DNA from: Halodesulfovibrio aestuarii DSM 17919 = ATCC 29578
GTDB lineage: Bacteria; Desulfobacterota; Desulfovibrionia; Desulfovibrionales; Desulfovibrionaceae
Direction of reading: 5' to 3'
Assembly: GCF_000384815.1 (NCBI RefSeq)
Contig: NZ_ARQF01000017.1
Span: forward strand, 1-64,000
Length of the DNA: 64,000 nt
Shown one piece after another: positions 1 to 64,000 of this stretch (position 1 is its first letter; each line of letters starts with the position of its first letter). The position numbers and the translations under genes were made by a program. The notes below the pieces were generated by a model, which saw nothing but the letters and a program-made list of their open reading frames with translations, ran no database searches and was not told the DNA's origin.

Positions 1-141
1 ATAGTCCGTGAGCCTTATTTTTCTACACTAAATCATTCTTTTCCTCCCTATTAGATTAATATTTCAGGGTTCGTCCTTTGACGTGGCAGCAAGGTAAATA
101 TTGCTCGCCTTTCCAAAGAACAGACTAACCCGCCATATTTT

Positions 142-258
142 TCTTGGTGGCCATGGAGGTTGGGGTACACCCGATCCCATTCCGAACTCGGAAGTTAAGC
201 CGACCATCGCCGATGATACTGCAGGGGAGCCTGTGGGAAAGTAGGTCGCTGCCAAGAT
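142..258 (+). rRNA. rrf: 5S ribosomal RNA
   Basis: The segment has the conserved 5S core (CCCGATCCCATTCCGAACTC followed by GAAGTTAAGCC). Its ends are complementary, with CTTGGTGGCC at the 5' side and a closing CTGCCAAGA. The length is normal at about 117 nt. It is followed at once by a strong terminator, so it is the last gene of an rRNA operon whose 16S and 23S lie to the left of the window. Bases 1-141 are the 23S-5S spacer, and I see no gene in them. The exact ends may be off by a base or two. Confidence 0.95.
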
Positions 259-266
259 TTATTTCT

Positions 267-301
267 AGACCGCGTTTCGTTTGAAACGCGGTCTTTTTTT
301 T
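267..301 (+). terminator. Rho-independent terminator of the rRNA operon
   Basis: A perfect 12-bp stem (AGACCGCGTTTC, 267-278, with its complement at 283-294) closes a 4-nt loop and runs into a T tract. It lies 9 nt after the 5S gene. Confidence 0.92.
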
Positions 302-354
302 GTCTGATAGAGCGCTAAGAAGGGCTCTTCTTTCAGATTTGGGAATAAGCATAC

Positions 355-390
355 AAGAAAGCCGGTTGTCATACGACAACCGGCTTTCTT
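355..390. terminator. Bidirectional terminator between 5S and azlD
   Basis: A 16-bp perfect stem (AAGAAAGCCGGTTGTC, 355-370, pairing with 375-390) closes an ATAC loop. T-rich ends lie on both strands. It sits between the convergent rRNA operon and azlCD, so it probably stops leftward azlD transcripts and backs up the rRNA terminator. Confidence 0.8.
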
Positions 391-498
391 TATATATTCA
401 AACCTGTCTGTGATTATATTTTTGTGAATCCGTATGTTGCTGCATTGCTGGTGTGAATTTATGTAGCAGTGTAGGAGAGCCATTTTTCTGTGATCTAG

Positions 499-822
499 TT
501 ATAAGAAGTATTGTATTAAGTATAAGGTTCCCATTCCGCTAAGAATTGTAAAGAAAATATTTCGTGTTTTATACGCGATAAGCAGAGCGATTATTCCAGC
601 CAAGATGCGCTCCTTACCATGTAGCGCACTGACCATGCCTTCATGGTAAACAATGGCAGGTGCGACAAGAGCTGCAAGAACTGACGCTGGAATGAATTTG
701 AGAATACCCGCGAATTTGGTATTCAACTTAAAGCGATCTGCAGTGAGTATGAACGATCCGCGCATAATGATGGTGGCAATGCCAATAACAGAGATTACAA
801 TCCAGAAGGTACTATTACTCAT
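499..822 (-). CDS. azlD: AzlD-family branched-chain amino acid exporter small subunit
   Basis: This is a small inner-membrane protein of about 107 residues made almost entirely of hydrophobic helices. It matches the AzlD family, including the early IMRGSF segment and the FIPASVLAALVAPAI stretch. AzlD pairs with AzlC to export branched-chain amino acids or analogues. I chose the ATG at 822 because AAAGGAAC lies just upstream. A start at 861 would add a polar tail inside azlC. The gene overlaps the azlC stop by 8 bases, so translation is probably coupled. The substrate is inferred from the family only. Confidence 0.85.
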   Translation of the reverse strand: MSNSTFWIVISVIGIATIIMRGSFILTADRFKLNTKFAGILKFIPASVLAALVAPAIVYHEGMVSALHGKERILAGIIALLIAYKTRNIFFTILSGMGTLYLIQYFL

Positions 823-1522
823 GGTAAAGTTCCTTTCTTTTGCTGGCAAAATACCCCGCAAAGATGCCAGCGAACGCTCCGATCATAAGCCCCATATTGT
901 AAGGGAGTGAAACGGTAAGAATAGCAGTGAGTGCTGCGACTGTTGCGGCAAGCGCAGTCGGACGGTCTGTAATATTGGGGACAAGCAGGGCAAGAAAGGT
1001 CAGCGGTACTGCGAAGTCAAAAGACCATTGTGGAGGAATAAGCGAACCGAAGAATATACCACTGATTGTCGATGCCATCCATGTGACATAGAGAGAGGTG
1101 CATGCGCCGAAAAAGAAGGGCAGTTTTTGATATGGGCTGTCTTTCCGGGTAAATTCGACAATGGATACCGCGTAGGCTTGATCCGATAAGGTGTAAGACA
1201 GGTATAAGCGTTGCCATAGGTTTAATGAGCCGAGATATGGAGTAATGGAGGCGCTATACATAACAAAACGCAGGTTGATCATGATAGCTGTTGCAATGAT
1301 GATTATCGCTGAACTGTTCTCTGTCATGAGCTGGGCAACAGAAACCTGTGCTGCTCCTGCGAACATGAAAAGTGTCATGAAAATGGCTTTAAGTGGAGAT
1401 ATACCGGCAGCGATAGTTACAACACCGGTAAGCATACCAAAGGGTACAATACCCGGCATTACTGGAATGATCGTGCTTGCACCCGTAAAAAATGATTCTT
1501 TAGTAGAACGGGAAGTTAACAT
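815..1522 (-). CDS. azlC: AzlC-family branched-chain amino acid exporter large subunit
   Basis: An inner-membrane permease of 235 residues with several predicted helices and the AzlC-typical N-terminal stretch (FFTGASTIIPVMPGIVPFGM). It is followed by FAGAAQVSVAQLM and the mid-protein LSYTLSDQAYAVS. It is followed at once by azlD, the usual two-gene arrangement. No clear Shine-Dalgarno sequence precedes the ATG at 1522, so the true start could be slightly internal. Family knowledge points to efflux of branched-chain amino acids; the actual substrate is not visible. Confidence 0.88.
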   Translation of the reverse strand: MLTSRSTKESFFTGASTIIPVMPGIVPFGMLTGVVTIAAGISPLKAIFMTLFMFAGAAQVSVAQLMTENSSAIIIIATAIMINLRFVMYSASITPYLGSLNLWQRLYLSYTLSDQAYAVSIVEFTRKDSPYQKLPFFFGACTSLYVTWMASTISGIFFGSLIPPQWSFDFAVPLTFLALLVPNITDRPTALAATVAALTAILTVSLPYNMGLMIGAFAGIFAGYFASKRKELYHE

Positions 1523-1594
1523 TCTAAGAGGATACTATTGTAGCTTCTCACTGTCGAATTCTTTTCGTGACGTATTACCCAATGGTACTTGAAG

Positions 1595-3373
1595 TTACCC
1601 AGCTTGAGAAAGCGGATTTTGCGAATGTTGCATAGTGCTGACAAGATCCGGGAGTATCTGTGGAGAAACAGGACGAGAGAATAAGTACCCTTGAGAAAAA
1701 TCACATCCGGCTTCAAGCAGCATTATATGTTGTTCCTCTTCCTCTACTCCCTCAGCAACAACGGTTAACCCCAAAGCATGCGCAAGCGCGACCACTGCTT
1801 TAACTATCTCATAGTTGGCGGGATTTTTTTCCATGTCTGCAACAAAACTTCTGTCAATTTTTAAGTTACCGATAGGGAACTGTTGCAAATACATAAGTGA
1901 AGAATAGCCTGTGCCGAAATCATCAATACATATCCCAACACCAAGTGCTTTTAATCTACGGAGAGTAATATCTGCGTAATCCGGATTTTCCATAAGCATG
2001 GTTTCGGTTACTTCCAGACGCAGGCATTCTGGCGGTAAATTGGTTTCTTCTAAAATGCGGGATACGGTGTCTGTTAATTCCAGATCGGAAAGCTGGCGTG
2101 CTGAGAGGTTGACGTTAACTTTTAGCCCGTTGAATAATGAATTGCTCTTGCGCCACTCTGCAAGGGTGGAGCACGCTTCAAATAGTACCCATTCTCCCAG
2201 TTGTAAAATAAGCCCCGTTTCTTCTGCTAATGGAATAAATTTAGTTGGTGAAATAATGTTTCCCTGACTGTTTTTCCATCTGATAAGCGCTTCAAATCCA
2301 GTGATTGAACGTGTTTTTGTATCAACTACTGGTTGGTATACAAGAAAAAATTCATTGTTGATAAGAGCATTGTGGAGATCCAGCTCCATGCTGATGAGTT
2401 TGAGAGCCTTGGAGAATATTTGCGAATCATATACGGCAACACCGTCTGTTCCATTGGAACGGCCGTGATTAAGTGCCACATGTGCGTTTTGCAGATAACG
2501 GTCGGCTGTATCCACTTCGGGATCTCCATGCATGACACCGAAGCTGGCAGACATATGGATTTGCTTGCCATTCCATAAGATGGGACGCTTGATATGTTGA
2601 ATAAGGGTATCGATAGAGCGGTGAACTGATTGGTGATTGGATGTATCTTCGTATATCAGCACAAATTCATCGCCGCCTACTCGGAATACTGTTTCAAAAC
2701 CATATATAGAAGAGCGGAGGCGGTCTGCCAGCTTACAAAGAATAGTATCTCCAGCTGCATGTCCGAGCGAATCGTTGATATTTTTGAAACGGTCAATGTC
2801 AATGAAGACTACTGAAAAGTTCCAACGACCTGCTTTCTGTGCACAGTGGATGACGTTTTTAATTTTTTCAATACATTTTGATCTATTGGGGAGTTTAGTG
2901 AGACTGTCGTGCCATGTGAAATGGGTAAGCTGCTGTACAACATTTCGGTGAGATGTAATGTCATGACAAAAAGCCCGTATCCCGCAATAGCAACCATGGC
3001 AGTCCATTGCACGGCTTGCTTCAAATTTCATCCAGCGTTTTTTGCTATCCGGCAAGCGGATTTGAAATTCTGCAGATGCATAAACCTCCCCTTCATTCAG
3101 CTTACGCCACAGGCCGTGCCACAGCGGAAGGTGCTCTTCAATGAGAATGGCTTCCATGAATCGTGAGTTACGGTAAAAGTGCTTTGCTTCATATCCACAG
3201 CAAAGTTCACAGACGTTGGAAACGACTTCAAGTGTTCCATCAGCGGAATACCAAAATTCCCATAGTGGTGAGTGGAGTACCATGTCGCGGGCGGAGGCGT
3301 TAGCAGAGAAAATTGGGCGGCTGTGCTGCCCGTCCTTTACTGCTGTGTTTGTTGGAACCGTAGCTCCTGCCAT
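1595..3373 (-). CDS. PAS-GGDEF-EAL cyclic-di-GMP signalling protein
   Basis: A 592-residue cytoplasmic protein. The N-terminus (about 35-145) looks like a PAS sensor rich in cysteines (CELCCGYE, CHGCYCG). It is followed by a GGDEF domain with the intact active-site motif GGDEF at residues 233-237. The RxxD inhibitory site is missing: YGFE stands where it would be. The EAL domain (about 335-585) keeps GFEALIRW, IDDFGTGYSSL, KIDRSF and VAEGVE, so phosphodiesterase activity is plausible. The start at 3373 has GGGAG upstream; the longer reading frame to 3559 encodes an AT-rich non-conserved leader. There are no membrane helices in the chosen product. Whether it makes or degrades c-di-GMP cannot be decided by sequence. 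Confidence 0.9.
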   Translation of the reverse strand: MAGATVPTNTAVKDGQHSRPIFSANASARDMVLHSPLWEFWYSADGTLEVVSNVCELCCGYEAKHFYRNSRFMEAILIEEHLPLWHGLWRKLNEGEVYASAEFQIRLPDSKKRWMKFEASRAMDCHGCYCGIRAFCHDITSHRNVVQQLTHFTWHDSLTKLPNRSKCIEKIKNVIHCAQKAGRWNFSVVFIDIDRFKNINDSLGHAAGDTILCKLADRLRSSIYGFETVFRVGGDEFVLIYEDTSNHQSVHRSIDTLIQHIKRPILWNGKQIHMSASFGVMHGDPEVDTADRYLQNAHVALNHGRSNGTDGVAVYDSQIFSKALKLISMELDLHNALINNEFFLVYQPVVDTKTRSITGFEALIRWKNSQGNIISPTKFIPLAEETGLILQLGEWVLFEACSTLAEWRKSNSLFNGLKVNVNLSARQLSDLELTDTVSRILEETNLPPECLRLEVTETMLMENPDYADITLRRLKALGVGICIDDFGTGYSSLMYLQQFPIGNLKIDRSFVADMEKNPANYEIVKAVVALAHALGLTVVAEGVEEEEQHIMLLEAGCDFSQGYLFSRPVSPQILPDLVSTMQHSQNPLSQAG

Positions 3374-3547
3374 ATCTAACTCCCTGTTGTATTTAGATTG
3401 CGCAGGACGAATCCCGTCGAAAAGCTTAAGAAAACATACACTTGTTTTCTTAAATGACGCTATTAGACAGATGATAAAAGTACAAGTATGGCGCGAAGTA
3501 TTCTTTAAACTAGTTACATAAAAAAGTATAATTAGAAAACTGATTAA

Positions 3548-3594
3548 AAAATAAGGCACCCTGTACTGAATATTATTTCAGTACAGGGTGCCTT
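3548..3594 (-). terminator. Terminator after the TPR gene
   Basis: An 18-bp perfect stem (left arm 3553-3570, right arm 3577-3594) closes a 6-nt loop. On the minus strand a U-rich run follows (complement of 3546-3552). It lies 21 nt past the TPR stop codon. Confidence 0.85.
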
Positions 3595-3614
3595 ACAACT
3601 TTGTGGGAGGGATA

Positions 3615-4169
3615 TTAAGCAGCTATGTGCGTTAATACTTCTTTGGTGGCCTTGTGGTCTGGGTCAAGGCGTAAAATTTTATTGAATTCTGCAATGGACT
3701 CTTCTTTGCGGTTTGTAGAGAAGAGGCAAGTTGCATAGGAGAAGCGCACGGCTGTATCGTTTTCGTCTTCTTCTAATGCGCGTGCAAAAGCAGGAAGAAT
3801 TTCTTCTACGCGCTCGGTGCTGTACCCCTGTTGAAGCAGGCAGTTAAGAGCAACTTTATCCACTGGATCAATGGAAAGTGCTTTGAGGAAATGGGTAAAG
3901 CTTTCATCGTGCTTACCTTGCTCCGCCAGAACAAGACCGATACCGGCATGGGCACGGGAACTTTTTTCCATGGTTGCAGCTTTCATGTATAGTTTTAACG
4001 CGGAGTCGTAATCTCCTTCAAAGATACTCACTGCTGCAAGGCCGAGAAACGGCTCAGAAGATTCGTTGTTAAGCTCGATTGCACCCTCAAAACATTCAAT
4101 TGCTTTCTGGGTATCGCCTAACGCGAGATGGTATTCGCCAAGTACTTTTAATGTCTGGTAGTCGCTCAT
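3615..4169 (-). CDS. Tetratricopeptide-repeat protein, function unknown
   Basis: A 184-residue soluble protein of about four to five TPR units, with recurring ALGDTQKAIECFEGAIELN-like helices spaced about 34 residues apart. There is no signal peptide and no catalytic domain. TPR folds mediate protein-protein contacts, so it is probably an adaptor. AAGGAT lies 6-7 nt before the ATG. The gene is transcribed away from flagellar operon I across a shared upstream region. A flagellar role is possible from position but unsupported. Confidence 0.75.
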   Translation of the reverse strand: MSDYQTLKVLGEYHLALGDTQKAIECFEGAIELNNESSEPFLGLAAVSIFEGDYDSALKLYMKAATMEKSSRAHAGIGLVLAEQGKHDESFTHFLKALSIDPVDKVALNCLLQQGYSTERVEEILPAFARALEEDENDTAVRFSYATCLFSTNRKEESIAEFNKILRLDPDHKATKEVLTHIAA

Positions 4170-4489
4170 ACGGGTATCCTTATTGAGTTTAGCTACATCC
4201 CCACAAATTCATACGATTAGGCGTGTAGGAAAAATAGTTCTGCTTTTATGCTTCTGCTGAATGTCAAGCAACTATCATGCCAAGAATCGTCATCTTGATT
4301 CTTTCGTTCAGAGTGACAAATCTCCGTCACCTTCTCTTTTTTTTCTATGAATAAAAATGACATCTCTATAAAACATATAATAAAAATAATATGTTGCAAC
4401 TGTGGAACGCCTTTTGCTTTATATTCAGTGCCGTTGGCTCCCTTCGTACAGGAGTCGGCCGGAAGGCTAACAAAAAGGAGGATACCTGC
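4170..4489. other. Divergent upstream region of the TPR gene and flagellar operon I
   Basis: These 320 bases contain no credible gene. The only strong signal is the sigma-54 promoter at 4403-4418. The stretch left of it is AT-rich and would have room for an upstream activator site, which I could not identify by eye. Confidence 0.6.
4403..4418 (+). promoter_or_regulatory. Sigma-54 (RpoN) promoter of flagellar operon I
   Basis: TGGAACG-N4-TTGCT matches the -24/-12 consensus TGGCACG-N4-TTGCW with one substitution. The invariant GG and GC are both present at the correct spacing. The predicted transcript starts about 12 nt beyond the GC, near 4429, leaving a leader of about 60 nt before flgB. Activation would need an enhancer-binding protein such as FlrC/FleQ, which is not in the window. 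Confidence 0.8.
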
Positions 4490-4900
4490 ATGAAAGGTTT
4501 ATTTGAAACCCATATGTTGCTTAGTGCAAAGGTTATGGACATGCAGTTGCAGCGTCAGAATGTTGTCATGAGCAACATGGCAAACCTCAAAACCCCGGGG
4601 TATCTCGCTCGTAGGGTTAAGTTTGAGGAAGATTTGCAAAAAGCGCTGAACATTGATGGTCGAGGTAAGATGACACGTACCTCCGGTAAACATGTTCCTG
4701 CTTCTTTTGATCCGAATAATTTCGGACCGGAATGGGAAAAGAAAATGCCGTTGCGTGTTGTTCACGGTGAAGATCGTGTTGATATGGATAAAGAAATGGC
4801 TGTGATGGCTAAAAATACTATGCGTTACAATACACTGGCAACAGTGGTTAAAAGTAATTTTGAAGGTATGAAAAGCATCATCGCAAGTGGAGCTAAATAA
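4490..4900 (+). CDS. flgB: Flagellar proximal rod protein FlgB
   Basis: A 136-residue rod protein of normal family length. It carries the rod/hook N-terminal motif in degenerate form (QRQNVVMSNMANLKTPGYLA, about 18-37) and a C-terminal helix with NTMRYNTLATVV. FlgB joins FlgC, FlgF and FliE in the proximal rod, assembled in the periplasm through the type III export gate. The ATG at 4490 follows an exceptionally strong AAAAAGGAGG; an upstream frame extends to 4391 but runs through the promoter. It is the first gene of the operon and its stop overlaps the flgC start (TAATG). Confidence 0.95.
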   Translation: MKGLFETHMLLSAKVMDMQLQRQNVVMSNMANLKTPGYLARRVKFEEDLQKALNIDGRGKMTRTSGKHVPASFDPNNFGPEWEKKMPLRVVHGEDRVDMDKEMAVMAKNTMRYNTLATVVKSNFEGMKSIIASGAK

Positions 4901-5340
4901 TGGATTTCATGACAGCACTCGATATCGGAGCTTCTGCGCTCAGTACTGAGCGTACAAGCATGAACATTATTTCAATGAACCTCGCAAACGCCAAAACAAC
5001 CCGTACTCCGGAAGGCGGGCCTTATCGTCGTAAGACCGTTGTTTTGCAAGCTACTGAAGTCGATCATCCCTTTAGCAAACAGATGCAGACTGCGATGGAC
5101 AGAGACTTGCGCGGCGTCCGCGTAAAAGAAGTAGCGCAGGATAAACGTCCGCTGAAACAGGTTTACGAGCCTGGGCATCCAGATGCAAACGAAGAAGGAT
5201 ATGTTTTTTATCCGGATATTAACGTTGTTGAAGAAATGGCAAACCTCATGACTGTACAACGCAGTTACGAGGCAAACATTTCCTCAATGGATGCTGTAAA
5301 AACTATGTACAATAAAGCATTGGAGCTTGGCCGCGGTTAG
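4900..5340 (+). CDS. flgC: Flagellar proximal rod protein FlgC
   Basis: A 146-residue proximal rod protein. The N-terminal helix carries ERTSMNIISMNLANAKTTRT, the FlgC version of the rod motif, and the C-terminal helix carries NLMTVQRSYEANISSMDAVK, typical of the rod/hook family. It starts on the last base of the flgB stop, so translation is coupled, and GTGGAG within the end of flgB acts as ribosome-binding site. Length and order flgB-flgC-fliE are canonical. Confidence 0.96.
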   Translation: MDFMTALDIGASALSTERTSMNIISMNLANAKTTRTPEGGPYRRKTVVLQATEVDHPFSKQMQTAMDRDLRGVRVKEVAQDKRPLKQVYEPGHPDANEEGYVFYPDINVVEEMANLMTVQRSYEANISSMDAVKTMYNKALELGRG

Positions 5341-5364
5341 GCGGGCAATGTTAGGGAGTAGATT

Positions 5365-5691
5365 ATGGCTATTCAGAGTGTAGGTATGAAGGCGTATTCG
5401 GAGGCTTTAAACAGCTTCGCGTCCGGAAACAAAAAGGTGCAGCAGTCCACTGCATCTGAAGAGAAATCAACAACGTCCTTTTTGGATACTGTTGAAGCAT
5501 CTGTGAAGAAAGTAAACGACATGCAGCAGGAAAAGGCTGTTATGGTTGAATCTTTTGCCTCAGGTGAACAGCAAAACGTGCACGAACTTATGATTACGTT
5601 GCAAAAAGCAAGTGTAGCTATGGATCTTACGTCTGCCGTACGTAATAAGGTTCTTAATGCTTACAACGAAATCAGCAAAATGCAGTTCTAG
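5365..5691 (+). CDS. fliE: Flagellar hook-basal body protein FliE
   Basis: A 108-residue protein that links the MS ring (FliF) to the rod. The family's C-terminal half is clear: EQQNVHELMITLQKASVAMD followed by VRNKVLNAYNEISKMQF. The length is normal. AGGGAG lies about 8 nt before the ATG. It lies 24 nt after flgC and 49 nt before fliF, the usual order. Confidence 0.95.
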   Translation: MAIQSVGMKAYSEALNSFASGNKKVQQSTASEEKSTTSFLDTVEASVKKVNDMQQEKAVMVESFASGEQQNVHELMITLQKASVAMDLTSAVRNKVLNAYNEISKMQF

Positions 5692-5740
5692 TCCATACTG
5701 TTTTATCGCCATTTATTAACTGTATTTTTCGGAGTAAATA

Positions 5741-7366
5741 ATGTCCCCCATGTTAAACGATGCTGTCGATCGCACAAAAAATTTCTGGACGAGTATTACT
5801 CTTTCACAAAGAGTATTTATCGGCGGTCTTGCACTTACTGTACTCGGCGTGTTTTTCGCGTTGTTGTTCTGGCTGAATAAGCCGGACATGCAGTTGTTGT
5901 ATTCTAATCTTGCTCTTGAGGATGCAAATAGAATCGTAAAAGTTCTTCAGGCTGAAAAGGTTCCTTACAGTCTGGAAAACAACGGTTCCACCATCCTTGT
6001 TTCCGCAGATAAAGTATACGATATGCGTATCAAGATTGCTGGTGAAGGTGGTTTAACTGGGCAGGGCATTGGCTTCGAGGTATTCGATGACGTAAAAGTC
6101 GGCCAGACAGAATTTGTACAAAAAATAAACTACCAGCGCGCTCTTCAGGGCGAATTGAGCCGTACCATTACGGAATTCCCTGCGGTTGATTCCGCCCGTG
6201 TGCATCTGGTACTTCCTCAGAAAAGCCTGTTTATTGAGGACGAAATGCCGCCTTCTGCTTCTGTTGTTTTGACCCTCGGTGAAGGTAAAAAAATGACAGA
6301 CAAAGATGTGATGGCAATCGTCAACCTCATCACTATGTCTGTTGAAGGGCTGGAAAAAGGTCGTGTGTCCATTGCGGATACAAAAGGCACTGTGTTGTAT
6401 CATCCTGAAGACGAAGATTCCATCGAAGGCATGACTGCAACTCAGTTTGATCACAAACAGACTATCCAGAGAAATCTGGAAATGCGTATCCAAGAGCTCT
6501 TGTATCCTATCATCGGTGCAGGCAAGGTCATTGCAAAAGTTAACGCTGACCTTGATTTCAACCAGCGTACTATCCGTAAAGAACTGTATGACCCTGCAAG
6601 TGCTGTTGTTCGTTCAGAACAGAAAAGCGAGGAAACAACCCGCGGTAGCGCAAACCTTGAAGCAGGCACCCCTGATGCAAACTTTAGAGGTGACGGCATC
6701 GGCGGTAGCGTAAGTCAGCAGAATGCCACACGCGAAACCTCTACTATCAACTACGAGATCAACAAAGAAGAACAGAATATCGTGACCCCAGTGGGGCAGG
6801 TTGATCGTCTCAGTATTGCGGTTGTAGTTGATGGTATGTATGCGGCAAATCCGGATACCGGCGAGATGGTCTTCACTCCGCGCTCCGAAGAAGAAATGGC
6901 TCGCATTAAGGAGTTGGTTTCCAATGCGGTAGGTTTTGAAACAGCCCGCGGCGATGCCATTGAAGTTTCCTGTATCGCTTTTGGTGAACTGAATGTAGAA
7001 CGCGAACGCAGTCTTGCTGAAGTTATCGGGGACTATGCAATGCGCATGGGTAAACCGATTCTGAATGCAGTACTTGTGTTCCTCTTCCTCCTCTTGATCG
7101 TGCGTCCGGTTATCCTCGCGCTTATCCGGCCTAAAGTTGAGTCGGGCGAGGTTATGGAAGGGCTTGAAGGTCTTCCAATGGGCGAAGAGCGCATAGCGCT
7201 TATTGAAGGTGAAGAAGAGCTTGATGCATTGGATGCACTGAAGAAAATTGAAGACATTAAGGCGCATGCATTACAGATTTCCGAACAGAACATGGAACAG
7301 GCTGTAGGCATCTTGAAGTCTTGGCTTAAAGATACCGGAGGGCATAAAGTTGGCCACTCAGCTTAA
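5741..7366 (+). CDS. fliF: Flagellar MS-ring protein FliF
   Basis: A 541-residue inner-membrane ring protein. One helix lies near residues 25-45 (VFIGGLALTVLGVFFALLFW). A large periplasmic ring-building region follows, with PQKSLFIEDEMPPSASVVL typical of the RBM domains. A second helix is near 440-460 (PILNAVLVFLFLLLIVRPVI). The C-terminal tail is cytoplasmic and binds FliG. CGGAG precedes the ATG. Its 3' end overlaps fliG by 17 bases. Confidence 0.97.
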   Translation: MSPMLNDAVDRTKNFWTSITLSQRVFIGGLALTVLGVFFALLFWLNKPDMQLLYSNLALEDANRIVKVLQAEKVPYSLENNGSTILVSADKVYDMRIKIAGEGGLTGQGIGFEVFDDVKVGQTEFVQKINYQRALQGELSRTITEFPAVDSARVHLVLPQKSLFIEDEMPPSASVVLTLGEGKKMTDKDVMAIVNLITMSVEGLEKGRVSIADTKGTVLYHPEDEDSIEGMTATQFDHKQTIQRNLEMRIQELLYPIIGAGKVIAKVNADLDFNQRTIRKELYDPASAVVRSEQKSEETTRGSANLEAGTPDANFRGDGIGGSVSQQNATRETSTINYEINKEEQNIVTPVGQVDRLSIAVVVDGMYAANPDTGEMVFTPRSEEEMARIKELVSNAVGFETARGDAIEVSCIAFGELNVERERSLAEVIGDYAMRMGKPILNAVLVFLFLLLIVRPVILALIRPKVESGEVMEGLEGLPMGEERIALIEGEEELDALDALKKIEDIKAHALQISEQNMEQAVGILKSWLKDTGGHKVGHSA

Positions 7367-8351
7367 GGGCGCGGAAAAAACCGCTGTATTACTTCTGGCG
7401 ATGGGGGACAAGTTCACCGCCGAGACCTTCAAACGTCTCGACCGTGCAGACATTGCCCAAATTTCAAAAGCCATGATGGAACTGGATACAGTTCCTAAAG
7501 AAGATGTTGAAGATATTTTACGCGAGTTTCATCATTCAATGATCGCGGGCAAAGAGATGATTTCCGGTGGTGAGGATGCCACCCGTCGTATGCTCTTGAA
7601 AAACCTTGATAGTGAAACCGCTAAGTACATTATGGATGCGCTGGAACTGGATAACGGCCCGGCACCGTTCCGTGAACTTGAAAACGTCAGTCCTCGTATT
7701 CTCTCGCAGATTTTGCGTAATGAACATCCGCAGACACTGGCACTTATTCTTGGTCACCTGCATTCAGATCAGGCCGCAGAGCTTATTCAGATGCTTCCTG
7801 CTGGTATCAGACCGGAAGTGCTTATGCGTCTCGCCCGTCTTGAAGCAGTACCGGAAGACATGCTTATGGCAGTAGATAAAGTGTTGCAGAGCCAGCTTAT
7901 CGCCATGGGCGGCAAGGAAGGCAAGAAAGTGGGCGGCGTTGCTGCTGTTGCGGAAATTCTCAACGCAGTGGACCGTGCTACCGAAGAAGAAGTACTCGCA
8001 GAGATCGAAGAAGAATCTGTACAGATGGCAGAAGACATTCGAAACCTCATGTTCGTATTCGAAGACGTGGCAACACTGGACGGCCGCGGCATCCGCGAAC
8101 TCCTGAAAGAAGTATCCAACGAGGATATGACCATGGCGCTCAAAGGTGCTTCCGAAGATATGCAGGACGTATTCTTCAGCAACATGTCCGAGCGTGCGGC
8201 AACAATGATACGGGAAGATCTGGAGATCATGGGGCCTACAAAGCTTTCCGATGTAGAGGGCGCACAGCAGACAATTGTAAAGATTGTACGCCGTCTCGAA
8301 ATGGAAGGACGAATAGCCATTGGCCGCGGAGGCAACGATGTCTTCATCTAA
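7350..8351 (+). CDS. fliG: Flagellar motor switch protein FliG, TTG start
   Basis: A 333-residue rotor protein that contacts FliF, FliM and the stator. The N-terminal segment (LKGAEKTAVLLLAMG), the EHPQTLALILGHL stretch of the middle domain and the C-terminal torque helix (IRELLKEVSNEDMTMALKG) are all present. The start is TTG at 7350: CCGGAGGG lies about 7 nt upstream and no ATG fits before the conserved N-terminus. The start lies inside fliF, which suggests translational coupling and possibly reduced initiation. Confidence 0.95.
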   Translation: MATQLKGAEKTAVLLLAMGDKFTAETFKRLDRADIAQISKAMMELDTVPKEDVEDILREFHHSMIAGKEMISGGEDATRRMLLKNLDSETAKYIMDALELDNGPAPFRELENVSPRILSQILRNEHPQTLALILGHLHSDQAAELIQMLPAGIRPEVLMRLARLEAVPEDMLMAVDKVLQSQLIAMGGKEGKKVGGVAAVAEILNAVDRATEEEVLAEIEEESVQMAEDIRNLMFVFEDVATLDGRGIRELLKEVSNEDMTMALKGASEDMQDVFFSNMSERAATMIREDLEIMGPTKLSDVEGAQQTIVKIVRRLEMEGRIAIGRGGNDVFI

Positions 8352-9102
8352 TATTCTTTCAGGCGATATTTTATCCGACACAGCTGCACCGAAGGGTGTG
8401 GCTGCGTGGGGTACCATCTTCACAGGCCCGGGTGCTGCAAACGAGCACACTCTGGAGGGCGTGGAAGGGGCTCGTTCCTTACAGTGGGATGATGCCACAG
8501 AAGCCGCCTACATGGAACGGGTGCGTGAGCGTGCAGCAGAACGGGCATCTAAGATTCTCGCAAAAGCACGGGAAGAAGCAGAGTGGGTTAAAGAAAAAGC
8601 ACGTCAGGAAGGCTACGAGCAGGGCTGTCAGCAGGCTCAGCAGGAGCTTGAAGCAATCCAACAGCAGCACGCGGATTCAGTATCCGGTGTCCTCGGCGCT
8701 ATTCAGGGACAGTGTTCCAATATCTTTAATAACTGGCGCAGTGATCTTGTAACCGTTGTGCGTTCTGCAGTTGAGAAAGTTTGCGCAGTGGAGCTGTCAG
8801 AAAACCGTCAGGCTTCCATGGAAAAACTTTTTGCAGAAGCTGTGCAGGTTCTGGACGAGCGCAGACAGCTTGTTATTACCGTGCATCCGGATGATGAATC
8901 AATGGTTTCGGCTATTATTCAGAATGCCCAGCACCACTACAACGGCCTAGAAGCGTGGACAGTGAAATCTGATCCGGCAATCACTGCTGGTGGTATCATT
9001 GTTGAAAGTCGCGACGGCATGGTGGATAACACGATCACCAGCCGTAAGCAGGCTGTGGACGAAATTTTAGACCAGCTTGTCATTCCTGAGGATCAGATAT
9101 GA
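8338..9102 (+). CDS. fliH: Flagellar export apparatus stator protein FliH
   Basis: A 254-residue peripheral component of the export ATPase complex. It has a charged, Glu/Gln-rich helical middle (KAREEAEWVKEKARQEGYEQ) with the small-x-x-x-small spacing typical of FliH. The C-terminal FliI-binding region includes LVITVHPDDESMVSAI. I chose the ATG at 8338, which follows GCGGAGG; a TTG six codons upstream is possible. The gene overlaps fliG by 14 bases and fliI by 4 (ATGA). FliH is weakly conserved, so the call leans partly on position. Confidence 0.88.
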   Translation: MSSSNILSGDILSDTAAPKGVAAWGTIFTGPGAANEHTLEGVEGARSLQWDDATEAAYMERVRERAAERASKILAKAREEAEWVKEKARQEGYEQGCQQAQQELEAIQQQHADSVSGVLGAIQGQCSNIFNNWRSDLVTVVRSAVEKVCAVELSENRQASMEKLFAEAVQVLDERRQLVITVHPDDESMVSAIIQNAQHHYNGLEAWTVKSDPAITAGGIIVESRDGMVDNTITSRKQAVDEILDQLVIPEDQI

Positions 9103-10412
9103 TCGACCCGCGTGGTGCCCTCGAGATGCTGAACAATCTGGAGCCGAACCAGTCTTTTGGTAAGGTGAACAAGGTTGTCGGTCTGATCGTCGAAGGGTGT
9201 GGAATTAAAGCGCCTCTCGGGTCTGTGTGTCAGCTTATCCCCGAGGAAGGTGCAGAGCAGATTCCGGCTGAAGTTGTAGGCTTTCGGGACGGCAATATCC
9301 TGTTTATGCCGTATGGCGATATGCGCGGTATTAAGCCGGGATCACTTATCCGAAACTCCAGTCTGCCGCCGACCTTTCCCGTGGGCAATGACATGCTCGG
9401 CAAAGCATTTGATGCATTTGGCAATGAACTTGGTTCAGCATCACCGATGCTTACAGCCGAAGGCTATAAACCGTTGTACGCAACGCCGCCTAACCCGCTT
9501 TCCCGAGCGCGTATTGTGGAGCCTCTGGATGTTGGAGTACGCTCTATCAACAGTTTGATTACCTTGGGTAAAGGGCAGCGCGTTGGTATTATGGCAGGTT
9601 CCGGTGTGGGGAAATCTACCCTGATGGGGATGATGGCTCGATACACTGAGGCGGATATCAACGTTATTGCGCTTATCGGCGAACGTGGTCGAGAGGTTCT
9701 GGAATTCATGGAAAAGGATCTGGGCCCTGAAGGAATGAAGCGTTCCGTGTTGCTTGTGGCGACATCTGACCAGTCTCCGCTTGTCCGTATGCGTGCTGCA
9801 TATGCTGCAACTGCAGTGGCGGAATTTTACCGTGATCAGGGCAAAAACGTTCTGCTTATGATGGACTCAGTAACCCGGTTCGCAATGGCAGCCCGTGAGG
9901 TTGGCCTTGCAACAGGCGAACCGCCAACAACCAAAGGGTACACCCCTACTGTATTCACTCAGCTTCCAAAACTTCTGGAACGTGCAGGTAACAGCGAGAC
10001 GGGCAGTATTACCGGAATTTACACTGTTCTTGTTGACGGTGACGATTTTAACGAACCGATTGCAGATGCTGTACGTTCAATTCTCGACGGACACATTGTT
10101 TTAACGCGTGATCTTGCAGATAACGGACATTATCCTGCAATCGACGTTTTACGGTCTGTATCCCGCCTACGTAGCGATATTTGTACACGTGAAGTTATCG
10201 AGGAAGGTCAGTCTGTAACCAAGTTGCTGGCTGCGTATAAGAAAGTGGAAGATATGGTAAACATTGGCGCCTATTCCCATGGGTCAAACCCTGTGGTTGA
10301 TAAAGCGATCTCGATGGTTCCGAAAGTAAACGAATTTTTGCAGCAGAGGGTAGAAGATCCTTGTACAATTGAGGAAGCCTATTCCCAGCTGCATACTTTG
10401 GTACAACAATAA
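9099..10412 (+). CDS. fliI: Flagellum-specific export ATPase FliI
   Basis: A 437-residue F1-like hexameric ATPase that energises flagellar type III secretion with FliH. Walker A is MAGSGVGKSTLMGMM, and ALIGERGREV and the Walker B strand NVLLMMDSVTRFAMA follow. GEPPTTKGYTPTVF is typical of FliI rather than of the ATP synthase beta subunit. It is the last gene before a bidirectional terminator. No fliJ follows, although fliJ usually sits directly behind fliI. Confidence 0.97.
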   Translation: MIDPRGALEMLNNLEPNQSFGKVNKVVGLIVEGCGIKAPLGSVCQLIPEEGAEQIPAEVVGFRDGNILFMPYGDMRGIKPGSLIRNSSLPPTFPVGNDMLGKAFDAFGNELGSASPMLTAEGYKPLYATPPNPLSRARIVEPLDVGVRSINSLITLGKGQRVGIMAGSGVGKSTLMGMMARYTEADINVIALIGERGREVLEFMEKDLGPEGMKRSVLLVATSDQSPLVRMRAAYAATAVAEFYRDQGKNVLLMMDSVTRFAMAAREVGLATGEPPTTKGYTPTVFTQLPKLLERAGNSETGSITGIYTVLVDGDDFNEPIADAVRSILDGHIVLTRDLADNGHYPAIDVLRSVSRLRSDICTREVIEEGQSVTKLLAAYKKVEDMVNIGAYSHGSNPVVDKAISMVPKVNEFLQQRVEDPCTIEEAYSQLHTLVQQ

Positions 10413-10523
10413 ATCAGGGTAGCCGAAAGCAACGGGAAGGGACGCCCGTACTCCAGCGCACTGTAACGGCGATATGACAGTACGCATCGCTGAAAGGTTG
10501 CTTTGTTTAATGCAGTACACATG

Positions 10524-10559
10524 AAAAAGGGTCGTGACATTATGTCACGACCCTTTTTT
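10524..10559. terminator. Bidirectional terminator between fliI and cstA
   Basis: A 16-bp perfect stem (AAAAAGGGTCGTGACA, 10524-10539, with its complement at 10544-10559) closes a TTAT loop. The A tract on one side and the T tract on the other serve both converging transcripts. Confidence 0.92.
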
Positions 10560-10561
10560 AT

Positions 10562-12007
10562 TTAATTAGAAGTGGTAACGCTCTTTGCAGCAGACAGTTT
10601 GTTGCTTTTGAGCATGAACCATATGAAGCAGAATGCTGCGAAGGCTGCGCCAACGATAACAGATGTTTCGTACGGCATGTTGAAGCCGATTTTTGCATTA
10701 CACAGATAGGTTGCGGATACGGCAGTCATAAAGGTTGCCGGAACAGTCGCAATCCAGTGTGCTTTTGCGTGGCGGGCAAGGTATACACCGGCAGTCCAGA
10801 GAACGATAGTTGCGAGAGCCTGGTTGGTGAGACCGAAGTAGCGCCAGATTACGGAGAATTCGGTTTTGGTGATTGCAAAGCCAATAAGGAAGAGCGGAAC
10901 AGCAATCATCAGACGTTTGGAGTTCTCTTTCTGAGAGAATTTGAAGAAGTCTGCGATGATGAGGCGTGCAGAACGGAATGCGGTGTCACCGGAGGTGATT
11001 GGAAGTGCAATAACACCGATAACGGCAAGGAAACCACCAATAGGGCCCATGAGGGTTGTAGAAATCTGGTCAACAACAGCAGCAGGGCCACCATTTGCCA
11101 GAGCTGCCTGAAGTGCTTCAGGAGTCTGGTAGAAGCTCATACCAAGAGTTACCCACACGAGTGCGATAAGTCCTTCGCCGATCATTGCACCGTAGAATAC
11201 CGGACGGCCATTGCTTTCTTTAGTAATGCAGCGAGCCATGAGTGGAGACTGGGTTGCGTGGAAGCCGGATACTGCACCACATGCGATGGTGATGAAGATG
11301 AGCGGCCACATTGGCAGGTCTTTTGGATGAGTGTTATGTAAATCGAGGCCGTTCGGGTAGAAGTCGTAACCTTTTACCATAAGCATGGTGATAAGGCCGA
11401 ACGCCATGATGAGCAGTGCAACACCGAAGAGCGGGTAAATACGTCCGATGATTTTATCAACAGGAAGGATGGTAGCAATGAAGTAGTAAACGAAGATGAA
11501 AGAGGTCCAGACGTATTTTGCAATAACAGGGTCGAGGCCAAAGTTGATTTTTTTAGCAAGAAGTGCAGCAGGGCCGAGAACAAATACCACACCTACGAGC
11601 AGCAGCAGGACGATGGAAATAATGTTCATAAGCTGTTTAGCCGTTAGGCCGAGGTTTGCACCTACGATTTCCGGAATAGATTTGCCGTTTTCACGAACGG
11701 AAAGCATGCCGGAGAAATAGTCGTGAACGCCACCTGCAAAGATACAGCCGATAACAACCCATACAAGGGCGACTGGACCGTACAGGGCACCGAGGATTGG
11801 GCCAAAGATTGGACCAAGGCCAGCAATGTTGAGCAGTTGAATGAGGTTAATGTTCCACATTTTGATGGGAACAAAGTCGACACCGTCTTCAAGACGGATA
11901 GCAGGAGTCGGGATACTGTCATCAACACCAAAGATATTTTCTACAAGCTTACCGTAGGTAAAATACCCGAGGATAAGGATTGCAGCAGCAATAAAAAAGT
12001 AAACCAT
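10562..12007 (-). CDS. cstA: CstA-family carbon starvation / peptide or pyruvate transporter
   Basis: A 481-residue polytopic inner-membrane protein with many hydrophobic helices and the CstA landmarks GLGPIFGPILGALYGPVALV, GGVHDYFSGMLSVRENGKSI and SGFHATQSPLMARC. E. coli CstA and BtsT are about 700 residues; this is the shorter form common in anaerobes. Members import peptides or pyruvate under carbon limitation. The start at 12007 has AAAGGAAC upstream. The next upstream ATG would add a positively charged stretch lying in the leader. It is transcribed alone. Confidence 0.88.
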   Translation of the reverse strand: MVYFFIAAAILILGYFTYGKLVENIFGVDDSIPTPAIRLEDGVDFVPIKMWNINLIQLLNIAGLGPIFGPILGALYGPVALVWVVIGCIFAGGVHDYFSGMLSVRENGKSIPEIVGANLGLTAKQLMNIISIVLLLLVGVVFVLGPAALLAKKINFGLDPVIAKYVWTSFIFVYYFIATILPVDKIIGRIYPLFGVALLIMAFGLITMLMVKGYDFYPNGLDLHNTHPKDLPMWPLIFITIACGAVSGFHATQSPLMARCITKESNGRPVFYGAMIGEGLIALVWVTLGMSFYQTPEALQAALANGGPAAVVDQISTTLMGPIGGFLAVIGVIALPITSGDTAFRSARLIIADFFKFSQKENSKRLMIAVPLFLIGFAITKTEFSVIWRYFGLTNQALATIVLWTAGVYLARHAKAHWIATVPATFMTAVSATYLCNAKIGFNMPYETSVIVGAAFAAFCFIWFMLKSNKLSAAKSVTTSN

Positions 12008-12732
12008 GCTTGTTCCTTTTGCGCTAAGGCGCATGAATATGAGATTTTTTGCTTTCAAAAAAGCAGGTTATTGCAGGAGACAGGTAACTGCATATCGTGA
12101 AAGCTGTTGTTACATACAAAAATCATCATTCAGAGCCAAAGAGAAGATTGTAAAAAAAAGTAAAAATACTGTTTTTTCAAAAGGTTCAGCGTTTTAACTT
12201 CCTAAAATAATGGCAGATACAGTTTTTTTTAGCTGCGATACGCTTAAGTTGTTAATGAACACTTGTTTTCTACTGTTAGAGTCTAGAAAAGGTAGATATA
12301 TTCTTGACATTCAATGTTTTTTTGAGCTGTACGATTTTTGTATAACCAGTATCGGATGAGTGATGTGACGTCGCTATAAACCTGTAACAAATGTTACAGG
12401 TAGCGGGCAGGTCAAAAGCTAAGTTTGAAAAAAAGTGTTACCGGTCCTTGATAGCAAACTCTCGCCGATAAATTACGATTCCCCTTGATGCTGTTTGCCA
12501 CAAGTATGGGGTATACCTTCCTAGATGTTTACTTGCAGTCTCCTGAAGTACCTTTTTAAGGAACCTCAAAGAATGTAGTAAAGAGCATATCATCTGTGTA
12601 TGTCACGTTGACGGTGAATCCTGCACAAACATTTCAGTTTTCAGCATCTTATAAAACCGAACAAACAAAAAAAGGAACCCCATGTTATACAAGGGGTTCC
12701 TTTACAATATCTTTCAATAAGATTGTTCAGCG
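12008..12732. other. Long intergenic region upstream of cstA, with a 9-bp dyad
   Basis: About 725 bases without a credible gene. A perfect dyad, ACCTGTAAC (12380-12388) and GTTACAGGT (12393-12401), is flanked by a second short pairing CGCT/AGCG and could be an operator or an RNA hairpin. The tRNA-Arg terminator lies at 12663-12703. A TTGACA at 12304-12309 has no convincing -10 partner. The rest is AT-rich, and I see nothing further in it. Confidence 0.5.
12663..12703 (-). terminator. Terminator of tRNA-Arg
   Basis: An 11-bp perfect stem (AAAGGAACCCC, 12671-12681, with 12693-12703) has an 11-nt loop. On the minus strand it is followed by a U-rich run (complement of 12663-12670). It lies 30 nt past the tRNA 3' end. 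Confidence 0.82.
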
Positions 12733-12809
<77 letters not shown>

Positions 12810-13278
12810 GTGCGCGATTAAGTAGACTTGAGCGTCAATGATGTCAAGTTATATAACGCGTTGGCATGCCCTGTCAGCATAAAATGGTGTAAAGTTGCAA
12901 AACGGGAAGCAGGTAAAATATAACGGGGCTGAACATTGGTGGCATGCTTGAAGGTATGCTATGATGTCTCGAGGTGTCTCGAGAAATACTATGATTCGGC
13001 ATTTAATCACATATTTGTTATTTTGACTAACATGAGCTACATATATTTTAAGCTTGGCACAACAAATTTAAAAAAAATAAGCAAAAAATAGCAAAATTGT
13101 ATAAAAAAGCAGAAAAAATCCACTTAATAAGTTATTTCGCTAGCACTCGTATCATTAGTTTGTTAAAGCCGCTTGCATGGCAAGAACGCAAAGAGAAATG
13201 TCTTTGCTGTTAGTTTGCCTTTCCCGCGTTTATTAATGTTACAACGGAACAGCAATGTTCCGATAGTAAGTGAGAGTC
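12810..13278. other. AT-rich intergenic region upstream of ubiX
   Basis: About 470 bases with no credible gene. It contains the tRNA-Arg promoter at its left edge and a tandem 9-nt repeat TGTCTCGAG at 12965-12973 and 12975-12983. A very A/T-rich stretch lies around 13060-13130. A small hairpin CGGAAC-AGCAAT-GTTCCG (13245-13262) lies just before ubiX. No function can be assigned to these. Confidence 0.5.
12819..12847 (-). promoter_or_regulatory. Sigma-70 promoter of tRNA-Arg
   Basis: On the minus strand a perfect TTGACA (12842-12847) is separated by 17 nt from TACTTA (12819-12824). The -10 is weak, but the distance to the tRNA 5' end (12809) fits a start near 12812. Confidence 0.55.
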
Positions 13279-13842
13279 ATGAAAAAGATTGTTGTAGCAG
13301 TGACAGGTGCTAGCGGTATGCCGCTGACTGTTTTGTTGCTCAAAGAACTCGCCGCCACTTCTCAGGCTGAGATACACCTGATTGTATCTGATGCAGCCAA
13401 GACAGTCCTTGAGCTTGAGTCAGGGCTGGGTCTCGATCACCTCACCTCCTACGCAAACTTTGTTTATACGCAACATGAAGTCGGGGCAGCACCGGCAAGT
13501 GGCTCCTGGTTGCACGATGGCATGATTATTTGTCCGTGTTCTATGGCTTCTCTTGGTGCAATTGCTAACGGCATAGGTTCTAACCTTATACATAGAGCTG
13601 CTGACGTGACTTTGAAAGAACGCAGGAAACTCATTCTTGTTCCTCGCGAAACGCCGCTGAATCGTATACACTTGCAGAATATGCTCGCTGCTGATGAAGC
13701 CGGTGCGCTTATTATGCCGCCTACTCCGGGCTTTTATTCAAAGCCTGAGACAATAGAAGATATTTGTACTCATCTGGTAGGTAGAATGCTCGATCATTTA
13801 GGCATTGAGCATGCTTTAGTTAAACGCTGGAACGGCATGTAG
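13279..13842 (+). CDS. ubiX: UbiX-family flavin prenyltransferase
   Basis: A 187-residue protein of the UbiX/Pad1 flavoprotein family. The family prenylates FMN to make the cofactor of UbiD-type decarboxylases. Landmarks are the nucleotide-binding VAVTGASGM start, [40 protein letters not shown] and [18 protein letters not shown]. The usual AIYG after GASG reads MPL here, a modest deviation. The ATG at 13279 follows a weak GTGAG; a GTG three codons upstream is possible. No ubiD-like partner is next to it in the window. Confidence 0.9.
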
Positions 13843-13871
13843 CCGTTGCAACTTTAGCCGGAGGACACCCC

Positions 13872-14591
13872 ATGCAGGAATTGCAATGGAATGGACACGC
13901 TAATTTTCAACTGAAAACTCCTTCTGCGACAATATTAATTGATCCATTTTTTGAAGGAAATCCCTCTGCCGCCAGTACATGGCAAAGGGCATCAAAGCCG
14001 GATGCTGTGTTTGTTACCCACGATCATGGTGATCATACCGGTTCAGCAGTAGAAATTTGTAAAGCCACAGGCGCAATGCTTGGTGCTATAGTAGGTACAG
14101 CTCAAAAATTTGTTGAGGCTGGTGTTCCGCAGGAACAGGTTATTAATGGATCCGGTTTTAATATTGGTGGTACCATTGTTGTGGAAGGTGTGAGTGTGAC
14201 TATGACGCAAGCATACCACTCCACAGAGTCCGGTGCTCCCGTCGGATATATTTTCCGATTGGACGACGGATACACGGTGTACCATGCCGGTGACACAGGA
14301 ATTTTTTCTGGAATGGAATTATGGGGGCGGTTATATGACATTGATCTCGCCCTGCTGCCGATAGGCGGCGTGTATACCATGGATGCAAAACAGGCAGCGC
14401 TTGCATGCCGCCTGCTAAAGTGCAAAAGCGTTGTGCCGATGCATTGGGGCACCTTCCCCGTCCTTGAACAGAATACAAAAGATTTTGCTTACCAGTTACA
14501 GAACTATGCTCCGAATTGCCGTCTGTATGACTTGAAACCGGGCGATAGTTTGAAGCTTGAAAATACAACCGCTGCAACTTGCAAATGTTAG
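13872..14591 (+). CDS. UPF0173-type metal-dependent hydrolase (MBL fold)
   Basis: A 239-residue metallo-beta-lactamase-fold protein with the dinuclear metal motif THDHGDH (about residues 56-62). The later ligand-bearing strand is YHAGDTGIF and the C-terminal histidine is in [11 protein letters not shown]. The N-terminus [12 protein letters not shown] and this length are typical of UPF0173 proteins, which have no settled substrate. CCGGAGG lies 9 nt before the ATG. The gene follows ubiX by 29 nt in the same direction and is probably cotranscribed. Confidence 0.87.
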
Positions 14592-14603
14592 CAACGGTTA
14601 GAT

Positions 14604-14930
14604 ATGGTTGCATTGACTGGTATCGTGCAAGATAAAACGATGTCGATGAAAAATAGTTGGGTAGTCTATCTTGTGCAATGTGCAGACGGTTCGCTCTACT
14701 GCGGCATAACAACCGATATGGACAGACGCCTTGGTGAACATAACTCGGGAAAAGGAGCAAAGTATACTCGCTCCAGACGCCCGGTGTCCCTGATCGCCAG
14801 CGCCTTTGTTCCGGATCGGAGCACAGCTTCTAAGATAGAATGTAACATAAAAAGACAGCCCTCCGGCAAGAAAGTCGATACTCTGAACAGGTGCGTCAGG
14901 GAACTCGCTTCTTCTGCAGCGCAGTCATAA
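14604..14930 (+). CDS. GIY-YIG nuclease-like protein (UPF0213/YhbQ type)
   Basis: A small single-domain GIY-YIG protein. The core reads VVYLVQCADGSLYCGITTD, with VYL and YCG at the GIY and YIG positions. RR, then GKGAKYTRSRRPVSL and the downstream acidic residue (KIECNIKR) follow, as in YhbQ proteins. The latter have been linked to DNA repair, but the biological role is unsettled. The start is uncertain: ATG codons at 14604, 14640 and 14646 all lack a clear Shine-Dalgarno sequence, and homology begins just after the last, so the real protein may be about 94 residues. Confidence 0.8.
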   Translation: MVALTGIVQDKTMSMKNSWVVYLVQCADGSLYCGITTDMDRRLGEHNSGKGAKYTRSRRPVSLIASAFVPDRSTASKIECNIKRQPSGKKVDTLNRCVRELASSAAQS

Positions 14931-14960
14931 GATGCCAGTTAGTGCATAAGGAATTTTATT

Positions 14961-16559
14961 ATGGAACGATGTATTTTTTCTGAACTCCCTCTCTCTCCGG
15001 AGTTATTAAAGTCTATTGAAGACATGGGATTTGAAGAAGCATCTCCAATTCAGGCTATGGCCATTCCTCCTCTTCTCGAAGGCAAGGACGTAATTGGTCA
15101 GGCTCAAACCGGTACGGGTAAAACCGCAGCGTTCGGTATTCCAGTTTTGGAAAAGGTCGACGTGCGTTTAAAATCTCCACAGGCAATCATTCTTTGCCCT
15201 ACTCGTGAGCTCGCTATTCAGGTTGCAACAGAAATCAGCCAACTTGCAAAACGTAAGCGCGGCGTTTTTGTTCTGCCAATCTACGGTGGCCAGCCAATCG
15301 AGCGTCAGATTAAAGCTCTGCGCCGCGGCGTTCAGGTTATTGTAGGTACCCCGGGCCGTATGATGGACCACATGAAACGTGGTACTATTTCTCTTCAGGA
15401 AATTAGCATGGCTGTTCTTGATGAAGCGGACGAAATGCTCGATATGGGCTTCCGCGATGACATTGAGTTCATCCTTGAGCAAGTACCTGAGAAAAGCCAG
15501 ACTGTATTCTTCTCCGCTACTATGCGTGATGAGATTTTGCAGCTTGCAAAACGCTTCCTCAACGCTCCAGAATTCCTCAAAGTTACTCAGAAAGTACTTA
15601 CTGTTCCTAATATCGAACAGATTTACTATGAAGTTCGTCCGTTCCAGAAAATGGATGCGCTTTGTCGTGTACTCGATGTATATAATCCAAAGCTTACCAT
15701 CGTATTCTGCTCCACCAAACGCGGTGTTGACGAACTTACAGCGAATCTTCAGGGTCGTGGTTATCAGGCAGACGGGCTGCATGGTAACTTGAACCAGACC
15801 CAGCGTGATCGCGTTATGAACCGTTTCCGTAAAGGTACTATTGAAGTGCTCGTTGCAACAGACGTAGCAGCTCGTGGTATTGACGTAGATGACGTTGAAG
15901 CTGTTGTTAACTACGATATTCCAAACGATGTTGAGTACTACGTTCACCGTATTGGCCGTACCGGTCGTGCAGGACGTATGGGGCGTGCATTCACCTTTGT
16001 TTCCGGTAAAGAATTCTGGAAACTTCGCGATATCAAACGCTTCACCAAAGCTCGCATCGTTCAGCATCAGGTTCCAACCATTGCGGACGTTGAAAATGCG
16101 AAATCAAGCAAACTGCTCGACGAAATTCGCGACAACATCCACAAGCATGAACTTGACCGTTACCTTACAATCGTTGACGATTTCATTCAGAACGAATTTG
16201 ATGGTGACCTCACTACTGCTGAGATGGCAGCTGCTCTGCTTAAAATTCTTATGCACCGTGACCTCGGTGACGCAATGCCTGAGCAGAAGAAATCATTCGG
16301 TGACACCGGCGCACAGGCAGGCATGGTTCGTCTGTTTATCAACATTGGTCGTAAGAACCGCATCGGCGCTCGCGATATCGTAGGCGCTATTGCTGGCGAA
16401 TCCGGACTTCCTGGTAAAATGATCGGTGCAATTGATATTTATGACCGTTTCACCTTCGTTGAAGTTCCGGAAGACTACGCACAGGAAGTTCTTAATGTAA
16501 TGAACGGCAACCAGATTCGTGGCAACAAATTGTTTGTTGAACCTGCTTCCCGTCGATAA
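14961..16559 (+). CDS. deaD: DEAD-box RNA helicase with DbpA-type RNA-binding domain
   Basis: A 532-residue ATP-dependent RNA helicase. The Q motif is followed by Walker A AQTGTGKTAAFGIP, PTRELAIQV, TPGRMMDHM, the DEAD box, SATM, VATDVAARGIDV and the arginine-finger motif HRIGRTGRAGR. The C-terminal part (about 455-530, VRLFINIGRKNRIGARDIV) is the DbpA RNA-recognition domain found in CsdA/DeaD. The family acts in ribosome assembly and cold-shock mRNA handling. AAGGAA lies upstream of the ATG. Codon use looks highly adapted, consistent with strong expression. Confidence 0.95.
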   Translation: MERCIFSELPLSPELLKSIEDMGFEEASPIQAMAIPPLLEGKDVIGQAQTGTGKTAAFGIPVLEKVDVRLKSPQAIILCPTRELAIQVATEISQLAKRKRGVFVLPIYGGQPIERQIKALRRGVQVIVGTPGRMMDHMKRGTISLQEISMAVLDEADEMLDMGFRDDIEFILEQVPEKSQTVFFSATMRDEILQLAKRFLNAPEFLKVTQKVLTVPNIEQIYYEVRPFQKMDALCRVLDVYNPKLTIVFCSTKRGVDELTANLQGRGYQADGLHGNLNQTQRDRVMNRFRKGTIEVLVATDVAARGIDVDDVEAVVNYDIPNDVEYYVHRIGRTGRAGRMGRAFTFVSGKEFWKLRDIKRFTKARIVQHQVPTIADVENAKSSKLLDEIRDNIHKHELDRYLTIVDDFIQNEFDGDLTTAEMAAALLKILMHRDLGDAMPEQKKSFGDTGAQAGMVRLFINIGRKNRIGARDIVGAIAGESGLPGKMIGAIDIYDRFTFVEVPEDYAQEVLNVMNGNQIRGNKLFVEPASRR

Positions 16560-16582
16560 GACTTCTGAAGTATAGAAATGAG

Positions 16583-16613
16583 AAAGGCTGCCTGATGGGC
16601 AGCCTTTTTTTAT
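16583..16613 (+). terminator. Terminator after the DEAD-box helicase gene
   Basis: A 10-bp perfect stem (AAAGGCTGCC, 16583-16592, with GGGCAGCCTTT beginning 16597) closes a TGAT loop before a T7 run. It lies 23 nt after the stop codon. Confidence 0.9.
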
Positions 16614-16744
16614 GGCTCGGGGAAGATGTTGCATACTGTTGTGATGCAAATCGAGTTAACTGCCTGACAGTGGTATAAAAGACAGCGTAAGACTTGTTTT
16701 AATGGCCCCCTGTTGCGTAACAGTTTGCGCGAGCAGTATTGCTA

Positions 16745-18112
16745 TTAATTTTGTTGTTGCAATGGGGCAATATTCATATCTTCAAGGTAGTTTTTTGCAT
16801 CGTTAGAACTGGAGAAATGAACAAGCGGTGCGATAATTTTATTTTTATCGGGCATGCGGAACAGACCATAAATTGAGTCATTGGTAAGCATACCCATAGT
16901 GCCACCCGTATCCTCGCCTAGTTCGATAAGGTAGGATTGGAGACATGTTCCTTTAAAGTCCGGCGCCAGTGACTGGCATATCTCTGAGGGAATTTCCGCA
17001 AGCAATGTATATTCTTCACGTAGTGTGTATATGTCCTTTTCTTGTTCAAAGCGAACCGTCTTTTCTTTCGTTTTAACGTGGTTGAACGCAGGAGTAGGTG
17101 TTGCCGGATTTATAAGGGAGGGCGTGAGGTCTTCTCTGCGTGCAGAAATTTTCGCGAGGGGGAGGCTGCTAAGGTATTTCCCTGTGTTTCGCAGGAAATC
17201 TTCTTTAGGGGTAATGGAGAATTGTTTAGCGATGTACTCATAGTATTCATTAGATATGCCCGGACGGCTGAGTCTGTCTGGGGTCAGCATTTTTCCATCG
17301 ATAACCCATCCTGTCGGAAGATCGGCTGCATAGAATTTTTCCGGTACATATTTCCAAACGCTTCGAATAGTAAATTCATTTGAAGACAAGGGTGTTATCC
17401 AGATTTCCCCCCTCCCCATTGCAACTCCGCGCCAGCTGTGCACGTAGCAGGTCGGGCCATATTCCAGAATGGTGTCGCGGAAATCGTCAGTAAAGACTTC
17501 AGAAAAAGTTTTTCCGTCCATGTATCGATTACGAAGCCCTCTGGACAGCTCACTTTTAATGTGTGTGCGGAAGGCTGCTAAATCCTTATTCTCAACAGCA
17601 TCAACAATGCCTTGGGTAAACCGGTAGAGGGCTTCTGAGTCAACCTTCCAGAATAAACCATTCCTTAGCGCGGTATCAGAACAATTTCTGCTAATGGCTT
17701 TATGACATGCCGCAAGAATAGCCTTCATGGAGTCAAAAAGCTCTTTTGGCTCATTTTTAGGATACTGTTCGACCATGAGCTCTCCAAGTTCCAAGCACTT
17801 TTCATACTTCTCTGCATGAAAGCGTGAGAGCATCAGATGGTGCATGAACCAGTTGTGAATGTTCTGCTCTTTCTGTTGCTCGGTCGTTCTGTTCGCGCCT
17901 TTGTATTCAAAGGTTTTTGCAAGAATAGGACATTGAGCATATTTCTCTTCAAGAATCAGATTGGCAATTCCGTATTGTCCTATTTCATCTTTTTCCGAAA
18001 ATTGCTTTTGAGCTTTGACAAGAGCTTCAGGGGAACATGGACCTATCTGCTGTCCTCCATATGTTGTTTGGAAAGAGAACAGGATAAGGATGAGTGGCAA
18101 TAATTTTCGCAT
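16745..18112 (-). CDS. Secreted protein of unknown function with helical repeat N-half
   Basis: A 455-residue protein with a clear signal peptide (MRKLLPLILILFSFQTTYGG), so it is probably periplasmic. The first 180 residues look like degenerate TPR or SEL1 helices (KYEKCLELGELMVEQYPKN). A middle block (KTFSEVFTDDFRDTILE, CYVHSWRGVAMGRGEIWI) resembles a segment I associate with uncharacterised proteobacterial exported proteins, but I cannot name a family. Several cysteines (in PCSPE, CPIL, CLEL, CHKA, NCSD, CYVH, ICQS, TCLQ) could form disulfides. It is a single-gene unit. Confidence 0.6.
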   Translation of the reverse strand: MRKLLPLILILFSFQTTYGGQQIGPCSPEALVKAQKQFSEKDEIGQYGIANLILEEKYAQCPILAKTFEYKGANRTTEQQKEQNIHNWFMHHLMLSRFHAEKYEKCLELGELMVEQYPKNEPKELFDSMKAILAACHKAISRNCSDTALRNGLFWKVDSEALYRFTQGIVDAVENKDLAAFRTHIKSELSRGLRNRYMDGKTFSEVFTDDFRDTILEYGPTCYVHSWRGVAMGRGEIWITPLSSNEFTIRSVWKYVPEKFYAADLPTGWVIDGKMLTPDRLSRPGISNEYYEYIAKQFSITPKEDFLRNTGKYLSSLPLAKISARREDLTPSLINPATPTPAFNHVKTKEKTVRFEQEKDIYTLREEYTLLAEIPSEICQSLAPDFKGTCLQSYLIELGEDTGGTMGMLTNDSIYGLFRMPDKNKIIAPLVHFSSSNDAKNYLEDMNIAPLQQQN

Positions 18113-18259
18113 AAGAGCATCCTGAAAACGTAGAAAAATTAGCGGAATGATTTTGGTAAAGAATATAAAACATTCTTTACCTCGTCGATATGATTGTAAT
18201 ATTTTTTAGTCTGTCATCTGAACGGGATGCTCAGGGATAGCATCGAATGAACTGGAAGA

Positions 18260-18298
18260 AGAAAATACGGGCACGCGCTAGTTTTTGCGCGTGCCCGT
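18260..18298 (-). terminator. Terminator after the EamA transporter gene
   Basis: A 12-bp perfect stem (ACGGGCACGCGC, 18267-18278, with 18287-18298) has an 8-nt loop. The minus strand runs on into a modest U-rich stretch. It lies about 80 nt past the stop of the leftward EamA gene at 18378. Confidence 0.72.
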
Positions 18299-18377
18299 AC
18301 TGTGGATGGCGGGTTTTATACCTGTAAAAAATGCTTACTTATCGGGTTATGAATGCCGCGACGGTACTAATGTGGCT

Positions 18378-19286
18378 TTATGCAGTAACTTTTTTTATCT
18401 TTTTTTTAGATGGCGACGTTTGCGTAAGAATAACGCCGCCAAGCACTAAGCCGGATGCTACAAACTGCATGGGAGAGAGTCTGTCGCCAAGAAAAAGGAA
18501 ACCCATGAACATGGTGAATACCGGTATAAGGTTGGTGAAGCCTGATGCTTGTCCTGCGGATAATTTACTTAATCCGTAGTTGTACATGCCATATGCACCC
18601 ATGGTTATAACACTCGCGAGATACAGTACTGCGATGGTGGCGTCATACGGGAGTTCTGTCGGGAAGGCTCCGGGAGTGAGCGCAATAAGCGGCAGGAAAA
18701 AGATTGCGCCGACCCATGCCTGCAATGCTGTAATAAACAACGGAGAGTAGCGGTTAGAAAGCGTTTTTGCGGTGACCATGTACCCTGATGCGGATATCAT
18801 TGCTAGTATTTCCAATGTGTTGCCAAAAAGCGGGTTCGGGGCATTGTCTGTTGTTTCTGCTCCCCATGAGAGCATTACAACCCCGAAGGCTGCAAGAAAG
18901 AATCCCGCCCATACCCTAAGCGCAAGTTTTTCTTTAAGAACAAAGAACGCTACAATGGCAACAAACACCGGCAGGGTCGCAACAATCATTCCAGCCTGTG
19001 TAGCAGAGGTATATTTGAGTGCATATGCCTCAAAAAGGAAGTAGAGGCATGGTTCGCAGAGTGCCATAAAAATAAGATGCTTCCAGTCTTCTCGCCGAAC
19101 CTTAAGACCGCGAAAATTCTTCCAGAGAGCAATGAATAGTAAGGATGCGATAAGCATGCGCCCGAACACAACGGTAACAGGCGAAAAGCCTGTTACAGCA
19201 ATTTTCATGGCAATAAATGAACTTGCCCACAGAACCATTGCACCGAAAAGTGACATGGTAGGAAGAAGGTAGTCTTTAGTTAACAT
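18378..19286 (-). CDS. EamA/DMT-family transporter (paralogue A)
   Basis: A 302-residue inner-membrane protein with about ten helices arranged as two EamA repeats (SLFGAMVLWASSFIAMKIAV; later FTNLIPVFTMFMGFLFLGD). It belongs to the drug/metabolite transporter superfamily, usually exporters of amino acids or metabolites; the substrate is unknown. I chose the ATG at 19286, preceded by AGGAT, because the longer frame begins with a non-hydrophobic, unconserved leader. It is a clear paralogue of the gene at 19536-20480, with the same order of motifs, so the pair arose by duplication. It ends in a lysine-rich tail. Confidence 0.87.
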   Translation of the reverse strand: MLTKDYLLPTMSLFGAMVLWASSFIAMKIAVTGFSPVTVVFGRMLIASLLFIALWKNFRGLKVRREDWKHLIFMALCEPCLYFLFEAYALKYTSATQAGMIVATLPVFVAIVAFFVLKEKLALRVWAGFFLAAFGVVMLSWGAETTDNAPNPLFGNTLEILAMISASGYMVTAKTLSNRYSPLFITALQAWVGAIFFLPLIALTPGAFPTELPYDATIAVLYLASVITMGAYGMYNYGLSKLSAGQASGFTNLIPVFTMFMGFLFLGDRLSPMQFVASGLVLGGVILTQTSPSKKKIKKVTA

Positions 19287-19442
19287 TGTTTTGAAATCCT
19301 GAAAGTAGAATCTGAAAGGAGTGGCTGCTGAGCAAGGAGTGATAAACGTATAGTCAGTAGGTGACGAGAGTTTGGGGATGATAGAACTGTAACCCTTGTG
19401 GAATTCCGTCACAGTCCTCTGCCTGAAACAGCTTCTGAAAAG

Positions 19443-19472
19443 AAAAAATAGTAGCAGCTTAAAGGACTACTA
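19443..19472 (-). terminator. Probable terminator between the two EamA genes
   Basis: A 6-bp stem (TAGTAG at 19449-19454 with CTACTA at 19467-19472) is followed on the minus strand by a TTTTTTCTTTT-like run (complement of 19439-19448). The stem is short, so it may be partial, and some read-through to paralogue A is likely. Confidence 0.5.
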
Positions 19473-19535
19473 CAATATGAACTCCTTGTGAGTAGCCACT
19501 TTCGTCTGCGTTGTAAATCAGATAGTGACAGATTT

Positions 19536-20480
19536 TTATTGCTCTTTCGGCACAGGGACTAGCGGGGATTCGGCAGAGATATTTTCCGTCGTATTTGGCT
19601 TGGTTCTGCGTTGGCTCATCCATACTCCGGAAAGAACGAGAATACAGGCTGCGTACTGAAGAACGGTGAGTGACTCTGAAAGAATTACGTGGCTGAGGCC
19701 AAGGGCAATAACAGGGATAAGGTTGCCGTACGCAGAAGCCTGCGCGGCAGGAACATGGCGCAGACCATAGTTATAAAAAAGGTAGGCTCCAAAACTTACT
19801 GCGGTTCCAAGGTACAGGATTGCCATAACAGCTTCGGGCTGTACATTTACCGGAATTGTCTCACCGGAGAGCAATAGAATCGGAAAGAAAAAGATGGTTC
19901 CAATCCATGCCTGTAGAGCCGTCAACGTGAAGGCTGAATAAGATGCGCAAAGGCGTTTTGCTGTCAAAATATAGCCGGTGGCTGAAAGCATAGCCATCAT
20001 TTCAAAGAAATTACCTAATAGGGGATTGGGAGCGGCATCTGTCACGATGCTCTTTATAGAGAGAAGTGTCACGCCCCCGATGGCTGTAATAAAACCTGCC
20101 CAGACTATTCTGGGCTGTTTTTCTTTGTAGAGCAGAAAGGAGCCGACAGCGACGAATATTGGTACAATAGAGCAGATCATTCCCGCCTGTGATGCGGATG
20201 TGTACTTAAGTGCATGCGCTTCAAACATAAACAAAAGACATGGCTCGCAGACCACCAGAAATGCAAATATTTTCCAGTGTTCTCGAGGGATTTTTTTAAG
20301 TTCTATCCGACGCCATTGGGTAAGCAGAACAAGTGAGGCAATAGCCATACGACAAAACACAACGAGCATTGGTGAAAATGCCACAATGGCAAATTTCATA
20401 GCGACAAAGGAACTTGCCCACAGGGTCATGGCGACACAAAGTGAGATTTGCGGAAGAATTAAAGCTTTTTTAATAATCAT
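19536..20480 (-). CDS. EamA/DMT-family transporter (paralogue B)
   Basis: A 314-residue inner-membrane transporter with two EamA repeats. It parallels paralogue A closely: VAMTLWASSFVAMKFAIVAF against FGAMVLWASSFIAMKIAVTG, and both keep CEPCL followed by a FEA.ALKYTSA.QAGM segment. It starts 39 nt after the permease gene upstream and may share its transcript. The substrate is unknown. The C-terminal tail is polar and probably cytoplasmic. Confidence 0.87.
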   Translation of the reverse strand: MIIKKALILPQISLCVAMTLWASSFVAMKFAIVAFSPMLVVFCRMAIASLVLLTQWRRIELKKIPREHWKIFAFLVVCEPCLLFMFEAHALKYTSASQAGMICSIVPIFVAVGSFLLYKEKQPRIVWAGFITAIGGVTLLSIKSIVTDAAPNPLLGNFFEMMAMLSATGYILTAKRLCASYSAFTLTALQAWIGTIFFFPILLLSGETIPVNVQPEAVMAILYLGTAVSFGAYLFYNYGLRHVPAAQASAYGNLIPVIALGLSHVILSESLTVLQYAACILVLSGVWMSQRRTKPNTTENISAESPLVPVPKEQ

Positions 20481-20519
20481 GATTGTATCGTATTGGAGGC
20501 TGAAGGCGGGACGTATTTT

Positions 20520-21320
20520 TTAATACAGTCCTGCCCGTTTATAAAAGCGGCGTACGGAAAGTTCCACAAGAACAAACAATACGATCGGAACAATAAGGAA
20601 TATGAGTGTAAGCGCGCTTGCCATAGCTCTATCTGGTCCTGTGATTAATGGAAACAGATATCCGGTGAAGGATGGCACAACACCGCCTCCAATCAAAAAG
20701 ACAAGATAATAATCCGAAAATGCTACAAGAAAGACTACTGAACTACCCGCAATAATACTCGGAAGCAGCAGCGGAAAGGTTACATAGCGTAGGCGCATCC
20801 ACAATGACGCACCAAGGTTTTTAGCACAAAGCTCGTATTCTTCACTGTACGCCTCAAATCCTGAAATCAGGGCGCGCAGCATGTACGGGTAGCTGAAAAT
20901 AGTCAAGATGAGCACCACCCCGGGAAAAGTGTCAGCTAGTGACAATCTAATAAATACGTGATGAATTCCCATGGAGAACGTCATTGCCGGAACCAGTGCA
21001 GGTGCCAGCAAAATGCTTTGGAGAATATTTTTTCCGGTAAAGTTTACCCGCGCAAAGTGATAGGCTGGCAATAAACAAAGCGCAAGAGCGCAGAGTGTTG
21101 TTGTCAGCGAGTATAGTACGGAAACTCCAAGATTCAGCATAATAGAGTTGCTATGCTGCCATACGGATTGCAATGCTTTGGTGGAATAATGGGCAGGAAC
21201 AATATCCGGCCATGTCCAGCCGGGGGCGAACAGGGAGACAACAAGCACTGCGGTAGGGCCGGCAAAAAAGAGTACAAAAAATAAAAACAGCAAGGGATGG
21301 CGCAGCTTGTTGTTAGCCAT
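20520..21320 (-). CDS. ABC transporter permease (binding-protein-dependent, subunit 2)
   Basis: A 266-residue inner-membrane permease of the BPD_transp_1 type. The ATPase-docking EAA loop is present as EEYELCAKNLGASLWMRLRYVTFPLL. Several strongly hydrophobic helices are visible. The ATG at 21320 follows AGAGGAAG and overlaps the preceding permease stop by 8 bases. Such paired permeases normally serve polyamine, iron, thiamine or phosphonate-type importers. No ATPase or solute-binding gene is adjacent, so the substrate is unknown. Confidence 0.85.
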   Translation of the reverse strand: MANNKLRHPLLFLFFVLFFAGPTAVLVVSLFAPGWTWPDIVPAHYSTKALQSVWQHSNSIMLNLGVSVLYSLTTTLCALALCLLPAYHFARVNFTGKNILQSILLAPALVPAMTFSMGIHHVFIRLSLADTFPGVVLILTIFSYPYMLRALISGFEAYSEEYELCAKNLGASLWMRLRYVTFPLLLPSIIAGSSVVFLVAFSDYYLVFLIGGGVVPSFTGYLFPLITGPDRAMASALTLIFLIVPIVLFVLVELSVRRFYKRAGLY

Positions 21321-22185
21321 GTGCTTCCTCTGGATTGGCTTTGGCCACTGATCGCAGGTAAATTGTAAGAAATACAATAGAGAACAGGAAAATACAGATC
21401 AGGATAGCCATAGCTTGAGGTCGATGGTGCAGCTCTTTTCTAAAATACATATTGTATGCTTCAATGCTGAGCATGGCAGGTTGAGATCCGCCGAGCAGGA
21501 ACGGGATTTCAAATGCGCCGAATCCGAACAGGAAAAGGATGCAGAATGTTGAGTGCAGAGCGCCGCTAATATGTGGATATGTGACGGTACGAAACGTGCG
21601 AAAGCGGCCTGCTCCTAACATGTATGCTGTTTCTAGCAGGCGTATATCCAGCCGCTTGAGTGATGCGTAGACCATGAGCAGGGCAAACGGGATCTGCTTA
21701 TAGGTATAGGCAATAATCATCCCCCAACCGTCTCCGCCGAACAGGATAGATGGAAAGTCCTGTGGCGTGGAGGTAAGGCCTGCATGGAACATGGCAGATG
21801 ATATAAGCCCTGATTTTGCCCAGAAAAAGAAGATGATAAACCCTACTGCAATGTGTGGCAGAATGAGGGGGATTTTGTAGATAACGCCTGCCTGTTGTAA
21901 CATTGGCGGCATTCTCCATAATCCCATAGCGAGAACAGCTCCTATGACTACAGAAAAGAAGGCAGCTACGGCACCTACTTTAATGGACAGAAGAAACGAA
22001 CGCAGCATATACGGTGTCAGCAGTTCTTTATAGCTGTCGAGTAATCCTCCTTCATAGGGGAAAGGCAGTCCGAGTCCAAGAGATTGGAGAACAGCCAGCA
22101 CTATTCCTCCGACAAAAAAGAGGAAAAAAGGAATGAGTAACGGTGATAAATAGCGTAAATGGAACAAAAGAGAATGCTTAGTCAT
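21313..22185 (-). CDS. ABC transporter permease (binding-protein-dependent, subunit 1)
   Basis: A 290-residue inner-membrane permease. It carries the EAA loop LLETAYMLGAGRFRTFRTVT and hydrophobic helices near both ends. It is the first gene of the leftward group and overlaps the second permease. The group lacks the nucleotide-binding and periplasmic binding subunits, so these must be encoded elsewhere if the transporter works. The similarity of layout to spermidine/putrescine or 2-aminoethylphosphonate systems is family inference only. Confidence 0.85.
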   Translation of the reverse strand: MTKHSLLFHLRYLSPLLIPFFLFFVGGIVLAVLQSLGLGLPFPYEGGLLDSYKELLTPYMLRSFLLSIKVGAVAAFFSVVIGAVLAMGLWRMPPMLQQAGVIYKIPLILPHIAVGFIIFFFWAKSGLISSAMFHAGLTSTPQDFPSILFGGDGWGMIIAYTYKQIPFALLMVYASLKRLDIRLLETAYMLGAGRFRTFRTVTYPHISGALHSTFCILFLFGFGAFEIPFLLGGSQPAMLSIEAYNMYFRKELHHRPQAMAILICIFLFSIVFLTIYLRSVAKANPEEAHG

Positions 22186-22255
22186 ATATTTCCGTTTCGT
22201 AGGTCATAGTAAGAATACCTCGGTACCTTGCAGTAATCTTTGTGTACCGTACAAT

Positions 22256-22284
22256 TTGAATAGAAACTCAGCAAATACTATATT
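22256..22284 (+). promoter_or_regulatory. Sigma-70 promoter of murJ
   Basis: TTGAAT (22256-22261), a 17-nt spacer and TATATT (22279-22284) predict a start near 22291, about 30 nt before the murJ ATG. It lies in the short region shared with the divergent permease genes. Confidence 0.6.
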
Positions 22285-22320
22285 ATATCAGATAGTTTTA
22301 TACAAAAGATACAGGGCTAT

Positions 22321-23865
22321 ATGGATTCTCAATCAAACTCATGGATGAGTATATCTCTTTCCGCCGCAGTTGTTTCTGCGGGCAGCTTTATTTCCCGAAT
22401 TGTGGGATTGTTACGTGATGTTCTGATTGCATCTCTGCTCGGTGCGGGGCCGTTGGCTGATGCGCTTATTGTGGCGTTCCGTATCCCGAATCTATTTAGA
22501 AAATTATTTGCAGAAGGTTCTCTTTCTTCTGCTGTGACAGCATCGATAACATATGTCCGTGAGACGGAAGGTGAGAATAGAGCGTTCTCGCTTATACGTA
22601 CCTGTCTCTTGTGGACTGTCGGGATTTTTTCGTTATTGCTGGTTATTGCTGAATATGGAAGCGAAGTTATTACTTCGGTATTAGCGCCGGGGCTATCCAT
22701 GTCTCCTGCTGTTTTTGCACATGCCAATACGTTGCTGAAGATAACCCTGCCGTATCTTGTGTGTATTGGTCTGGTTGCGTTTTTATCGGGCGTGCTGCAT
22801 AGCCGCAAGCATTTCCATGCGCCTGCGCTTGCACCGCTGGTGTTGAATATTACACTGGTGCTTGGTGCCGCTATTGCGTGGGGGTGCTCCCTACCAGTTG
22901 CCGAAACGCTTTGTGTCGCGTTGGTCATTGGCGGCGTTTTGCAGGTTTTTTTACAACTCATGTTTTTTCATGGAAAAAGCCTCTGGCGGGGGGCTTGGAG
23001 GGTGCGGGATGCTCATGCCTGTACCTTGGCTAAGACATTGGTACCCACAGTATTAAGTGGTGCCGTATTTCAACTTAGCGTTGTTCTTGTAACTATCCTC
23101 GCGTCATTTCAGAAAGAAGGAACAATATCAAAACTTTATTTTGCGGACAGGCTAGTGCAGTTTCCATTGGGATTAATCGGCGTTGCCATTGGTGTTGCTG
23201 TACTGCCGGCGTTATCTTCACTTGCTGTTTCTAATGACAGACAAAAGTATGGCGAGGTTCTTTCTTCTGCTGTTCAGTTCACGCTCTTTTTGTCACTTCC
23301 TGCCGCCGCCGGACTTTATGTGTTGGCACACCCTGTTTTACAGCTTTTTTTTGAGCGCGGGGCATTTTCAGCTCTTGATGCTGCTATAGCTTCCAACATG
23401 TTACAGGCATTTACTGTGGGACTGCCTGCCTTTGCAGTCACGCGTCCTTTGTTGAGCGGGTACTACGCCAAGCAGAACAGTCGGATTCCGCTACTGGCAG
23501 GAGGATGTAATCTAGTGGTGACAGTGCTGTTGGGTGTGCTTTTTATGCAGTTTTGGGGTGGCGTAGGGCTTGCCGTTGCGGTTTCCTGTGGCGGCTGGAT
23601 AAATTGTATTTTACTGTATGCCTTTTTACGAAGACAGGGGCTTTGTTTGACTCAGTTAAGCAGGTGGAATCTTGTGTATGGATTTATGAGTATTGCTGTA
23701 GGCGCAGGATGCTGGTGGGCAGCACCGTTTGGGCTTGCCAGCTTGTTGTGCATCCCCGTGTTGGCTGTGTGTTACGTGGGGTGTTTGTACCTAGGGCGTA
23801 GTCCCGATGCACAGCAGCTTGTTTCGCTGGTTAAGAAGAAAAATACAACAACCAGTGATTGTTAA
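22321..23865 (+). CDS. murJ: Lipid II flippase MurJ (MviN)
   Basis: A 514-residue inner-membrane protein with about fourteen helices. It flips lipid II for peptidoglycan synthesis. The N-terminal segment SFISRIVGLLRDVLIASLLG is diagnostic, as are ALIVAFRIPNLFRKLFAEGS and the mid-protein QFPLGLIGVAIGVAVLPALS. The C-terminal helices are less conserved, as usual. AGGG precedes the ATG. It runs divergently from the ABC permeases. Confidence 0.95.
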   Translation: MDSQSNSWMSISLSAAVVSAGSFISRIVGLLRDVLIASLLGAGPLADALIVAFRIPNLFRKLFAEGSLSSAVTASITYVRETEGENRAFSLIRTCLLWTVGIFSLLLVIAEYGSEVITSVLAPGLSMSPAVFAHANTLLKITLPYLVCIGLVAFLSGVLHSRKHFHAPALAPLVLNITLVLGAAIAWGCSLPVAETLCVALVIGGVLQVFLQLMFFHGKSLWRGAWRVRDAHACTLAKTLVPTVLSGAVFQLSVVLVTILASFQKEGTISKLYFADRLVQFPLGLIGVAIGVAVLPALSSLAVSNDRQKYGEVLSSAVQFTLFLSLPAAAGLYVLAHPVLQLFFERGAFSALDAAIASNMLQAFTVGLPAFAVTRPLLSGYYAKQNSRIPLLAGGCNLVVTVLLGVLFMQFWGGVGLAVAVSCGGWINCILLYAFLRRQGLCLTQLSRWNLVYGFMSIAVGAGCWWAAPFGLASLLCIPVLAVCYVGCLYLGRSPDAQQLVSLVKKKNTTTSDC

Positions 23866-23962
23866 ATCATTTATTACTTTGAGTTTTTTGCTACGGTATG
23901 CTGAAAGAGAGTTAGGTTTTGCTTTTTTGCATGGATAGAAGCTTATCATAGGCGGTATTGCA

Positions 23963-26737
23963 ATGCTGAAGCGGATAGTCAAACTGCAATTTTTTCCAGA
24001 CAGCTATACAAAAAATTTTATTACTGTAAGTATTCTTTTAACCGCCATATTTCTTATTATTTTTAATATGCTGTATTATCTGTTTGCTATTGATCAGCGT
24101 ATAGATAATTTCATTAAGATTCATGCAAAACATGTTCAGGTACTGGCGACGCATTTGGCTCCCCCTTTAGGGGAGGGACGGGTAGAGCAGGCAGCCCGGT
24201 TTATTCATGAAGAGTTGGCGTATAAAAGTACCGCAGGGCTTTTTTTGTATGACGCAAAGGGAATATTGATATGCGGTTCATACAGGGGGAGAGAGGCAAA
24301 GAAGGTTCCTTCTCCTGACTCGTCTGAATATCTTATCAAACAGCCAATCTACTATGCTGGTTCTCATGTCGGAACAGTTACCTCAATCGCAACATTTGAT
24401 CCTGCTCATCATCACTTTCTCAGTCTCTTTATTCCTGCTGTTTTTGCAAACCTCATAGCAAGTTCGATGGTTGTGCTCATCGTAATCGGGCTTATCGTCA
24501 AGACACTGTTACGTCCGTTGCGTGAGCTGTCTGAAACTGCCCGCAGAGTTCGTGTGAAGCAGACCTACTCGTTACGCGCAAAGCGTGAAGGCAGAGGAGA
24601 GCTGGCAGAGCTTACAGACTCATTCAACAGCATGCTTGATCATATTGAAGCACACGATATGTTTCTGCATTCGGAAAGCCGTAATCTTGAAAGAGAGGTT
24701 CTTGAACGAACGTTGGATCTTGAGCAGGCCACAAAAGAGGCGGAAAGAGCGAACAGTGCAAAAAGCGAATTTATTGCCAGCGTGAGCCATGAATTACGTA
24801 CACCTATGAATGCAATTCTTGGTATGACAACCATGCTGCAAACTACAGATATGACGCGCAGACAGCGGGAATATGCAGAGATTATTGCTGCATCATCACA
24901 AAGTTTGCTGCATCTGATTAACGGTGTACTAGATCTTTCTAAGCTTGAAGCGAAAAAGTTGGAAATAGAAGAAACAAATTTCATCTTGCGCGATGTGTTG
25001 GATGAACTTGCCATTATATTCACTGAAAAAGTTGCTGTAAAAGAAATGGATTTGGTAGTTATTGTGGATGAAGGAGTGCCGCCTGTTCTGCGTGGTGATT
25101 CGTTCCGGTTAAAGCAGATCCTTTTAAATCTTGTAGGTAACGCGTTTAAGTTTACGGACCGTGGCGTTGTGGAGCTGCGTGTGGCTCTGAAAGGTTCTGT
25201 TACGAAGCCTATCCAGATTCCACATGTCCGTGAGAACGATGAGGTTGTGCAGCTGGCTTTTTCTGTAAAGGATACAGGCATCGGCATTGCTAAAGAGGCA
25301 CAGGCTAAACTGTTTGAAACTTTTGTGCAGGCAGATGGATCAACTTCCCGTCAATATGGCGGAACCGGTCTGGGACTTTCTATTGTGGCAGAACTGGTTT
25401 CTCTTATGAAGGGTTCTATTTCAGTAGATAGTGTTGTCGGTAAAGGCAGCACGTTTACCGCTGCGTTGCCGTTTGCTGTTGCAGAGAATGAGCGGGAGAT
25501 TATTCTTCCGGTTTTTTCCGGGTGGCGAGTGCTTGTTTTTGAGCCTTCTATTGCTGCGCGTGCCATGTGGCGTAGTCTGTTTGCTGAGCTTGGTATGCTT
25601 GTTGTTGTGCTTGGCTCAGAACGGCAGGTGTTATTGCAGCTGGAACATCAAGCTCCGGGAGCAGAGTATGATCTTGTTGTGCTCGGAAGCAAAGAATTGC
25701 TTGATATGACAGGCTCTGTTGTAAACTATTTGTGTCAACATCCTGAGCTAAAGGTTCTGGTTGCTGCAAGGCTTGGAGATGAAGCTCTACCGGATCGTGA
25801 ATGTTCATTTTCTATGACAGATTTTTTGCGGCGTCCTGTGACATTTGCACAGCTTAAGATCAACATTTTACGGGCACTTGATTTTGACCAGCGGGTACGT
25901 TCTGAATTGGCTGCTGAAACTGAAAGTCTGGAAGGGATGACAGTCCTTGTTGTGGAGGATAATCCTATAAATCAGCAAGTGATGCGGGAGATTCTGGAAT
26001 ATCTAGGCGTGAAGGTTACCATCGCAAAGGATGGTAATAGTGCGATAGAATTGCTTTCTATTTGTACATATGACTTGGTGTTGATGGACATTCAGTTGCC
26101 GGGAATGGACGGTTTTACCACAACGATCCGGTTGCGTGAAGAACTGGAGCTAGCTGAATTACCGGTGATAGCCATGACAGCGCATACGTTGCAGGAAGAC
26201 AGGGACAGGGCAACACGGGCAGGGATGGACGGATATTTGACAAAGCCTGTCGAATTAGATGCTTTGGTAGAATTGTTAAAAAAATATGTTTCAAGAAAGA
26301 GAAGTCCTTCAGCGTATGCCAATGGTGCAGAGGAATGTGTTCCTTCTGAAAAAGCCATAGGTCGAATGCAGCAATTTGATGTAGTGGAAAATCCAGATTT
26401 TCCGGCAAGCCTGCCGGGCCTGTCCGTTGCGGAAGGCGTTGAAAGAGTAGGCGGTAAAAGTCGTATTTACCTGTCAGTGGCGAAAACTTTTGTTGAAACC
26501 TACATGGATGCAGCTACGGATGTACGTGTGTTATTTGACGCAGAGGATTGGGATGGGTTGGCAAGCAAGGCACACACTCTTGCAGGGGCCAGTGGTAATA
26601 TTTCTGCAAACGATGTTTTTGCATGTTCGGCGATGATCGAGCGCGAGGCGCGAACAGGAAGTGTTAACGTTGCAGCAATTGATGCACTTGAGAAAGCATT
26701 GCAGACAGCTTGCAACTCAATAAAAAGTCTTCAGTAG
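23963..26737 (+). CDS. Hybrid sensor histidine kinase with receiver and HPt domains
   Basis: A 924-residue membrane kinase. A helix lies at about 20-45, a periplasmic sensor at about 45-155, a second helix at about 155-180, and HAMP follows. HisKA has the phospho-accepting His276 (SVSHELRTPMN), and HATPase has NLVGNAFKFTD, DTGIGI and GTGLGLSI. A receiver-like block at about 515-640 lacks the acceptor aspartate: DLVVLGSKEL stands where a D would follow. A genuine receiver follows with Asp709 (DLVLMDIQLPGMDG), and a C-terminal HPt with His871 (KAHTLAGASG). It is therefore a BarA-like multi-step phosphorelay kinase with one dead receiver. The output regulator is not in the window. Confidence 0.93.
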   Translation: MLKRIVKLQFFPDSYTKNFITVSILLTAIFLIIFNMLYYLFAIDQRIDNFIKIHAKHVQVLATHLAPPLGEGRVEQAARFIHEELAYKSTAGLFLYDAKGILICGSYRGREAKKVPSPDSSEYLIKQPIYYAGSHVGTVTSIATFDPAHHHFLSLFIPAVFANLIASSMVVLIVIGLIVKTLLRPLRELSETARRVRVKQTYSLRAKREGRGELAELTDSFNSMLDHIEAHDMFLHSESRNLEREVLERTLDLEQATKEAERANSAKSEFIASVSHELRTPMNAILGMTTMLQTTDMTRRQREYAEIIAASSQSLLHLINGVLDLSKLEAKKLEIEETNFILRDVLDELAIIFTEKVAVKEMDLVVIVDEGVPPVLRGDSFRLKQILLNLVGNAFKFTDRGVVELRVALKGSVTKPIQIPHVRENDEVVQLAFSVKDTGIGIAKEAQAKLFETFVQADGSTSRQYGGTGLGLSIVAELVSLMKGSISVDSVVGKGSTFTAALPFAVAENEREIILPVFSGWRVLVFEPSIAARAMWRSLFAELGMLVVVLGSERQVLLQLEHQAPGAEYDLVVLGSKELLDMTGSVVNYLCQHPELKVLVAARLGDEALPDRECSFSMTDFLRRPVTFAQLKINILRALDFDQRVRSELAAETESLEGMTVLVVEDNPINQQVMREILEYLGVKVTIAKDGNSAIELLSICTYDLVLMDIQLPGMDGFTTTIRLREELELAELPVIAMTAHTLQEDRDRATRAGMDGYLTKPVELDALVELLKKYVSRKRSPSAYANGAEECVPSEKAIGRMQQFDVVENPDFPASLPGLSVAEGVERVGGKSRIYLSVAKTFVETYMDAATDVRVLFDAEDWDGLASKAHTLAGASGNISANDVFACSAMIEREARTGSVNVAAIDALEKALQTACNSIKSLQ

Positions 26738-26754
26738 GCTGAACTTGGATAAAA

Positions 26755-26788
26755 AATCATAAAAAAAGCCCCGTACAAAGTACGGGGC
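26755..26788 (-). terminator. Terminator of tRNA-His
   Basis: A 9-bp perfect stem (GCCCCGTAC, 26768-26776, with 26780-26788) closes an AAA loop. On the minus strand a U7 run and a further U6 run follow. On the plus strand it may also help end the kinase transcript, but the T run is poor there. Confidence 0.87.
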
Positions 26789-26801
26789 GTTCTTACTTGG
26801 A

Positions 26802-26878
26802 TGGGGCGAATGAAGAGGATTGAACTCTCGACAACACGGGCCACAACCGTGTGCTCTACCAACTGAGCTACATCCGCC
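26802..26878 (-). tRNA. tRNA-His (anticodon GTG)
   Basis: Read on the minus strand, GGCGGATG pairs with CATTCGCC before CCA. It includes the extra G-1 opposite C73, the identity mark of tRNA-His. The anticodon arm is CACGG-TTGTGGC-CCGTG, giving GTG. The T arm is GAGAG-TTCAATC-CTCTT. The CCA is encoded. Confidence 0.96.
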
Positions 26879-27224
26879 ACAAGCAGGAATGTGTACTATA
26901 GCCTTAGTCCTTTCCGGTCAAGTAGAAAGTTCATTTTTTTTAAATTTATTGCTTCCTAGGGTAAGTCGGCTTATACGACTTTACATGAGAGGGACTGATA
27001 TTCGCTGTATAATCTAGAATGTTGTTTTTAATTTTAATCCCGAGCTTGCATCTGGTCAACCCGGTACATTGCATTGTCAGCAATAATAATAAGTTTGATG
27101 CAGCAAGACTGCAATGCTTCTCATATATTGCTTTTGTTTTGTATCGTACAATGATCGGGAAAATTTTTGGGGTTTACGTTAGCAACACATTCTTCGATAT
27201 TCGATACCCATTCAAGGGAGACAT
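26879..27224. other. Intergenic region between tRNA-His and murA
   Basis: About 345 bases. The left end holds the leftward tRNA-His promoter. The remainder is AT-rich leader for murA, where I could not fix a -35/-10 pair (a TACAAT at 27147-27152 lacks a well-spaced partner). Short open frames here look random. Confidence 0.5.
26895..26921 (-). promoter_or_regulatory. Sigma-70 promoter of tRNA-His
   Basis: On the minus strand TTGACC (26916-26921), a 15-nt spacer and TATAGT (26895-26900) fit a start near 26888. The spacer is shorter than optimal. Confidence 0.45.
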
Positions 27225-28481
27225 ATGGAAAAATTAGTTATTCAAGGTGGAGTTCCATTAAATGGAACAATTCGTGTCAGCGGCGCAAAAAATGCTGCGT
27301 TACCGATTCTGATGGGCTCAATTCTTCTTGCAGAGCCTGCACGTTTTACCAACGTGCCTAATTTGCGTGATATTCGCACTACCATCAGTCTGTTGGAGAT
27401 TCTCGGATGTCCGGGGCGGTTTGCTGACGGAGTTGTTGAAACAGAAGGTTGCAACCCGAAACCGGAAGCGCCGTATGATCTTGTAAAAACCATGCGTGCC
27501 TCTGTGTTATGTCTGGGACCTCTGCTTGCTCGCCTTGGTGAAGCTAAAGTTGCATATCCGGGTGGGTGCGCCATTGGTGCGCGACCTGTTGATTTGCACC
27601 TCTCTGCACTTGAAAAAATGGGCGCAGTCTTTGAAGTGGATTCCGGTTACATTATGGGGAAATGTGACGGACGGCTGAAGGGCGCGCATATTGTTTTTGA
27701 AAAAGTAACCGTAGGCGGAACGGAAAATCTGCTTATGGCTGCCAGTCTTGCAGAAGGCGAAACTATTTTAGAAAATGCTGCTCGCGAGCCGGAAATTATA
27801 GATCTTGCAAATTTCCTTATCGCTTGTGGTGCCAAGATCGAAGGTCACGGTTCAAGTGTTATCCGCATTCAGGGTGTTGAACGCCTGAAAGGAAGCGATT
27901 ACGCTATTATGCCGGACCGTATTGAAGCAGGTACTTTTATGATTGCAGCTGCAATTACAAAAGGGGATCTGTTACTTGAAAACTGCCCGAATGATTCTCT
28001 TGATGCTGTTATCAGCAAACTTAAAGAAATGGGCGTGCGCGTGACAAAAGAAGAGAAAGGAACCCGCGTTACTTACATTGGCGAACTCTCTCCTGTTGAA
28101 ATTACCACTCAGCCGTATCCCGGTTTCCCTACTGATATGCAGGCGCAGTTTATGGCGTTGATGTGCTACGTGGATGGCACCTCAATGGTGGAAGAAACTA
28201 TTTTTGAAAACCGCTTCATGCATGCACCGGAACTCGCCCGCATGGGTGCGGATATCCGCCCTGTGGGGAGAACCGCCCGTATTAAAGGCGGTTCTGTATT
28301 ACGTGGTGCACCTGTTATGGCGTCCGATCTTCGTGCAAGTGCATCGCTTGTTCTAGCGGGGCTTGCAGCAGAAGGTGAAACTCATGTGCAGCGTATCTAT
28401 CATCTTGATCGTGGCTATGAGCATATTGAAGAAAAACTTATTCCTGTAGGCGCACGGATTCAACGTGTAAACGAAGAGTAA
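27225..28481 (+). CDS. murA: UDP-N-acetylglucosamine 1-carboxyvinyltransferase MurA
   Basis: A 418-residue cytosolic enzyme for the first committed step of peptidoglycan synthesis, transferring enolpyruvate to UDP-GlcNAc. Markers are [15 protein letters not shown] at the N-terminus and the loop [14 protein letters not shown] carrying the catalytic cysteine. [12 protein letters not shown] and [13 protein letters not shown] lie near the C-terminus. The Cys form is the fosfomycin-sensitive type. GGGAG lies 5 nt before the ATG. It is a single gene followed by its own terminator. Confidence 0.97.
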
Positions 28482-28490
28482 GCATAAAAA

Positions 28491-28525
28491 AGCCTGCAGT
28501 TAGTTATGACTGCAGGCTATATTTT
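28491..28525 (+). terminator. Terminator of murA
   Basis: A 10-bp perfect stem (AGCCTGCAGT, 28491-28500, with ACTGCAGGCT, 28509-28518) is followed by ATATTTTT. It begins about 10 nt past the stop codon. Confidence 0.85.
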
Positions 28526-28605
28526 TCCGGAACATTAAGGGCATAAACCATATCTCTTAGTGTTCTTGTTCTCCTTGTGCAGCGTTGCAACGGGGAACAG
28601 AATGG

Positions 28606-28640
28606 AAAAGGGGGAACCTGGCCGGCTCCCCCTTTTTTTT
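28606..28640 (+). terminator. Second plus-strand terminator after murA, source transcript unknown
   Basis: A 10-bp stem (AAAAGGGGGA, 28606-28615, with TCCCCCTTTT, 28627-28636) has an 11-nt loop and a T8 run. No annotated plus-strand gene lies between it and the murA terminator. Confidence 0.75.
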
Positions 28641-28864
28641 GAATAAAGCAAATTCATGCAGCATGATGTAATGTACGATTTGCATTATTTTGAGTGTCAC
28701 CTTCCCGATATCGGGACAAGGCGCGGTATATTTCTTTACAGAAATTAGCAGTGTTTTTTTCTACGCCTTACTTCTGTCTTTAAGGCCTTTTTGGGTAGTT
28801 CGCAGTCTACATGCATCCTTTTCCCGTGTCAGAGGCGGCACAGAGTAGAGGCGTGTCTTCAGTG

Positions 28865-29935
28865 TTACCAACTTCGTTTGTACAGCTCCATGTATGATGC
28901 TGCCATCCTCATGTCAGTAAAGTCCTGAACGCGTTTGTTTCCGCCTTCTACAAGGCTTGCACGCAGTTTTTCATCCAGCATGAGGTCGTGAAGAAGCTGT
29001 GCAAGCTTTTCGTGATCATGGTTCGGAAATGTTAGTCCGCTTTTCTGATCTTCAACCAGTTCTAAGTTGGACGGGAGATCGGAAGCCACAACTGGAAGTT
29101 GTCCAACCCAGCCCTCTTTGATGACGCCGGAAGAACCTTCACCATTTACAGAAGGTACGGCAAGGATATCAAAATATGGCAGTTGCTCGCGGGCATCCTG
29201 ACGTCCAAGCAGGGCGAGATGGCTGCTGATTTCAAGCTCTTCAGCTAATTCTTTTATTTCACCGAATAATGGGCCGTCACCCACAACGCGCGCTTCCCAG
29301 ACAGGGATATCCTTGCATTTTGCAAGCTCACCAAGAGCCTTAACAAGGACAACGTGTCCTTTCTGCTCAGTTAGCGCGCCAATCATGCCGATGATCATTC
29401 GGCTGTCTTTACGGTCTTTTTTAGCCTGATAGCGGGAGGCATCAATTCCTGAATGAATTGTAGAAACTTTGCTGCGGTCAAGTAGCGGAGCAGACTCCAT
29501 CATCGTATCAGAGATTTCCTGACTGACTCCGACAACAGCATCCGCGAGTAAATATTTTTTGCTACTCCATCCATTTTTAAGAGGATAGGACACTCGGCGG
29601 GTGTGTATAAGCCGGAAGGCATCGCCACACATTTTTTTTATAATTCCGCCAAGAGATGCGCTTTTTGCGCAGTTTGTGTGGATTACCTGAGCACCATGTT
29701 TTGTTACAGCGCGGCGGAGTTTATATATGTTAAGAGGGTTCCAGTCTCCGGAACCGAAAAGAGGGAGAAGGGTAACACCTTCTACTTCTGCTGCATGTGT
29801 GAGTAAAGGAGCCTTGGCAGGAGCTGCTATGGTCACTGTAAATTCTTGAGAACGGGCTAATGCTCGCGCAAGGTAGAAGACTTGCCATTGTCCACCGCGC
29901 ATTTCTTTTCCGAGATCAAGCAACAAAATGTGCAT
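28865..29935 (-). CDS. Glycosyltransferase family 4 protein
   Basis: A 356-residue GT-B-fold glycosyltransferase. The N-terminal GGQWQVFYLARALA and HTNCAKSASLGG lie in the acceptor half. The C-terminal nucleotide-sugar-binding half contains VSTIHSGID, MIGALTEQKGH and the E-x7-E region SGVIKEGWVGQLPVVASD. GT4 enzymes usually build lipopolysaccharide or capsule sugars; donor and acceptor are not predictable here. It is a single-gene unit with AGGA upstream of the ATG. No other cell-surface sugar genes are nearby. Confidence 0.88.
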   Translation of the reverse strand: MHILLLDLGKEMRGGQWQVFYLARALARSQEFTVTIAAPAKAPLLTHAAEVEGVTLLPLFGSGDWNPLNIYKLRRAVTKHGAQVIHTNCAKSASLGGIIKKMCGDAFRLIHTRRVSYPLKNGWSSKKYLLADAVVGVSQEISDTMMESAPLLDRSKVSTIHSGIDASRYQAKKDRKDSRMIIGMIGALTEQKGHVVLVKALGELAKCKDIPVWEARVVGDGPLFGEIKELAEELEISSHLALLGRQDAREQLPYFDILAVPSVNGEGSSGVIKEGWVGQLPVVASDLPSNLELVEDQKSGLTFPNHDHEKLAQLLHDLMLDEKLRASLVEGGNKRVQDFTDMRMAASYMELYKRSW

Positions 29936-30030
29936 ACATATTTTCCTGAATATTCAGTGCGAACCCCGTTCCCCAATGAGTACGTACTGCGAAGTTGTGA
30001 TGTCTTGTGAGGTAAGTGTGTCGTAGGTGT

Positions 30031-30062
30031 AAAAAGCCGGTGCCGTAAATTAACGGCACCGG
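30031..30062 (-). terminator. Terminator after the class IV aminotransferase gene
   Basis: A 10-bp perfect stem (CCGGTGCCGT, 30037-30046, with ACGGCACCGG, 30053-30062) is followed on the minus strand by a U5 run. Between it and the stop codon lies a second inverted repeat, AGCCGATAGTC (30095-30105) with GACTATCGGCT (30124-30134). Confidence 0.8.
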
Positions 30063-30153
30063 ATTTTTAGTATTTTATACGTAAGCAGAGCCAGAGCCGA
30101 TAGTCATTATGCGCCGCAAGACGGACTATCGGCTGGTAGTCAGAGAAAGCTGA

Positions 30154-31095
30154 CTAAAGTGGCAGTCCGTTTACTTCAAGATCTTCTTTGAGAACTTGTC
30201 TGATCTCTTTGGCAACAGGGCCTGGACGTACATCACTTATCGGCTGTCCTTCAAAACGTACGATGGAGACACAGTCGGATGATGTTCCGAAGATAATGAC
30301 TTCTTTCGCTCTATAAAGGTCGTCCTCACGCACTGCGGCAAACTCGATTTTGATTTTGTCTTTCATTAGTTCAATAGCACGCATGATAGTTGTTCCTACA
30401 AGCGCGTTGGAGAACTCAGGAATGACAAGTGTTCCCTGTTGATTAACAAGAGCAACGTTTTCTGTTGCACCTTCTGCGATAAAATCATCAGCATCAAAGC
30501 TGAATGGAACATCGTAGCCGCGTTCATCAGCTTCACGTTTCATAAGCACGTTAGAGATGTAGTTTGCACTCTTAACACGCGCCATGTGTGCCGGCTTCGC
30601 CGGAATGGATGAACGGAAGGCAGTTGCGCCTTTTTCGTACCATTCTTCCGGTTTTGGATTGAACTTGTAAGCGACAATGTAAAGGCTGCTCACCGGACAT
30701 TCTTTCGGGTCTATACTGAACCCGCCCGGGCCGCGTCCTATAATGATACGCAGAAGGCCGTTTTCTGTTGCCGCAGCTTTTGCGACCTCAACAACAAGCT
30801 CTGCAAGTTTGTCCCAAGTACAGGGGGGCGACAGGTGCAGTCCTTTGACAGAACTTTTCAAACGCTCAATATGTGCATCAAGCTGATACAGTTTTCCGTT
30901 TACCCATTTAATGCTTTCAAAAACGCCATCACCCCTGTGGGCAAGATGATCGTCCATAGGCAGCAGCATCAGTCTCGGGTTTTTGCAAATACATCCGATA
31001 CGGTGCTCATAAAAGGCAAGCACATCGCGCTCTCCGGCTCGACGGCTATTCAGGATTTTAGAAATGTATTCTTCTGTATCACATATTGTCGCCAC
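30154..31095 (-). CDS. Class IV PLP-dependent aminotransferase (IlvE/PabC-like), GTG start
   Basis: A 313-residue fold-type IV PLP enzyme. The PLP lysine is expected in RVKSANYISNVLMKREA. The family signature (D.FIAEGATENV.LV) and GTTIMRAIELM are present. Such enzymes act as branched-chain or D-amino acid aminotransferases or as aminodeoxychorismate lyase; sequence alone does not choose. The start is GTG at 31095, with AGGAG 9 nt upstream. It lies 12 nt after asd, so the two are cotranscribed, which favours an amino-acid role. Confidence 0.85.
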   Translation of the reverse strand: MATICDTEEYISKILNSRRAGERDVLAFYEHRIGCICKNPRLMLLPMDDHLAHRGDGVFESIKWVNGKLYQLDAHIERLKSSVKGLHLSPPCTWDKLAELVVEVAKAAATENGLLRIIIGRGPGGFSIDPKECPVSSLYIVAYKFNPKPEEWYEKGATAFRSSIPAKPAHMARVKSANYISNVLMKREADERGYDVPFSFDADDFIAEGATENVALVNQQGTLVIPEFSNALVGTTIMRAIELMKDKIKIEFAAVREDDLYRAKEVIIFGTSSDCVSIVRFEGQPISDVRPGPVAKEIRQVLKEDLEVNGLPL

Positions 31096-31107
31096 GGCTG
31101 TTTTCTC

Positions 31108-32154
31108 CTAGTCGAAGATAGTTGTGTCTTTTACACCCAGAAGATCGCGTTTAATAAGCTCTTCCGCAATCTGTACAGTGTTGAGCGCAGCGCCTTTGCG
31201 GATGTTGTCAGCAACGATCCACATGTTCAGGCCATTTTCAATGGTTTCGTCTTCGCGGATACGCCCAACATAAGTGTCATCTTGACCTGCGGCATCAATT
31301 GCCATCGGGTAGATTTTTTCACTTGGGTTATCAAGCACAGTAACACCCGGTGCCTGTGTTAGGATAACGCGTGCTTCAGCCGGAGTGATTTTCTGTACAG
31401 TTTCAATGTTTACAGATTCACTATGGCCGTAGAATACAGGAATGCGTACACAGGTAGCAGTTACTTTTATAGAAGGGTCATTGAAGATTTTAACGGTTTC
31501 ATGAACCATCTTCATTTCTTCCTTGGTGTAGTCATTGTCCATGAATACATCGATCTGCGGAAGTGCGTTAAACGCAATCTGGTATGGATATACTTCTGCA
31601 ACCGGTGTCTGCATATTGAAAAGTTGACGAATCTGTGTTTCGAGCTCGGTAATTGCTTTCTGACCGGAACCGGATACTGCCTGATAGGTGGAAACAACAA
31701 TGCGTTTGATCTGAGCGTTGTCGTGCAGCGGTTTAAGTGCAACCATCATCTGGATAGTGGAACAGTTCGGGTTAGCAATAATACCGTTGTGTGCTTCGAG
31801 TGCTTCCGGGTTTACTTCCGGGACAACAAGCGGGCACCGGTCATCCATACGCCATGCGCTGGAGTTATCTACAACAACACAGCCTGCTTTAGCTGCGATT
31901 GGAGAAAATTTTTCAGATGTAGATCCACCGGCGGAAAAGAGCGCAATATCAACACCTTCAAAAGAGTTTTCAGTCAGTTCTTTGACTGTAAGTTCACCAC
32001 CCGCAAACGGTACTGTGGTGCCTGCGGATCGTGCAGATGCGAGGGCAATAACCTCGGTAGCTGGAAAATTGCGGCCTTCCAATACGGAAAGCATTTCCCG
32101 CCCTACGGCACCGGTGGCACCGACAACGGCAACCACTAAACGATCTTTACTCAT
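31108..32154 (-). CDS. asd: Aspartate-semialdehyde dehydrogenase
   Basis: A 348-residue NADPH enzyme converting aspartyl-phosphate to aspartate semialdehyde, the branch point to lysine/DAP, threonine and methionine. The Rossmann start is VAVVGATGAVGREML. The catalytic cysteine is in IANPNCSTIQM, and the substrate-binding part is VSTYQAVSGSGQKA. The start at 32154 follows AAGGAGAG; the longer frame to 32220 has no homology. It sits between hemerythrin upstream and the aminotransferase downstream. Confidence 0.96.
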   Translation of the reverse strand: MSKDRLVVAVVGATGAVGREMLSVLEGRNFPATEVIALASARSAGTTVPFAGGELTVKELTENSFEGVDIALFSAGGSTSEKFSPIAAKAGCVVVDNSSAWRMDDRCPLVVPEVNPEALEAHNGIIANPNCSTIQMMVALKPLHDNAQIKRIVVSTYQAVSGSGQKAITELETQIRQLFNMQTPVAEVYPYQIAFNALPQIDVFMDNDYTKEEMKMVHETVKIFNDPSIKVTATCVRIPVFYGHSESVNIETVQKITPAEARVILTQAPGVTVLDNPSEKIYPMAIDAAGQDDTYVGRIREDETIENGLNMWIVADNIRKGAALNTVQIAEELIKRDLLGVKDTTIFD

Positions 32155-32226
32155 TTCAACTCTCCTTGAGCACATAGAAATTTGGTAACAGTCGGCGCAT
32201 GATACAACAGAAACCGCCATTTCTGT

Positions 32227-32640
32227 TTATGCAGCACCTTTATTTTTTAAAAACTCAGCCATCTTCCGATCTATTCCGTTGATATGCTTAAACCACCAGT
32301 CTGTAAGGTAGTCTAAGAGCTCAGGAGTAATGTCTGCTTTGTCATTGAGATAATCCAGCAGAAATCCAATTGCATTGGAAAAAAACTCTCTGTGTTGTTC
32401 CATGTGCGCTTCAAAGTCTGGAATTTCATCTTTGTACGCCTTCATTAACTCTGCTTCTGTAGCAAAATGCATGTGGGCATAGTCATTCACTTTATGAATG
32501 AGCGGGCTTAGAACGGAATGTTCTTCTCCGTTCATATATGCATAGTACAGAGAATTGATGATCTGCGTTAGCTCGGCATGCTGTTTGTCAATTACAGCAA
32601 CGCCGGTGTTCATTGAAGAATTCCATTCAAATTTCGCCAT
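32227..32640 (-). CDS. Bacteriohemerythrin
   Basis: A 137-residue di-iron, O2-binding four-helix protein. All seven expected ligands are visible: His21 (DKQH), His58 and Glu62 (HMHFATE), His79 and His83 (HMEQH), His119 and Asp124 (KHINGID). Stand-alone hemerythrins store or sense oxygen or protect anaerobes and microaerobes. The ATG at 32640 follows AGGAGATATAC. It ends 72 nt before asd and may be cotranscribed with it. The fit with an oxygen-exposed anaerobe is inference. Confidence 0.94.
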   Translation of the reverse strand: MAKFEWNSSMNTGVAVIDKQHAELTQIINSLYYAYMNGEEHSVLSPLIHKVNDYAHMHFATEAELMKAYKDEIPDFEAHMEQHREFFSNAIGFLLDYLNDKADITPELLDYLTDWWFKHINGIDRKMAEFLKNKGAA

Positions 32641-32761
32641 GTATATCTCCTGAATAATATCCCTTGTGGAAAGGGCTAGGTGTTCCTTTTCAGTATACAT
32701 TCACGGCGAGACAATAGGACAACAATGCTCGTAATTCAATCAGTAATATATCACAGTGGCA

Positions 32762-33205
32762 TTAATAGCGATTCACAAGGTATGCTCCGCTAATAAGCAG
32801 GACTACTCCCAGAGCGCGCATGAGTGTTACGGGGCGGATGGTGTATCCGATGAAGCCGAAGTGATCGAAGATGACGGAGCCTATCAGTTGGCCGCAGATA
32901 ATGAGCGAAATCATTGCAAGAGCGCCGATACGGGGTGCAAGGAAGGTGAGAGTCGTAACACCGATAGCGCCAAGGAGGCCGCCAAACCATGCATACCATG
33001 GAACAGTAGATGTCGAGAGGGCAGGAATTGGAATTTTAGTTACGACAACGAAGATGCTTAACGCAATGGTGCCGACAAAAAAAGAAATGAGCGAGGCAAT
33101 GGGGGCACTATGGCTCCAGTGTTGACTGATCATGGCATTTAACCCCATTTGCAGGGGCATAAAGGTTCCGACGAATAGTGCAAGGAACAACAGTGCCATG
33201 TGCAT
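32762..33205 (-). CDS. DMT-family transporter, YdcZ/DUF606 type
   Basis: A 147-residue inner-membrane protein with five helices, one half of a typical EamA transporter. It matches the DUF606/YdcZ pattern (LALFVGTFMPLQMGLNAMIS and CGQLIGSVIFDHFGFIG). These half-size proteins probably dimerise; the substrate is unknown. The start at 33205 has AAGGGG 7 nt upstream. It is preceded by a 90-nt region with strong base-pairing that overlaps the Nudix stop codon. Confidence 0.82.
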   Translation of the reverse strand: MHMALLFLALFVGTFMPLQMGLNAMISQHWSHSAPIASLISFFVGTIALSIFVVVTKIPIPALSTSTVPWYAWFGGLLGAIGVTTLTFLAPRIGALAMISLIICGQLIGSVIFDHFGFIGYTIRPVTLMRALGVVLLISGAYLVNRY

Positions 33206-33218
33206 AATCGTACCCCTT

Positions 33219-33308
33219 TAGCGCGGCACTCTTGTCTCACTAGAGTTTGCAGTCGGGAGGCTTCCGCTTCACAACCTGATGCGGGTTCGCAACTGTTTGG
33301 TCGCGCTA
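33219..33308 (-). other. Candidate structured RNA leader between the Nudix and DMT genes
   Basis: On the minus strand the segment opens with TAGCGCG and closes with the exact complement CGCGCTA, a 7-bp outer stem. Inside are AGTTGC near 33291 pairing with GCAAACT near 33247, CCGC with GCGG, and ACTCT with AGAGT. Together these resemble a three-way junction. It ends 13 nt before the DMT start codon. I could not match it to a known riboswitch class. It may also be simple intercistronic structure. Confidence 0.4.
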
Positions 33309-33698
33309 TGCTAATGTGGTTAACTCCTGCACTATGGGGATGTCTGCTTCAAGAAAAGTAAGTTCACAGGCTTGGCTCGGCATAACCCATCGTACAGTAT
33401 GTCCTTCTTGAGGGATAAGTGTACCTTCAAATGCGGTTATGTGGAAGAAAAGAAGCGTAACAATAAGCTCCTCGTATTCATGCGTGACAGTCTGCCAATA
33501 CTTCCATTCTGTCGGAGTAATATCCAGTTCTTCCTGAAATTCACGCACAAGCGCTGCTTCCGGTGTTTCCTCCGGTTCAATTTTTCCGCCGGGAAATTCC
33601 CAGAAGCCGCCGAATGGTGCGGTATCCGGTCGTCGGGCGGCGAGGTAGCGCTCACCGTCCCATACAATACCGGCAACAACTGTAATGGCTTTTTTCAT
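33306..33698 (-). CDS. mutT: Nudix hydrolase, MutT-like (8-oxo-dGTP diphosphatase type)
   Basis: A 130-residue Nudix enzyme. The Nudix box is GKIEPEETPEAALVREFQEE, with all the catalytic glutamates; the last glycine of the consensus is Asp here. The FWEFPGGK lead-in and a C-terminal WVMPSQACELTFLEADIP are typical of MutT/CTP-pyrophosphohydrolase-like members that clean the nucleotide pool. It starts 2 nt after the ABC-F stop, so they form an operon. Its substrate is inferred from the family. Confidence 0.88.
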   Translation of the reverse strand: MKKAITVVAGIVWDGERYLAARRPDTAPFGGFWEFPGGKIEPEETPEAALVREFQEELDITPTEWKYWQTVTHEYEELIVTLLFFHITAFEGTLIPQEGHTVRWVMPSQACELTFLEADIPIVQELTTLA

Positions 33699-33700
33699 AA

Positions 33701-35665
33701 TTAGCCTGCGAGTGATTCGCGCTGTTGTTCCAATTCGTTAATCTCCATTTCCAGTTCACCCATTTTTTCCATCAGGGTTTCGCTGTCGTTCTGGAGCTGG
33801 CCGAATCGTTTAAGTGCTTCCTGCATTTTTGGGGAATTAGCAAAGAATTCCGGATCGGCCATTTGCGTTTCCAGTTCGCCTTGTTCTTCCAGCATGAGCA
33901 TGAGATTTTCTTCCATTTTCTCATATGCCTGTTGCTTAGGCTTCAGTTCTTTGTAGATACGGTTACGCAGTTCTGCCTGTTCTCGTTTGAGGCGTTTTTG
34001 CTCTTCGCGGCTCAGTCCACCAGTGGTAGTGGTTTCTTTGGACTTTCCGCCGGCAAGAGCATTCTGCTCCCTGCGGTATTTGTCGTATTCTTCAAAGCCC
34101 TGTTCGTGCACAGTAAGACCTTCGGGAGACAGGCTCCACAGCTGGTCTGCCACTTCTTTTAAAAGATAGCGGTCATGCGCTACCATCAAGATAGTACCTT
34201 CAAACGATGCCAGTGCTTCGATGAGTGCTTCGCGGGATTCAAGATCGAGATGGTTAGTCGGTTCGTCAAGTACAAGGAAATTGCAACGGGAAAGGAAAAG
34301 AATCGCCATCATCAGGCGACTTTTTTCACCACCGGAAAGTTCGCTGACAACGCGTTCAAAATAGCTTTGCCCGAGCATGAAGAGACCGAGAACTGACATA
34401 AGCTCTTCTTCCGTCGTTTTGGGATCGGAAAGACGGCGGATTTCGCTGAGAACAGTATTTTGCGCGTTCAGGGTGTCCAGTTGATGCTGAGAGAAGTATC
34501 CCATTTTTGCCTTGGATGCCATCATGATAGAACCGTTGTTCTTTTCCAGACGTCCGGCAATAAGTTTGAGCAGGGTGGATTTGCCACAGCCGTTAGGGCC
34601 TACAAGGGCAATCTTTTGACCTCGGTAAAGCTGAAATTCTAAGTCTGACCACAGGGTGACACCATCTGGATAGGTGAAGCGCAGGTCGGAGACGCTGAGA
34701 ATAAGTTTTTCCGCAGGAGCAGGTTCGGGCCATGCAAAGGCAAGGTTTTTGCGTTTGGTTTCAAATTTGATGGAATCAAGCTCTTTTTGCATGCGCTGAG
34801 CCATCTTTTGCTTGGAACTGGCCTGCCGTGCTTTCGTCGCTTTAGCTTTAAAGCGACGTACAAAGTCCATGTTGCGGGCAATGTCTTCTTGCAGCTTGGC
34901 CGCTTCGCGGCCCTTTTGTGCTTCAATTTCTTCTTGAATCACAAGGAACTGGGTGAAGTTGCCTTTGCGGAATGTCGGCTTGTTGCCCCCAAGGTAGAGC
35001 ACATGACTGCCAACTTTATCCATGAAGATTCTATCGTGCGCAACAAAGATGAGGACCCCTTGGTATTCCAGCAGGAAATTTTCCAGCCATTCGACAGCGT
35101 CGAGGTCAAGGTGGTTAGTCGGTTCGTCAAGAAGAAGAACATCTGCACCGGCGGTGAGCACTCTGGCAAGCTTAGCGCGCTCTCGCCATCCACCGGAAAG
35201 TTCCCGCATGGATTTGAGCCACTTCTCTTCGCTGAAGCCAAGACCTGTCAGTACCGTTTTTGCACGGTGCTCAGGGTTATGCCCGTAGATCTGTTCAAGC
35301 TCTGCCTGACGGATACCGAGACGCTTGAGGGCTGCTTCATCTTGTGCCTGGCTTGCAGCTTCCCACTCTTCCCAGAAATTATTCCAGTCGGGCAGGACTT
35401 CCAGCACCCAGCTAAGCAGGGGCAGGTCAAGAAGTGACTCGTCCAGCTCCTGCTGAACAAAGCCAAGACGGCAGCCTTTAGGCAGCAGCACGCGTCCGGA
35501 ATCAACGGACACAATACCGGCTACCATTTTAAGAAGCGTTGATTTGCCGCACCCGTTAGCGCCGCAAACGCATAGGCGAGTGCCATCCGCAATGTCTAAA
35601 GAGAATTGAGGGATGATTTCTTCGCCACCGTAGAATTTGGAAATATTGTCTAGTGTAATGCTCAT
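33701..35665 (-). CDS. ABC-F family ATPase (Uup/YheS-like)
   Basis: A 654-residue soluble protein with two ABC domains and no membrane helices. Domain 1 has GANGCGKST, LSGGWRERAKLARVL and LLLDEPTNHLD. Domain 2 has GPNGCGKST, LSGGEKSRLMMAIL and LVLDEPTNHLD. The linker between them is long and charged, and the C-terminus is a predicted coiled coil (QAELRNRIYKELKPKQQAYE). ABC-F proteins act on the ribosome E site or in replication/repair-related stress. The charged C-terminal arm favours the Uup/YheS side. First gene of the leftward group. Confidence 0.92.
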   Translation of the reverse strand: MSITLDNISKFYGGEEIIPQFSLDIADGTRLCVCGANGCGKSTLLKMVAGIVSVDSGRVLLPKGCRLGFVQQELDESLLDLPLLSWVLEVLPDWNNFWEEWEAASQAQDEAALKRLGIRQAELEQIYGHNPEHRAKTVLTGLGFSEEKWLKSMRELSGGWRERAKLARVLTAGADVLLLDEPTNHLDLDAVEWLENFLLEYQGVLIFVAHDRIFMDKVGSHVLYLGGNKPTFRKGNFTQFLVIQEEIEAQKGREAAKLQEDIARNMDFVRRFKAKATKARQASSKQKMAQRMQKELDSIKFETKRKNLAFAWPEPAPAEKLILSVSDLRFTYPDGVTLWSDLEFQLYRGQKIALVGPNGCGKSTLLKLIAGRLEKNNGSIMMASKAKMGYFSQHQLDTLNAQNTVLSEIRRLSDPKTTEEELMSVLGLFMLGQSYFERVVSELSGGEKSRLMMAILFLSRCNFLVLDEPTNHLDLESREALIEALASFEGTILMVAHDRYLLKEVADQLWSLSPEGLTVHEQGFEEYDKYRREQNALAGGKSKETTTTGGLSREEQKRLKREQAELRNRIYKELKPKQQAYEKMEENLMLMLEEQGELETQMADPEFFANSPKMQEALKRFGQLQNDSETLMEKMGELEMEINELEQQRESLAG

Positions 35666-35745
35666 AATTTTCTCGCGAGAAGCCTCGAATACCAGATGCT
35701 GTATGGAAACACCAGTGCGGTAATTTTTACTCCCATTTTAGGACT

Positions 35746-35761
35746 TGGCGCATGTTTTGCA
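35746..35761 (+). promoter_or_regulatory. Sigma-54 (RpoN) promoter of flagellar operon II
   Basis: TGGCGCA-N4-TTGCA matches the -24/-12 consensus closely, with the invariant GG and GC correctly spaced. The transcript should start near 35772, some 30 nt before flgF. Together with the site upstream of flgB it places both operons under RpoN. Confidence 0.82.
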
Positions 35762-35801
35762 AATATCATCCTGACAGAAATTCCACATGGGAGGAAGAGT
35801 C

Positions 35802-36584
35802 ATGCAAAGCAGTGTGTATAGCGCCTTGTTCGGTGCTCTTACAAACGAACATCGTCTTAACAATATCAGTAATAATTTGGCTAACATAAATACAACAGGC
35901 TACAAGCGTGACAACCTTGCCTTTAAGGATACCTTTGTCAAGTTTGCCCATGATCAGATCATGGAGCCTGTAGCAAATGTTCGCTCTGAAAAGCTCTTTC
36001 CAGAGCCAAAACTTATGGCAAGACCGCGTATTGCCCTTGCCCAGACGGACTTTACTCCGGGGCCTGTAAAAGTCACCGGAGACCGGCTGGACTTGGCTAT
36101 CCACGGAGAAGGGTTTTTTAAAATCCAAACTCCTGACGGTGATTTTTTGACTCGTAACGGAAAATTCCGTCAAAGCAATGACGGAACTTTGGTTACAGAC
36201 AGAGGCTATCCTGTGCTGGGAGATGGCGGCCCAGTTACCCTGCCGCGTAATGCGAATATTGTTATTGGTCAGCAGGGTGAACTGTACGCAAACAACGTGC
36301 AGGTTGGAAAACTTCAGTTAGTTACCTTTGAAGATTTGCGTGGACTGGAAAAGCTTGGGCAGAATATGTTCAGAGTTCGCGAGGGCTCGGATATTGTGGA
36401 ACAGCCCGCAGATCAGGCTGCTATTCAGCAGGGGGCATTGGAGTCTGCCAACGTGGAGGTAGTTTCTGAAATGGTAAACATGATTGAAGCACACCGTCAG
36501 TTTGAGGCCTACACCAAGATTATGAAAACCAGTAGTGAACTGGATAAAAATTCAACACAACGTCTGGGTAAATCCAGCGCTTAG
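35802..36584 (+). CDS. flgF: Flagellar proximal rod protein FlgF
   Basis: A 260-residue rod protein. The N-terminal motif NNISNNLANINTTGYKRDNL and the C-terminal NVEVVSEMVNMIEAHRQFEA are both intact. The central GDRLDLAIHGEGFFKIQ is the FlgF/G-type body. The start at 35802 follows GGAGGAAG; an in-frame ATG at 35787 lies on the ribosome-binding site. First gene of operon II. Confidence 0.95.
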   Translation: MQSSVYSALFGALTNEHRLNNISNNLANINTTGYKRDNLAFKDTFVKFAHDQIMEPVANVRSEKLFPEPKLMARPRIALAQTDFTPGPVKVTGDRLDLAIHGEGFFKIQTPDGDFLTRNGKFRQSNDGTLVTDRGYPVLGDGGPVTLPRNANIVIGQQGELYANNVQVGKLQLVTFEDLRGLEKLGQNMFRVREGSDIVEQPADQAAIQQGALESANVEVVSEMVNMIEAHRQFEAYTKIMKTSSELDKNSTQRLGKSSA

Positions 36585-36604
36585 TCCTGTGGAGGATAGT
36601 AATT

Positions 36605-37387
36605 ATGATGCGTTCCCTTTGGACTGCTGCTTCCGGCATGTATGCCCAGCAGCTCAATATTGATACCATTTCCAACAACCTTGCGAACGTAAACACCATT
36701 GGCTTTAAAAAAAGCCGCGCAGAGTTTGAAGACCTTATGTATCAGTCCATGAAAATTGCCGGTTCTCCAACCGCTGAGGGTGGACAGGTTCCGACTCCGG
36801 TTCAGGTTGGTATGGGTGTTCGCCCTGCCAGTGCACATAAGTTTTTCTCGCAGGGTGATTTTCAGAATACAACCAACCCGCTCGATTTTGCCATCGAAGG
36901 TGACGGGTTCTTTCAGGTAGAGGTAAACGGCGAGCTTCGTTACACCCGCGCGGGTGCGTTTAAGCTGGATAGCGAAGGTACTGTCGTCACCTCAAATGGC
37001 TACAAACTCCAACCTGAATTTGTTGTTCCTCAGGAAACAAAAAGTATTACGCTTTCTGCCAATGGTCGCCTTGCAGCACTGGATTCTCAGGGGAACGAAT
37101 TAGCAACAGCAGACGTTCCTTTGTATTCATTCATTAACCCGGCTGGTCTCGATCCTCTTGGTCGTAACATCTACTCCGAGACAGAAGCATCCGGTGAAGC
37201 TGTAGAAGGTGTTCCGGGTGAAGATGGTACAGGCACTCTTGCTCAAGGGTTTCTTGAAATGTCCAACGTTGAGATCGTAGATGAAATGGTAAATATGATC
37301 GTCGGTCAGCGTGCTTACGAGATGAACTCAAAAGCAATTCAGACTTCTGACTCTATGTTGCAGCTCGCAGCACAGCTCAAAAGCTAA
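36605..37387 (+). CDS. flgG: Flagellar distal rod protein FlgG
   Basis: A 260-residue distal rod protein. It has the start MRSLWTAASGMYAQQLNIDT, then the SNNLANVNTIGFKKSRAEFE rod motif and the FlgG-specific region ending in NVEIVDEMVNMIVGQRAYEM. The length matches the family. GTGGAGG lies upstream of tandem ATG codons. It follows flgF by 20 nt. Confidence 0.97.
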   Translation: MMRSLWTAASGMYAQQLNIDTISNNLANVNTIGFKKSRAEFEDLMYQSMKIAGSPTAEGGQVPTPVQVGMGVRPASAHKFFSQGDFQNTTNPLDFAIEGDGFFQVEVNGELRYTRAGAFKLDSEGTVVTSNGYKLQPEFVVPQETKSITLSANGRLAALDSQGNELATADVPLYSFINPAGLDPLGRNIYSETEASGEAVEGVPGEDGTGTLAQGFLEMSNVEIVDEMVNMIVGQRAYEMNSKAIQTSDSMLQLAAQLKS

Positions 37388-37404
37388 CGTATAACCTTCG
37401 GAAT

Positions 37405-38409
37405 ATGCGTATGTGTAACTTATTCGTCATTTCAAGGCAGTGGGCAGTACTATGCTGTATGACTGTGTGTATGCTTGCAACAGCCGGTAGTGCTGTTGCC
37501 GCGGAAGCAAAGTGGCATTTTACCGTTCTTCCTGCCGCCGTTGTGACAGGAGACGTTGTATTGCTGGGTGATATAGCAAAACCGTCCGGCGACATTGCAT
37601 ATAAGTCATGGCAGGACTTTGCCCAAATTAAGCTGTGGCCTGCACCCCGAAAGTATGGACGCCCTATGGCGATTACCCGCCCTAAGCTTCGTAACGCGTT
37701 ACAGCAGTATCTTGGGGGAATGGCAAGCAAAGCAATCCTTCCCGGCTCTATTGCTATTCAGCGTGGCGGCAAAGTCGTACAGAAAAATACACTTTCACAA
37801 ATGGTTACACGCACTATCAGTAATGCAACGCAACAGCTGGAAGGTGAAGCCGTATTGCGTGACATGTCTATTCCGAATTTTATTTTCCTTCGCGATTCAA
37901 AAAATCGGCTTGATATTGAACCGTTACGCACGGTGCAGGCAGGACGTATCGGTATCAGGTTCAGAGAAGTTGATCCTAACGGCGAGGTTGTCCGTCGTGT
38001 GACCGGAGGAGCATTTCTGGATTTATGGGTAACTGTACCGTGTACTGCCGCTCCTATGAATCGAAATGATCTTCTGACACCGGATCAGATTACGTATGAA
38101 CGCAAGAACTTGGCATACCTTCAGGGGGAACCCTGGGATGGCAAAGGCGGTCCGTATCGTGTGACGCGCACTCTGGGTGCCGGAACCCCCATTTTCGAAG
38201 GGGCGTTAGAAGCCATTCCTGTTGTAGCAAAAGGCTCACGCATTGACCTTGTGTATAAAGGCTCCGCAATCCGTCTGTCTGTAATTGCCAAGGCGATGGA
38301 GGATGGAAGGATTGGAGAAGTGATTCCGGTTCGTAATTTGCAAAGTAAAAGACAAGTTTATGCTACCGTGTTGAATGACAGCACTGTGATTATTGAAAGA
38401 AATCGCTAA
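37405..38409 (+). CDS. flgA: Flagellar P-ring assembly chaperone FlgA
   Basis: A 334-residue periplasmic protein with a signal peptide (about 1-32, ending SAVAAEA). The C-terminal SAF-like FlgA domain contains RNDLLTPDQITYERKNLAYL and ends VYATVLNDSTVIIER. FlgA helps FlgI form the P ring. Adjacent ATG codons at 37405 and 37411 both lack a good Shine-Dalgarno sequence. Context is decisive: it lies between flgG and flgH. It is longer than the E. coli protein because of an extra N-terminal region. Confidence 0.9.
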   Translation: MRMCNLFVISRQWAVLCCMTVCMLATAGSAVAAEAKWHFTVLPAAVVTGDVVLLGDIAKPSGDIAYKSWQDFAQIKLWPAPRKYGRPMAITRPKLRNALQQYLGGMASKAILPGSIAIQRGGKVVQKNTLSQMVTRTISNATQQLEGEAVLRDMSIPNFIFLRDSKNRLDIEPLRTVQAGRIGIRFREVDPNGEVVRRVTGGAFLDLWVTVPCTAAPMNRNDLLTPDQITYERKNLAYLQGEPWDGKGGPYRVTRTLGAGTPIFEGALEAIPVVAKGSRIDLVYKGSAIRLSVIAKAMEDGRIGEVIPVRNLQSKRQVYATVLNDSTVIIERNR

Positions 38410-38460
38410 GACCCTTTAAATTAGCCGATATAACAAAGTTTTTTGAGTACGAGGTATTCC

Positions 38461-39150
38461 ATGAATGTTCGTTTTTACACTGTCATCATTCTGGCAGCAT
38501 TAATGCTGACAGGGTGTCAGGCTGCAAAGGAAAGACCGGTTCCATCTATGCCGGTTGCAGTGCCACCGCAAATGCTCACTCCGGAAATGGCGCGGGCAAA
38601 TCCTGGTTCACTCTTTCAGCCTACCAATGCCGACTTTTTGTTTGCAGATAACCGCGCCCGTCGAGTTGGTGACATCGTTATGGTGAACATTGTGGAAAAT
38701 GCCAGTGCTAAAAACAAGGCTGAGACCACAAGCGATAAAGATTCTTCAATCAATCTTGGTGTGGATGCTTTTTTGGGTAAGTCATCTATTCCGATGTTAG
38801 GCAGTATCTCCAACCCAATGGTGAAAGCAAGCGGGACGACTTCGTTTGATGGCGAAGGCGAAACGAAACGCGAGAACAAATTTACTGCAACTGTTGCCTG
38901 CCGCGTGTTGCGTGTCAGTCCCGGAGGTCTGCTTCAGATTGAAGGCGTTCGTGAAACACAGGTAAATAACGAAACGCAGTACTTGATGCTCACCGGTTTA
39001 ATCCGTGCTCGTGATATTGCAGATAACAACAGCATTATTTCCAGTCAGGTGGCGAATGCCCGTATAAAATACTTTGGCGAAGGTGTTGTTGCAGACAAAC
39101 AGAAGCCGGGCTGGATTACACGTCTTATGGACACCGTGTGGCCGTTCTAG
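38461..39150 (+). CDS. flgH: Flagellar L-ring lipoprotein FlgH
   Basis: A 229-residue outer-membrane lipoprotein forming the L ring. The lipobox is LMLTGC with the lipidated Cys19. FlgH signatures include [19 protein letters not shown] and [24 protein letters not shown] precedes the ATG at 38461. The start six codons upstream would spoil the signal peptide. It lies 51 nt after flgA. Confidence 0.96.
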
Positions 39151-39166
39151 GATAGGAAGAAATAGT

Positions 39167-40276
39167 ATGAAACGTATTCAACAGATAGCAGTATTTTTGG
39201 TCTTTGCATTCGTTGTGGCTGTCACTCTTCCACAGTCTGGCAGTGCCGCACGTATCAAAGATATAGCTGACTTCGGCGGTGTCCGCGATAACCAGCTTGT
39301 AGGGTATGGTCTTATTTCCGGGTTGAGCGGTACAGGTGACAGTACCTCTTCAACTTTTACCGTACGTGCAGTTGTTAACATGCTGGAAAAAATGGGCGTC
39401 AGTGTAAGTCCGGACGACATTAAGTCTAAAAACGTCGCGGCAGTAATGGTAACGGCAAAGCTTCCTGTTTCCGCAAAACCGGGTTCACGACTTGATGTTA
39501 CTGTCTCCAGTCTTGGTGATGCCAAAAGTCTGCTTGGTGGCGTGCTCCTTATGACACCGTTAAAAGGTATCGACGGGCAGGTTTACGGCCTTGCTCAGGG
39601 CCCTGTCGCCATTGGCGGTTTTTCCGCGGAAGGCAAAGCTGCCAAGGTTCAAAAAAACATTACGACTGTGGGACGTATCCCGAACGGTATGAACGTGGAA
39701 CGTGCGGTACCGTTTGAATTCAACAGTCAGAACTCTCTGACACTGAACATGCACAACGGTGATTTTTCCACAACAAATCAGGTTGTAGAAAGCTTGAACA
39801 GGGCAATTGGCGGAAACTTCGCCTTTGCCAGAGATATTTCCACCATCACTCTGGATGTGCCTCCGCAGTACAGGAATAATATTGTACCGCTGATGGCAGC
39901 TATTGAGAATATTGAAGTGACACCTGACCAGAAGGCGCGTGTTGTTGTTGACGAGAACACAGGTACTGTTGTTGTCGGTAGCAATGTCCGCCTGTCTCCA
40001 GTCGCGATTGCACATGGTTCCTTGCAGATTGTTGTTAAAGAAGATGAAAAAGTTTCACAGCCTAATCCGTTCTCGGACGGTAAAACTGTCACAACTCCGC
40101 AGACTGATGTGAAAGTTAAAGAAGAAAACAAGCGTCTGGTTTTGATTGAAGGCGCAACCCTGCAGGAACTGACTGAGGGATTGAACGCTATCGGCGCAAC
40201 ACCTCGAGACCTCATTTCTATCTTAAATGCTTTGAAGGCAGCCGGTGCGCTGCATGCGGAACTGGAGGTAATCTAA
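39167..40276 (+). CDS. flgI: Flagellar P-ring protein FlgI
   Basis: A 369-residue periplasmic P-ring subunit with a signal peptide (about 1-26, ending SGSAA). Markers are [29 protein letters not shown] and the conserved C-terminus [20 protein letters not shown]. The start at 39167 follows AGGAAG. The longer frame begins inside flgH. It ends 1 nt before the next gene. Confidence 0.96.
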
Positions 40277-40277
40277 C

Positions 40278-41495
40278 ATGGTAGCTCCTATTGATTCTGA
40301 ATTGCTGAATGCCTCGATCGGGGCGCAGCAGCTTAAAGCAAAAACAAACCAGCTTTCCGCCCTGAAAAAGGGCGGCAAGGCTGGAGATGCAAAGCTCCGC
40401 AAAGCGGTGGAAGGGTTTGAAGCCATTTTTATTCAGAAAATGTGGCAGCAGATGCGGAACACTATCCCGAAAAGCGGCATGTTCAAGAGTCGTGAGGAGA
40501 AAATGTGGCAGGGGATGTTTGATCAGGAACTGTCTGTAAAAATGTCCCAGTCCGGTGGTATCGGCTTATCTGACATGCTCTACAAGCAACTTGCAGAAAA
40601 GTTGGGTGACGCCAGCCGCGATACCAGCAGTAAGGGCGGCGATGCCGCACCTGTTCGTGACCTGTCTTCACCAGATGTGTTTACCAAAGTGAAAGCACTT
40701 TCTCCTCGTGTTGCAGCAGCTGTTCCGCCTCCTGAAGATCTGTATTCTCCAATGGAGGAACAGGAACTGGAAACGGACACCACGGCTACCCGTGTCATCA
40801 ACACCAATTTGCAAGTGATGACAGACAAAGATGTTGTGGAGAATGTGAACGAGCTTGAGCGTCAGCTTGAAATGAAATTTATCGCTGATCCTCAGCAAAT
40901 CCTCAAAGAGCAGGCGACAAGCGGATCTGTTGATCAGGCAATGGCGGAGCCAGTGCAAAAAGCACAGAAAGTCGCCGTTGAAGAAGAATTAGTAAGTCCG
41001 GAGACCATTGATGCTTCAACTGAAGCATCAGAGATTATCGGCATGGGTGGGCCAATCGCGCCTTCCCCTGATATGGCGACAATTAATTGGCCGCTTCCGG
41101 GGTCCATCTCCTCTAAGTTTGGATGGAGAAAAGACCCGTTTACCGGAAAAAAAGCATGGCACAGTGGCGTTGATATTGCCGGTAAAACAGGCGAATCCGT
41201 TGCTGCCGCATGGGATGGAAAAGTCATCTATTCCGGTGAAAAGAAAGGATATGGCAAATTGGTAGTTCTGGAACACCCTAACGGATGGCGCAGTTACTAC
41301 GGTCACAACAGCAAATTGAATGTTGAAGTTGGCGAAACAATCGCGGCTGGCAAGAAAATTGCTGAGGTAGGTAGTACAGGGCGTTCCACAGGGCCGCATT
41401 TGCACTTTGAAGTGCGACAAGGTGAGCTTGCATGGAACCCTCAACAGATCAGATCACGTCTGATGGCGGGACTTCCCATCGGTCGGGTAACGTAA
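40278..41495 (+). CDS. FlgJ-like rod-binding protein fused to an M23 (LytM) peptidase
   Basis: A 405-residue two-domain protein. Residues about 30-115 form a rod-binding domain (KAVEGFEAIFIQKMWQQMRN and GGIGLSDMLYKQL). A low-complexity acidic linker follows. Residues about 270-395 form an M23/LytM endopeptidase with zinc ligands His295 and Asp299 (HSGVD) and His374/His376 (HLHFE). In E. coli FlgJ the second domain is a glucosaminidase, so the cell-wall-cutting chemistry differs here. It should open peptidoglycan for the rod. GGAGG lies upstream. Confidence 0.92.
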   Translation: MVAPIDSELLNASIGAQQLKAKTNQLSALKKGGKAGDAKLRKAVEGFEAIFIQKMWQQMRNTIPKSGMFKSREEKMWQGMFDQELSVKMSQSGGIGLSDMLYKQLAEKLGDASRDTSSKGGDAAPVRDLSSPDVFTKVKALSPRVAAAVPPPEDLYSPMEEQELETDTTATRVINTNLQVMTDKDVVENVNELERQLEMKFIADPQQILKEQATSGSVDQAMAEPVQKAQKVAVEEELVSPETIDASTEASEIIGMGGPIAPSPDMATINWPLPGSISSKFGWRKDPFTGKKAWHSGVDIAGKTGESVAAAWDGKVIYSGEKKGYGKLVVLEHPNGWRSYYGHNSKLNVEVGETIAAGKKIAEVGSTGRSTGPHLHFEVRQGELAWNPQQIRSRLMAGLPIGRVT

Positions 41496-41505
41496 AGGAT
41501 AAGCC

Positions 41506-41970
41506 ATGTATACAGAAACATACCAGAATTTACATCGTCAGGAAAAAGCACTTGAGGTGCTTGAGACATTACTTACGGAAGAGTTTGCCGAGTTACGGGA
41601 GCGTAAACCGGAATCTATTACCGGACTTGAATTTTCTATTCATGAGCTTATGCGCCAGATTGCAAACGAACGTACCTCGCTAAAAAGCTCATTAGGTGGG
41701 CAGCGCCTTGGTGATGTTCTTCAGATTTTAGCAGAGAATGAACAGGCGGAACTTAACGGATTGCTTGGCCGCATAGAGGTCTTAGAAAAACGTTGTTCCC
41801 GTCAGGCTTCAATGAACGCAGAACTGGCGCTCGCTCTGCACGATCAGAGTCAAGCATTGCTTAATCATCTGCAGAGTCAAATTCAACCTCGCAACAACGC
41901 TACATACGGAAGAACCGGAGCATACACGCAAAGTCGTCCGGAGGCCGTACTTATACACGGGAGACTGTAA
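41506..41970 (+). CDS. flgN: Flagellar chaperone FlgN
   Basis: A 154-residue mostly helical cytosolic protein. It is predicted to chaperone the hook-filament junction proteins FlgK and FlgL. The N-terminal amphipathic helices (YQNLHRQEKALEVLETLLTE) and the position directly before flgK match FlgN; sequence conservation in this family is low. AAAGGA precedes the ATG. No flgM gene lies between it and the rod-binding gene, although flgM often accompanies flgN. Confidence 0.8.
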   Translation: MYTETYQNLHRQEKALEVLETLLTEEFAELRERKPESITGLEFSIHELMRQIANERTSLKSSLGGQRLGDVLQILAENEQAELNGLLGRIEVLEKRCSRQASMNAELALALHDQSQALLNHLQSQIQPRNNATYGRTGAYTQSRPEAVLIHGRL

Positions 41971-44061
41971 ATGACTATAACCTCGTTACTTAATTTAGGC
42001 GGTAACACCGTCTACACTCCTCCTAAGGATATTAAGCCTACTGATAGCAACATTCCAGTACGCAATACAGGGACAGTTGCGCCTTCAGACCAGCCTGGTC
42101 AGAGCTCCGGTATTTACTACTTACCGGGTCTTATGAATATCAGTACGACTGGTAACGAGGTGATATCCCGTTTTGTGGAACAGGTAGCACGGCAGACTGT
42201 TGTCCGCACCTCAGATTTTGCACGCTGGGACAGTCAACGGGAAATGCTGCTTAACGTGGATTCTATGTTTGCTTCAGAAGACGCTCTTGGGGCTCAGGAT
42301 AATATCAGCGTGTTTTTTGATAACTGGAATACCCTGAGCCAGAAGCCGCAGGATGAAACAGCCAGACAGGAAGTTCTTGCAAGTTCAGACTCAATGGTTC
42401 AGATGCTCCGCGGACAACGCGGCATGCTTGCTGCTACATCAAAGGCGCTTTCAGAAACGGTTCATGAGTCGTTAGTCGAATTGAACGATAAATTACAGGC
42501 GTTGGTGGAAATAAATGCGCAGCTTGCCGCACCGGAAAACGTGGGAGCCCGCAGTGAGTTGATTCATGAACGCAATACAATTGTACATGCAATTTCTGAA
42601 AAGCTGGATATTGATACCAATATAACTGCTCGTGAGCAGATGCATGTTTCAACTCGTTCCGGTTTTACGCTGGTAGATGGAACCTCTGCTTATACACTGC
42701 AACTCAGTGAGCCGTCTTTAACTTCGCGTCTTACTCCGGCCTCTACTTTTGACGGTACAGTGAGTTTTTCCGGCACGTCCTCACGTGAGGTAGTTCTGGA
42801 AGTAACCCAAGGTGGAGCTGTAGGAACTGGTGATGTGCGCTTCAGAGCATCATTGGATGGTAAACGTTCATGGCTTTCGGATGCGGAAGGAAATGATACG
42901 CAGTTTGCTGTTGCATCAAATGGTACTGCACCGTCCGTACAGAATCTGGATGTAACCTTTAATTCCAATGCAGGAATGCTTGCAGCAGGGGATACGTTCA
43001 CCATTATTCCTAAGCAGCATGTAACTGGTTTTACTCCTCAGGGGCGTGTAAATCTTACCCCGCAGAGCTTCTTTGACGGTAGTGATAACGAATTACGGAT
43101 TACTGGTGGGCAGATTGCCGGCCTTATGCAGCTGCGTGACAATAAGCTTGGAAACTACACAGAAAAGCTGGATGGCCTTGCTTCCACTATTATTACAGAA
43201 GTAAATAAAGTGTATGCACAGGGTGCTTCAACCGTTCCTCAATTAGAAATTACCGCTACAAATTCAGTGGTGAATGTAGATACACCGCTTGCCAGCAATG
43301 GTTCCGGCCTTGTTACCAGTGATACAATAACATCCGGTAAAATGACGTTGTTTGCCTCTGATTCCGAAACAGGTAAACCTTCGCCGACTACAGCCTACGG
43401 AATAATAGATTTTTCCGGCGTTGCGCCGTATATCCGTGATTTTGATCCGGCAGTTCATTCTTTGAACAATGTGTGTGATGCCATTAACAGTTCCCTAGGA
43501 CAGTTCGGGACTGCAACAATTGAAAACAACGCATTGAAGATAACTGCTGCCGAGAACCATACACTTTCCTTTGGCGAAGACAGTTCAGGTTTGTTTGCAG
43601 CATTAGGCATGAATACGTTTTTTGCGGGAACATCTGCAGAAGATATGGAAGTGCATGAACGTGTCCGTGAGGATGCTGCAGCGATTAATGCCGGAGTTGT
43701 GAACAATGCGGGCTCTGTCGTAGCTGAAAGCAGCGATACTGCAAAATCAATTGCAGCACTTAAAGACGCATCATTTTCTTTCAATACGCCCGGTGAAGCA
43801 ACTAAAACCGTGAGTGCACGGGACTATTACGCTGCTTTGAGTGCTCAGGCAAAAGATGATGCAACAACGGCATTATACAAAACACAATTTAATGAAGCAC
43901 TGCTACTTGACCTTTCTCGTCAGAATGCCACAATACATGGCAACAACTTGGATGCCGATATTTCCGAAATGACGAAGTTTCAGCATTCATACAAGGCAGC
44001 AGCGAAGCTTATTACATCTGCGGAAGATATGATGCAGGTTATCGCGGGGATGCCGAATTAA
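41971..44061 (+). CDS. flgK: Flagellar hook-filament junction protein FlgK with divergent N-terminus
   Basis: A 696-residue hook-associated protein. It starts like FlgK (MTITSLLNLG), and from about residue 60 follows the family: NISVFFDNWNTLSQKPQD and a canonical C-terminus (DADISEMTKFQHSYKAAAKL). Residues about 11-58 are Pro/Thr/Ser-rich and lack the usual NNIANVNTxGYSR motif of the D0 coil. Other frames over this stretch do not supply it, so a simple frameshift is not visible. GGGAG precedes the ATG, which follows the flgN stop directly. No flgL follows. Confidence 0.88.
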   Translation: MTITSLLNLGGNTVYTPPKDIKPTDSNIPVRNTGTVAPSDQPGQSSGIYYLPGLMNISTTGNEVISRFVEQVARQTVVRTSDFARWDSQREMLLNVDSMFASEDALGAQDNISVFFDNWNTLSQKPQDETARQEVLASSDSMVQMLRGQRGMLAATSKALSETVHESLVELNDKLQALVEINAQLAAPENVGARSELIHERNTIVHAISEKLDIDTNITAREQMHVSTRSGFTLVDGTSAYTLQLSEPSLTSRLTPASTFDGTVSFSGTSSREVVLEVTQGGAVGTGDVRFRASLDGKRSWLSDAEGNDTQFAVASNGTAPSVQNLDVTFNSNAGMLAAGDTFTIIPKQHVTGFTPQGRVNLTPQSFFDGSDNELRITGGQIAGLMQLRDNKLGNYTEKLDGLASTIITEVNKVYAQGASTVPQLEITATNSVVNVDTPLASNGSGLVTSDTITSGKMTLFASDSETGKPSPTTAYGIIDFSGVAPYIRDFDPAVHSLNNVCDAINSSLGQFGTATIENNALKITAAENHTLSFGEDSSGLFAALGMNTFFAGTSAEDMEVHERVREDAAAINAGVVNNAGSVVAESSDTAKSIAALKDASFSFNTPGEATKTVSARDYYAALSAQAKDDATTALYKTQFNEALLLDLSRQNATIHGNNLDADISEMTKFQHSYKAAAKLITSAEDMMQVIAGMPN

Positions 44062-44080
44062 TAAAAAAACACTGTGAAAT

Positions 44081-44115
44081 GGCGGATGCCGCTTGTCGCA
44101 GTTGTTCCTGCGACA
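44081..44115 (+). promoter_or_regulatory. Candidate CsrA-binding hairpin upstream of csrA
   Basis: GGC-GGAT-GCC (44081-44090) puts GGA in a hairpin loop, the hallmark of CsrA sites. An 8-bp stem follows (TGTCGCAG, 44094-44101, with CTGCGACA, 44108-44115). Both lie in the 95-nt gap between flgK and csrA. Self-regulation is inference. Confidence 0.4.
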
Positions 44116-44156
44116 GCAGGTTATTGTCATAAACCTCAGCAAGAGTAGTGACGCCT

Positions 44157-44393
44157 ATGCTTATACTGACCCGACGCGCGGGGGAGAGCTTGTGCATAGG
44201 GGACAACATAAAGGTCACAGTCCTCAGTGTACAAGGAAAGCAGGTAAAAATTGGGTTGGATATACCGGATGGAATGCCTGTATACCGCGAAGAAGTTTAT
44301 TTGCGAATAAAAGAACAGAACCGTCAGGCAAGTGAAACGCTCGACACAGACCTTTTAATGGCTACAGAATTATGGAAAAGCAAAAAGAAATAG
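44157..44393 (+). CDS. csrA: Translational regulator CsrA
   Basis: A 78-residue RNA-binding dimer. It opens [20 protein letters not shown] and contains [20 protein letters not shown], carrying the conserved Arg near residue 44-47 that contacts RNA. CsrA represses translation by covering GGA motifs in leaders, classically that of flagellin. An in-frame GTG lies three codons upstream, but the family always begins MLIL. The 3' end overlaps fliW by 22 bases, giving matched synthesis of the antagonist. Confidence 0.96.
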
Positions 44394-44821
44394 TAATCGA
44401 AACCCGTATAGGAACACAGAGTGTCTCTATGGATAAAGTCATTGAGTTTCCACGTGGCCTGTTGGGATTCGAGGATCATCACAACTTTACGTTGCTTCAG
44501 CTTCGCGACGCCTCTCCATTTCTTGTTCTGCAAAGTATGGATGCTCCGAATCTGGGTTTTCTTGTGGCGGACCCATACAGCTTTATTGATGACTATCCAG
44601 TTGTCATTAACTCGGCGGATGAAGAGACCTTACAGGTTGAAGATCCAGCTGATGTAGCCGTGTTGGTAACCGTGACCATTCCGCACGGAAGACCGGAAAA
44701 TACAGCATTAAACCTTACAGGCCCGATTCTGGTGAACAGAAAAAGTCGTCGTGGTGTGCAGACGCCATTGACTGATAAGAACGTGCCACCCCAGCTCTAT
44801 TTGAATATAGAGAGCAAATAA
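44372..44821 (+). CDS. fliW: Flagellar assembly factor FliW, CsrA antagonist
   Basis: A 149-residue beta-rich protein that binds CsrA allosterically and also binds flagellin, coupling filament assembly to translation. Markers are [20 protein letters not shown], then [20 protein letters not shown] and a C-terminal [18 protein letters not shown]. It begins inside csrA and ends the operon. Two hairpins follow. Confidence 0.94.
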
Positions 44822-44889
44822 TTTTCGCTGTTGCGAAAATAGGATGCAAATAAAAAAGGGTGAGTTGATGGAAATCAACTCACCCTTTT
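44821..44889. terminator. Double hairpin ending operon II, shared with hisG
   Basis: A small hairpin, ATTTTCGC-TGTT-GCGAAAAT (44821-44840), lies right on the fliW stop. A strong one follows: AAAAGGGTGAGTTGAT (44854-44869) pairs over 16 bp with 44874-44889, loop GGAA, with T and A runs on either side. The strong one can terminate both fliW and the opposing hisG transcript. Confidence 0.88.
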
Positions 44890-44931
44890 GCGTGTTTTAA
44901 TAACTCAGATTGAGGCAGACCTGATCTGATG

Positions 44932-45816
44932 TTAGATAACTTTATTCAGCGCGTATTCAATAATACCTTCTGCGCCTTCAGCTTTCAGGCGCGGGATCAG
45001 GTCACGAACGAGACCTTGATCTACAACAATCTCAACGGAGTGCCATGTTGTATCTGTGAGCTCTGCAATGGTCGGGGAGTTCAAACAAGGAATTTCGTTG
45101 AGAATCTCCGGTAATTTGTTGCTCGGTACGTTCATTTTTAGACCAACAAGGGATTCTGCACGCAGCGCTCCCTGAAGGAGAAGGTCAATTTGTTCGATCT
45201 TACGGCGTTTTTCAGGGTCAGCCCATGCAGCTTCGCTGGTTACAAGCTGGGTGTTGGTAACAAGAACCTCTGCAATAATACGCAGGCCGTGAGCGCGGAT
45301 AGTCGTACCAGTCTCGGTTACTTCAACAATTGCATCAGCAAGTCCTTCAACGACCTTTGCTTCAGTCGCACCCCATGAGTACTGCACATCAACGTCGATA
45401 CCAGCGTCTTTAAAGTATTTCTGCGTTACGCCAAGCAACTCGGTAGCTATGCGTTTACCTGCGAGATCCTCCGGTCGTTTGTACGGGGAATCACCGGCAA
45501 CAGCCAGCACCCAGCGGGCAGGGCGGTTGGAAACTTTGGAGTAGATAAGGTCTGATACAACTTTTACATCAGCACCGGTTTCAAGCAGCCAGTCTTTACC
45601 GGTAAGGCCGACATCAAGGATACCGTCTTCAATGTATGAAGGGATTTCCTGTACACGGCAGAGGCGCGCGGTGATTTCCGGATCGTTGATTTCCGGAAAG
45701 TAGTTTCTGTGGTGCTGGTGAATTTTCCAACCTGAACGCTCAAAAAGGCTGAGGGTTGGTTTTTCAAGAGAGCCTTTAGGCAGACCAAGTTTGATAATCG
45801 GATTGGTAGAAGACAT
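44932..45816 (-). CDS. hisG: ATP phosphoribosyltransferase HisG (long form)
   Basis: A 294-residue enzyme for the first step of histidine synthesis. It opens with KLGLPKGSLEKPTLSLFERS. The catalytic domain contains GILDVGLTGKDWLLETGADV and the phosphate-binding EVTETGTTIRAHGLRI. The C-terminal region (about 215-294) is the ACT-like regulatory domain of the long, HisZ-independent form, so histidine feedback inhibition is expected. Its ATG overlaps the hisI stop by one base. Confidence 0.95.
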   Translation of the reverse strand: MSSTNPIIKLGLPKGSLEKPTLSLFERSGWKIHQHHRNYFPEINDPEITARLCRVQEIPSYIEDGILDVGLTGKDWLLETGADVKVVSDLIYSKVSNRPARWVLAVAGDSPYKRPEDLAGKRIATELLGVTQKYFKDAGIDVDVQYSWGATEAKVVEGLADAIVEVTETGTTIRAHGLRIIAEVLVTNTQLVTSEAAWADPEKRRKIEQIDLLLQGALRAESLVGLKMNVPSNKLPEILNEIPCLNSPTIAELTDTTWHSVEIVVDQGLVRDLIPRLKAEGAEGIIEYALNKVI

Positions 45817-46199
45817 TATGAGTAGACCTCCTTAGGGTCGAAAACTAACGGCGAACAGATTGTAATGTCGCCTTCTTTGTTGCGTTCACGATAAAAACAG
45901 CTTTTATACCCTTTATGGCAGGCCGCGCCGCCTTTTTGCTCTACGATCAGCAGAATAGTATCGCTGTCGCAGTCAAGGCGCACGGCCTTGATATGCTGGG
46001 TATGTCCTGACGTTTTGCCTTTATGCCAAAGCGCACTGCGGCTTCGGCTAAAGTAATGGGCTTCGCCCGTCTCAAGAGTCTTGTTCCAAGCTTCTTCGTT
46101 CATATAGGCCATCATGAGCACTTCGCCAGTCGCTGCGTCTTGAGCGATAGCGGGAACAAGACCACCTGTTTTCGCAAAGTCAGGGGTAAAGTCTGTCAT
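45816..46199 (-). CDS. hisI: Phosphoribosyl-AMP cyclohydrolase HisI
   Basis: A 127-residue zinc/magnesium enzyme of histidine synthesis, here as a stand-alone domain not fused to HisE. Signatures are [40 protein letters not shown] and the metal-binding DCDSD and [15 protein letters not shown]. It is the first gene of a two-gene hisI-hisG unit. The other his genes are not in the window. Between it and 46459 the DNA holds small hairpins only, including CCTTGC-GGAT-GCAAGG on the minus strand (46396-46411). Confidence 0.95.
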
Positions 46200-46458
46200 T
46201 TAAATCCCTTTGGTAGTCTTTGTTATAATGTTTCGGGAAAGATTTCCAAATTTGTAAACTGTATGCCTAACTAATAATTTAATGAGTTGCAACACTCTAA
46301 AGGCACAAAACATGCGGCCTGTGGCGCTTTTTGTATATTTTGAGCCTTCGACGTTTTTTTGTTGCCTTCGGCGACTATCCGAGGGGCAGGATCCGCCTTG
46401 CATCCGCAAGGGGGCTGCTTTTTGTTGTCCCCATTTCATTAAAGCTTTAATTAAGATG

Positions 46459-47442
46459 CTAACGAACTACATCTACGTGGATAGAGGCCAGATGCTCCAG
46501 TTCTTCGCTAAGAGAAAGTGCGTGCCCTAAGGTGTCTGCCCAACATACGAGTCCGTGTTTTTCCATGTACACAGCATCGTGCGTTATGGCGGCTTTTCCT
46601 GTTGCCTGTGCAAGTTCCACAGTACCCGGTGCAAAAGCAGGAGCAGTAGTCATACGGGAGCCTATTAAATCTGTTTCAAAAATTGGGAGCTTCAGCATCT
46701 TAGCTGGTTCTACAAGTACACCAAGGGCAAGAATCTTTGGTGGATGAGTGTGTAGAATAGCATGTGCGTTAGGCTGGTTTCGATAAATTTCCAAATGCAT
46801 TTCGCCCTCAGAAGAGGGTTTGCTTCCAGCTAAGATTTTGCCACTGGCAATATCGACCAGCACAAAATCTTTTGGTTCAAGGCATCCTTTTGCAGAGCCT
46901 GTTGCTGTCATAAGACAAGCGTCACCCAGACGGACAGATGCATTGCCGTTGAATCCTGAAAAAAGTCGTCGACTCCATGCACTGCGGCATACCTGTGTGA
47001 TTTCGTCTATATCCTGATGACGAATATCCACCGGAGTAATTAGATTAGCGGGGGTAGGTGTCTTTTTGATGTCAATAAGTGGAGTTTTATCTAACGCCTC
47101 AAGTGGTTCCACACGGACTTTGTTCTCTGTAATTTCAAGAATGGTTACAGTATGAACACCAATCGGGTTTGGACGGGCTGGAGAACGGGTAGAAAAAACA
47201 CCACGTTCCGGACGGGACCGATCTCCACGGGGATGAACCTTCATCGTCGTCCTATCCGCTTTATGAAACCATGTGAGCAGATCAATACTTTGTCCAACAG
47301 TTAGTCCGGCTAAGGCATTAACAAACTCCGGAGCAACTTCGACCCATGCTTCTTTACCGCCTTCGTTGCCTTGTTTCGGGCATTTTTCCAGATCATCAAA
47401 TTGAGTTCGAACTCTACCGATAAATTGAACTTCTGCTGTCAT
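46459..47442 (-). CDS. TrmO-like tRNA methyltransferase fused to a class II aldolase
   Basis: A 327-residue two-domain protein. Residues 1-135 match TrmO/UPF0066, a beta-barrel SAM-dependent enzyme that N6-methylates t6A37 in tRNA-Thr. The motifs are VHPRGD and RGVFSTRSPARPNPIGVHTV. Residues about 140-327 match class II (fuculose-phosphate type) aldolases: GFNGNASVR, a catalytic Glu in PSSEGEMH, and zinc ligands His231/His233 (HTHP) and His296 (EKHG). Both active sites look complete. No stop or frameshift separates them. AGGAA precedes the ATG. The aldolase substrate is unknown. Confidence 0.88.
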   Translation of the reverse strand: MTAEVQFIGRVRTQFDDLEKCPKQGNEGGKEAWVEVAPEFVNALAGLTVGQSIDLLTWFHKADRTTMKVHPRGDRSRPERGVFSTRSPARPNPIGVHTVTILEITENKVRVEPLEALDKTPLIDIKKTPTPANLITPVDIRHQDIDEITQVCRSAWSRRLFSGFNGNASVRLGDACLMTATGSAKGCLEPKDFVLVDIASGKILAGSKPSSEGEMHLEIYRNQPNAHAILHTHPPKILALGVLVEPAKMLKLPIFETDLIGSRMTTAPAFAPGTVELAQATGKAAITHDAVYMEKHGLVCWADTLGHALSLSEELEHLASIHVDVVR

Positions 47443-47637
47443 GGTACATTCCTATTAGCCGAAAGAAGTATGTCATGGGGTGATAGTAATGTCCGTGTAG
47501 TCTGAACACATGACATTGGTTACGGGCGATACTTTTCCGCTAAGCTGGTGGGGGGAGAGGAGCAAATCCCTTCCCCCCGAAGGTAAAAAAAATCAAAAGA
47601 AAAAGAGTCGCAGCTCCATCGGAAGCATAGCTTTTAG

Positions 47638-48642
47638 CTATGCAAAATGGTCAAATCCATGTTCTGTAACTGGTTGCCCATTCATGATAATTTTCCCATT
47701 GTTGGTAACGATGCCGAGTTTCTGTATTTGAGGAAGTTTTACACTTAGTTCCGCAAAGATGGAAGCAGGGCAGGTCCCAAGAAGCGCATAATCCTCACCG
47801 CCTTTGAAGGCTTCGAGTACAGGGTCGAGATTCTTTTCCAACGCGTAGGATAGTTGCTCAGCGTGCAGCATATCTGTTGTAATATTGATGCTTGCGCCTT
47901 TTGCGGACGGTTTATCTGCCGATGCTGTGGTTTTTTCACCGAGCAACCGCGGAAGATCACGTGCAAGTCCGTCGGATAAATCCATGAGTGTTATGCCGCT
48001 ATACGCGGAAAGAAGTTGCCCGGCTTCAAGCTGCGGTACAGGGCGCAGATGTGCGCCGGTTGCTGCAGGGTACTCATCCACAGCGTTACGACCAATGCTT
48101 TCGAGCGCGTAAAGTCCAGTGCGTGCAAGTCCAAGTGTCCCTACAAGGAAAATGATGTCCCCTTCGGAACAGCCAGTGCGGCTGAGGAAAACTGGTGTTC
48201 CGCCTGCGGTACGGGTTGGTGCTCCCCATATGGTTACTGATGTACCTAAAATGGGCGACTTGGAAAGATCACCACCCGCAAGCGGTACATTGTATTTTTG
48301 TGCAAGGCTTGCCATTCCGCCGAAGAAGTCATCCCAGTAAGCCGGATTCCGTCCTTCCGGAATCATAAGGTCGAGCGAGAATCCGAGCGGCGTTGCACCA
48401 GATGCTGCAATGTCACTAAGGCTGACAGCGAGAGCTTTGTAGCCGATGTCCTCGGGGGAAAAGTATTGTTCGCGAAAATGGATATCTTCGAGAAACAGAT
48501 CTGATGATAAGCAGATGCGTTCCGGACATGCGAGAACCGCGCAGTCGTCACCGCGCCCGATGATGAGGTGGGCGTGGCTGTTTGGAAAATGTCGGTCAAT
48601 ACAATCTAAGAAAGCAACTTCGGAAGATAATTTATGCGTCAT
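47638..48642 (-). CDS. thiL: Thiamine-monophosphate kinase ThiL
   Basis: A 334-residue PurM-fold kinase making thiamine diphosphate. Metal/ATP residues are in IIGRGDDCAVL, SSDLFLEDIHF and YKALAVSLSDIAASGATPLG. GGDLSKSP and MDLSDGLARDLPRLLG follow. AGGAG lies 8 nt before the ATG. It contains a short Thr/Ala/Lys-rich insert (GEKTTASADKPSAKGAS). No other thiamine genes are adjacent. The DNA from 47443 to 47637 holds no gene, only a G-rich/C-rich imperfect hairpin near 47549-47577. Confidence 0.93.
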   Translation of the reverse strand: MTHKLSSEVAFLDCIDRHFPNSHAHLIIGRGDDCAVLACPERICLSSDLFLEDIHFREQYFSPEDIGYKALAVSLSDIAASGATPLGFSLDLMIPEGRNPAYWDDFFGGMASLAQKYNVPLAGGDLSKSPILGTSVTIWGAPTRTAGGTPVFLSRTGCSEGDIIFLVGTLGLARTGLYALESIGRNAVDEYPAATGAHLRPVPQLEAGQLLSAYSGITLMDLSDGLARDLPRLLGEKTTASADKPSAKGASINITTDMLHAEQLSYALEKNLDPVLEAFKGGEDYALLGTCPASIFAELSVKLPQIQKLGIVTNNGKIIMNGQPVTEHGFDHFA

Positions 48643-48728
48643 GGAATAGCTCCTGAGTGTTGGCGTCTGGCAAAATCTCGCGGTGCCTAAGAATACCGTG
48701 TTTGCCAGAGTTCGTCATGGATATTGGG

Positions 48729-50879
48729 TTAGTCTTCCATAACTAAGTAAGCTTCCATAATGACTTTAAGTCCGAAGCCTGGGAAATTAACACGGTATTT
48801 GTCTGGTGGCAGATGCTGGATGATTTTTCCGCGACCGAAAATCTTGTGTGTGCAGTGACCGAGCTTGCCGCCGCTCACTGAACTGGTAGCCGCCCCGCTT
48901 GTTGATGGAGCCGACGTCTTTGCACCGTTCTTTTGTGGGGTGCGGTGAGGCGGAGTGCTTGTGGGGCGCGCTGTCTGTGTAACTGTGCCTGAGTAGTTTT
49001 CGCGCCATTCTTCGTAAAGAGAACCCGGGATATCGCGTACAAACGGGCTTGGGATTGCCGGTTCGTTACCGCCTGTTCCGCGTGCATAGAGTGATGAAGG
49101 AACAAAGAGTCCTAGGTACTTACGCGCACGGGTACATGCAACGTACATAAGGCGTCGCTCTTCTTCGAATTCATCTGCCTTTTGAACTGCATGGCGTGAC
49201 GGGAAGCGGTCTTCCACTAAGTCTATGATGAGTACTGCATCCCATTCCAACCCTTTTGCAGAGTGGATTGTGGAAAGAGTTATGAGATCCTGTTCCTCTT
49301 CTTCCTGTCTCTGGGTCGGGTCTTCTAATGAAAGGTCAGATAAGAATAGTTCGATGTCAGAATAGCCTGACGCAATCTGTACAAGTTGCTCAAGACCGTG
49401 TTCTCGACGCGGGTAGTCGTCGGGGTAGATGGTTTTGAGTTTTGGCTTGTAATGCGCAAGAACTTCTTCAAGTAATTCCACTGGCTCAAGGCGCTGACGG
49501 CGTAATGAGTCAATAAGATCAAGGTCTTCTCGTAACTCAGGGTAACGCACCAGCGCTTTTTTCAGCTTGTTCGGATCTTCTGCCTGTGTGGCTTCGTAAA
49601 TGCGAATAGAAGTTTTTGGGCCTACACCTTTAATGTTGGCGGTGAGGCGGTGGAATGCCGGCAAGTCGAGCGGGTTCATGAGCAGACGTACGTAGCTCAT
49701 AACGTCTTTAACATGCGCAGCGTCTGAGTATTTCAGCCCACCGTATTTACGGAATTTCAAGCCCAGTTTGTTAAGCTGCATTTCTACATGGTAGGACTGG
49801 TAGCCTGCACGGAACAGAACTGCAATTTCTTTGTTCTTGTATTTTTTGCGTAGCTTACCGATTTTATCTACGACCATTTTTGCCTGTGTCAGGTCAGAGA
49901 GAGGAATGAGTACTTCCGGCTTTCTTCCGTCTTTCTTGTTGGAAAACAGGTTTTTTTGAAACGCCTGCGGCGCTTCTGCAAGAATGGAGTTGGTTAAGTC
50001 GAGAATAGGCTGGATGGAACGATAGTTTTCTTCCAGTTTAACCATTTTGCAACCTGCGAACAGCTTAGGAAAATCAAGAATGTTCTGCACGTTCGCGCCA
50101 CGGAATGCGTAAATGGACTGTGCATCGTCGCCTACAGCCATAACATTGCCATGACCACCAGCGAGAAGGCGGACGATACGAGCCTGAACGAGGTTGGTAT
50201 CCTGATATTCGTCCACCATAATGTACTTGAAGCGCTGCTGATAGTATTCGCGTACTTCTTTGTTCACAGTGAGAAGTTGTTCAAGTTTAAAGAGCAGGTC
50301 ATCATAATCAAGCAGACCGTGTTGCGCTTTGTACTGTTCATATTCTGAACCGATGTTGGCAATGTCATCGCGGTATGCGGCAAGGTGGAATGCTTCACGG
50401 CGAAGTATGTCATGCAGATCCATTTCTTTGTTACGGCTTTTGGAGAGCATTCCCATAACAGTCTGGATCTTAGGAAATGACTTGTCTCCCTTGCCGATAG
50501 CAAGCGTGTCCTTGCAGTACTTGAGTGCACCGTTAGCATCCGCAGAGTCCATAATGGAAAGAGAGCCTTCGTACTCTGCCGGAGGATTCTGGCGTAGAAC
50601 TGAATAGGCAAATGCGTGGAATGTTCCGCCGGTAATGTTGCCGACAGATTGTCCGAGCAGTTCGGCGGCACGTTGGAGCATTTCCTGCGAGGCTTTGCGG
50701 GTAAATGTGAGTAACAGGATCTCGTGCGGCGAGACGCCTTGTTCAATCATATTTGCAAGACGGTATACAAGCGTACGGGTTTTGCCGGAACCGGCACCCG
50801 CAATAACAAGCATAGGGCCTTCAAGAGTCGTTGCCGCATCGTACTGGGCAGGGTTCAATTCATTTTTGTAGTCGATCAT
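48729..50879 (-). CDS. UvrD/Rep-type superfamily I DNA helicase
   Basis: A 716-residue 3'-5' helicase. Motifs: LNPAQYDAATTLEGPMLVIA, Walker A AGAGSGKTRTL, TFTRKASQEM, DEYQDTN, GDDAQSIYAFRGA, LEENYRS, TIHSAKGLEWDAV and VACTRARKYL. The tail is Ser/Thr/Ala-rich and followed by a short beta-like module (KLGHCTHKIFGRGKIIQHLP) seen in PcrA/UvrD C-termini. The start at 50879 is chosen because homology begins there. The longer frame to 51116 is translated from the palindrome and is spurious. There is no close Shine-Dalgarno sequence. Confidence 0.92.
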   Translation of the reverse strand: MIDYKNELNPAQYDAATTLEGPMLVIAGAGSGKTRTLVYRLANMIEQGVSPHEILLLTFTRKASQEMLQRAAELLGQSVGNITGGTFHAFAYSVLRQNPPAEYEGSLSIMDSADANGALKYCKDTLAIGKGDKSFPKIQTVMGMLSKSRNKEMDLHDILRREAFHLAAYRDDIANIGSEYEQYKAQHGLLDYDDLLFKLEQLLTVNKEVREYYQQRFKYIMVDEYQDTNLVQARIVRLLAGGHGNVMAVGDDAQSIYAFRGANVQNILDFPKLFAGCKMVKLEENYRSIQPILDLTNSILAEAPQAFQKNLFSNKKDGRKPEVLIPLSDLTQAKMVVDKIGKLRKKYKNKEIAVLFRAGYQSYHVEMQLNKLGLKFRKYGGLKYSDAAHVKDVMSYVRLLMNPLDLPAFHRLTANIKGVGPKTSIRIYEATQAEDPNKLKKALVRYPELREDLDLIDSLRRQRLEPVELLEEVLAHYKPKLKTIYPDDYPRREHGLEQLVQIASGYSDIELFLSDLSLEDPTQRQEEEEQDLITLSTIHSAKGLEWDAVLIIDLVEDRFPSRHAVQKADEFEEERRLMYVACTRARKYLGLFVPSSLYARGTGGNEPAIPSPFVRDIPGSLYEEWRENYSGTVTQTARPTSTPPHRTPQKNGAKTSAPSTSGAATSSVSGGKLGHCTHKIFGRGKIIQHLPPDKYRVNFPGFGLKVIMEAYLVMED

Positions 50880-50906
50880 GGTGTTATCTTGGTTTGCCTC
50901 CGGCGG

Positions 50907-50954
50907 GCAGAGGGGGAACCCCGTTTTTTCGAAAAAACGGGGTTCCCCCTCTGC
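50907..50954. repeat. 48-bp perfect palindrome upstream of the uvrD-like gene
   Basis: The 24-nt arm GCAGAGGGGGAACCCCG plus TTTTTTC (50907-50930) is followed with no loop by its exact complement (50931-50954). It lies 28 nt before the helicase start and 200 nt past the phosphodiesterase stop. It could be a terminator acting on either strand or a dispersed palindromic repeat. A nearby C-rich stretch continues to 50992. Confidence 0.85.
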
Positions 50955-51154
50955 ACTCCCCCTCCTGAAAAAATAGTTAGGGGATGGAGGACGTATATAT
51001 TGCGAGTTAACCAAAAGGTAGTAGTGTATAAGCCGCGAGGCTACAGATAACGACAGTGAACAGGTTCTTTGGCCGACGGAGGCAAGCTCTGCAGGTTCGC
51101 AGACGGTATCCTGCAAATAAGCATCGCCGGAGACAAAAGAAGTACCACCGGTTA

Positions 51155-52468
51155 TTACCTTTCAGTAACGTGAAAATGTTGTAAAATTTCAGTGCCTACA
51201 TCCCGCACGCGTTGTGGCTGTGCGTTTTGGCTATCATAAAAAAAGGTGTCCTGCACCGTGTGTGTTCCGGTACGTCCAAAAAATCCGAACGCTTCGCGTC
51301 GGTTAAATTTTGCCTTGAGATCAAATCCGGCGACGGGTTCGCAGACGAGATTCGGCGCAAATTGCGTCATTTCTCCGGTATAAAGTTCCCGCCCTTTATG
51401 GATTTTTTTGAACACAGGCTGACCGTTGAACGTTACGGCCATAAGACGTTCTATGATGTGTTGTTCTAGCGAAAGAACATCTGTATCAGCAACGCAGCCG
51501 CGCCCAAAGCGACTGGTAGCGTGGATGTAAATACGCCCCGGGTCAAGTGCAAATGCTTTGCAGTTCGTAGATATCTGTTGCGAATCAAGCTCGCTGCATG
51601 CCTCTGGTGGCAGATGCGTTTTGAACAGCTCCATTTGGCGTAGTAATGCGTTTACGTCAACTTCTGTAATGAGCCGTGTAAAGCCATGGTCTGCCAAGGA
51701 GATAAGTCGCTTCGGCTCTGGCAGTGCATCGAAGGCATCGAGAAATTCTCCTATTAGAACATCCCATTCTTCCAGCAGGTTCAGACATTCTTTGTGCCAC
51801 GGGTGGTCTGTTTCTTCTACTGCATCATAGAGAAAATGGAAGAGACGGTCTGTTTCAGTGAGTACAAATATGAATAAATCCCACGCGCCGTCTTTCCATA
51901 AGAGCGAAAAAGCTCGTTTTCTTGCTGCCAGTGTTTTACGCAGCTGGTCGAGCAGAAAAGCCGGATCAGTAGAGCCCGTGGTGGTATCTGCTTCGAGCAG
52001 GTAATCCGCGCCGAGCATGTTAAGGAGAAATTTTGGGTAGACGGCTTGCGACAGTTCTTCCGCAACAAATCCAGAAATAAGCATCCCGTTGATAGGGCGG
52101 GCTGGGTATGTGTTCGGTAAATTGATGCTGCGTGAACGGATATCGTGTTCGGCAAGTCTGTCAAAGATGGTTGGGTGCTGTGGTTGCTCGAAGTTGCAGA
52201 GTCCCATGGAGTAATTGTGGCTATGAATTCGTGTGAAACCGTATACGCCGTGCTCTCCAGGGTCAGCAGCCGTGTAAAAGCTTGTCCAGTTTACGGGCGA
52301 TAATTCCGGAAGCTCTGCCTGCATTTCTGTAGCGCTTGCCGTGAGGCGCGCTAAGGAAGGAAAGCGTCCTGTGGCTGCGAGACGTTTGGCCAAAGAAAGA
52401 GGAAGGCCGTCTAACCCGAGAACAACGAGTTTGCCGGTAGTGTTGGTGTTTTTTTCTATCGATGCCAT
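51155..52468 (-). CDS. Type I phosphodiesterase / nucleotide pyrophosphatase family protein
   Basis: A 437-residue member of the alkaline-phosphatase superfamily. The first metal aspartate is in LVVLGLDGLPL, and the Thr/Ser nucleophile region is SPVNWTSFYTAADPGEHGVY. The paired metal ligands are in LTETDRLFHFL and SLADHGF, and the last histidine is in GRTGTHTVQDTFF. There is no signal peptide, so it is probably cytosolic. Substrates in this family range from nucleotides to phospholipids and phosphonates; none can be picked here. Single-gene unit. Confidence 0.85.
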   Translation of the reverse strand: MASIEKNTNTTGKLVVLGLDGLPLSLAKRLAATGRFPSLARLTASATEMQAELPELSPVNWTSFYTAADPGEHGVYGFTRIHSHNYSMGLCNFEQPQHPTIFDRLAEHDIRSRSINLPNTYPARPINGMLISGFVAEELSQAVYPKFLLNMLGADYLLEADTTTGSTDPAFLLDQLRKTLAARKRAFSLLWKDGAWDLFIFVLTETDRLFHFLYDAVEETDHPWHKECLNLLEEWDVLIGEFLDAFDALPEPKRLISLADHGFTRLITEVDVNALLRQMELFKTHLPPEACSELDSQQISTNCKAFALDPGRIYIHATSRFGRGCVADTDVLSLEQHIIERLMAVTFNGQPVFKKIHKGRELYTGEMTQFAPNLVCEPVAGFDLKAKFNRREAFGFFGRTGTHTVQDTFFYDSQNAQPQRVRDVGTEILQHFHVTER

Positions 52469-52772
52469 GTGTACGTGTTTATCAGATGCCTATGCACAGG
52501 GCTAGAAGATAACGATTATGAAGTAGTATTTGTAGTGGTGATGTTATGATTTTTTACGAATGCAGTATCAAGTTGTATATTTGCGGTAATGAAAAAAAAT
52601 TTGATTTATAAAAAATTAAAGAAGTGTGCATAATCGCACACTAATATCATACAAATTGTTGATGTAGTACTATTTTGATGTATCGTAAGTTAAAAAATTA
52701 ATTTTAAAAAATTATTACGCCAATACTTGTGACTAATGTTCCTGCATATCTTTCATATAACTCGGGGGAAAC
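52469..52772. other. AT-rich promoter region of the chemoreceptor gene
   Basis: About 300 very AT-rich bases between divergent genes. A GCCAATAC at 52719-52726 resembles a sigma-28 -10 element, but no TAAA sits at the required distance. No gene is visible. Confidence 0.5.
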
Positions 52773-55700
52773 ATGAATTTATTATCAAATATTTCAATGA
52801 AACCAAAATTAATTGGATATTTTCTTGCAGTGGGTCTTCTTCCACTCTTTGTTATAGGATGGATATCGAGTAACAGTGCATCTGATGCATTAATGCAACA
52901 AGCCTATGGACAGTTAGAAACAATAAAAGAATCAAAAAAACTTGATGTGCTTGAAGTTCAAGAAAACTGGAAAAGTTCATTGCGTGGCCTTGTCGGAACA
53001 GTAGGTCATCTTGAAGAATCTGCTTTTGACAGAATGCATCTTATTGAGAGTCGAAAGAAAAAAGAGATTGAAACATATTTCATAGAGCAGAACTCTAAAC
53101 TTGCTATGCTTGGACGTGATACTGACCTTAACAGAATTACGTATGAATTTGAGCAGCTTTTTAAGGCCGGTGCTAAGGATTCTGAACAATGGAATAGGTT
53201 GGATTCCTCTTCTGGTTGGAGAATGCGCAACATTTGTAGCAAAAACGGCTGGGAAGACCTCCTGCTGATTAGTTCTGAAGGTGAGATTGTCTATTCTTCT
53301 AAGAAAAATAGTGACCTTGGACAAAGTCTTGTAAGCGGAAGACTGAAGTCCTCTGCATTGGCGGAGGCGTTTAAAGAAATCAGTACTAAATCACAACGTA
53401 GCAGCCTTGCTGATTTTCAAATTTATACGCCAATAGGCGAGCGACCTGTTGCCTTCATGCTTACCCGCCTCATTGATGCCCGCAGTAATTTAAGTGGGTA
53501 TATTGCTGCTGCTATCCCGGAAGCTGCAATGAACTTGATCGCGCAGAACCGGACAGGGCTTGGAACATCAGGAGAGGCGTATTTTATTTCGCTTGAAGGG
53601 GGAAAACCTTCTTTACGTAGTACCCTTGTTACCATAGGTGATGGTAATTTTGGTATTGGCACCCTTATTTCAACTGACTATCTGAAAATTGCAAAAGAAA
53701 CCGGCAAGCCGGTCGAAGGGCTGTTTGTGGATAGCTTCGGCACCTTATGCATGGTGCTTGTTCAGCCATTACGTATTGCGGGTGTAAAATGGGCGGTGGT
53801 TGTTAAAATTAACCTTGAAGAGGTGTTGGCAAACGAAGGTGACGATGGCTCTAGCCTGTTTAAAGATTTTGCAGCCGAAAGCGGTTTTACGGATTTATTT
53901 CTTATCCAGAAAGATGGGTATATATTTTACAGTGTGTTGCGTGAGGCAGATTACCATACAAATATTAAAACTGGTGAATATTCAAATACACTGTTTGGCG
54001 ATGTGTTTAAAAAAGTACTGGAAACCGGAAAACCTGCTATTAGTGACTTTACTCCGTATGCGCCAAGCAAAGGGATTCCCTATGCTTTCCTTGCTCAGCC
54101 TGTGATGAAAGATGGCGAAGTGCAGTTTATTGTCGCACTTCAGATGTCTCTTGATTCTATAAACAAAATTATGAAGCAACGAGCAGGTATGGGGAAAACT
54201 GGCCAATGCTACCTAGTTGGCAGTGATAATAGAATGCGTTCCCAAACGTTCCTTGATCCTGAAGTGCGAAATGTAGCAGCTTCCTTCGCAGGTTCCGTTA
54301 AAGAAAACGGTGTGGATACAGAAGCGACCAGATTCGCGTTGTCAGGTAAGAGCGGCACAAAAGAGATTATTAGTTACAAAGGTTCAACAGTTCTTTCTGC
54401 GTTTACTCCTGTCACATTTGGTTCTTCCACATGGGCATTAATCGCGGAAATTGATCAGGCAGAAGTAACAACGCCTGTTGCGTTATTGAAAAAGAATGTC
54501 TGGATTGTTTCATTAGGTATTGGATTACTTGTTGCTATCTTCGCGTATTTGATCGCAATCAGCATCACACGTCCGTTGGGACGGGTTGTGGATTTCTCCA
54601 AGGAGATTGCTCACGGTAATTTTGACGCCTTACTCAATATTCATCAAAATGATGAGCTGGGACAGCTTGCTGCAGCAGTTCGGGCGATCCCGCAGAAATT
54701 GCGGGAGGTGACTGGAACAGTCAAAGCTATAAGCGCGGCTGTCAGTCATGGTAATCTTCGAGAGCGTGGAGATGCCGAACAATTTTATGGCGGCTATGAA
54801 GAACTGATTCATAATACCAATGCATTATGCGATGTGTTTGTAGAGTTTTTGGACGTAATGCCTGTGGTGCTTATGTCCGTTGATAAGAATTCGAATATAC
54901 TGTTTATGAATAAATTCGGTACGCATGTCGGCTCGGATGTTGTGCCAGAGCATGCCGCCGGTACTAAATGTTTCGACATGCTTAATTCTACGGATTGCCG
55001 AACAGATCGTTGTGTTTGCGACCGTACCATTGAAAGCGGTGTTAAAGAGGCCTCAGAGGCGGATCTTGTGATTGATGGTGAAGGTTCCCATGCGAGCTTC
55101 TCCGCTATTCCTATCCGTGTTGAAAATGAAGTTGTCGGTGCGCTTAAAATTATAGTGGATCAGACTGACATAACAAAAGCGCAACGCAAAATGCGTAACC
55201 TTGCAAATAGTGCTGTTGATATTAGCAGCCAGCTTTCTTCCGCTGCGGAAGAGCTTTCAGCACAAATTGAACAATCCAGCAAGGGGGCGGATGTCCAGCG
55301 TGAACGAGCCGCTGAAACAGCTACTTCGATGGAGCAAATGAATGCAACAGTGCTGGAAGTTGCTCAAAATGCTTCCGATGCTGCAGAGAATTCGGAACAT
55401 ACCCGTACAACAACGCAAAATGGTGCTGAGGCCGTACAGGATGTTCTTGAAACCATCGGCGCAGTCGATACGATTTCTCATCAGCTCACTGTAAGTATGG
55501 AAGCATTGACGGCTCAAGTGACTTCTATTGGTGAAGTTATGAACGTTATTAACGATATTGCGGATCAGACCAACCTGCTCGCATTAAATGCTGCCATTGA
55601 AGCTGCCCGTGCTGGAGATGCCGGGCGTGGATTTGCAGTTGTCGCGGATGAAGTACGAAAACTTGCAGAAAATACCATGGCTGCAACGGATCAGGTCGGT

Positions 55701-56039
55701 TCGGCTATTACATCTATTCAGCAGGTCACTGAGCAGAATATGGAAGAAGCACGACGCACAGTAGAAGCTGTTGAAAAAAGCACCTCACAGGCTCAACATT
55801 CCGGTGAATTATTGGCCAGCATTCTATCCTATGCAAATGATTCTGCCGATCAGGTTCGCGTAATCGCCACTGCAGCAGAAGAACAGTCTGCAGCAGCAGA
55901 AGAGGTTTCCCGTGCAACCGAAGAGATAAATAGAATATCCTTTGAAACGTCTCAGGCAATGACTCAGTCTGCAAGCGCAGTAACAGAACTTGCCAGCCTT
56001 GCAGAACGGCTGAATAGTTTGATTAGTGAAATGCGCTAA
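52773..56039 (+). CDS. Large methyl-accepting chemotaxis protein with Cache-like sensor and cysteine-rich PAS
   Basis: A 1088-residue chemoreceptor. TM1 lies at about 14-32 ([20 protein letters not shown]). A very long periplasmic region of about 540 residues with Cache-like repeats follows (two copies of a FTDLFLI / EDLLLIS pattern, [10 protein letters not shown] and [10 protein letters not shown]). TM2 is at about 573-597, then HAMP, then a cytosolic PAS (about 690-810) with clustered cysteines ([17 protein letters not shown]). The signalling hairpin is canonical ([40 protein letters not shown]). There is no CheR-tethering pentapeptide. GGGGGA precedes the ATG. The ligand is unknown. Confidence 0.95.
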
Positions 56040-56055
56040 TAGTAATATGAATACG

Positions 56056-56091
56056 AAAAGCCCTTTTCCCGTTGTAGAAAAGGGCTTTTTT
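56056..56091 (+). terminator. Terminator of the chemoreceptor gene
   Basis: A 12-bp perfect stem (AAAAGCCCTTTT, 56056-56067, with 56078-56089) has a 10-nt loop and a T6 run. It begins 17 nt past the stop codon. Confidence 0.9.
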
Positions 56092-56216
56092 AATGCAGAC
56101 GATAGTGCTTTGTTTGAAGTAACTATACTGTGCTATAGTAAAAATTGGCAGAAGGTTGACAGAACGTGTCTGTGATGGCTTGTATAGAGTTGCATTACAT
56201 AACGCAGGAGTCATTG

Positions 56217-56582
56217 ATGGCAAAGTTTGATTGCGAAGTTTTAGGCTATGTAGAATACAACCCGGAACTGAGTTATGCAGAATTGATAGAGTGTGAAGAT
56301 GAGCTTAAAGAAAAGCTTGCGGAGACTCTGGATGCATACGGAGCAGATCATATAGACTTTTTTGGTCTTGATGATGGGTTGCGGATTCAATTTGTTCTAA
56401 GTGACTATGATGAAGGGCTGTTGCATACTATTTGTGATGCTGTGGTTCCATTCTTCCCTATTCAGACGATAGCTCGTTTCTATGCTATCCAGAAAAATCT
56501 CGAAATGTCTCATCTTTACCAATTTGCAAACGGGACGTGGAAAGAATCTGGAATTGATATTTCTTCCGGAACATGCGCATAG
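56217..56582 (+). CDS. Small protein of unknown function
   Basis: A 121-residue acidic soluble protein (EYNPELSYAELIECEDELKE; later GADHIDFFGLDDGLRIQFVL). There is no signal peptide, helix span or known motif that I recognise. The alternation of acidic helix and beta-like strands suggests a compact alpha/beta domain. AGGAG lies 8 nt before the ATG at 56217; the longer frame from 56166 lacks one. It stands alone between the chemoreceptor terminator and tRNA-Leu. Codon use resembles that of its neighbours, so it looks real. Confidence 0.65.
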   Translation: MAKFDCEVLGYVEYNPELSYAELIECEDELKEKLAETLDAYGADHIDFFGLDDGLRIQFVLSDYDEGLLHTICDAVVPFFPIQTIARFYAIQKNLEMSHLYQFANGTWKESGIDISSGTCA

Positions 56583-56616
56583 CAGACGAAAAAATAAAAA
56601 AAAATGTATAATGAGG

Positions 56617-56644
56617 TTGACGGCATCCCGCTTAGCGGTATAGA
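56617..56644 (+). promoter_or_regulatory. Sigma-70 promoter of tRNA-Leu
   Basis: TTGACG (56617-56622), a 16-nt spacer and TATAGA (56639-56644) predict a start near 56651, about 12 nt before the mature tRNA. Confidence 0.7.
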
Positions 56645-56662
56645 AGTCTTCACCTTTTCTGT

Positions 56663-56749
56663 GCCCGGGTGGTGGAATAGGTAGACACAAGAGACTTAAA
56701 ATCTCTCGGCCTCACGGCCGTGCCGGTTCAATTCCGGCCCCGGGTACCA
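56663..56749 (+). tRNA. tRNA-Leu (anticodon TAA)
   Basis: A class II tRNA of 87 nt. The acceptor GCCCGGG pairs with CCCGGGT before ACCA. The anticodon arm is AGAGA-CTTAAAA-TCTCT, so the anticodon is TAA, reading UUA. A long variable arm (CGGCCTCACGGCCGT) and the T arm GCCGG-TTCAATT-CCGGC complete it. CCA is encoded. tRNA-Leu 3' ends are common attachment sites for integrases. Confidence 0.96.
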
Positions 56750-56755
56750 GAAATA

Positions 56756-56803
56756 AAAAAAGCCTTTATGACGATTCTAACGGATTGTTGTGAAGGCTTT
56801 TTT
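56756..56803 (+). terminator. Terminator of tRNA-Leu
   Basis: An 11-bp stem (AAAAAAGCCTT, 56756-56766, with AAGGCTTTTTT, 56793-56803) has a 26-nt loop and T run. The opposing integrase-remnant stop codon (56777-56779) falls in its loop. Confidence 0.72.
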
Positions 56804-56857
56804 GTGCCCTTTGTCAGTTTCTCCCCACATTGTCCCCATTTTATACGTTAGCTTTAT
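56777..56857 (-). pseudogene. Possible C-terminal remnant of a tyrosine integrase
   Basis: On the minus strand 26 codons are open and end KMGTMWGETDKGHKKAF...TIR-stop. The short basic tail with GTMWG resembles, from memory, the C-termini of tyrosine integrases that abut tRNA genes. The stop lies only 28 nt from the tRNA 3' end, the expected place and orientation for an integrase left beside its attachment site. Upstream the frame is closed at once by a TAA, so nothing else of the gene remains. The family assignment is uncertain. Confidence 0.35.
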
Positions 56858-57260
56858 TTATATACTCATAACCTGCATACCAGTCTTTTGTGCCGGTAGT
56901 TATGTAAGCAGTTCGGTCTAACTAATCGCTAAAGATAGAATTGCATGTTATCCCAGCTAAATAACAATCTGGCCTGTATGATAGAGAAAGCACAAGCAGT
57001 TGCGCGTCAACACTCTTCAGGCAAATCCGTTAACTCAATTTGCTGGACACAAAAAACAAGTCTAAGTTGAAAACAATTTTCATTATCAAAAAACTTGTCT
57101 TTTCCTTTTTCATAAGATATCGATTTTACAACTAACGTGCTACCTCCCTCTGTCGAGAATAATTTCGGCATATAAAATTTGAAAGTCCGTCTATACCACT
57201 GCATGGTGCAATGGTGTACTTTTTTGTGTCTCACCTTTTGAGCTCACCGGAGACGGACGA
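56858..57260. other. Leader region of the TonB operon
   Basis: About 400 AT-rich bases between the integrase remnant and DUF3450. The strongest signal is the Fur-like box at 57069-57087. A minus-strand open frame at 57007-57234 (GTG start) covers that box and has no recognisable domain or spaced ribosome-binding site, so I do not call it a gene. Confidence 0.5.
57069..57087. promoter_or_regulatory. Fur-like box upstream of the TonB operon
   Basis: GAAAACAATTTTCATTATC matches the classical 19-bp Fur consensus at 14 of 19 positions, including the complete right half TCATTATC. A possible promoter, TTGCTG (57040-57045)-17 nt-TAAGTT (57063-57068), ends beside it, so Fur-Fe would block transcription. 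The box lies about 175 nt before the first gene. Confidence 0.5.
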
Positions 57261-58088
57261 ATGTTTCAATATTTTTATCGAGTCTTCAGTTTCATAATTG
57301 GAGGACTCCTACTCCTTTCCCCTTTTGCCTATGCCAATCCGGAACAGGCAACACAGCTTATTTCAGCTACTATTTCTACTGAACAAAAAGCCCAAAAAGA
57401 AATCCAGAAATGGCAGCAGGAAAAACAAAGTGTAATTGCCCAAATCGATAATAAACAATTCGAATTGGACTGGCTCACCTACCAAAACAAAAAGTATGCT
57501 CGATACATAGAAAAAATCAAAGCTAACATTGATGAAATGAAGCGGCAGCAGCAAGAATTAAACGTCATTGCCAATACTATTGACCCCCTGCTTGGTTCTA
57601 CTGTCACTCGCTTAAAAAACTTTATTGCACAGGATCAGCCCTTTCTCTCCGTAGAACGTCATGAACGCATTGCAAATATCCAAAGTGCATTAGCTGATCC
57701 ACACACTTCACAAGCAGAGCGCCTGCGTCGTGTACTTGAAGCGTTAGAAATTGAAACTGCGTATGGGGACAGCATTGAACTTGGAGACGAACAAGTTGTT
57801 TTTAATGGTACGCCGCTCCATGCAACCACCCTTCGTGCCGGTCGCCTTGGATACTACTGCATTTCTCCTGATAAAACTGAAGTGGGATTCTGGAATCCTG
57901 AACAAAAACAATTTACTGCGTTGGACAAAAAGAATGCACAACTTGTGTTGAACCTGCAAACAATCGCCCGACGCAAACAGATTGTGGAAATTACACCGCT
58001 CCCTATCCTTACAGGCAACGTCAAAGAAAACTCAACACCGCCAAGCACCTCTGCTGTGGCTGCAACAAAACCACAGGGAATCCAATAA
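57261..58088 (+). CDS. DUF3450 family periplasmic coiled-coil protein of the TonB system
   Basis: A 275-residue protein with a signal peptide (about 1-25, ending PFAYA). A long coiled coil follows (about 30-110, QKEIQKWQQEKQSVIAQIDN). A C-terminal half has GRLGYYCISPDKTEVGFWNP, a DUF3450 hallmark. DUF3450 proteins regularly open TonB2/TtpC clusters and are thought to help energy transfer in the periplasm; the mechanism is unknown. GAGACGGACGA precedes the ATG. Its stop overlaps the next start (TAATG). Confidence 0.87.
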   Translation: MFQYFYRVFSFIIGGLLLLSPFAYANPEQATQLISATISTEQKAQKEIQKWQQEKQSVIAQIDNKQFELDWLTYQNKKYARYIEKIKANIDEMKRQQQELNVIANTIDPLLGSTVTRLKNFIAQDQPFLSVERHERIANIQSALADPHTSQAERLRRVLEALEIETAYGDSIELGDEQVVFNGTPLHATTLRAGRLGYYCISPDKTEVGFWNPEQKQFTALDKKNAQLVLNLQTIARRKQIVEITPLPILTGNVKENSTPPSTSAVAATKPQGIQ

Positions 58089-59485
58089 TGCGTCGCTATA
58101 TTTTTATTCTGCTTATGGGATTGATGGTTGTACTCACCTACAGCAATGCCTTTGCTGAAAAGGACACATCTGAATGGAAGGATACCCTTACAACATTACG
58201 TAAACTTAACATTACCCATACCAAAGATGTAGACAACGCACTCAGACTTTCAAGAATGGATAAAAAAGAATTGTCCTCTGAGCTCAAAAGCGTTTCGGAA
58301 AAGGCTACAAAGGCTGACATCGACCTGCATCAAGCAATCGAAAAGTACAATTCCCTCCTTGAAAAAGAAAAAAAGTTAACTGCCTCCCTGAATAGCCGCA
58401 AAGAAGAAATCAAAACCTTTGAAGGAACCGTTCGTAATGCAGCTAAAATGCTACAGGACAGATCCCGAATCAGCTTCCTGACACTGCAACATCCTGAAAG
58501 AACGAACATCTTCGCTACATTCCTTAATACAGAGAGAATGCCCGGTCTTGCTGACCTGAACTCACTTATCCAGATGTACTTTGAAGAACTGGCAGCTACC
58601 GGCACGATTACAAAATACAATGGTGAAATTATACAGACTGACGGAAATGCAGCCACAGCAGAAATTATCCGCGTCGGCACGGCTTCTGCCATCTACCAAT
58701 CAACTACCGGAGCGGTCGGATTCCTTGAGCTCACCACTGACGGAACTGTTGCCAAAAGCGTTAGCGGTGTTTCTTCCTCGCTACAGAGCACCATCGAAGA
58801 TGTTTTTGATGGTAACTCAATAGTTCCTCTCGACTTCAGTCATGGCGCGGCCTTTATCCGTTATGTTGCAGATAAAGACCTCTGGACCAAGATTTCTGAC
58901 GGCGGCATGTTGGTATGGCCAATTCTCGGCATAGGTCTCATCGGGTTACTTCTGGCACTTGAACGCTTTTTCACTCTCAGCAGGACAAAGAGATTTTCAC
59001 CATCAGAACATTCTGAAATTCTTGAGCTTATACAAAAACAAGACTGGGATTCCTGCTACCAAAAGCTTAGCAAACGAAACACCCCTACAGGACGGGTGCT
59101 CTGGTCAACCCTCAAAAAAGGTCACGGAAGCACTGCCGCATTGGAAAAAGGTATGCAGGAAGCGTTGCTGGCAGAACTTGCCAGCCTAGAACGGTTCCTC
59201 CCCACAATGCAAACTCTGGCAGCAGTTGCCCCACTGCTCGGTCTGCTGGGTACTGTAACGGGCATGATTAACACCTTCCAGATCATCACGCTCTTCGGAA
59301 CCGGCGATCCACATATGCTCTCAGGCGGTATTTCTGAAGCACTAGTCACAACCCAACTGGGGCTTGCTGTAGCAATCCCGATCATGTTGCTCCATCATAT
59401 CCTCAACAGCCGCGTAGACCGGATTGTTACTGAAATGGAAGAAAAAGGAACTGCTCTGATCGCGACTATTCTGAATGAGAGATAA
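58088..59485 (+). CDS. ttpC: TtpC-like MotA/TolQ/ExbB proton-channel protein with periplasmic N-domain
   Basis: A 465-residue protein. The signal peptide is about 1-23. A periplasmic coiled-coil N-domain (about 25-270) precedes a TolQ/ExbB-type channel domain with helices near 280-300 (GGMLVWPILGIGLIGLLLAL), 375-400 (LAAVAPLLGLLGTVTGMINT) and 420-440. This long form is TtpC, the fourth subunit of Vibrio TonB2 systems. It lies 3 nt before exbB. Confidence 0.9.
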   Translation: MRRYIFILLMGLMVVLTYSNAFAEKDTSEWKDTLTTLRKLNITHTKDVDNALRLSRMDKKELSSELKSVSEKATKADIDLHQAIEKYNSLLEKEKKLTASLNSRKEEIKTFEGTVRNAAKMLQDRSRISFLTLQHPERTNIFATFLNTERMPGLADLNSLIQMYFEELAATGTITKYNGEIIQTDGNAATAEIIRVGTASAIYQSTTGAVGFLELTTDGTVAKSVSGVSSSLQSTIEDVFDGNSIVPLDFSHGAAFIRYVADKDLWTKISDGGMLVWPILGIGLIGLLLALERFFTLSRTKRFSPSEHSEILELIQKQDWDSCYQKLSKRNTPTGRVLWSTLKKGHGSTAALEKGMQEALLAELASLERFLPTMQTLAAVAPLLGLLGTVTGMINTFQIITLFGTGDPHMLSGGISEALVTTQLGLAVAIPIMLLHHILNSRVDRIVTEMEEKGTALIATILNER

Positions 59486-59488
59486 CCC

Positions 59489-60112
59489 ATGAAGCTATAT
59501 TCACTATTATTAGAACAACTCACAGCTGGCGGACTTGTTTTGCTGCCCATTCTCCTCACGGGTTTTATCATGTGGTGGATCATACTGGCAAAGCTATGCA
59601 AACTGATTCAATTCCATAACGCAGAACGATCTGTTCAGGAACTGAAACACAACCCGCCACCGGAGTGGCATTGGCAATACTACCTGGCCCAACAGTTCAC
59701 AACGCTACGATGTGAAGATGACACCGTTAATCATGCAGTTATGGACACATTACGTGACGCATGCTCTGCTCAATTAGGCAAGGGAGTCACAACCATCGCC
59801 GTCCTTGCAGCAACAGCACCGTTGCTTGGTCTACTGGGCACGGTAATAGGGATGATCAGTACCTTTACGACTATTTCGGAATTCGGCGCAGGGAATGCCC
59901 GCGGGCTGGCTTATGGAATTTCGCAGGCACTCATCACTACTCAATGCGGGCTTCTTGTGGCTATTCCCGGCTACCTTGCAGTGACCATGCTGCAACGACG
60001 GGTTGCCAAACTTAAATACCGTATTGATAACTATCTCAGCTATATAAACGTAACGTTTGAACGCGATACCAAACCTCTTTATATAACGTCACGGAGTAAT
60101 TCCAATGGCTAA
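59489..60112 (+). CDS. exbB: ExbB proton-channel subunit (TonB2-type)
   Basis: A 207-residue inner-membrane protein with three helices (about 15-40, 110-135, 150-175). The proton-channel motif is LAATAPLLGLLGTVIGMIST, followed by GISQALITTQCGLLVAIPGY. It pairs with ExbD to use proton motive force for TonB. GAGAG lies upstream. It overlaps exbD by 8 bases. Confidence 0.94.
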   Translation: MKLYSLLLEQLTAGGLVLLPILLTGFIMWWIILAKLCKLIQFHNAERSVQELKHNPPPEWHWQYYLAQQFTTLRCEDDTVNHAVMDTLRDACSAQLGKGVTTIAVLAATAPLLGLLGTVIGMISTFTTISEFGAGNARGLAYGISQALITTQCGLLVAIPGYLAVTMLQRRVAKLKYRIDNYLSYINVTFERDTKPLYITSRSNSNG

Positions 60113-60515
60113 CATCAGATCTTTGAGGCTTCGTAATAAACAGACTGAGTTGAATATGACCCCATTGATCGACATGGTATTCATTCTTCTCATTTTCTTT
60201 ATCGTCACAACGAGCTTTGTGAAAGAAGCCGGTGTGGAAATAAACCGTCCTATGGCAAACACGGCTGTAACTAATGAAAGCACAAGCCTCGTTATAGGTA
60301 TAACCCAAAGCAATGAAGTGTGGATAGAAGGAAAAATATATGACGTGCGTTCAATAAGAGGATATATGAACCGTTTTCTGGCAGAAACTCCAGAGGGGGC
60401 AGTGGTTATCGCTGCTGATAAAGAATGCAAAAGCGGACTGCTTATTAAAGTTCTGGATGCATGCCGAGAAGCCGGAGCTGCAAACCTTAGTGTTGCTGCA
60501 AGGAATCCGGCATGA
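60105..60515 (+). CDS. exbD: ExbD proton-channel subunit (TonB2-type)
   Basis: A 136-residue protein with one N-terminal helix containing the essential aspartate (LNMTPLIDMVFILLIFFIVT). The periplasmic domain that follows ends LLIKVLDACREAGAANLSVA. The ATG follows GGAGTAATTCC. It overlaps exbB at the 5' end and tonB by ATGA, so all three are translationally coupled. Confidence 0.95.
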   Translation: MANIRSLRLRNKQTELNMTPLIDMVFILLIFFIVTTSFVKEAGVEINRPMANTAVTNESTSLVIGITQSNEVWIEGKIYDVRSIRGYMNRFLAETPEGAVVIAADKECKSGLLIKVLDACREAGAANLSVAARNPA

Positions 60516-61159
60516 TTAGACCTCCTCGATGCCATCTGCAGTTTGCATTTGCCGGCATTTGTGCAGTTGCCTTTGCAGTAATGCTTATCCTTGCTCCAGT
60601 ATTGCTAAAACAGGAAGTTAAACCGGACTCAATATTCCGTTTTACGTCTCCGGTATCTTTGCGTGACCTTCCTAAAAAAGAGGAACCGGAAGAAACACCG
60701 CCTGAAGAAGAACACCCCGAGCCACCACCTCCACCTCAGATACCGACAGCAGCAATGGAGATTCAAGTAACGCCTGTAGTGCCTGTTCAGCCGGAGCTAT
60801 TGAATTTAGATATAGCAACCAATCTGGCAACAGCAGTAGCCATTTCTATTCCAAAACAAAACAGCCTGTTTTCGCTGGGAGAAGTAGACGAGCCCCCCAT
60901 CCCGATATTCACACCGCCACCGTCATATCCGCATAGGGCGGAAAGGAAACGACTGGAAACAAAGCTCACAATCCAAATGATCGTTGCTGCCGACGGAAGC
61001 GTACATAAAGCGGAAGTACAACACGGCGAGTTTAAAAATATTTTTGGTAAATCAGCGTTAAAAGCTGTTTCAAGATGGCGATTCAAGCCTGCGCGATTAC
61101 ACGGAAAACCTGTAGCTGTACTGGTGTCGCTTCCATTGGAGTTCTTATGTACCAAATAG
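60512..61159 (+). CDS. tonB: TonB energy-transducing protein
   Basis: A 215-residue TonB. The N-terminal anchor is about 8-28. A Pro/Glu-rich periplasm-spanning stretch follows (KKEEPEETPPEEEHPEPPPP). The C-terminal TonB domain (about 135-215) has YPHRAERKRLETKLTIQMIV and RWRFKPARLHGKPVAV. It would touch the TonB box of outer-membrane receptors. It is short, as is typical for TonB2. It overlaps the TPR gene. Confidence 0.93.
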   Translation: MIRPPRCHLQFAFAGICAVAFAVMLILAPVLLKQEVKPDSIFRFTSPVSLRDLPKKEEPEETPPEEEHPEPPPPPQIPTAAMEIQVTPVVPVQPELLNLDIATNLATAVAISIPKQNSLFSLGEVDEPPIPIFTPPPSYPHRAERKRLETKLTIQMIVAADGSVHKAEVQHGEFKNIFGKSALKAVSRWRFKPARLHGKPVAVLVSLPLEFLCTK

Positions 61160-62346
61160 CAACACAGCTACTTTTAACATTGTTTGTTCTTACAATCCCA
61201 CTGGGACAACAAGCCATTGCAGGACAGGGAGATGCCTATATTCTCAACGCAGCTCTTGAAGCGCTGCAAAAAGATCAACCTGCCAAGGCAGTAACGCTGC
61301 TGGAACCAATTCTTTCCAGAAAAACCCCGCCTATTCATGCACTGCTCATTGCCGGCAATGCATTTATATATCAAGATGCGCCTAAAAAAGCGCTTACTCT
61401 TTTTTCAAAAGGGACAAAACTCTATCCTGCACATGCTGGACTAATGCGAAACAAAGCCATTGCACTCTATTATATTGAACAATATTCCGGTGCTGCTGAA
61501 TGCTTCATCAAGGCAGCCAGACTGGCAAAAGAAGATTCTAATAAGAATAGCAAATCAAGAACAGAAGACTGGCGACAAAATCACTACCAAGCAGCTGCCT
61601 GTTTCTACAAAGCTACTAAGTATGCGAAAGCCCGTACCGCTATTCTTCCTATTCTATCAAATAAAGTTTCTCCATCAATTGCAGAAACACTTACGCTGTA
61701 TGCGCATATTGAACTGGCACTAGAGCATTGGAAAGAGGCCATCAATGCACTGCAACGCCTTATCACTAACGCTCCAAACAAAGCAAAAAGTTGGAAGCTA
61801 CTTGCCGAAGCATATCTTCGGACAGATGCATTAAAAAAAGCCGCAAGCACACTACAGGTTGCTTACAGTATTACTGCGCCCACAGCTTCGGAACAGACTA
61901 GGCTGGCACGAATTTATCTACAAATCGATGCGCCATTGCTAGCTTGCAAAACAATACAAAAGATTCCCTCACCAATAACTGCATCACAAAACATGCTGCT
62001 TGCTATTGCCTACGAACGTAGCGGTGACTCAAAGAAAGCGATCATAGCACTTCAAAAAGCAGTGGCACTGGAAAACAATGTAAAAAACAATATGGAGCTT
62101 GGAAAACTTCTTTACCGATCCTGCCAATACGAGCAAGCAATTACTCCTTTAACGCTTGCCGCCAACAAGACTAAGAAAAAAGGAATGGCTTATTACCTTA
62201 TTGGTCAATGCTTCATGCACTTGAAGCAGCTGAAAAAATCAAAGTCTTTTTTTAATAAGGCACTTGCCTATGCTGAGGTAAAAGGCAGTGCACAAAATGC
62301 ACTGCGCATGATTACTCAATTATCTCAAACCAACCATGAGTCCTGA
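61147..62346 (+). CDS. TPR protein closing the TonB2 cluster
   Basis: A 399-residue exported protein. The signal peptide is about 1-25 (LLLTLFVLTIPLGQQAIAG), followed by about ten TPR units (KAVTLLEPILSRKTPPIHAL; KAIIALQKAVALENNVKN). A TPR protein at this spot is a constant feature of TtpC/TonB2 clusters; its role is not settled. The ATG at 61147 follows GGAG and lies inside tonB. The frame extends upstream to 61075 but through tonB. Confidence 0.87.
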   Translation: MYQIATQLLLTLFVLTIPLGQQAIAGQGDAYILNAALEALQKDQPAKAVTLLEPILSRKTPPIHALLIAGNAFIYQDAPKKALTLFSKGTKLYPAHAGLMRNKAIALYYIEQYSGAAECFIKAARLAKEDSNKNSKSRTEDWRQNHYQAAACFYKATKYAKARTAILPILSNKVSPSIAETLTLYAHIELALEHWKEAINALQRLITNAPNKAKSWKLLAEAYLRTDALKKAASTLQVAYSITAPTASEQTRLARIYLQIDAPLLACKTIQKIPSPITASQNMLLAIAYERSGDSKKAIIALQKAVALENNVKNNMELGKLLYRSCQYEQAITPLTLAANKTKKKGMAYYLIGQCFMHLKQLKKSKSFFNKALAYAEVKGSAQNALRMITQLSQTNHES

Positions 62347-62840
62347 AACATAAAAAAAAAGTCCTCTGAGAGTAGAATCCAGCAACTTGCCCATGTATAG
62401 CAAGTGAGGACTTTCAAATAAAGTACATCACGTTAGTTCTGCTTATATTACATCCGCTTCACTCGAGTTCATCGAAGCGGATGTAATAGCAGATAAATAT
62501 TTTTTAAAAGACAACACATCACATCCTCACATCATTCGCTAACCCACCTTTTATATTATATTTTTATGCATTACTGCACACAAAGCTACCCCTCGACATA
62601 TTCTGTCAGTTGCTCCGACTGATAGCTGAGCTACCGCCATCATTCCAACCAACTCAGGTCAATTCTTAAATAAAATATAACTTTCCAGTTGATAACGACT
62701 TCCATTTTCAATATACAACAAGAAATTACACTGCTTGCACAAGAATAAAGTGAGTACTTACAGACGTCGTTATATACTTACAAATGAGGCTGGATTCCCT
62801 CTCATTTTCAAGAAAATAAACATGAAGGGAGGTTACTTGG
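62347..62840. other. Intergenic region between the TonB operon and the AraC gene
   Basis: About 490 bases. It contains the terminator-like fold at 62358-62414 and a perfect 14-bp inverted repeat, ATTACATCCGCTTC (62447-62460) with GAAGCGGATGTAAT (62474-62487), 13-nt spacer and no T run. The rest is AT-rich without a gene and serves as leader of the AraC gene. Confidence 0.5.
62358..62414 (+). terminator. Hairpin terminating the TonB operon
   Basis: The outer 9-bp stem is AAAGTCCTC (62358-62366) with GAGGACTTT (62406-62414). The inner stem is CTTGC (62386-62390) with GCAAG (62400-62404). The plus strand lacks a long T run afterwards, so termination may be incomplete. The A9 before it would make a better terminator on the minus strand. 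Confidence 0.5.
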
Positions 62841-63782
62841 ATGGGCTGTCTACAAAATTGGATTCCTGCGTTATCGACTTCGCACCCCTTAGGGTCGTGC
62901 ATACTAACCGATATCAAGCTGATCGTGCATACTCTTGCCCCGAGCTCTAAGCCCAAGACATTTGCATTTAAAACCGCAGATGCACCTGTTGAATTTATGT
63001 ATTGTATTTCCGGGGGGGTACAAATTTTTGCAACTGCCAACAACGGAAAAACTATTTACACTCAGCTACATGAAGGTACCGGAGCAGTTCTGCATCTTCC
63101 TCTATGCAACGGGTACTCAATTGCCAAGCCCAATAGTCCACTGCAGTTAGTTGAACTTCAGATTGCGCCCGAAAATCTGCAACGCCTGACAACAGCCACA
63201 GGATGCCCGCTTCAATCAAAATTGAAGCACATTTTCGAAGGAGACAATGCCCCGAGTGTATTGCAAGACACGCCGCTGCCCCTTCCGATCCGCTTAACGT
63301 TAAAGCAGATATTGGAGTGTCCCCCTAATAAAGAAATGAGCGACTTGTTTCTGGAATACAAAAAAATGGAGCTTATCTATCAGCAAGTTACGCAACTTAA
63401 TTCCAATCTGCTAAAAAACAAATGCAATAAGCGCCACCATATGCATCGGGCCTACCTTGCCAGGAAAATCCTTATGGAAGATATGGTAACCCCTCCTAGC
63501 CTGCTCGATCTGGCAGTAAGGGTCGGTATGAATAAAACACAGCTTAATAAAACTTTTAGAGATGTCTTTGGGGATACTGTTTTTGGAGTATTACGGAGTG
63601 AACGCTTAAAATGCGCACGCAAAATGCTTGAAGACGGTGCAAGTAGCGTAACAGACGTAGCCTATGAATGCGGTTTTTCCAGCCCCAGCCACCTGACAAA
63701 AGCATTCACAGAAGAATTCGGAGTTCGGCCAAAGCAGTACCAGACAGCTGTACTCAATCAACAACTTGGCACCCCAATATAA
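62841..63782 (+). CDS. AraC-family transcriptional regulator
   Basis: A 313-residue regulator. The N-terminal about 190 residues are a cupin-like sensor without a named ligand. The C-terminal about 100 residues hold two helix-turn-helix motifs: LLDLAVRVGMNKTQLNKTFR and VTDVAYECGFSSPSHLTKAF, then FTEEFGVRPKQYQ. The MNKTQLNKTFRDVFG helix resembles PchR-like regulators of siderophore uptake. GGGAGG lies upstream of the ATG. Placed between the TonB operon and an outer-membrane protein gene, it probably controls uptake genes. Confidence 0.87.
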   Translation: MGCLQNWIPALSTSHPLGSCILTDIKLIVHTLAPSSKPKTFAFKTADAPVEFMYCISGGVQIFATANNGKTIYTQLHEGTGAVLHLPLCNGYSIAKPNSPLQLVELQIAPENLQRLTTATGCPLQSKLKHIFEGDNAPSVLQDTPLPLPIRLTLKQILECPPNKEMSDLFLEYKKMELIYQQVTQLNSNLLKNKCNKRHHMHRAYLARKILMEDMVTPPSLLDLAVRVGMNKTQLNKTFRDVFGDTVFGVLRSERLKCARKMLEDGASSVTDVAYECGFSSPSHLTKAFTEEFGVRPKQYQTAVLNQQLGTPI

Positions 63783-63838
63783 CTTCCAGCAGGAAGTCAA
63801 CTTTATCCAACAGCAACCCACACCTAACATGGGGAAGA

Positions 63839-64000
63839 TTAAAATGAATATCGCAAGGTACAGTACACAAAATCGTTGTCACCATACTGGCCAAGAAACG
63901 AGTCTGGAGCTCCTGACCATAACATAATCCCGCTGTAAAGATTCCAATTATCCGTTATGACATAATCAGCAAAGAGTTCTGTTTGTGCACCTTGACCGTC
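63839..64000 (-). CDS. Outer-membrane beta-barrel protein, C-terminal fragment (cut by window edge)
   Basis: Fifty-three codons are open on the minus strand from the window edge to a TAA at 63839-63841. They show alternating aromatic and polar residues (NWNLYSGIMLWSGAP; DNDFVYCTLRYSF). They end in a terminal phenylalanine, the recognition signal for outer-membrane barrel assembly. It could be a TonB-dependent receptor or a porin; too little is visible to choose. It converges on the AraC gene and lies beside a TonB module, which favours a receptor. Confidence 0.65.
   Translation of the reverse strand, partial: DGQGAQTELFADYVITDNWNLYSGIMLWSGAPDSFLGQYGDNDFVYCTLRYSF

Follow-up and report, generated by a model that had tools for sequence, protein, structure and literature searches.

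A methyltransferase-aldolase fusion of TrmO type, old and order-wide in the Desulfovibrionales, whose aldolase half is a candidate for the salvage of SAM by-products

In the salvage of SAM by-products, the pathway order is deaminase, PNP and then MtnA. A Methanocaldococcus paper cited in PMC6079011 names a 5'-deoxyadenosine deaminase route in its title. The enzymes known to act next, MtnB, DrdA and Ald2, belong to the Aldolase_II family (PMC6079011, PMC6302742), and the final shunt step is performed by DrdA/Ald2 (PMC6079011, PMC10986504). E. coli K-12 supplied with mtnK, mtnA and ald2 is able to grow on 5-deoxyribose (PMC10986504). TrmO is known from a different context. According to PMC4132733, m6t6A in E. 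coli is strongly reduced by the TrmO changes D125A and Q25A and is not restored by R92A or K136A, and the DPRxxY domain is required. In the same paper, the AdoMet contacts of AF0241 are given as Q22, R82, D111 and K122, the archaeal TrmO homologues are described as all lacking DPRxxY, m6t6A as unseen in archaeal tRNA, and the short archaeal type as having no known substrate. We found no report of a TrmO-class II aldolase (UPF0066-aldolase) fusion in the literature searched, most subscription journals being outside its scope. Here we describe such a fusion, encoded in a window of 64,000 nucleotides (the whole stretch of DNA analysed) from Halodesulfovibrio.

The initial annotation had reported one uninterrupted TrmO-class II aldolase frame at this position, and the coordinates and the observation itself are confirmed, with the gene lying on the minus strand, a point left unstated there (Table 1). 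The frame is read from 47442 to 46459, begins with ATG and contains no internal stop; an AGGA is seen by eye 7-8 nt 5' of the ATG. Pfam places TrmO_N at residues 21-126 (E 5.2e-24) and Aldolase_II at residues 147-322 (E 2.1e-39), both above the curated cut-offs, and the motifs on which the two names had been based are all present, namely VHPRGD (residues 69-74), RGVFSTRSPARPNPIG (residues 80-95) and the metal/catalytic residues E212/H231/H233/H296. A structure model of the protein, built from 43 fused sequences, has a mean pLDDT of 88.9 and a pTM of 0.60, and consists of two domains connected by a loose linker (residues 130-138). Foldseek matched the aldolase half to FucA (2opi) and DrdA (6btg), and the TrmO half to SAM-bound AF0241 (2nv4). 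Among the best 25 NCBIfam models, TIGR00104 is the sole one passed by the fusion protein, so that an annotation based on that model would say TrmO and hide the single class II aldolase apparently needed by MtnA.

Promoter and terminator scans around the gene gave nothing above shuffled sequence, and no conserved RNA element or riboswitch was found near it, the single weak Rfam match (E 0.26, a microRNA model) lying inside the ORF. A G/C-rich inverted repeat, uncalled by the terminator scan, can be seen by eye between thiL and the fusion gene, at 47540-47600 of the window.

Table 1. Features of the fusion gene and of its neighbourhood, in window coordinates.
Feature	Coordinates	Strand	Remarks
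trmO-aldolase fusion gene, 327 aa	46459..47442	minus	single ORF
TrmO_N half, residues 1-128	47059..47442	minus	AdoMet-site equivalents Q24, R86, E115 (Asp in AF0241), K126
Flexible linker, residues 130-138	47029..47055	minus	pLDDT <50
Class II aldolase half, residues 144-327	46462..47013	minus	E212, H231, H233, H296
thiL, thiamine-phosphate kinase, conserved upstream neighbour	47638..48642	minus	TIGR01379 above cut-off
UvrD/PcrA-like helicase, conserved upstream neighbour	48729..51116	minus	no equivalog cut-off passed; true start may be further in
hisI (phosphoribosyl-AMP cyclohydrolase), downstream neighbour	45816..46199	minus	in 4 loci read: window, L068, L086, L087
hisG (ATP phosphoribosyltransferase), downstream neighbour	44932..45816	minus	in 4 loci read: window, L068, L086, L087

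The methyltransferase-aldolase fusion is real, old and order-wide. A search for the architecture across genomes rendered it in at least 35 of the 199 genomes of the family, 29 of them with a single match over both halves and 6 with two matches in one open frame (G021, G085, G066, G112, G100 and G038); 26 of the 29 single matches begin by residue 9. All 10 genomes sampled from Halodesulfovibrio carry it. The class was sampled with 297 genomes, of which 42 have no match at all; among the 44 that have any match and belong to other families of the same order, a single match covers both halves in 42, that is, in all but G230 and G275. Outside the class (247 genomes of the phylum), none of the matches listed spans both halves. 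When the gene was compared with those of three relatives of the same genus, dN/dS was below 0.1 in each half wherever computable, with dS near saturation. The many independent assemblies and the low dN/dS rule out both chance and an artificial joining of two genes through faulty sequencing or assembly, and the other outcome that would have undone the initial annotation, homologues that are always separate, is likewise excluded. One gene of the same genus (L087:7471-8808, in G021) has an insertion of ca. 36 aa in its aldolase half and a longer N-terminal open frame.

The order helicase-thiL-fusion gene recurs in the 18-19 kb stretches of relatives, and tblastn detected thiL or the helicase at 44 of the 61 fused loci. 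Many loci of this set are limited to 1.5 kb of flanking sequence, and some come from the same genome as another. At the same helicase-thiL locus TrmO stands alone (134-141 aa) in L056-L060, and the aldolase alone in L053 (220 aa) and L055 (216 aa); thiL is present in 7/7 solo TrmO stretches and in 6/7 solo aldolase stretches, being absent from L054. In the aldolase tree, from which 5 of 71 rows were omitted as near-copies, a single clade (SH-aLRT 99) holds the fused and solo rows, and the seven solo rows cluster together within it (93). Fused and solo rows also form one clade (98) in the TrmO tree, together with L099, which belongs to another family. Nine of the 81 rows were left out of this second tree: L003, L004, L005, L007, L037, L119 and L120 (near-copies or repeats), L107b, which is partial, and L096. 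The last is a solo TrmO from another family and, once re-added, fell nearest to L099 and then to rows of the fused clade. Because of the fused and solo clades in both trees, the fusion is taken as the ancestral state of one conserved helicase-thiL-X locus, formed in an ancestor of the Desulfovibrionales, from which the halves were lost separately. Among the rows of the trees, the TrmO half was lost once and the aldolase half probably several times; on the TrmO tree the solo label requires six changes, of which the starred branches force only one. In genus g40, TrmO_N is absent from 13 of the 15 genomes of the family sample and an aldolase match is found in all 15, and six genomes of the larger class sample have neither. 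The fact that either half is kept alone at the same locus indicates that the halves are separable and leaves a joint single reaction, as had been proposed at first, unsupported.

The explanation that we favour, with a probability of about one half, is that two separable enzymes are carried on one chain, the C-terminal half being a shunt aldolase that acts on MtnA products and the N-terminal half having its own substrate. The C-terminal half, as the only FucA-family aldolase of the cell, would cleave the ketose-1-phosphate made by MtnA. The main substrate would be 5-deoxyribulose-1-phosphate, derived from the radical-SAM by-product 5'-deoxyadenosine and split into DHAP and acetaldehyde, and 5-methylthioribulose-1-phosphate, giving DHAP and methylthioacetaldehyde, may be an additional one. 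In the genome of the window, the upstream steps would be those of a deaminase, PNP and MtnA, in a DHAP-shunt-like route, and the aldehyde could pass to an aldehyde:ferredoxin oxidoreductase. More tentatively, the N-terminal half may be a short archaeal-type class VIII SAM methyltransferase working on a substrate of its own, and the fusion would link the halves in expression or assembly, not in one reaction.

Genome content is consistent with this assignment of the aldolase half. The fusion is the only Aldolase_II protein of the window's genome (G000), in which mtnA lies on a different contig (G000:C20:995157-996137, score 400.9, cut-off 279; the fusion is on C17). For the two deaminases that the same genome encodes, the highest-scoring models are 5'-deoxyadenosine deaminase and TRZ/ATZ hydrolase, neither of which reaches its cut-off; two PF01314 (aldehyde:ferredoxin oxidoreductase) matches are present as well. 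The genome has no RuBisCO-like protein, and its only PF01048 members are PNP I and futalosine hydrolase; of the salvage genes whose co-occurrence the initial annotation had asked about, MtnA is thus accompanied by no MTAN or MTAP. In the 7 mtnA loci read, neither the fusion or its halves nor a pathway cluster with mtnA was found; the neighbours scanned were gatB, der, serS, thiazole synthase and cytochrome bd genes, and in L090 (G058) another Aldolase_II gene lies ca. 5.5 kb from mtnA.

Across the family, MtnA was detected in 185 of 199 genomes (181 above cut-off) and Aldolase_II in 181. Of the 14 genomes without MtnA and the 18 without Aldolase_II, 8 lack both (Fisher p 1.9e-6). Restricting the comparison to 149 good genomes left 5 without MtnA, 6 without Aldolase_II and 4 without both (Fisher p 3.8e-6), although these four (G006, G035, G064 and G086) come from three genera, so that few events are involved and the p value overstates their independence. 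Exceptions are G119 and G124, with MtnA and without Aldolase_II, and G047, the reverse. The 14 genomes without MtnA include none of the 35 with the fusion, and 30 of these 35 have a single Aldolase_II match, the other 5 having two. The four double-loss genomes are without the deaminases too, their best amidohydrolases being adenine deaminase (G006, G086) and dihydroorotase (G035, G064); proteins of the 5'-deoxyadenosine/MTA-deaminase group, below cut-offs, were found in G000, G120, G045, G040, G254 and G191. In G171, of genus g8, MtnA is present and no such deaminase appears among matches stronger than 1e-45; this genome encodes a RuBisCO-family protein (G171:C2:3376408-3377304) and a replacement aldolase.

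Such replacement aldolases occur in nearly all genomes of the four large genera that match with TrmO only. In g5, g8, g25 and g29, 59 of 61 genomes have a different Aldolase_II protein and all 61 have MtnA; the two without a replacement are G180 (69% complete) and G194 (73%). The replacement in g8 is FucA/DrdA-like, with ca. 220 aa (L072, L073), and the others in the loci read have ca. 390-400 aa with a C-terminal Aldolase_II; in that of L060 the N-terminal ca. 200 aa have no Pfam match. The ca. 390-aa protein adjoins an aldehyde:ferredoxin oxidoreductase gene in 7/7 loci (L060:6192-9226, L074, L075, L076, L077, L088 and L089), the oxidoreductase having been assigned by Pfam in L060, through matches to PF01314 for G029, G191 and G143, and by clustering in the rest. 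This neighbour is expected of an aldolase that releases an aldehyde; no paper linking aldehyde ferredoxin oxidoreductase with 5-deoxyribose was found, with most subscription journals outside the scope of the search. The requirement for an aldolase tracks MtnA rather than TrmO. The aldolase half probably acts as the shunt aldolase in these anaerobes, clearing radical-SAM sugar waste. The SAM-linked salvage step put forward in the initial annotation, cleavage of a deoxy- or methylthio-sugar phosphate, is supported by the genome evidence for the aldolase (MtnA present, the fusion as sole Aldolase_II, and the joint loss of the two in the family), and does not extend to both halves acting in one reaction.

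It could also be the case, though we regard it as unlikely, that the aldolase half works on another ketose phosphate, such as L-fuculose-1-P or ribulose-1-P, or in a step giving lactaldehyde or methylglyoxal. With E212, H231, H233 and H296 it has the E, H, H, H metal/catalytic set of the aligned E. coli FucA, and these residues occur in 50/50 fused and 7/7 solo rows; it passes no NCBIfam cut-off among the best 25 models: the top scores, for 3-oxo-tetronate-4-phosphate decarboxylase and archaeal FucA models, are all below cut-off, those for FucA being 96.0/250 (FucA_Meth), 77.9/264, 70.0/264 and 67.8/400 bits, and the MtnB dehydratase model TIGR03328 gives 75.4 against 137.05. The identity of these top models favours such a substrate, as does the promiscuity of these aldolases for the aldehyde (PMC6079011). 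However, MtnA would then have no known next enzyme in the window's genome, and the replacement aldolases track MtnA.

Regarding the TrmO half, its sequence places it in the short archaeal type, with the SAM residues mostly kept. It scores 112.6 against a cut-off of 93.25 with TIGR00104 and 85.1 against 26.8 bits with PF01980, and is the only TrmO_N of the window's genome. It has no PF18389 match in Pfam and no DPRxxY motif; PF18389 is present in the TrmO of G006, a genome from a different genus of the family. The half is not basic (median pI 6.2). The AdoMet contacts Q22, R82, D111 and K122 of AF0241 align with Q24, R86, E115 and K126, and among 50 fused loci, out of at least 77 fused genomes seen, K126 is found in 50, R86 in 47, Q24 in 29 and Glu in place of Asp at position 115 in 49. 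Glu is also present at this position in 7/7 solo rows and in all 43 sequences of the structure-model alignment, and Asp in most rows that are neither fused nor from the solo loci. Glu is likewise found in L096, L099 (identical with L119) and L111, all of them unfused genes from outside the class, so this residue is not unique to the fusion; given L096 and L099, either it predates the fusion or the gene has moved between lineages. L096 (G427, f15) and L099 (G446, f54) are solo short TrmO genes near the fused clade. Of the 10 Halodesulfovibrio genomes, 3 have a second TrmO_N match, that of the window not being one of them, and a solo TrmO paralogue of G096 (L136:1713-2195) has the usual Asp. The lack of DPRxxY, the variable Q24, the change from Asp to Glu and the non-basic character would all speak against an RNA substrate; even so, an RNA appears a more likely target of this half than a metabolite.

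We consider it improbable that both halves belong to one pathway as a true Rosetta stone, with the TrmO half methylating the metabolite of the aldolase or sensing SAM/SAH for it. Such a role would suit a short archaeal-type TrmO, which has no known substrate (PMC4132733), and the drift at the residues for the SAM amino group (Q24 and position 115) with R86 and K126 kept. A second link between the two proteins exists outside the class, in family f44, where an aldolase gene is followed on the same strand by a TrmO gene, their longest frames overlapping, in 3 of 5 genomes (G390, G422 and G500). The order is opposite to that of the fusion, and the pair lies behind a CDP-alcohol phosphotransferase gene in clusters (L101-L105) with UbiX/UbiD/UbiA-like, PNP-family, CDP-alcohol phosphotransferase, and aldolase and/or TrmO genes. 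Both f44 proteins fall outside the fused clades in the trees, and hence their association is separate from the fusion. However, f44 too has members with TrmO only (G355) or aldolase only (G450), as at the helicase-thiL locus, and adjacency in one of the ca. 90 families sampled is by our estimate near chance; this family is weak evidence alone, and a functional link is possible. In addition, G390 has a cluster of MtnA-like (below cut-off), PNP-family and aldolase genes (L139:6627-11154, on G390:C11) apart from the TrmO-linked aldolase, which therefore need not be the shunt enzyme. It is similarly doubtful that short archaeal-type TrmO proteins in general act in metabolism, as class VIII methyltransferases or SAM/SAH-responsive domains linked to ketose-1-phosphate aldolases; if they did, many 'tRNA methyltransferase TrmO' annotations of anaerobes would belong to SAM by-product metabolism.

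About equally improbable is an ordinary tRNA m6t6A37 methyltransferase in which the aldolase half stands in for the missing C-terminal tRNA-binding domain, since, in spite of the TIGR00104 score and of the absence of any other TrmO_N in the genome, the TrmO-only relatives at the locus have no such domain, the linker is flexible, and the DPRxxY motif, required in E. coli according to PMC4132733, is absent.

If the reading of two separable enzymes, with a shunt aldolase at the C-terminus, is true, anaerobes of the Desulfovibrionales dispose of 5'-deoxyadenosine by an overlooked enzyme. Moreover, the fusion and the separate losses of its domains provide natural single-domain controls for the function of short TrmO, a question that dates from the naming of TrmO.

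Compared with the short archaeal TrmO/YaeB protein AF0241, the TrmO half has the same class VIII beta-barrel (fold match to 2nv4, TM 0.85 by target length), and R86 and K126 match the critical AdoMet carboxylate residues; it differs in having Glu for Asp at position 115 and in being joined to an aldolase. The lack of the TrmO_C/DPRxxY domain sets it apart from TrmO/YaeB and is common to the archaeal members. The aldolase half shares fold and catalytic residues with bacterial and archaeal FucA, but reaches only 96.0 of 250 bits with FucA_Meth and ends ca. 30 residues short of the C-terminus of E. coli FucA. With DrdA/Ald2 it shares the class II FucA fold (6btg, TM 0.80 by target length), the E-H-H-H set as in FucA and the presence of MtnA in the same genome, whereas the fusion gene lies outside any mtnA/mtnK cluster and has an N-terminal methyltransferase added. 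A parallel in architecture is Arabidopsis DEP1 (PMC6079011), where a domain of the class II aldolase family that acts in SAM salvage is likewise joined to another enzyme; the partner differs, being in DEP1 a HAD phosphatase that belongs to the salvage pathway itself.
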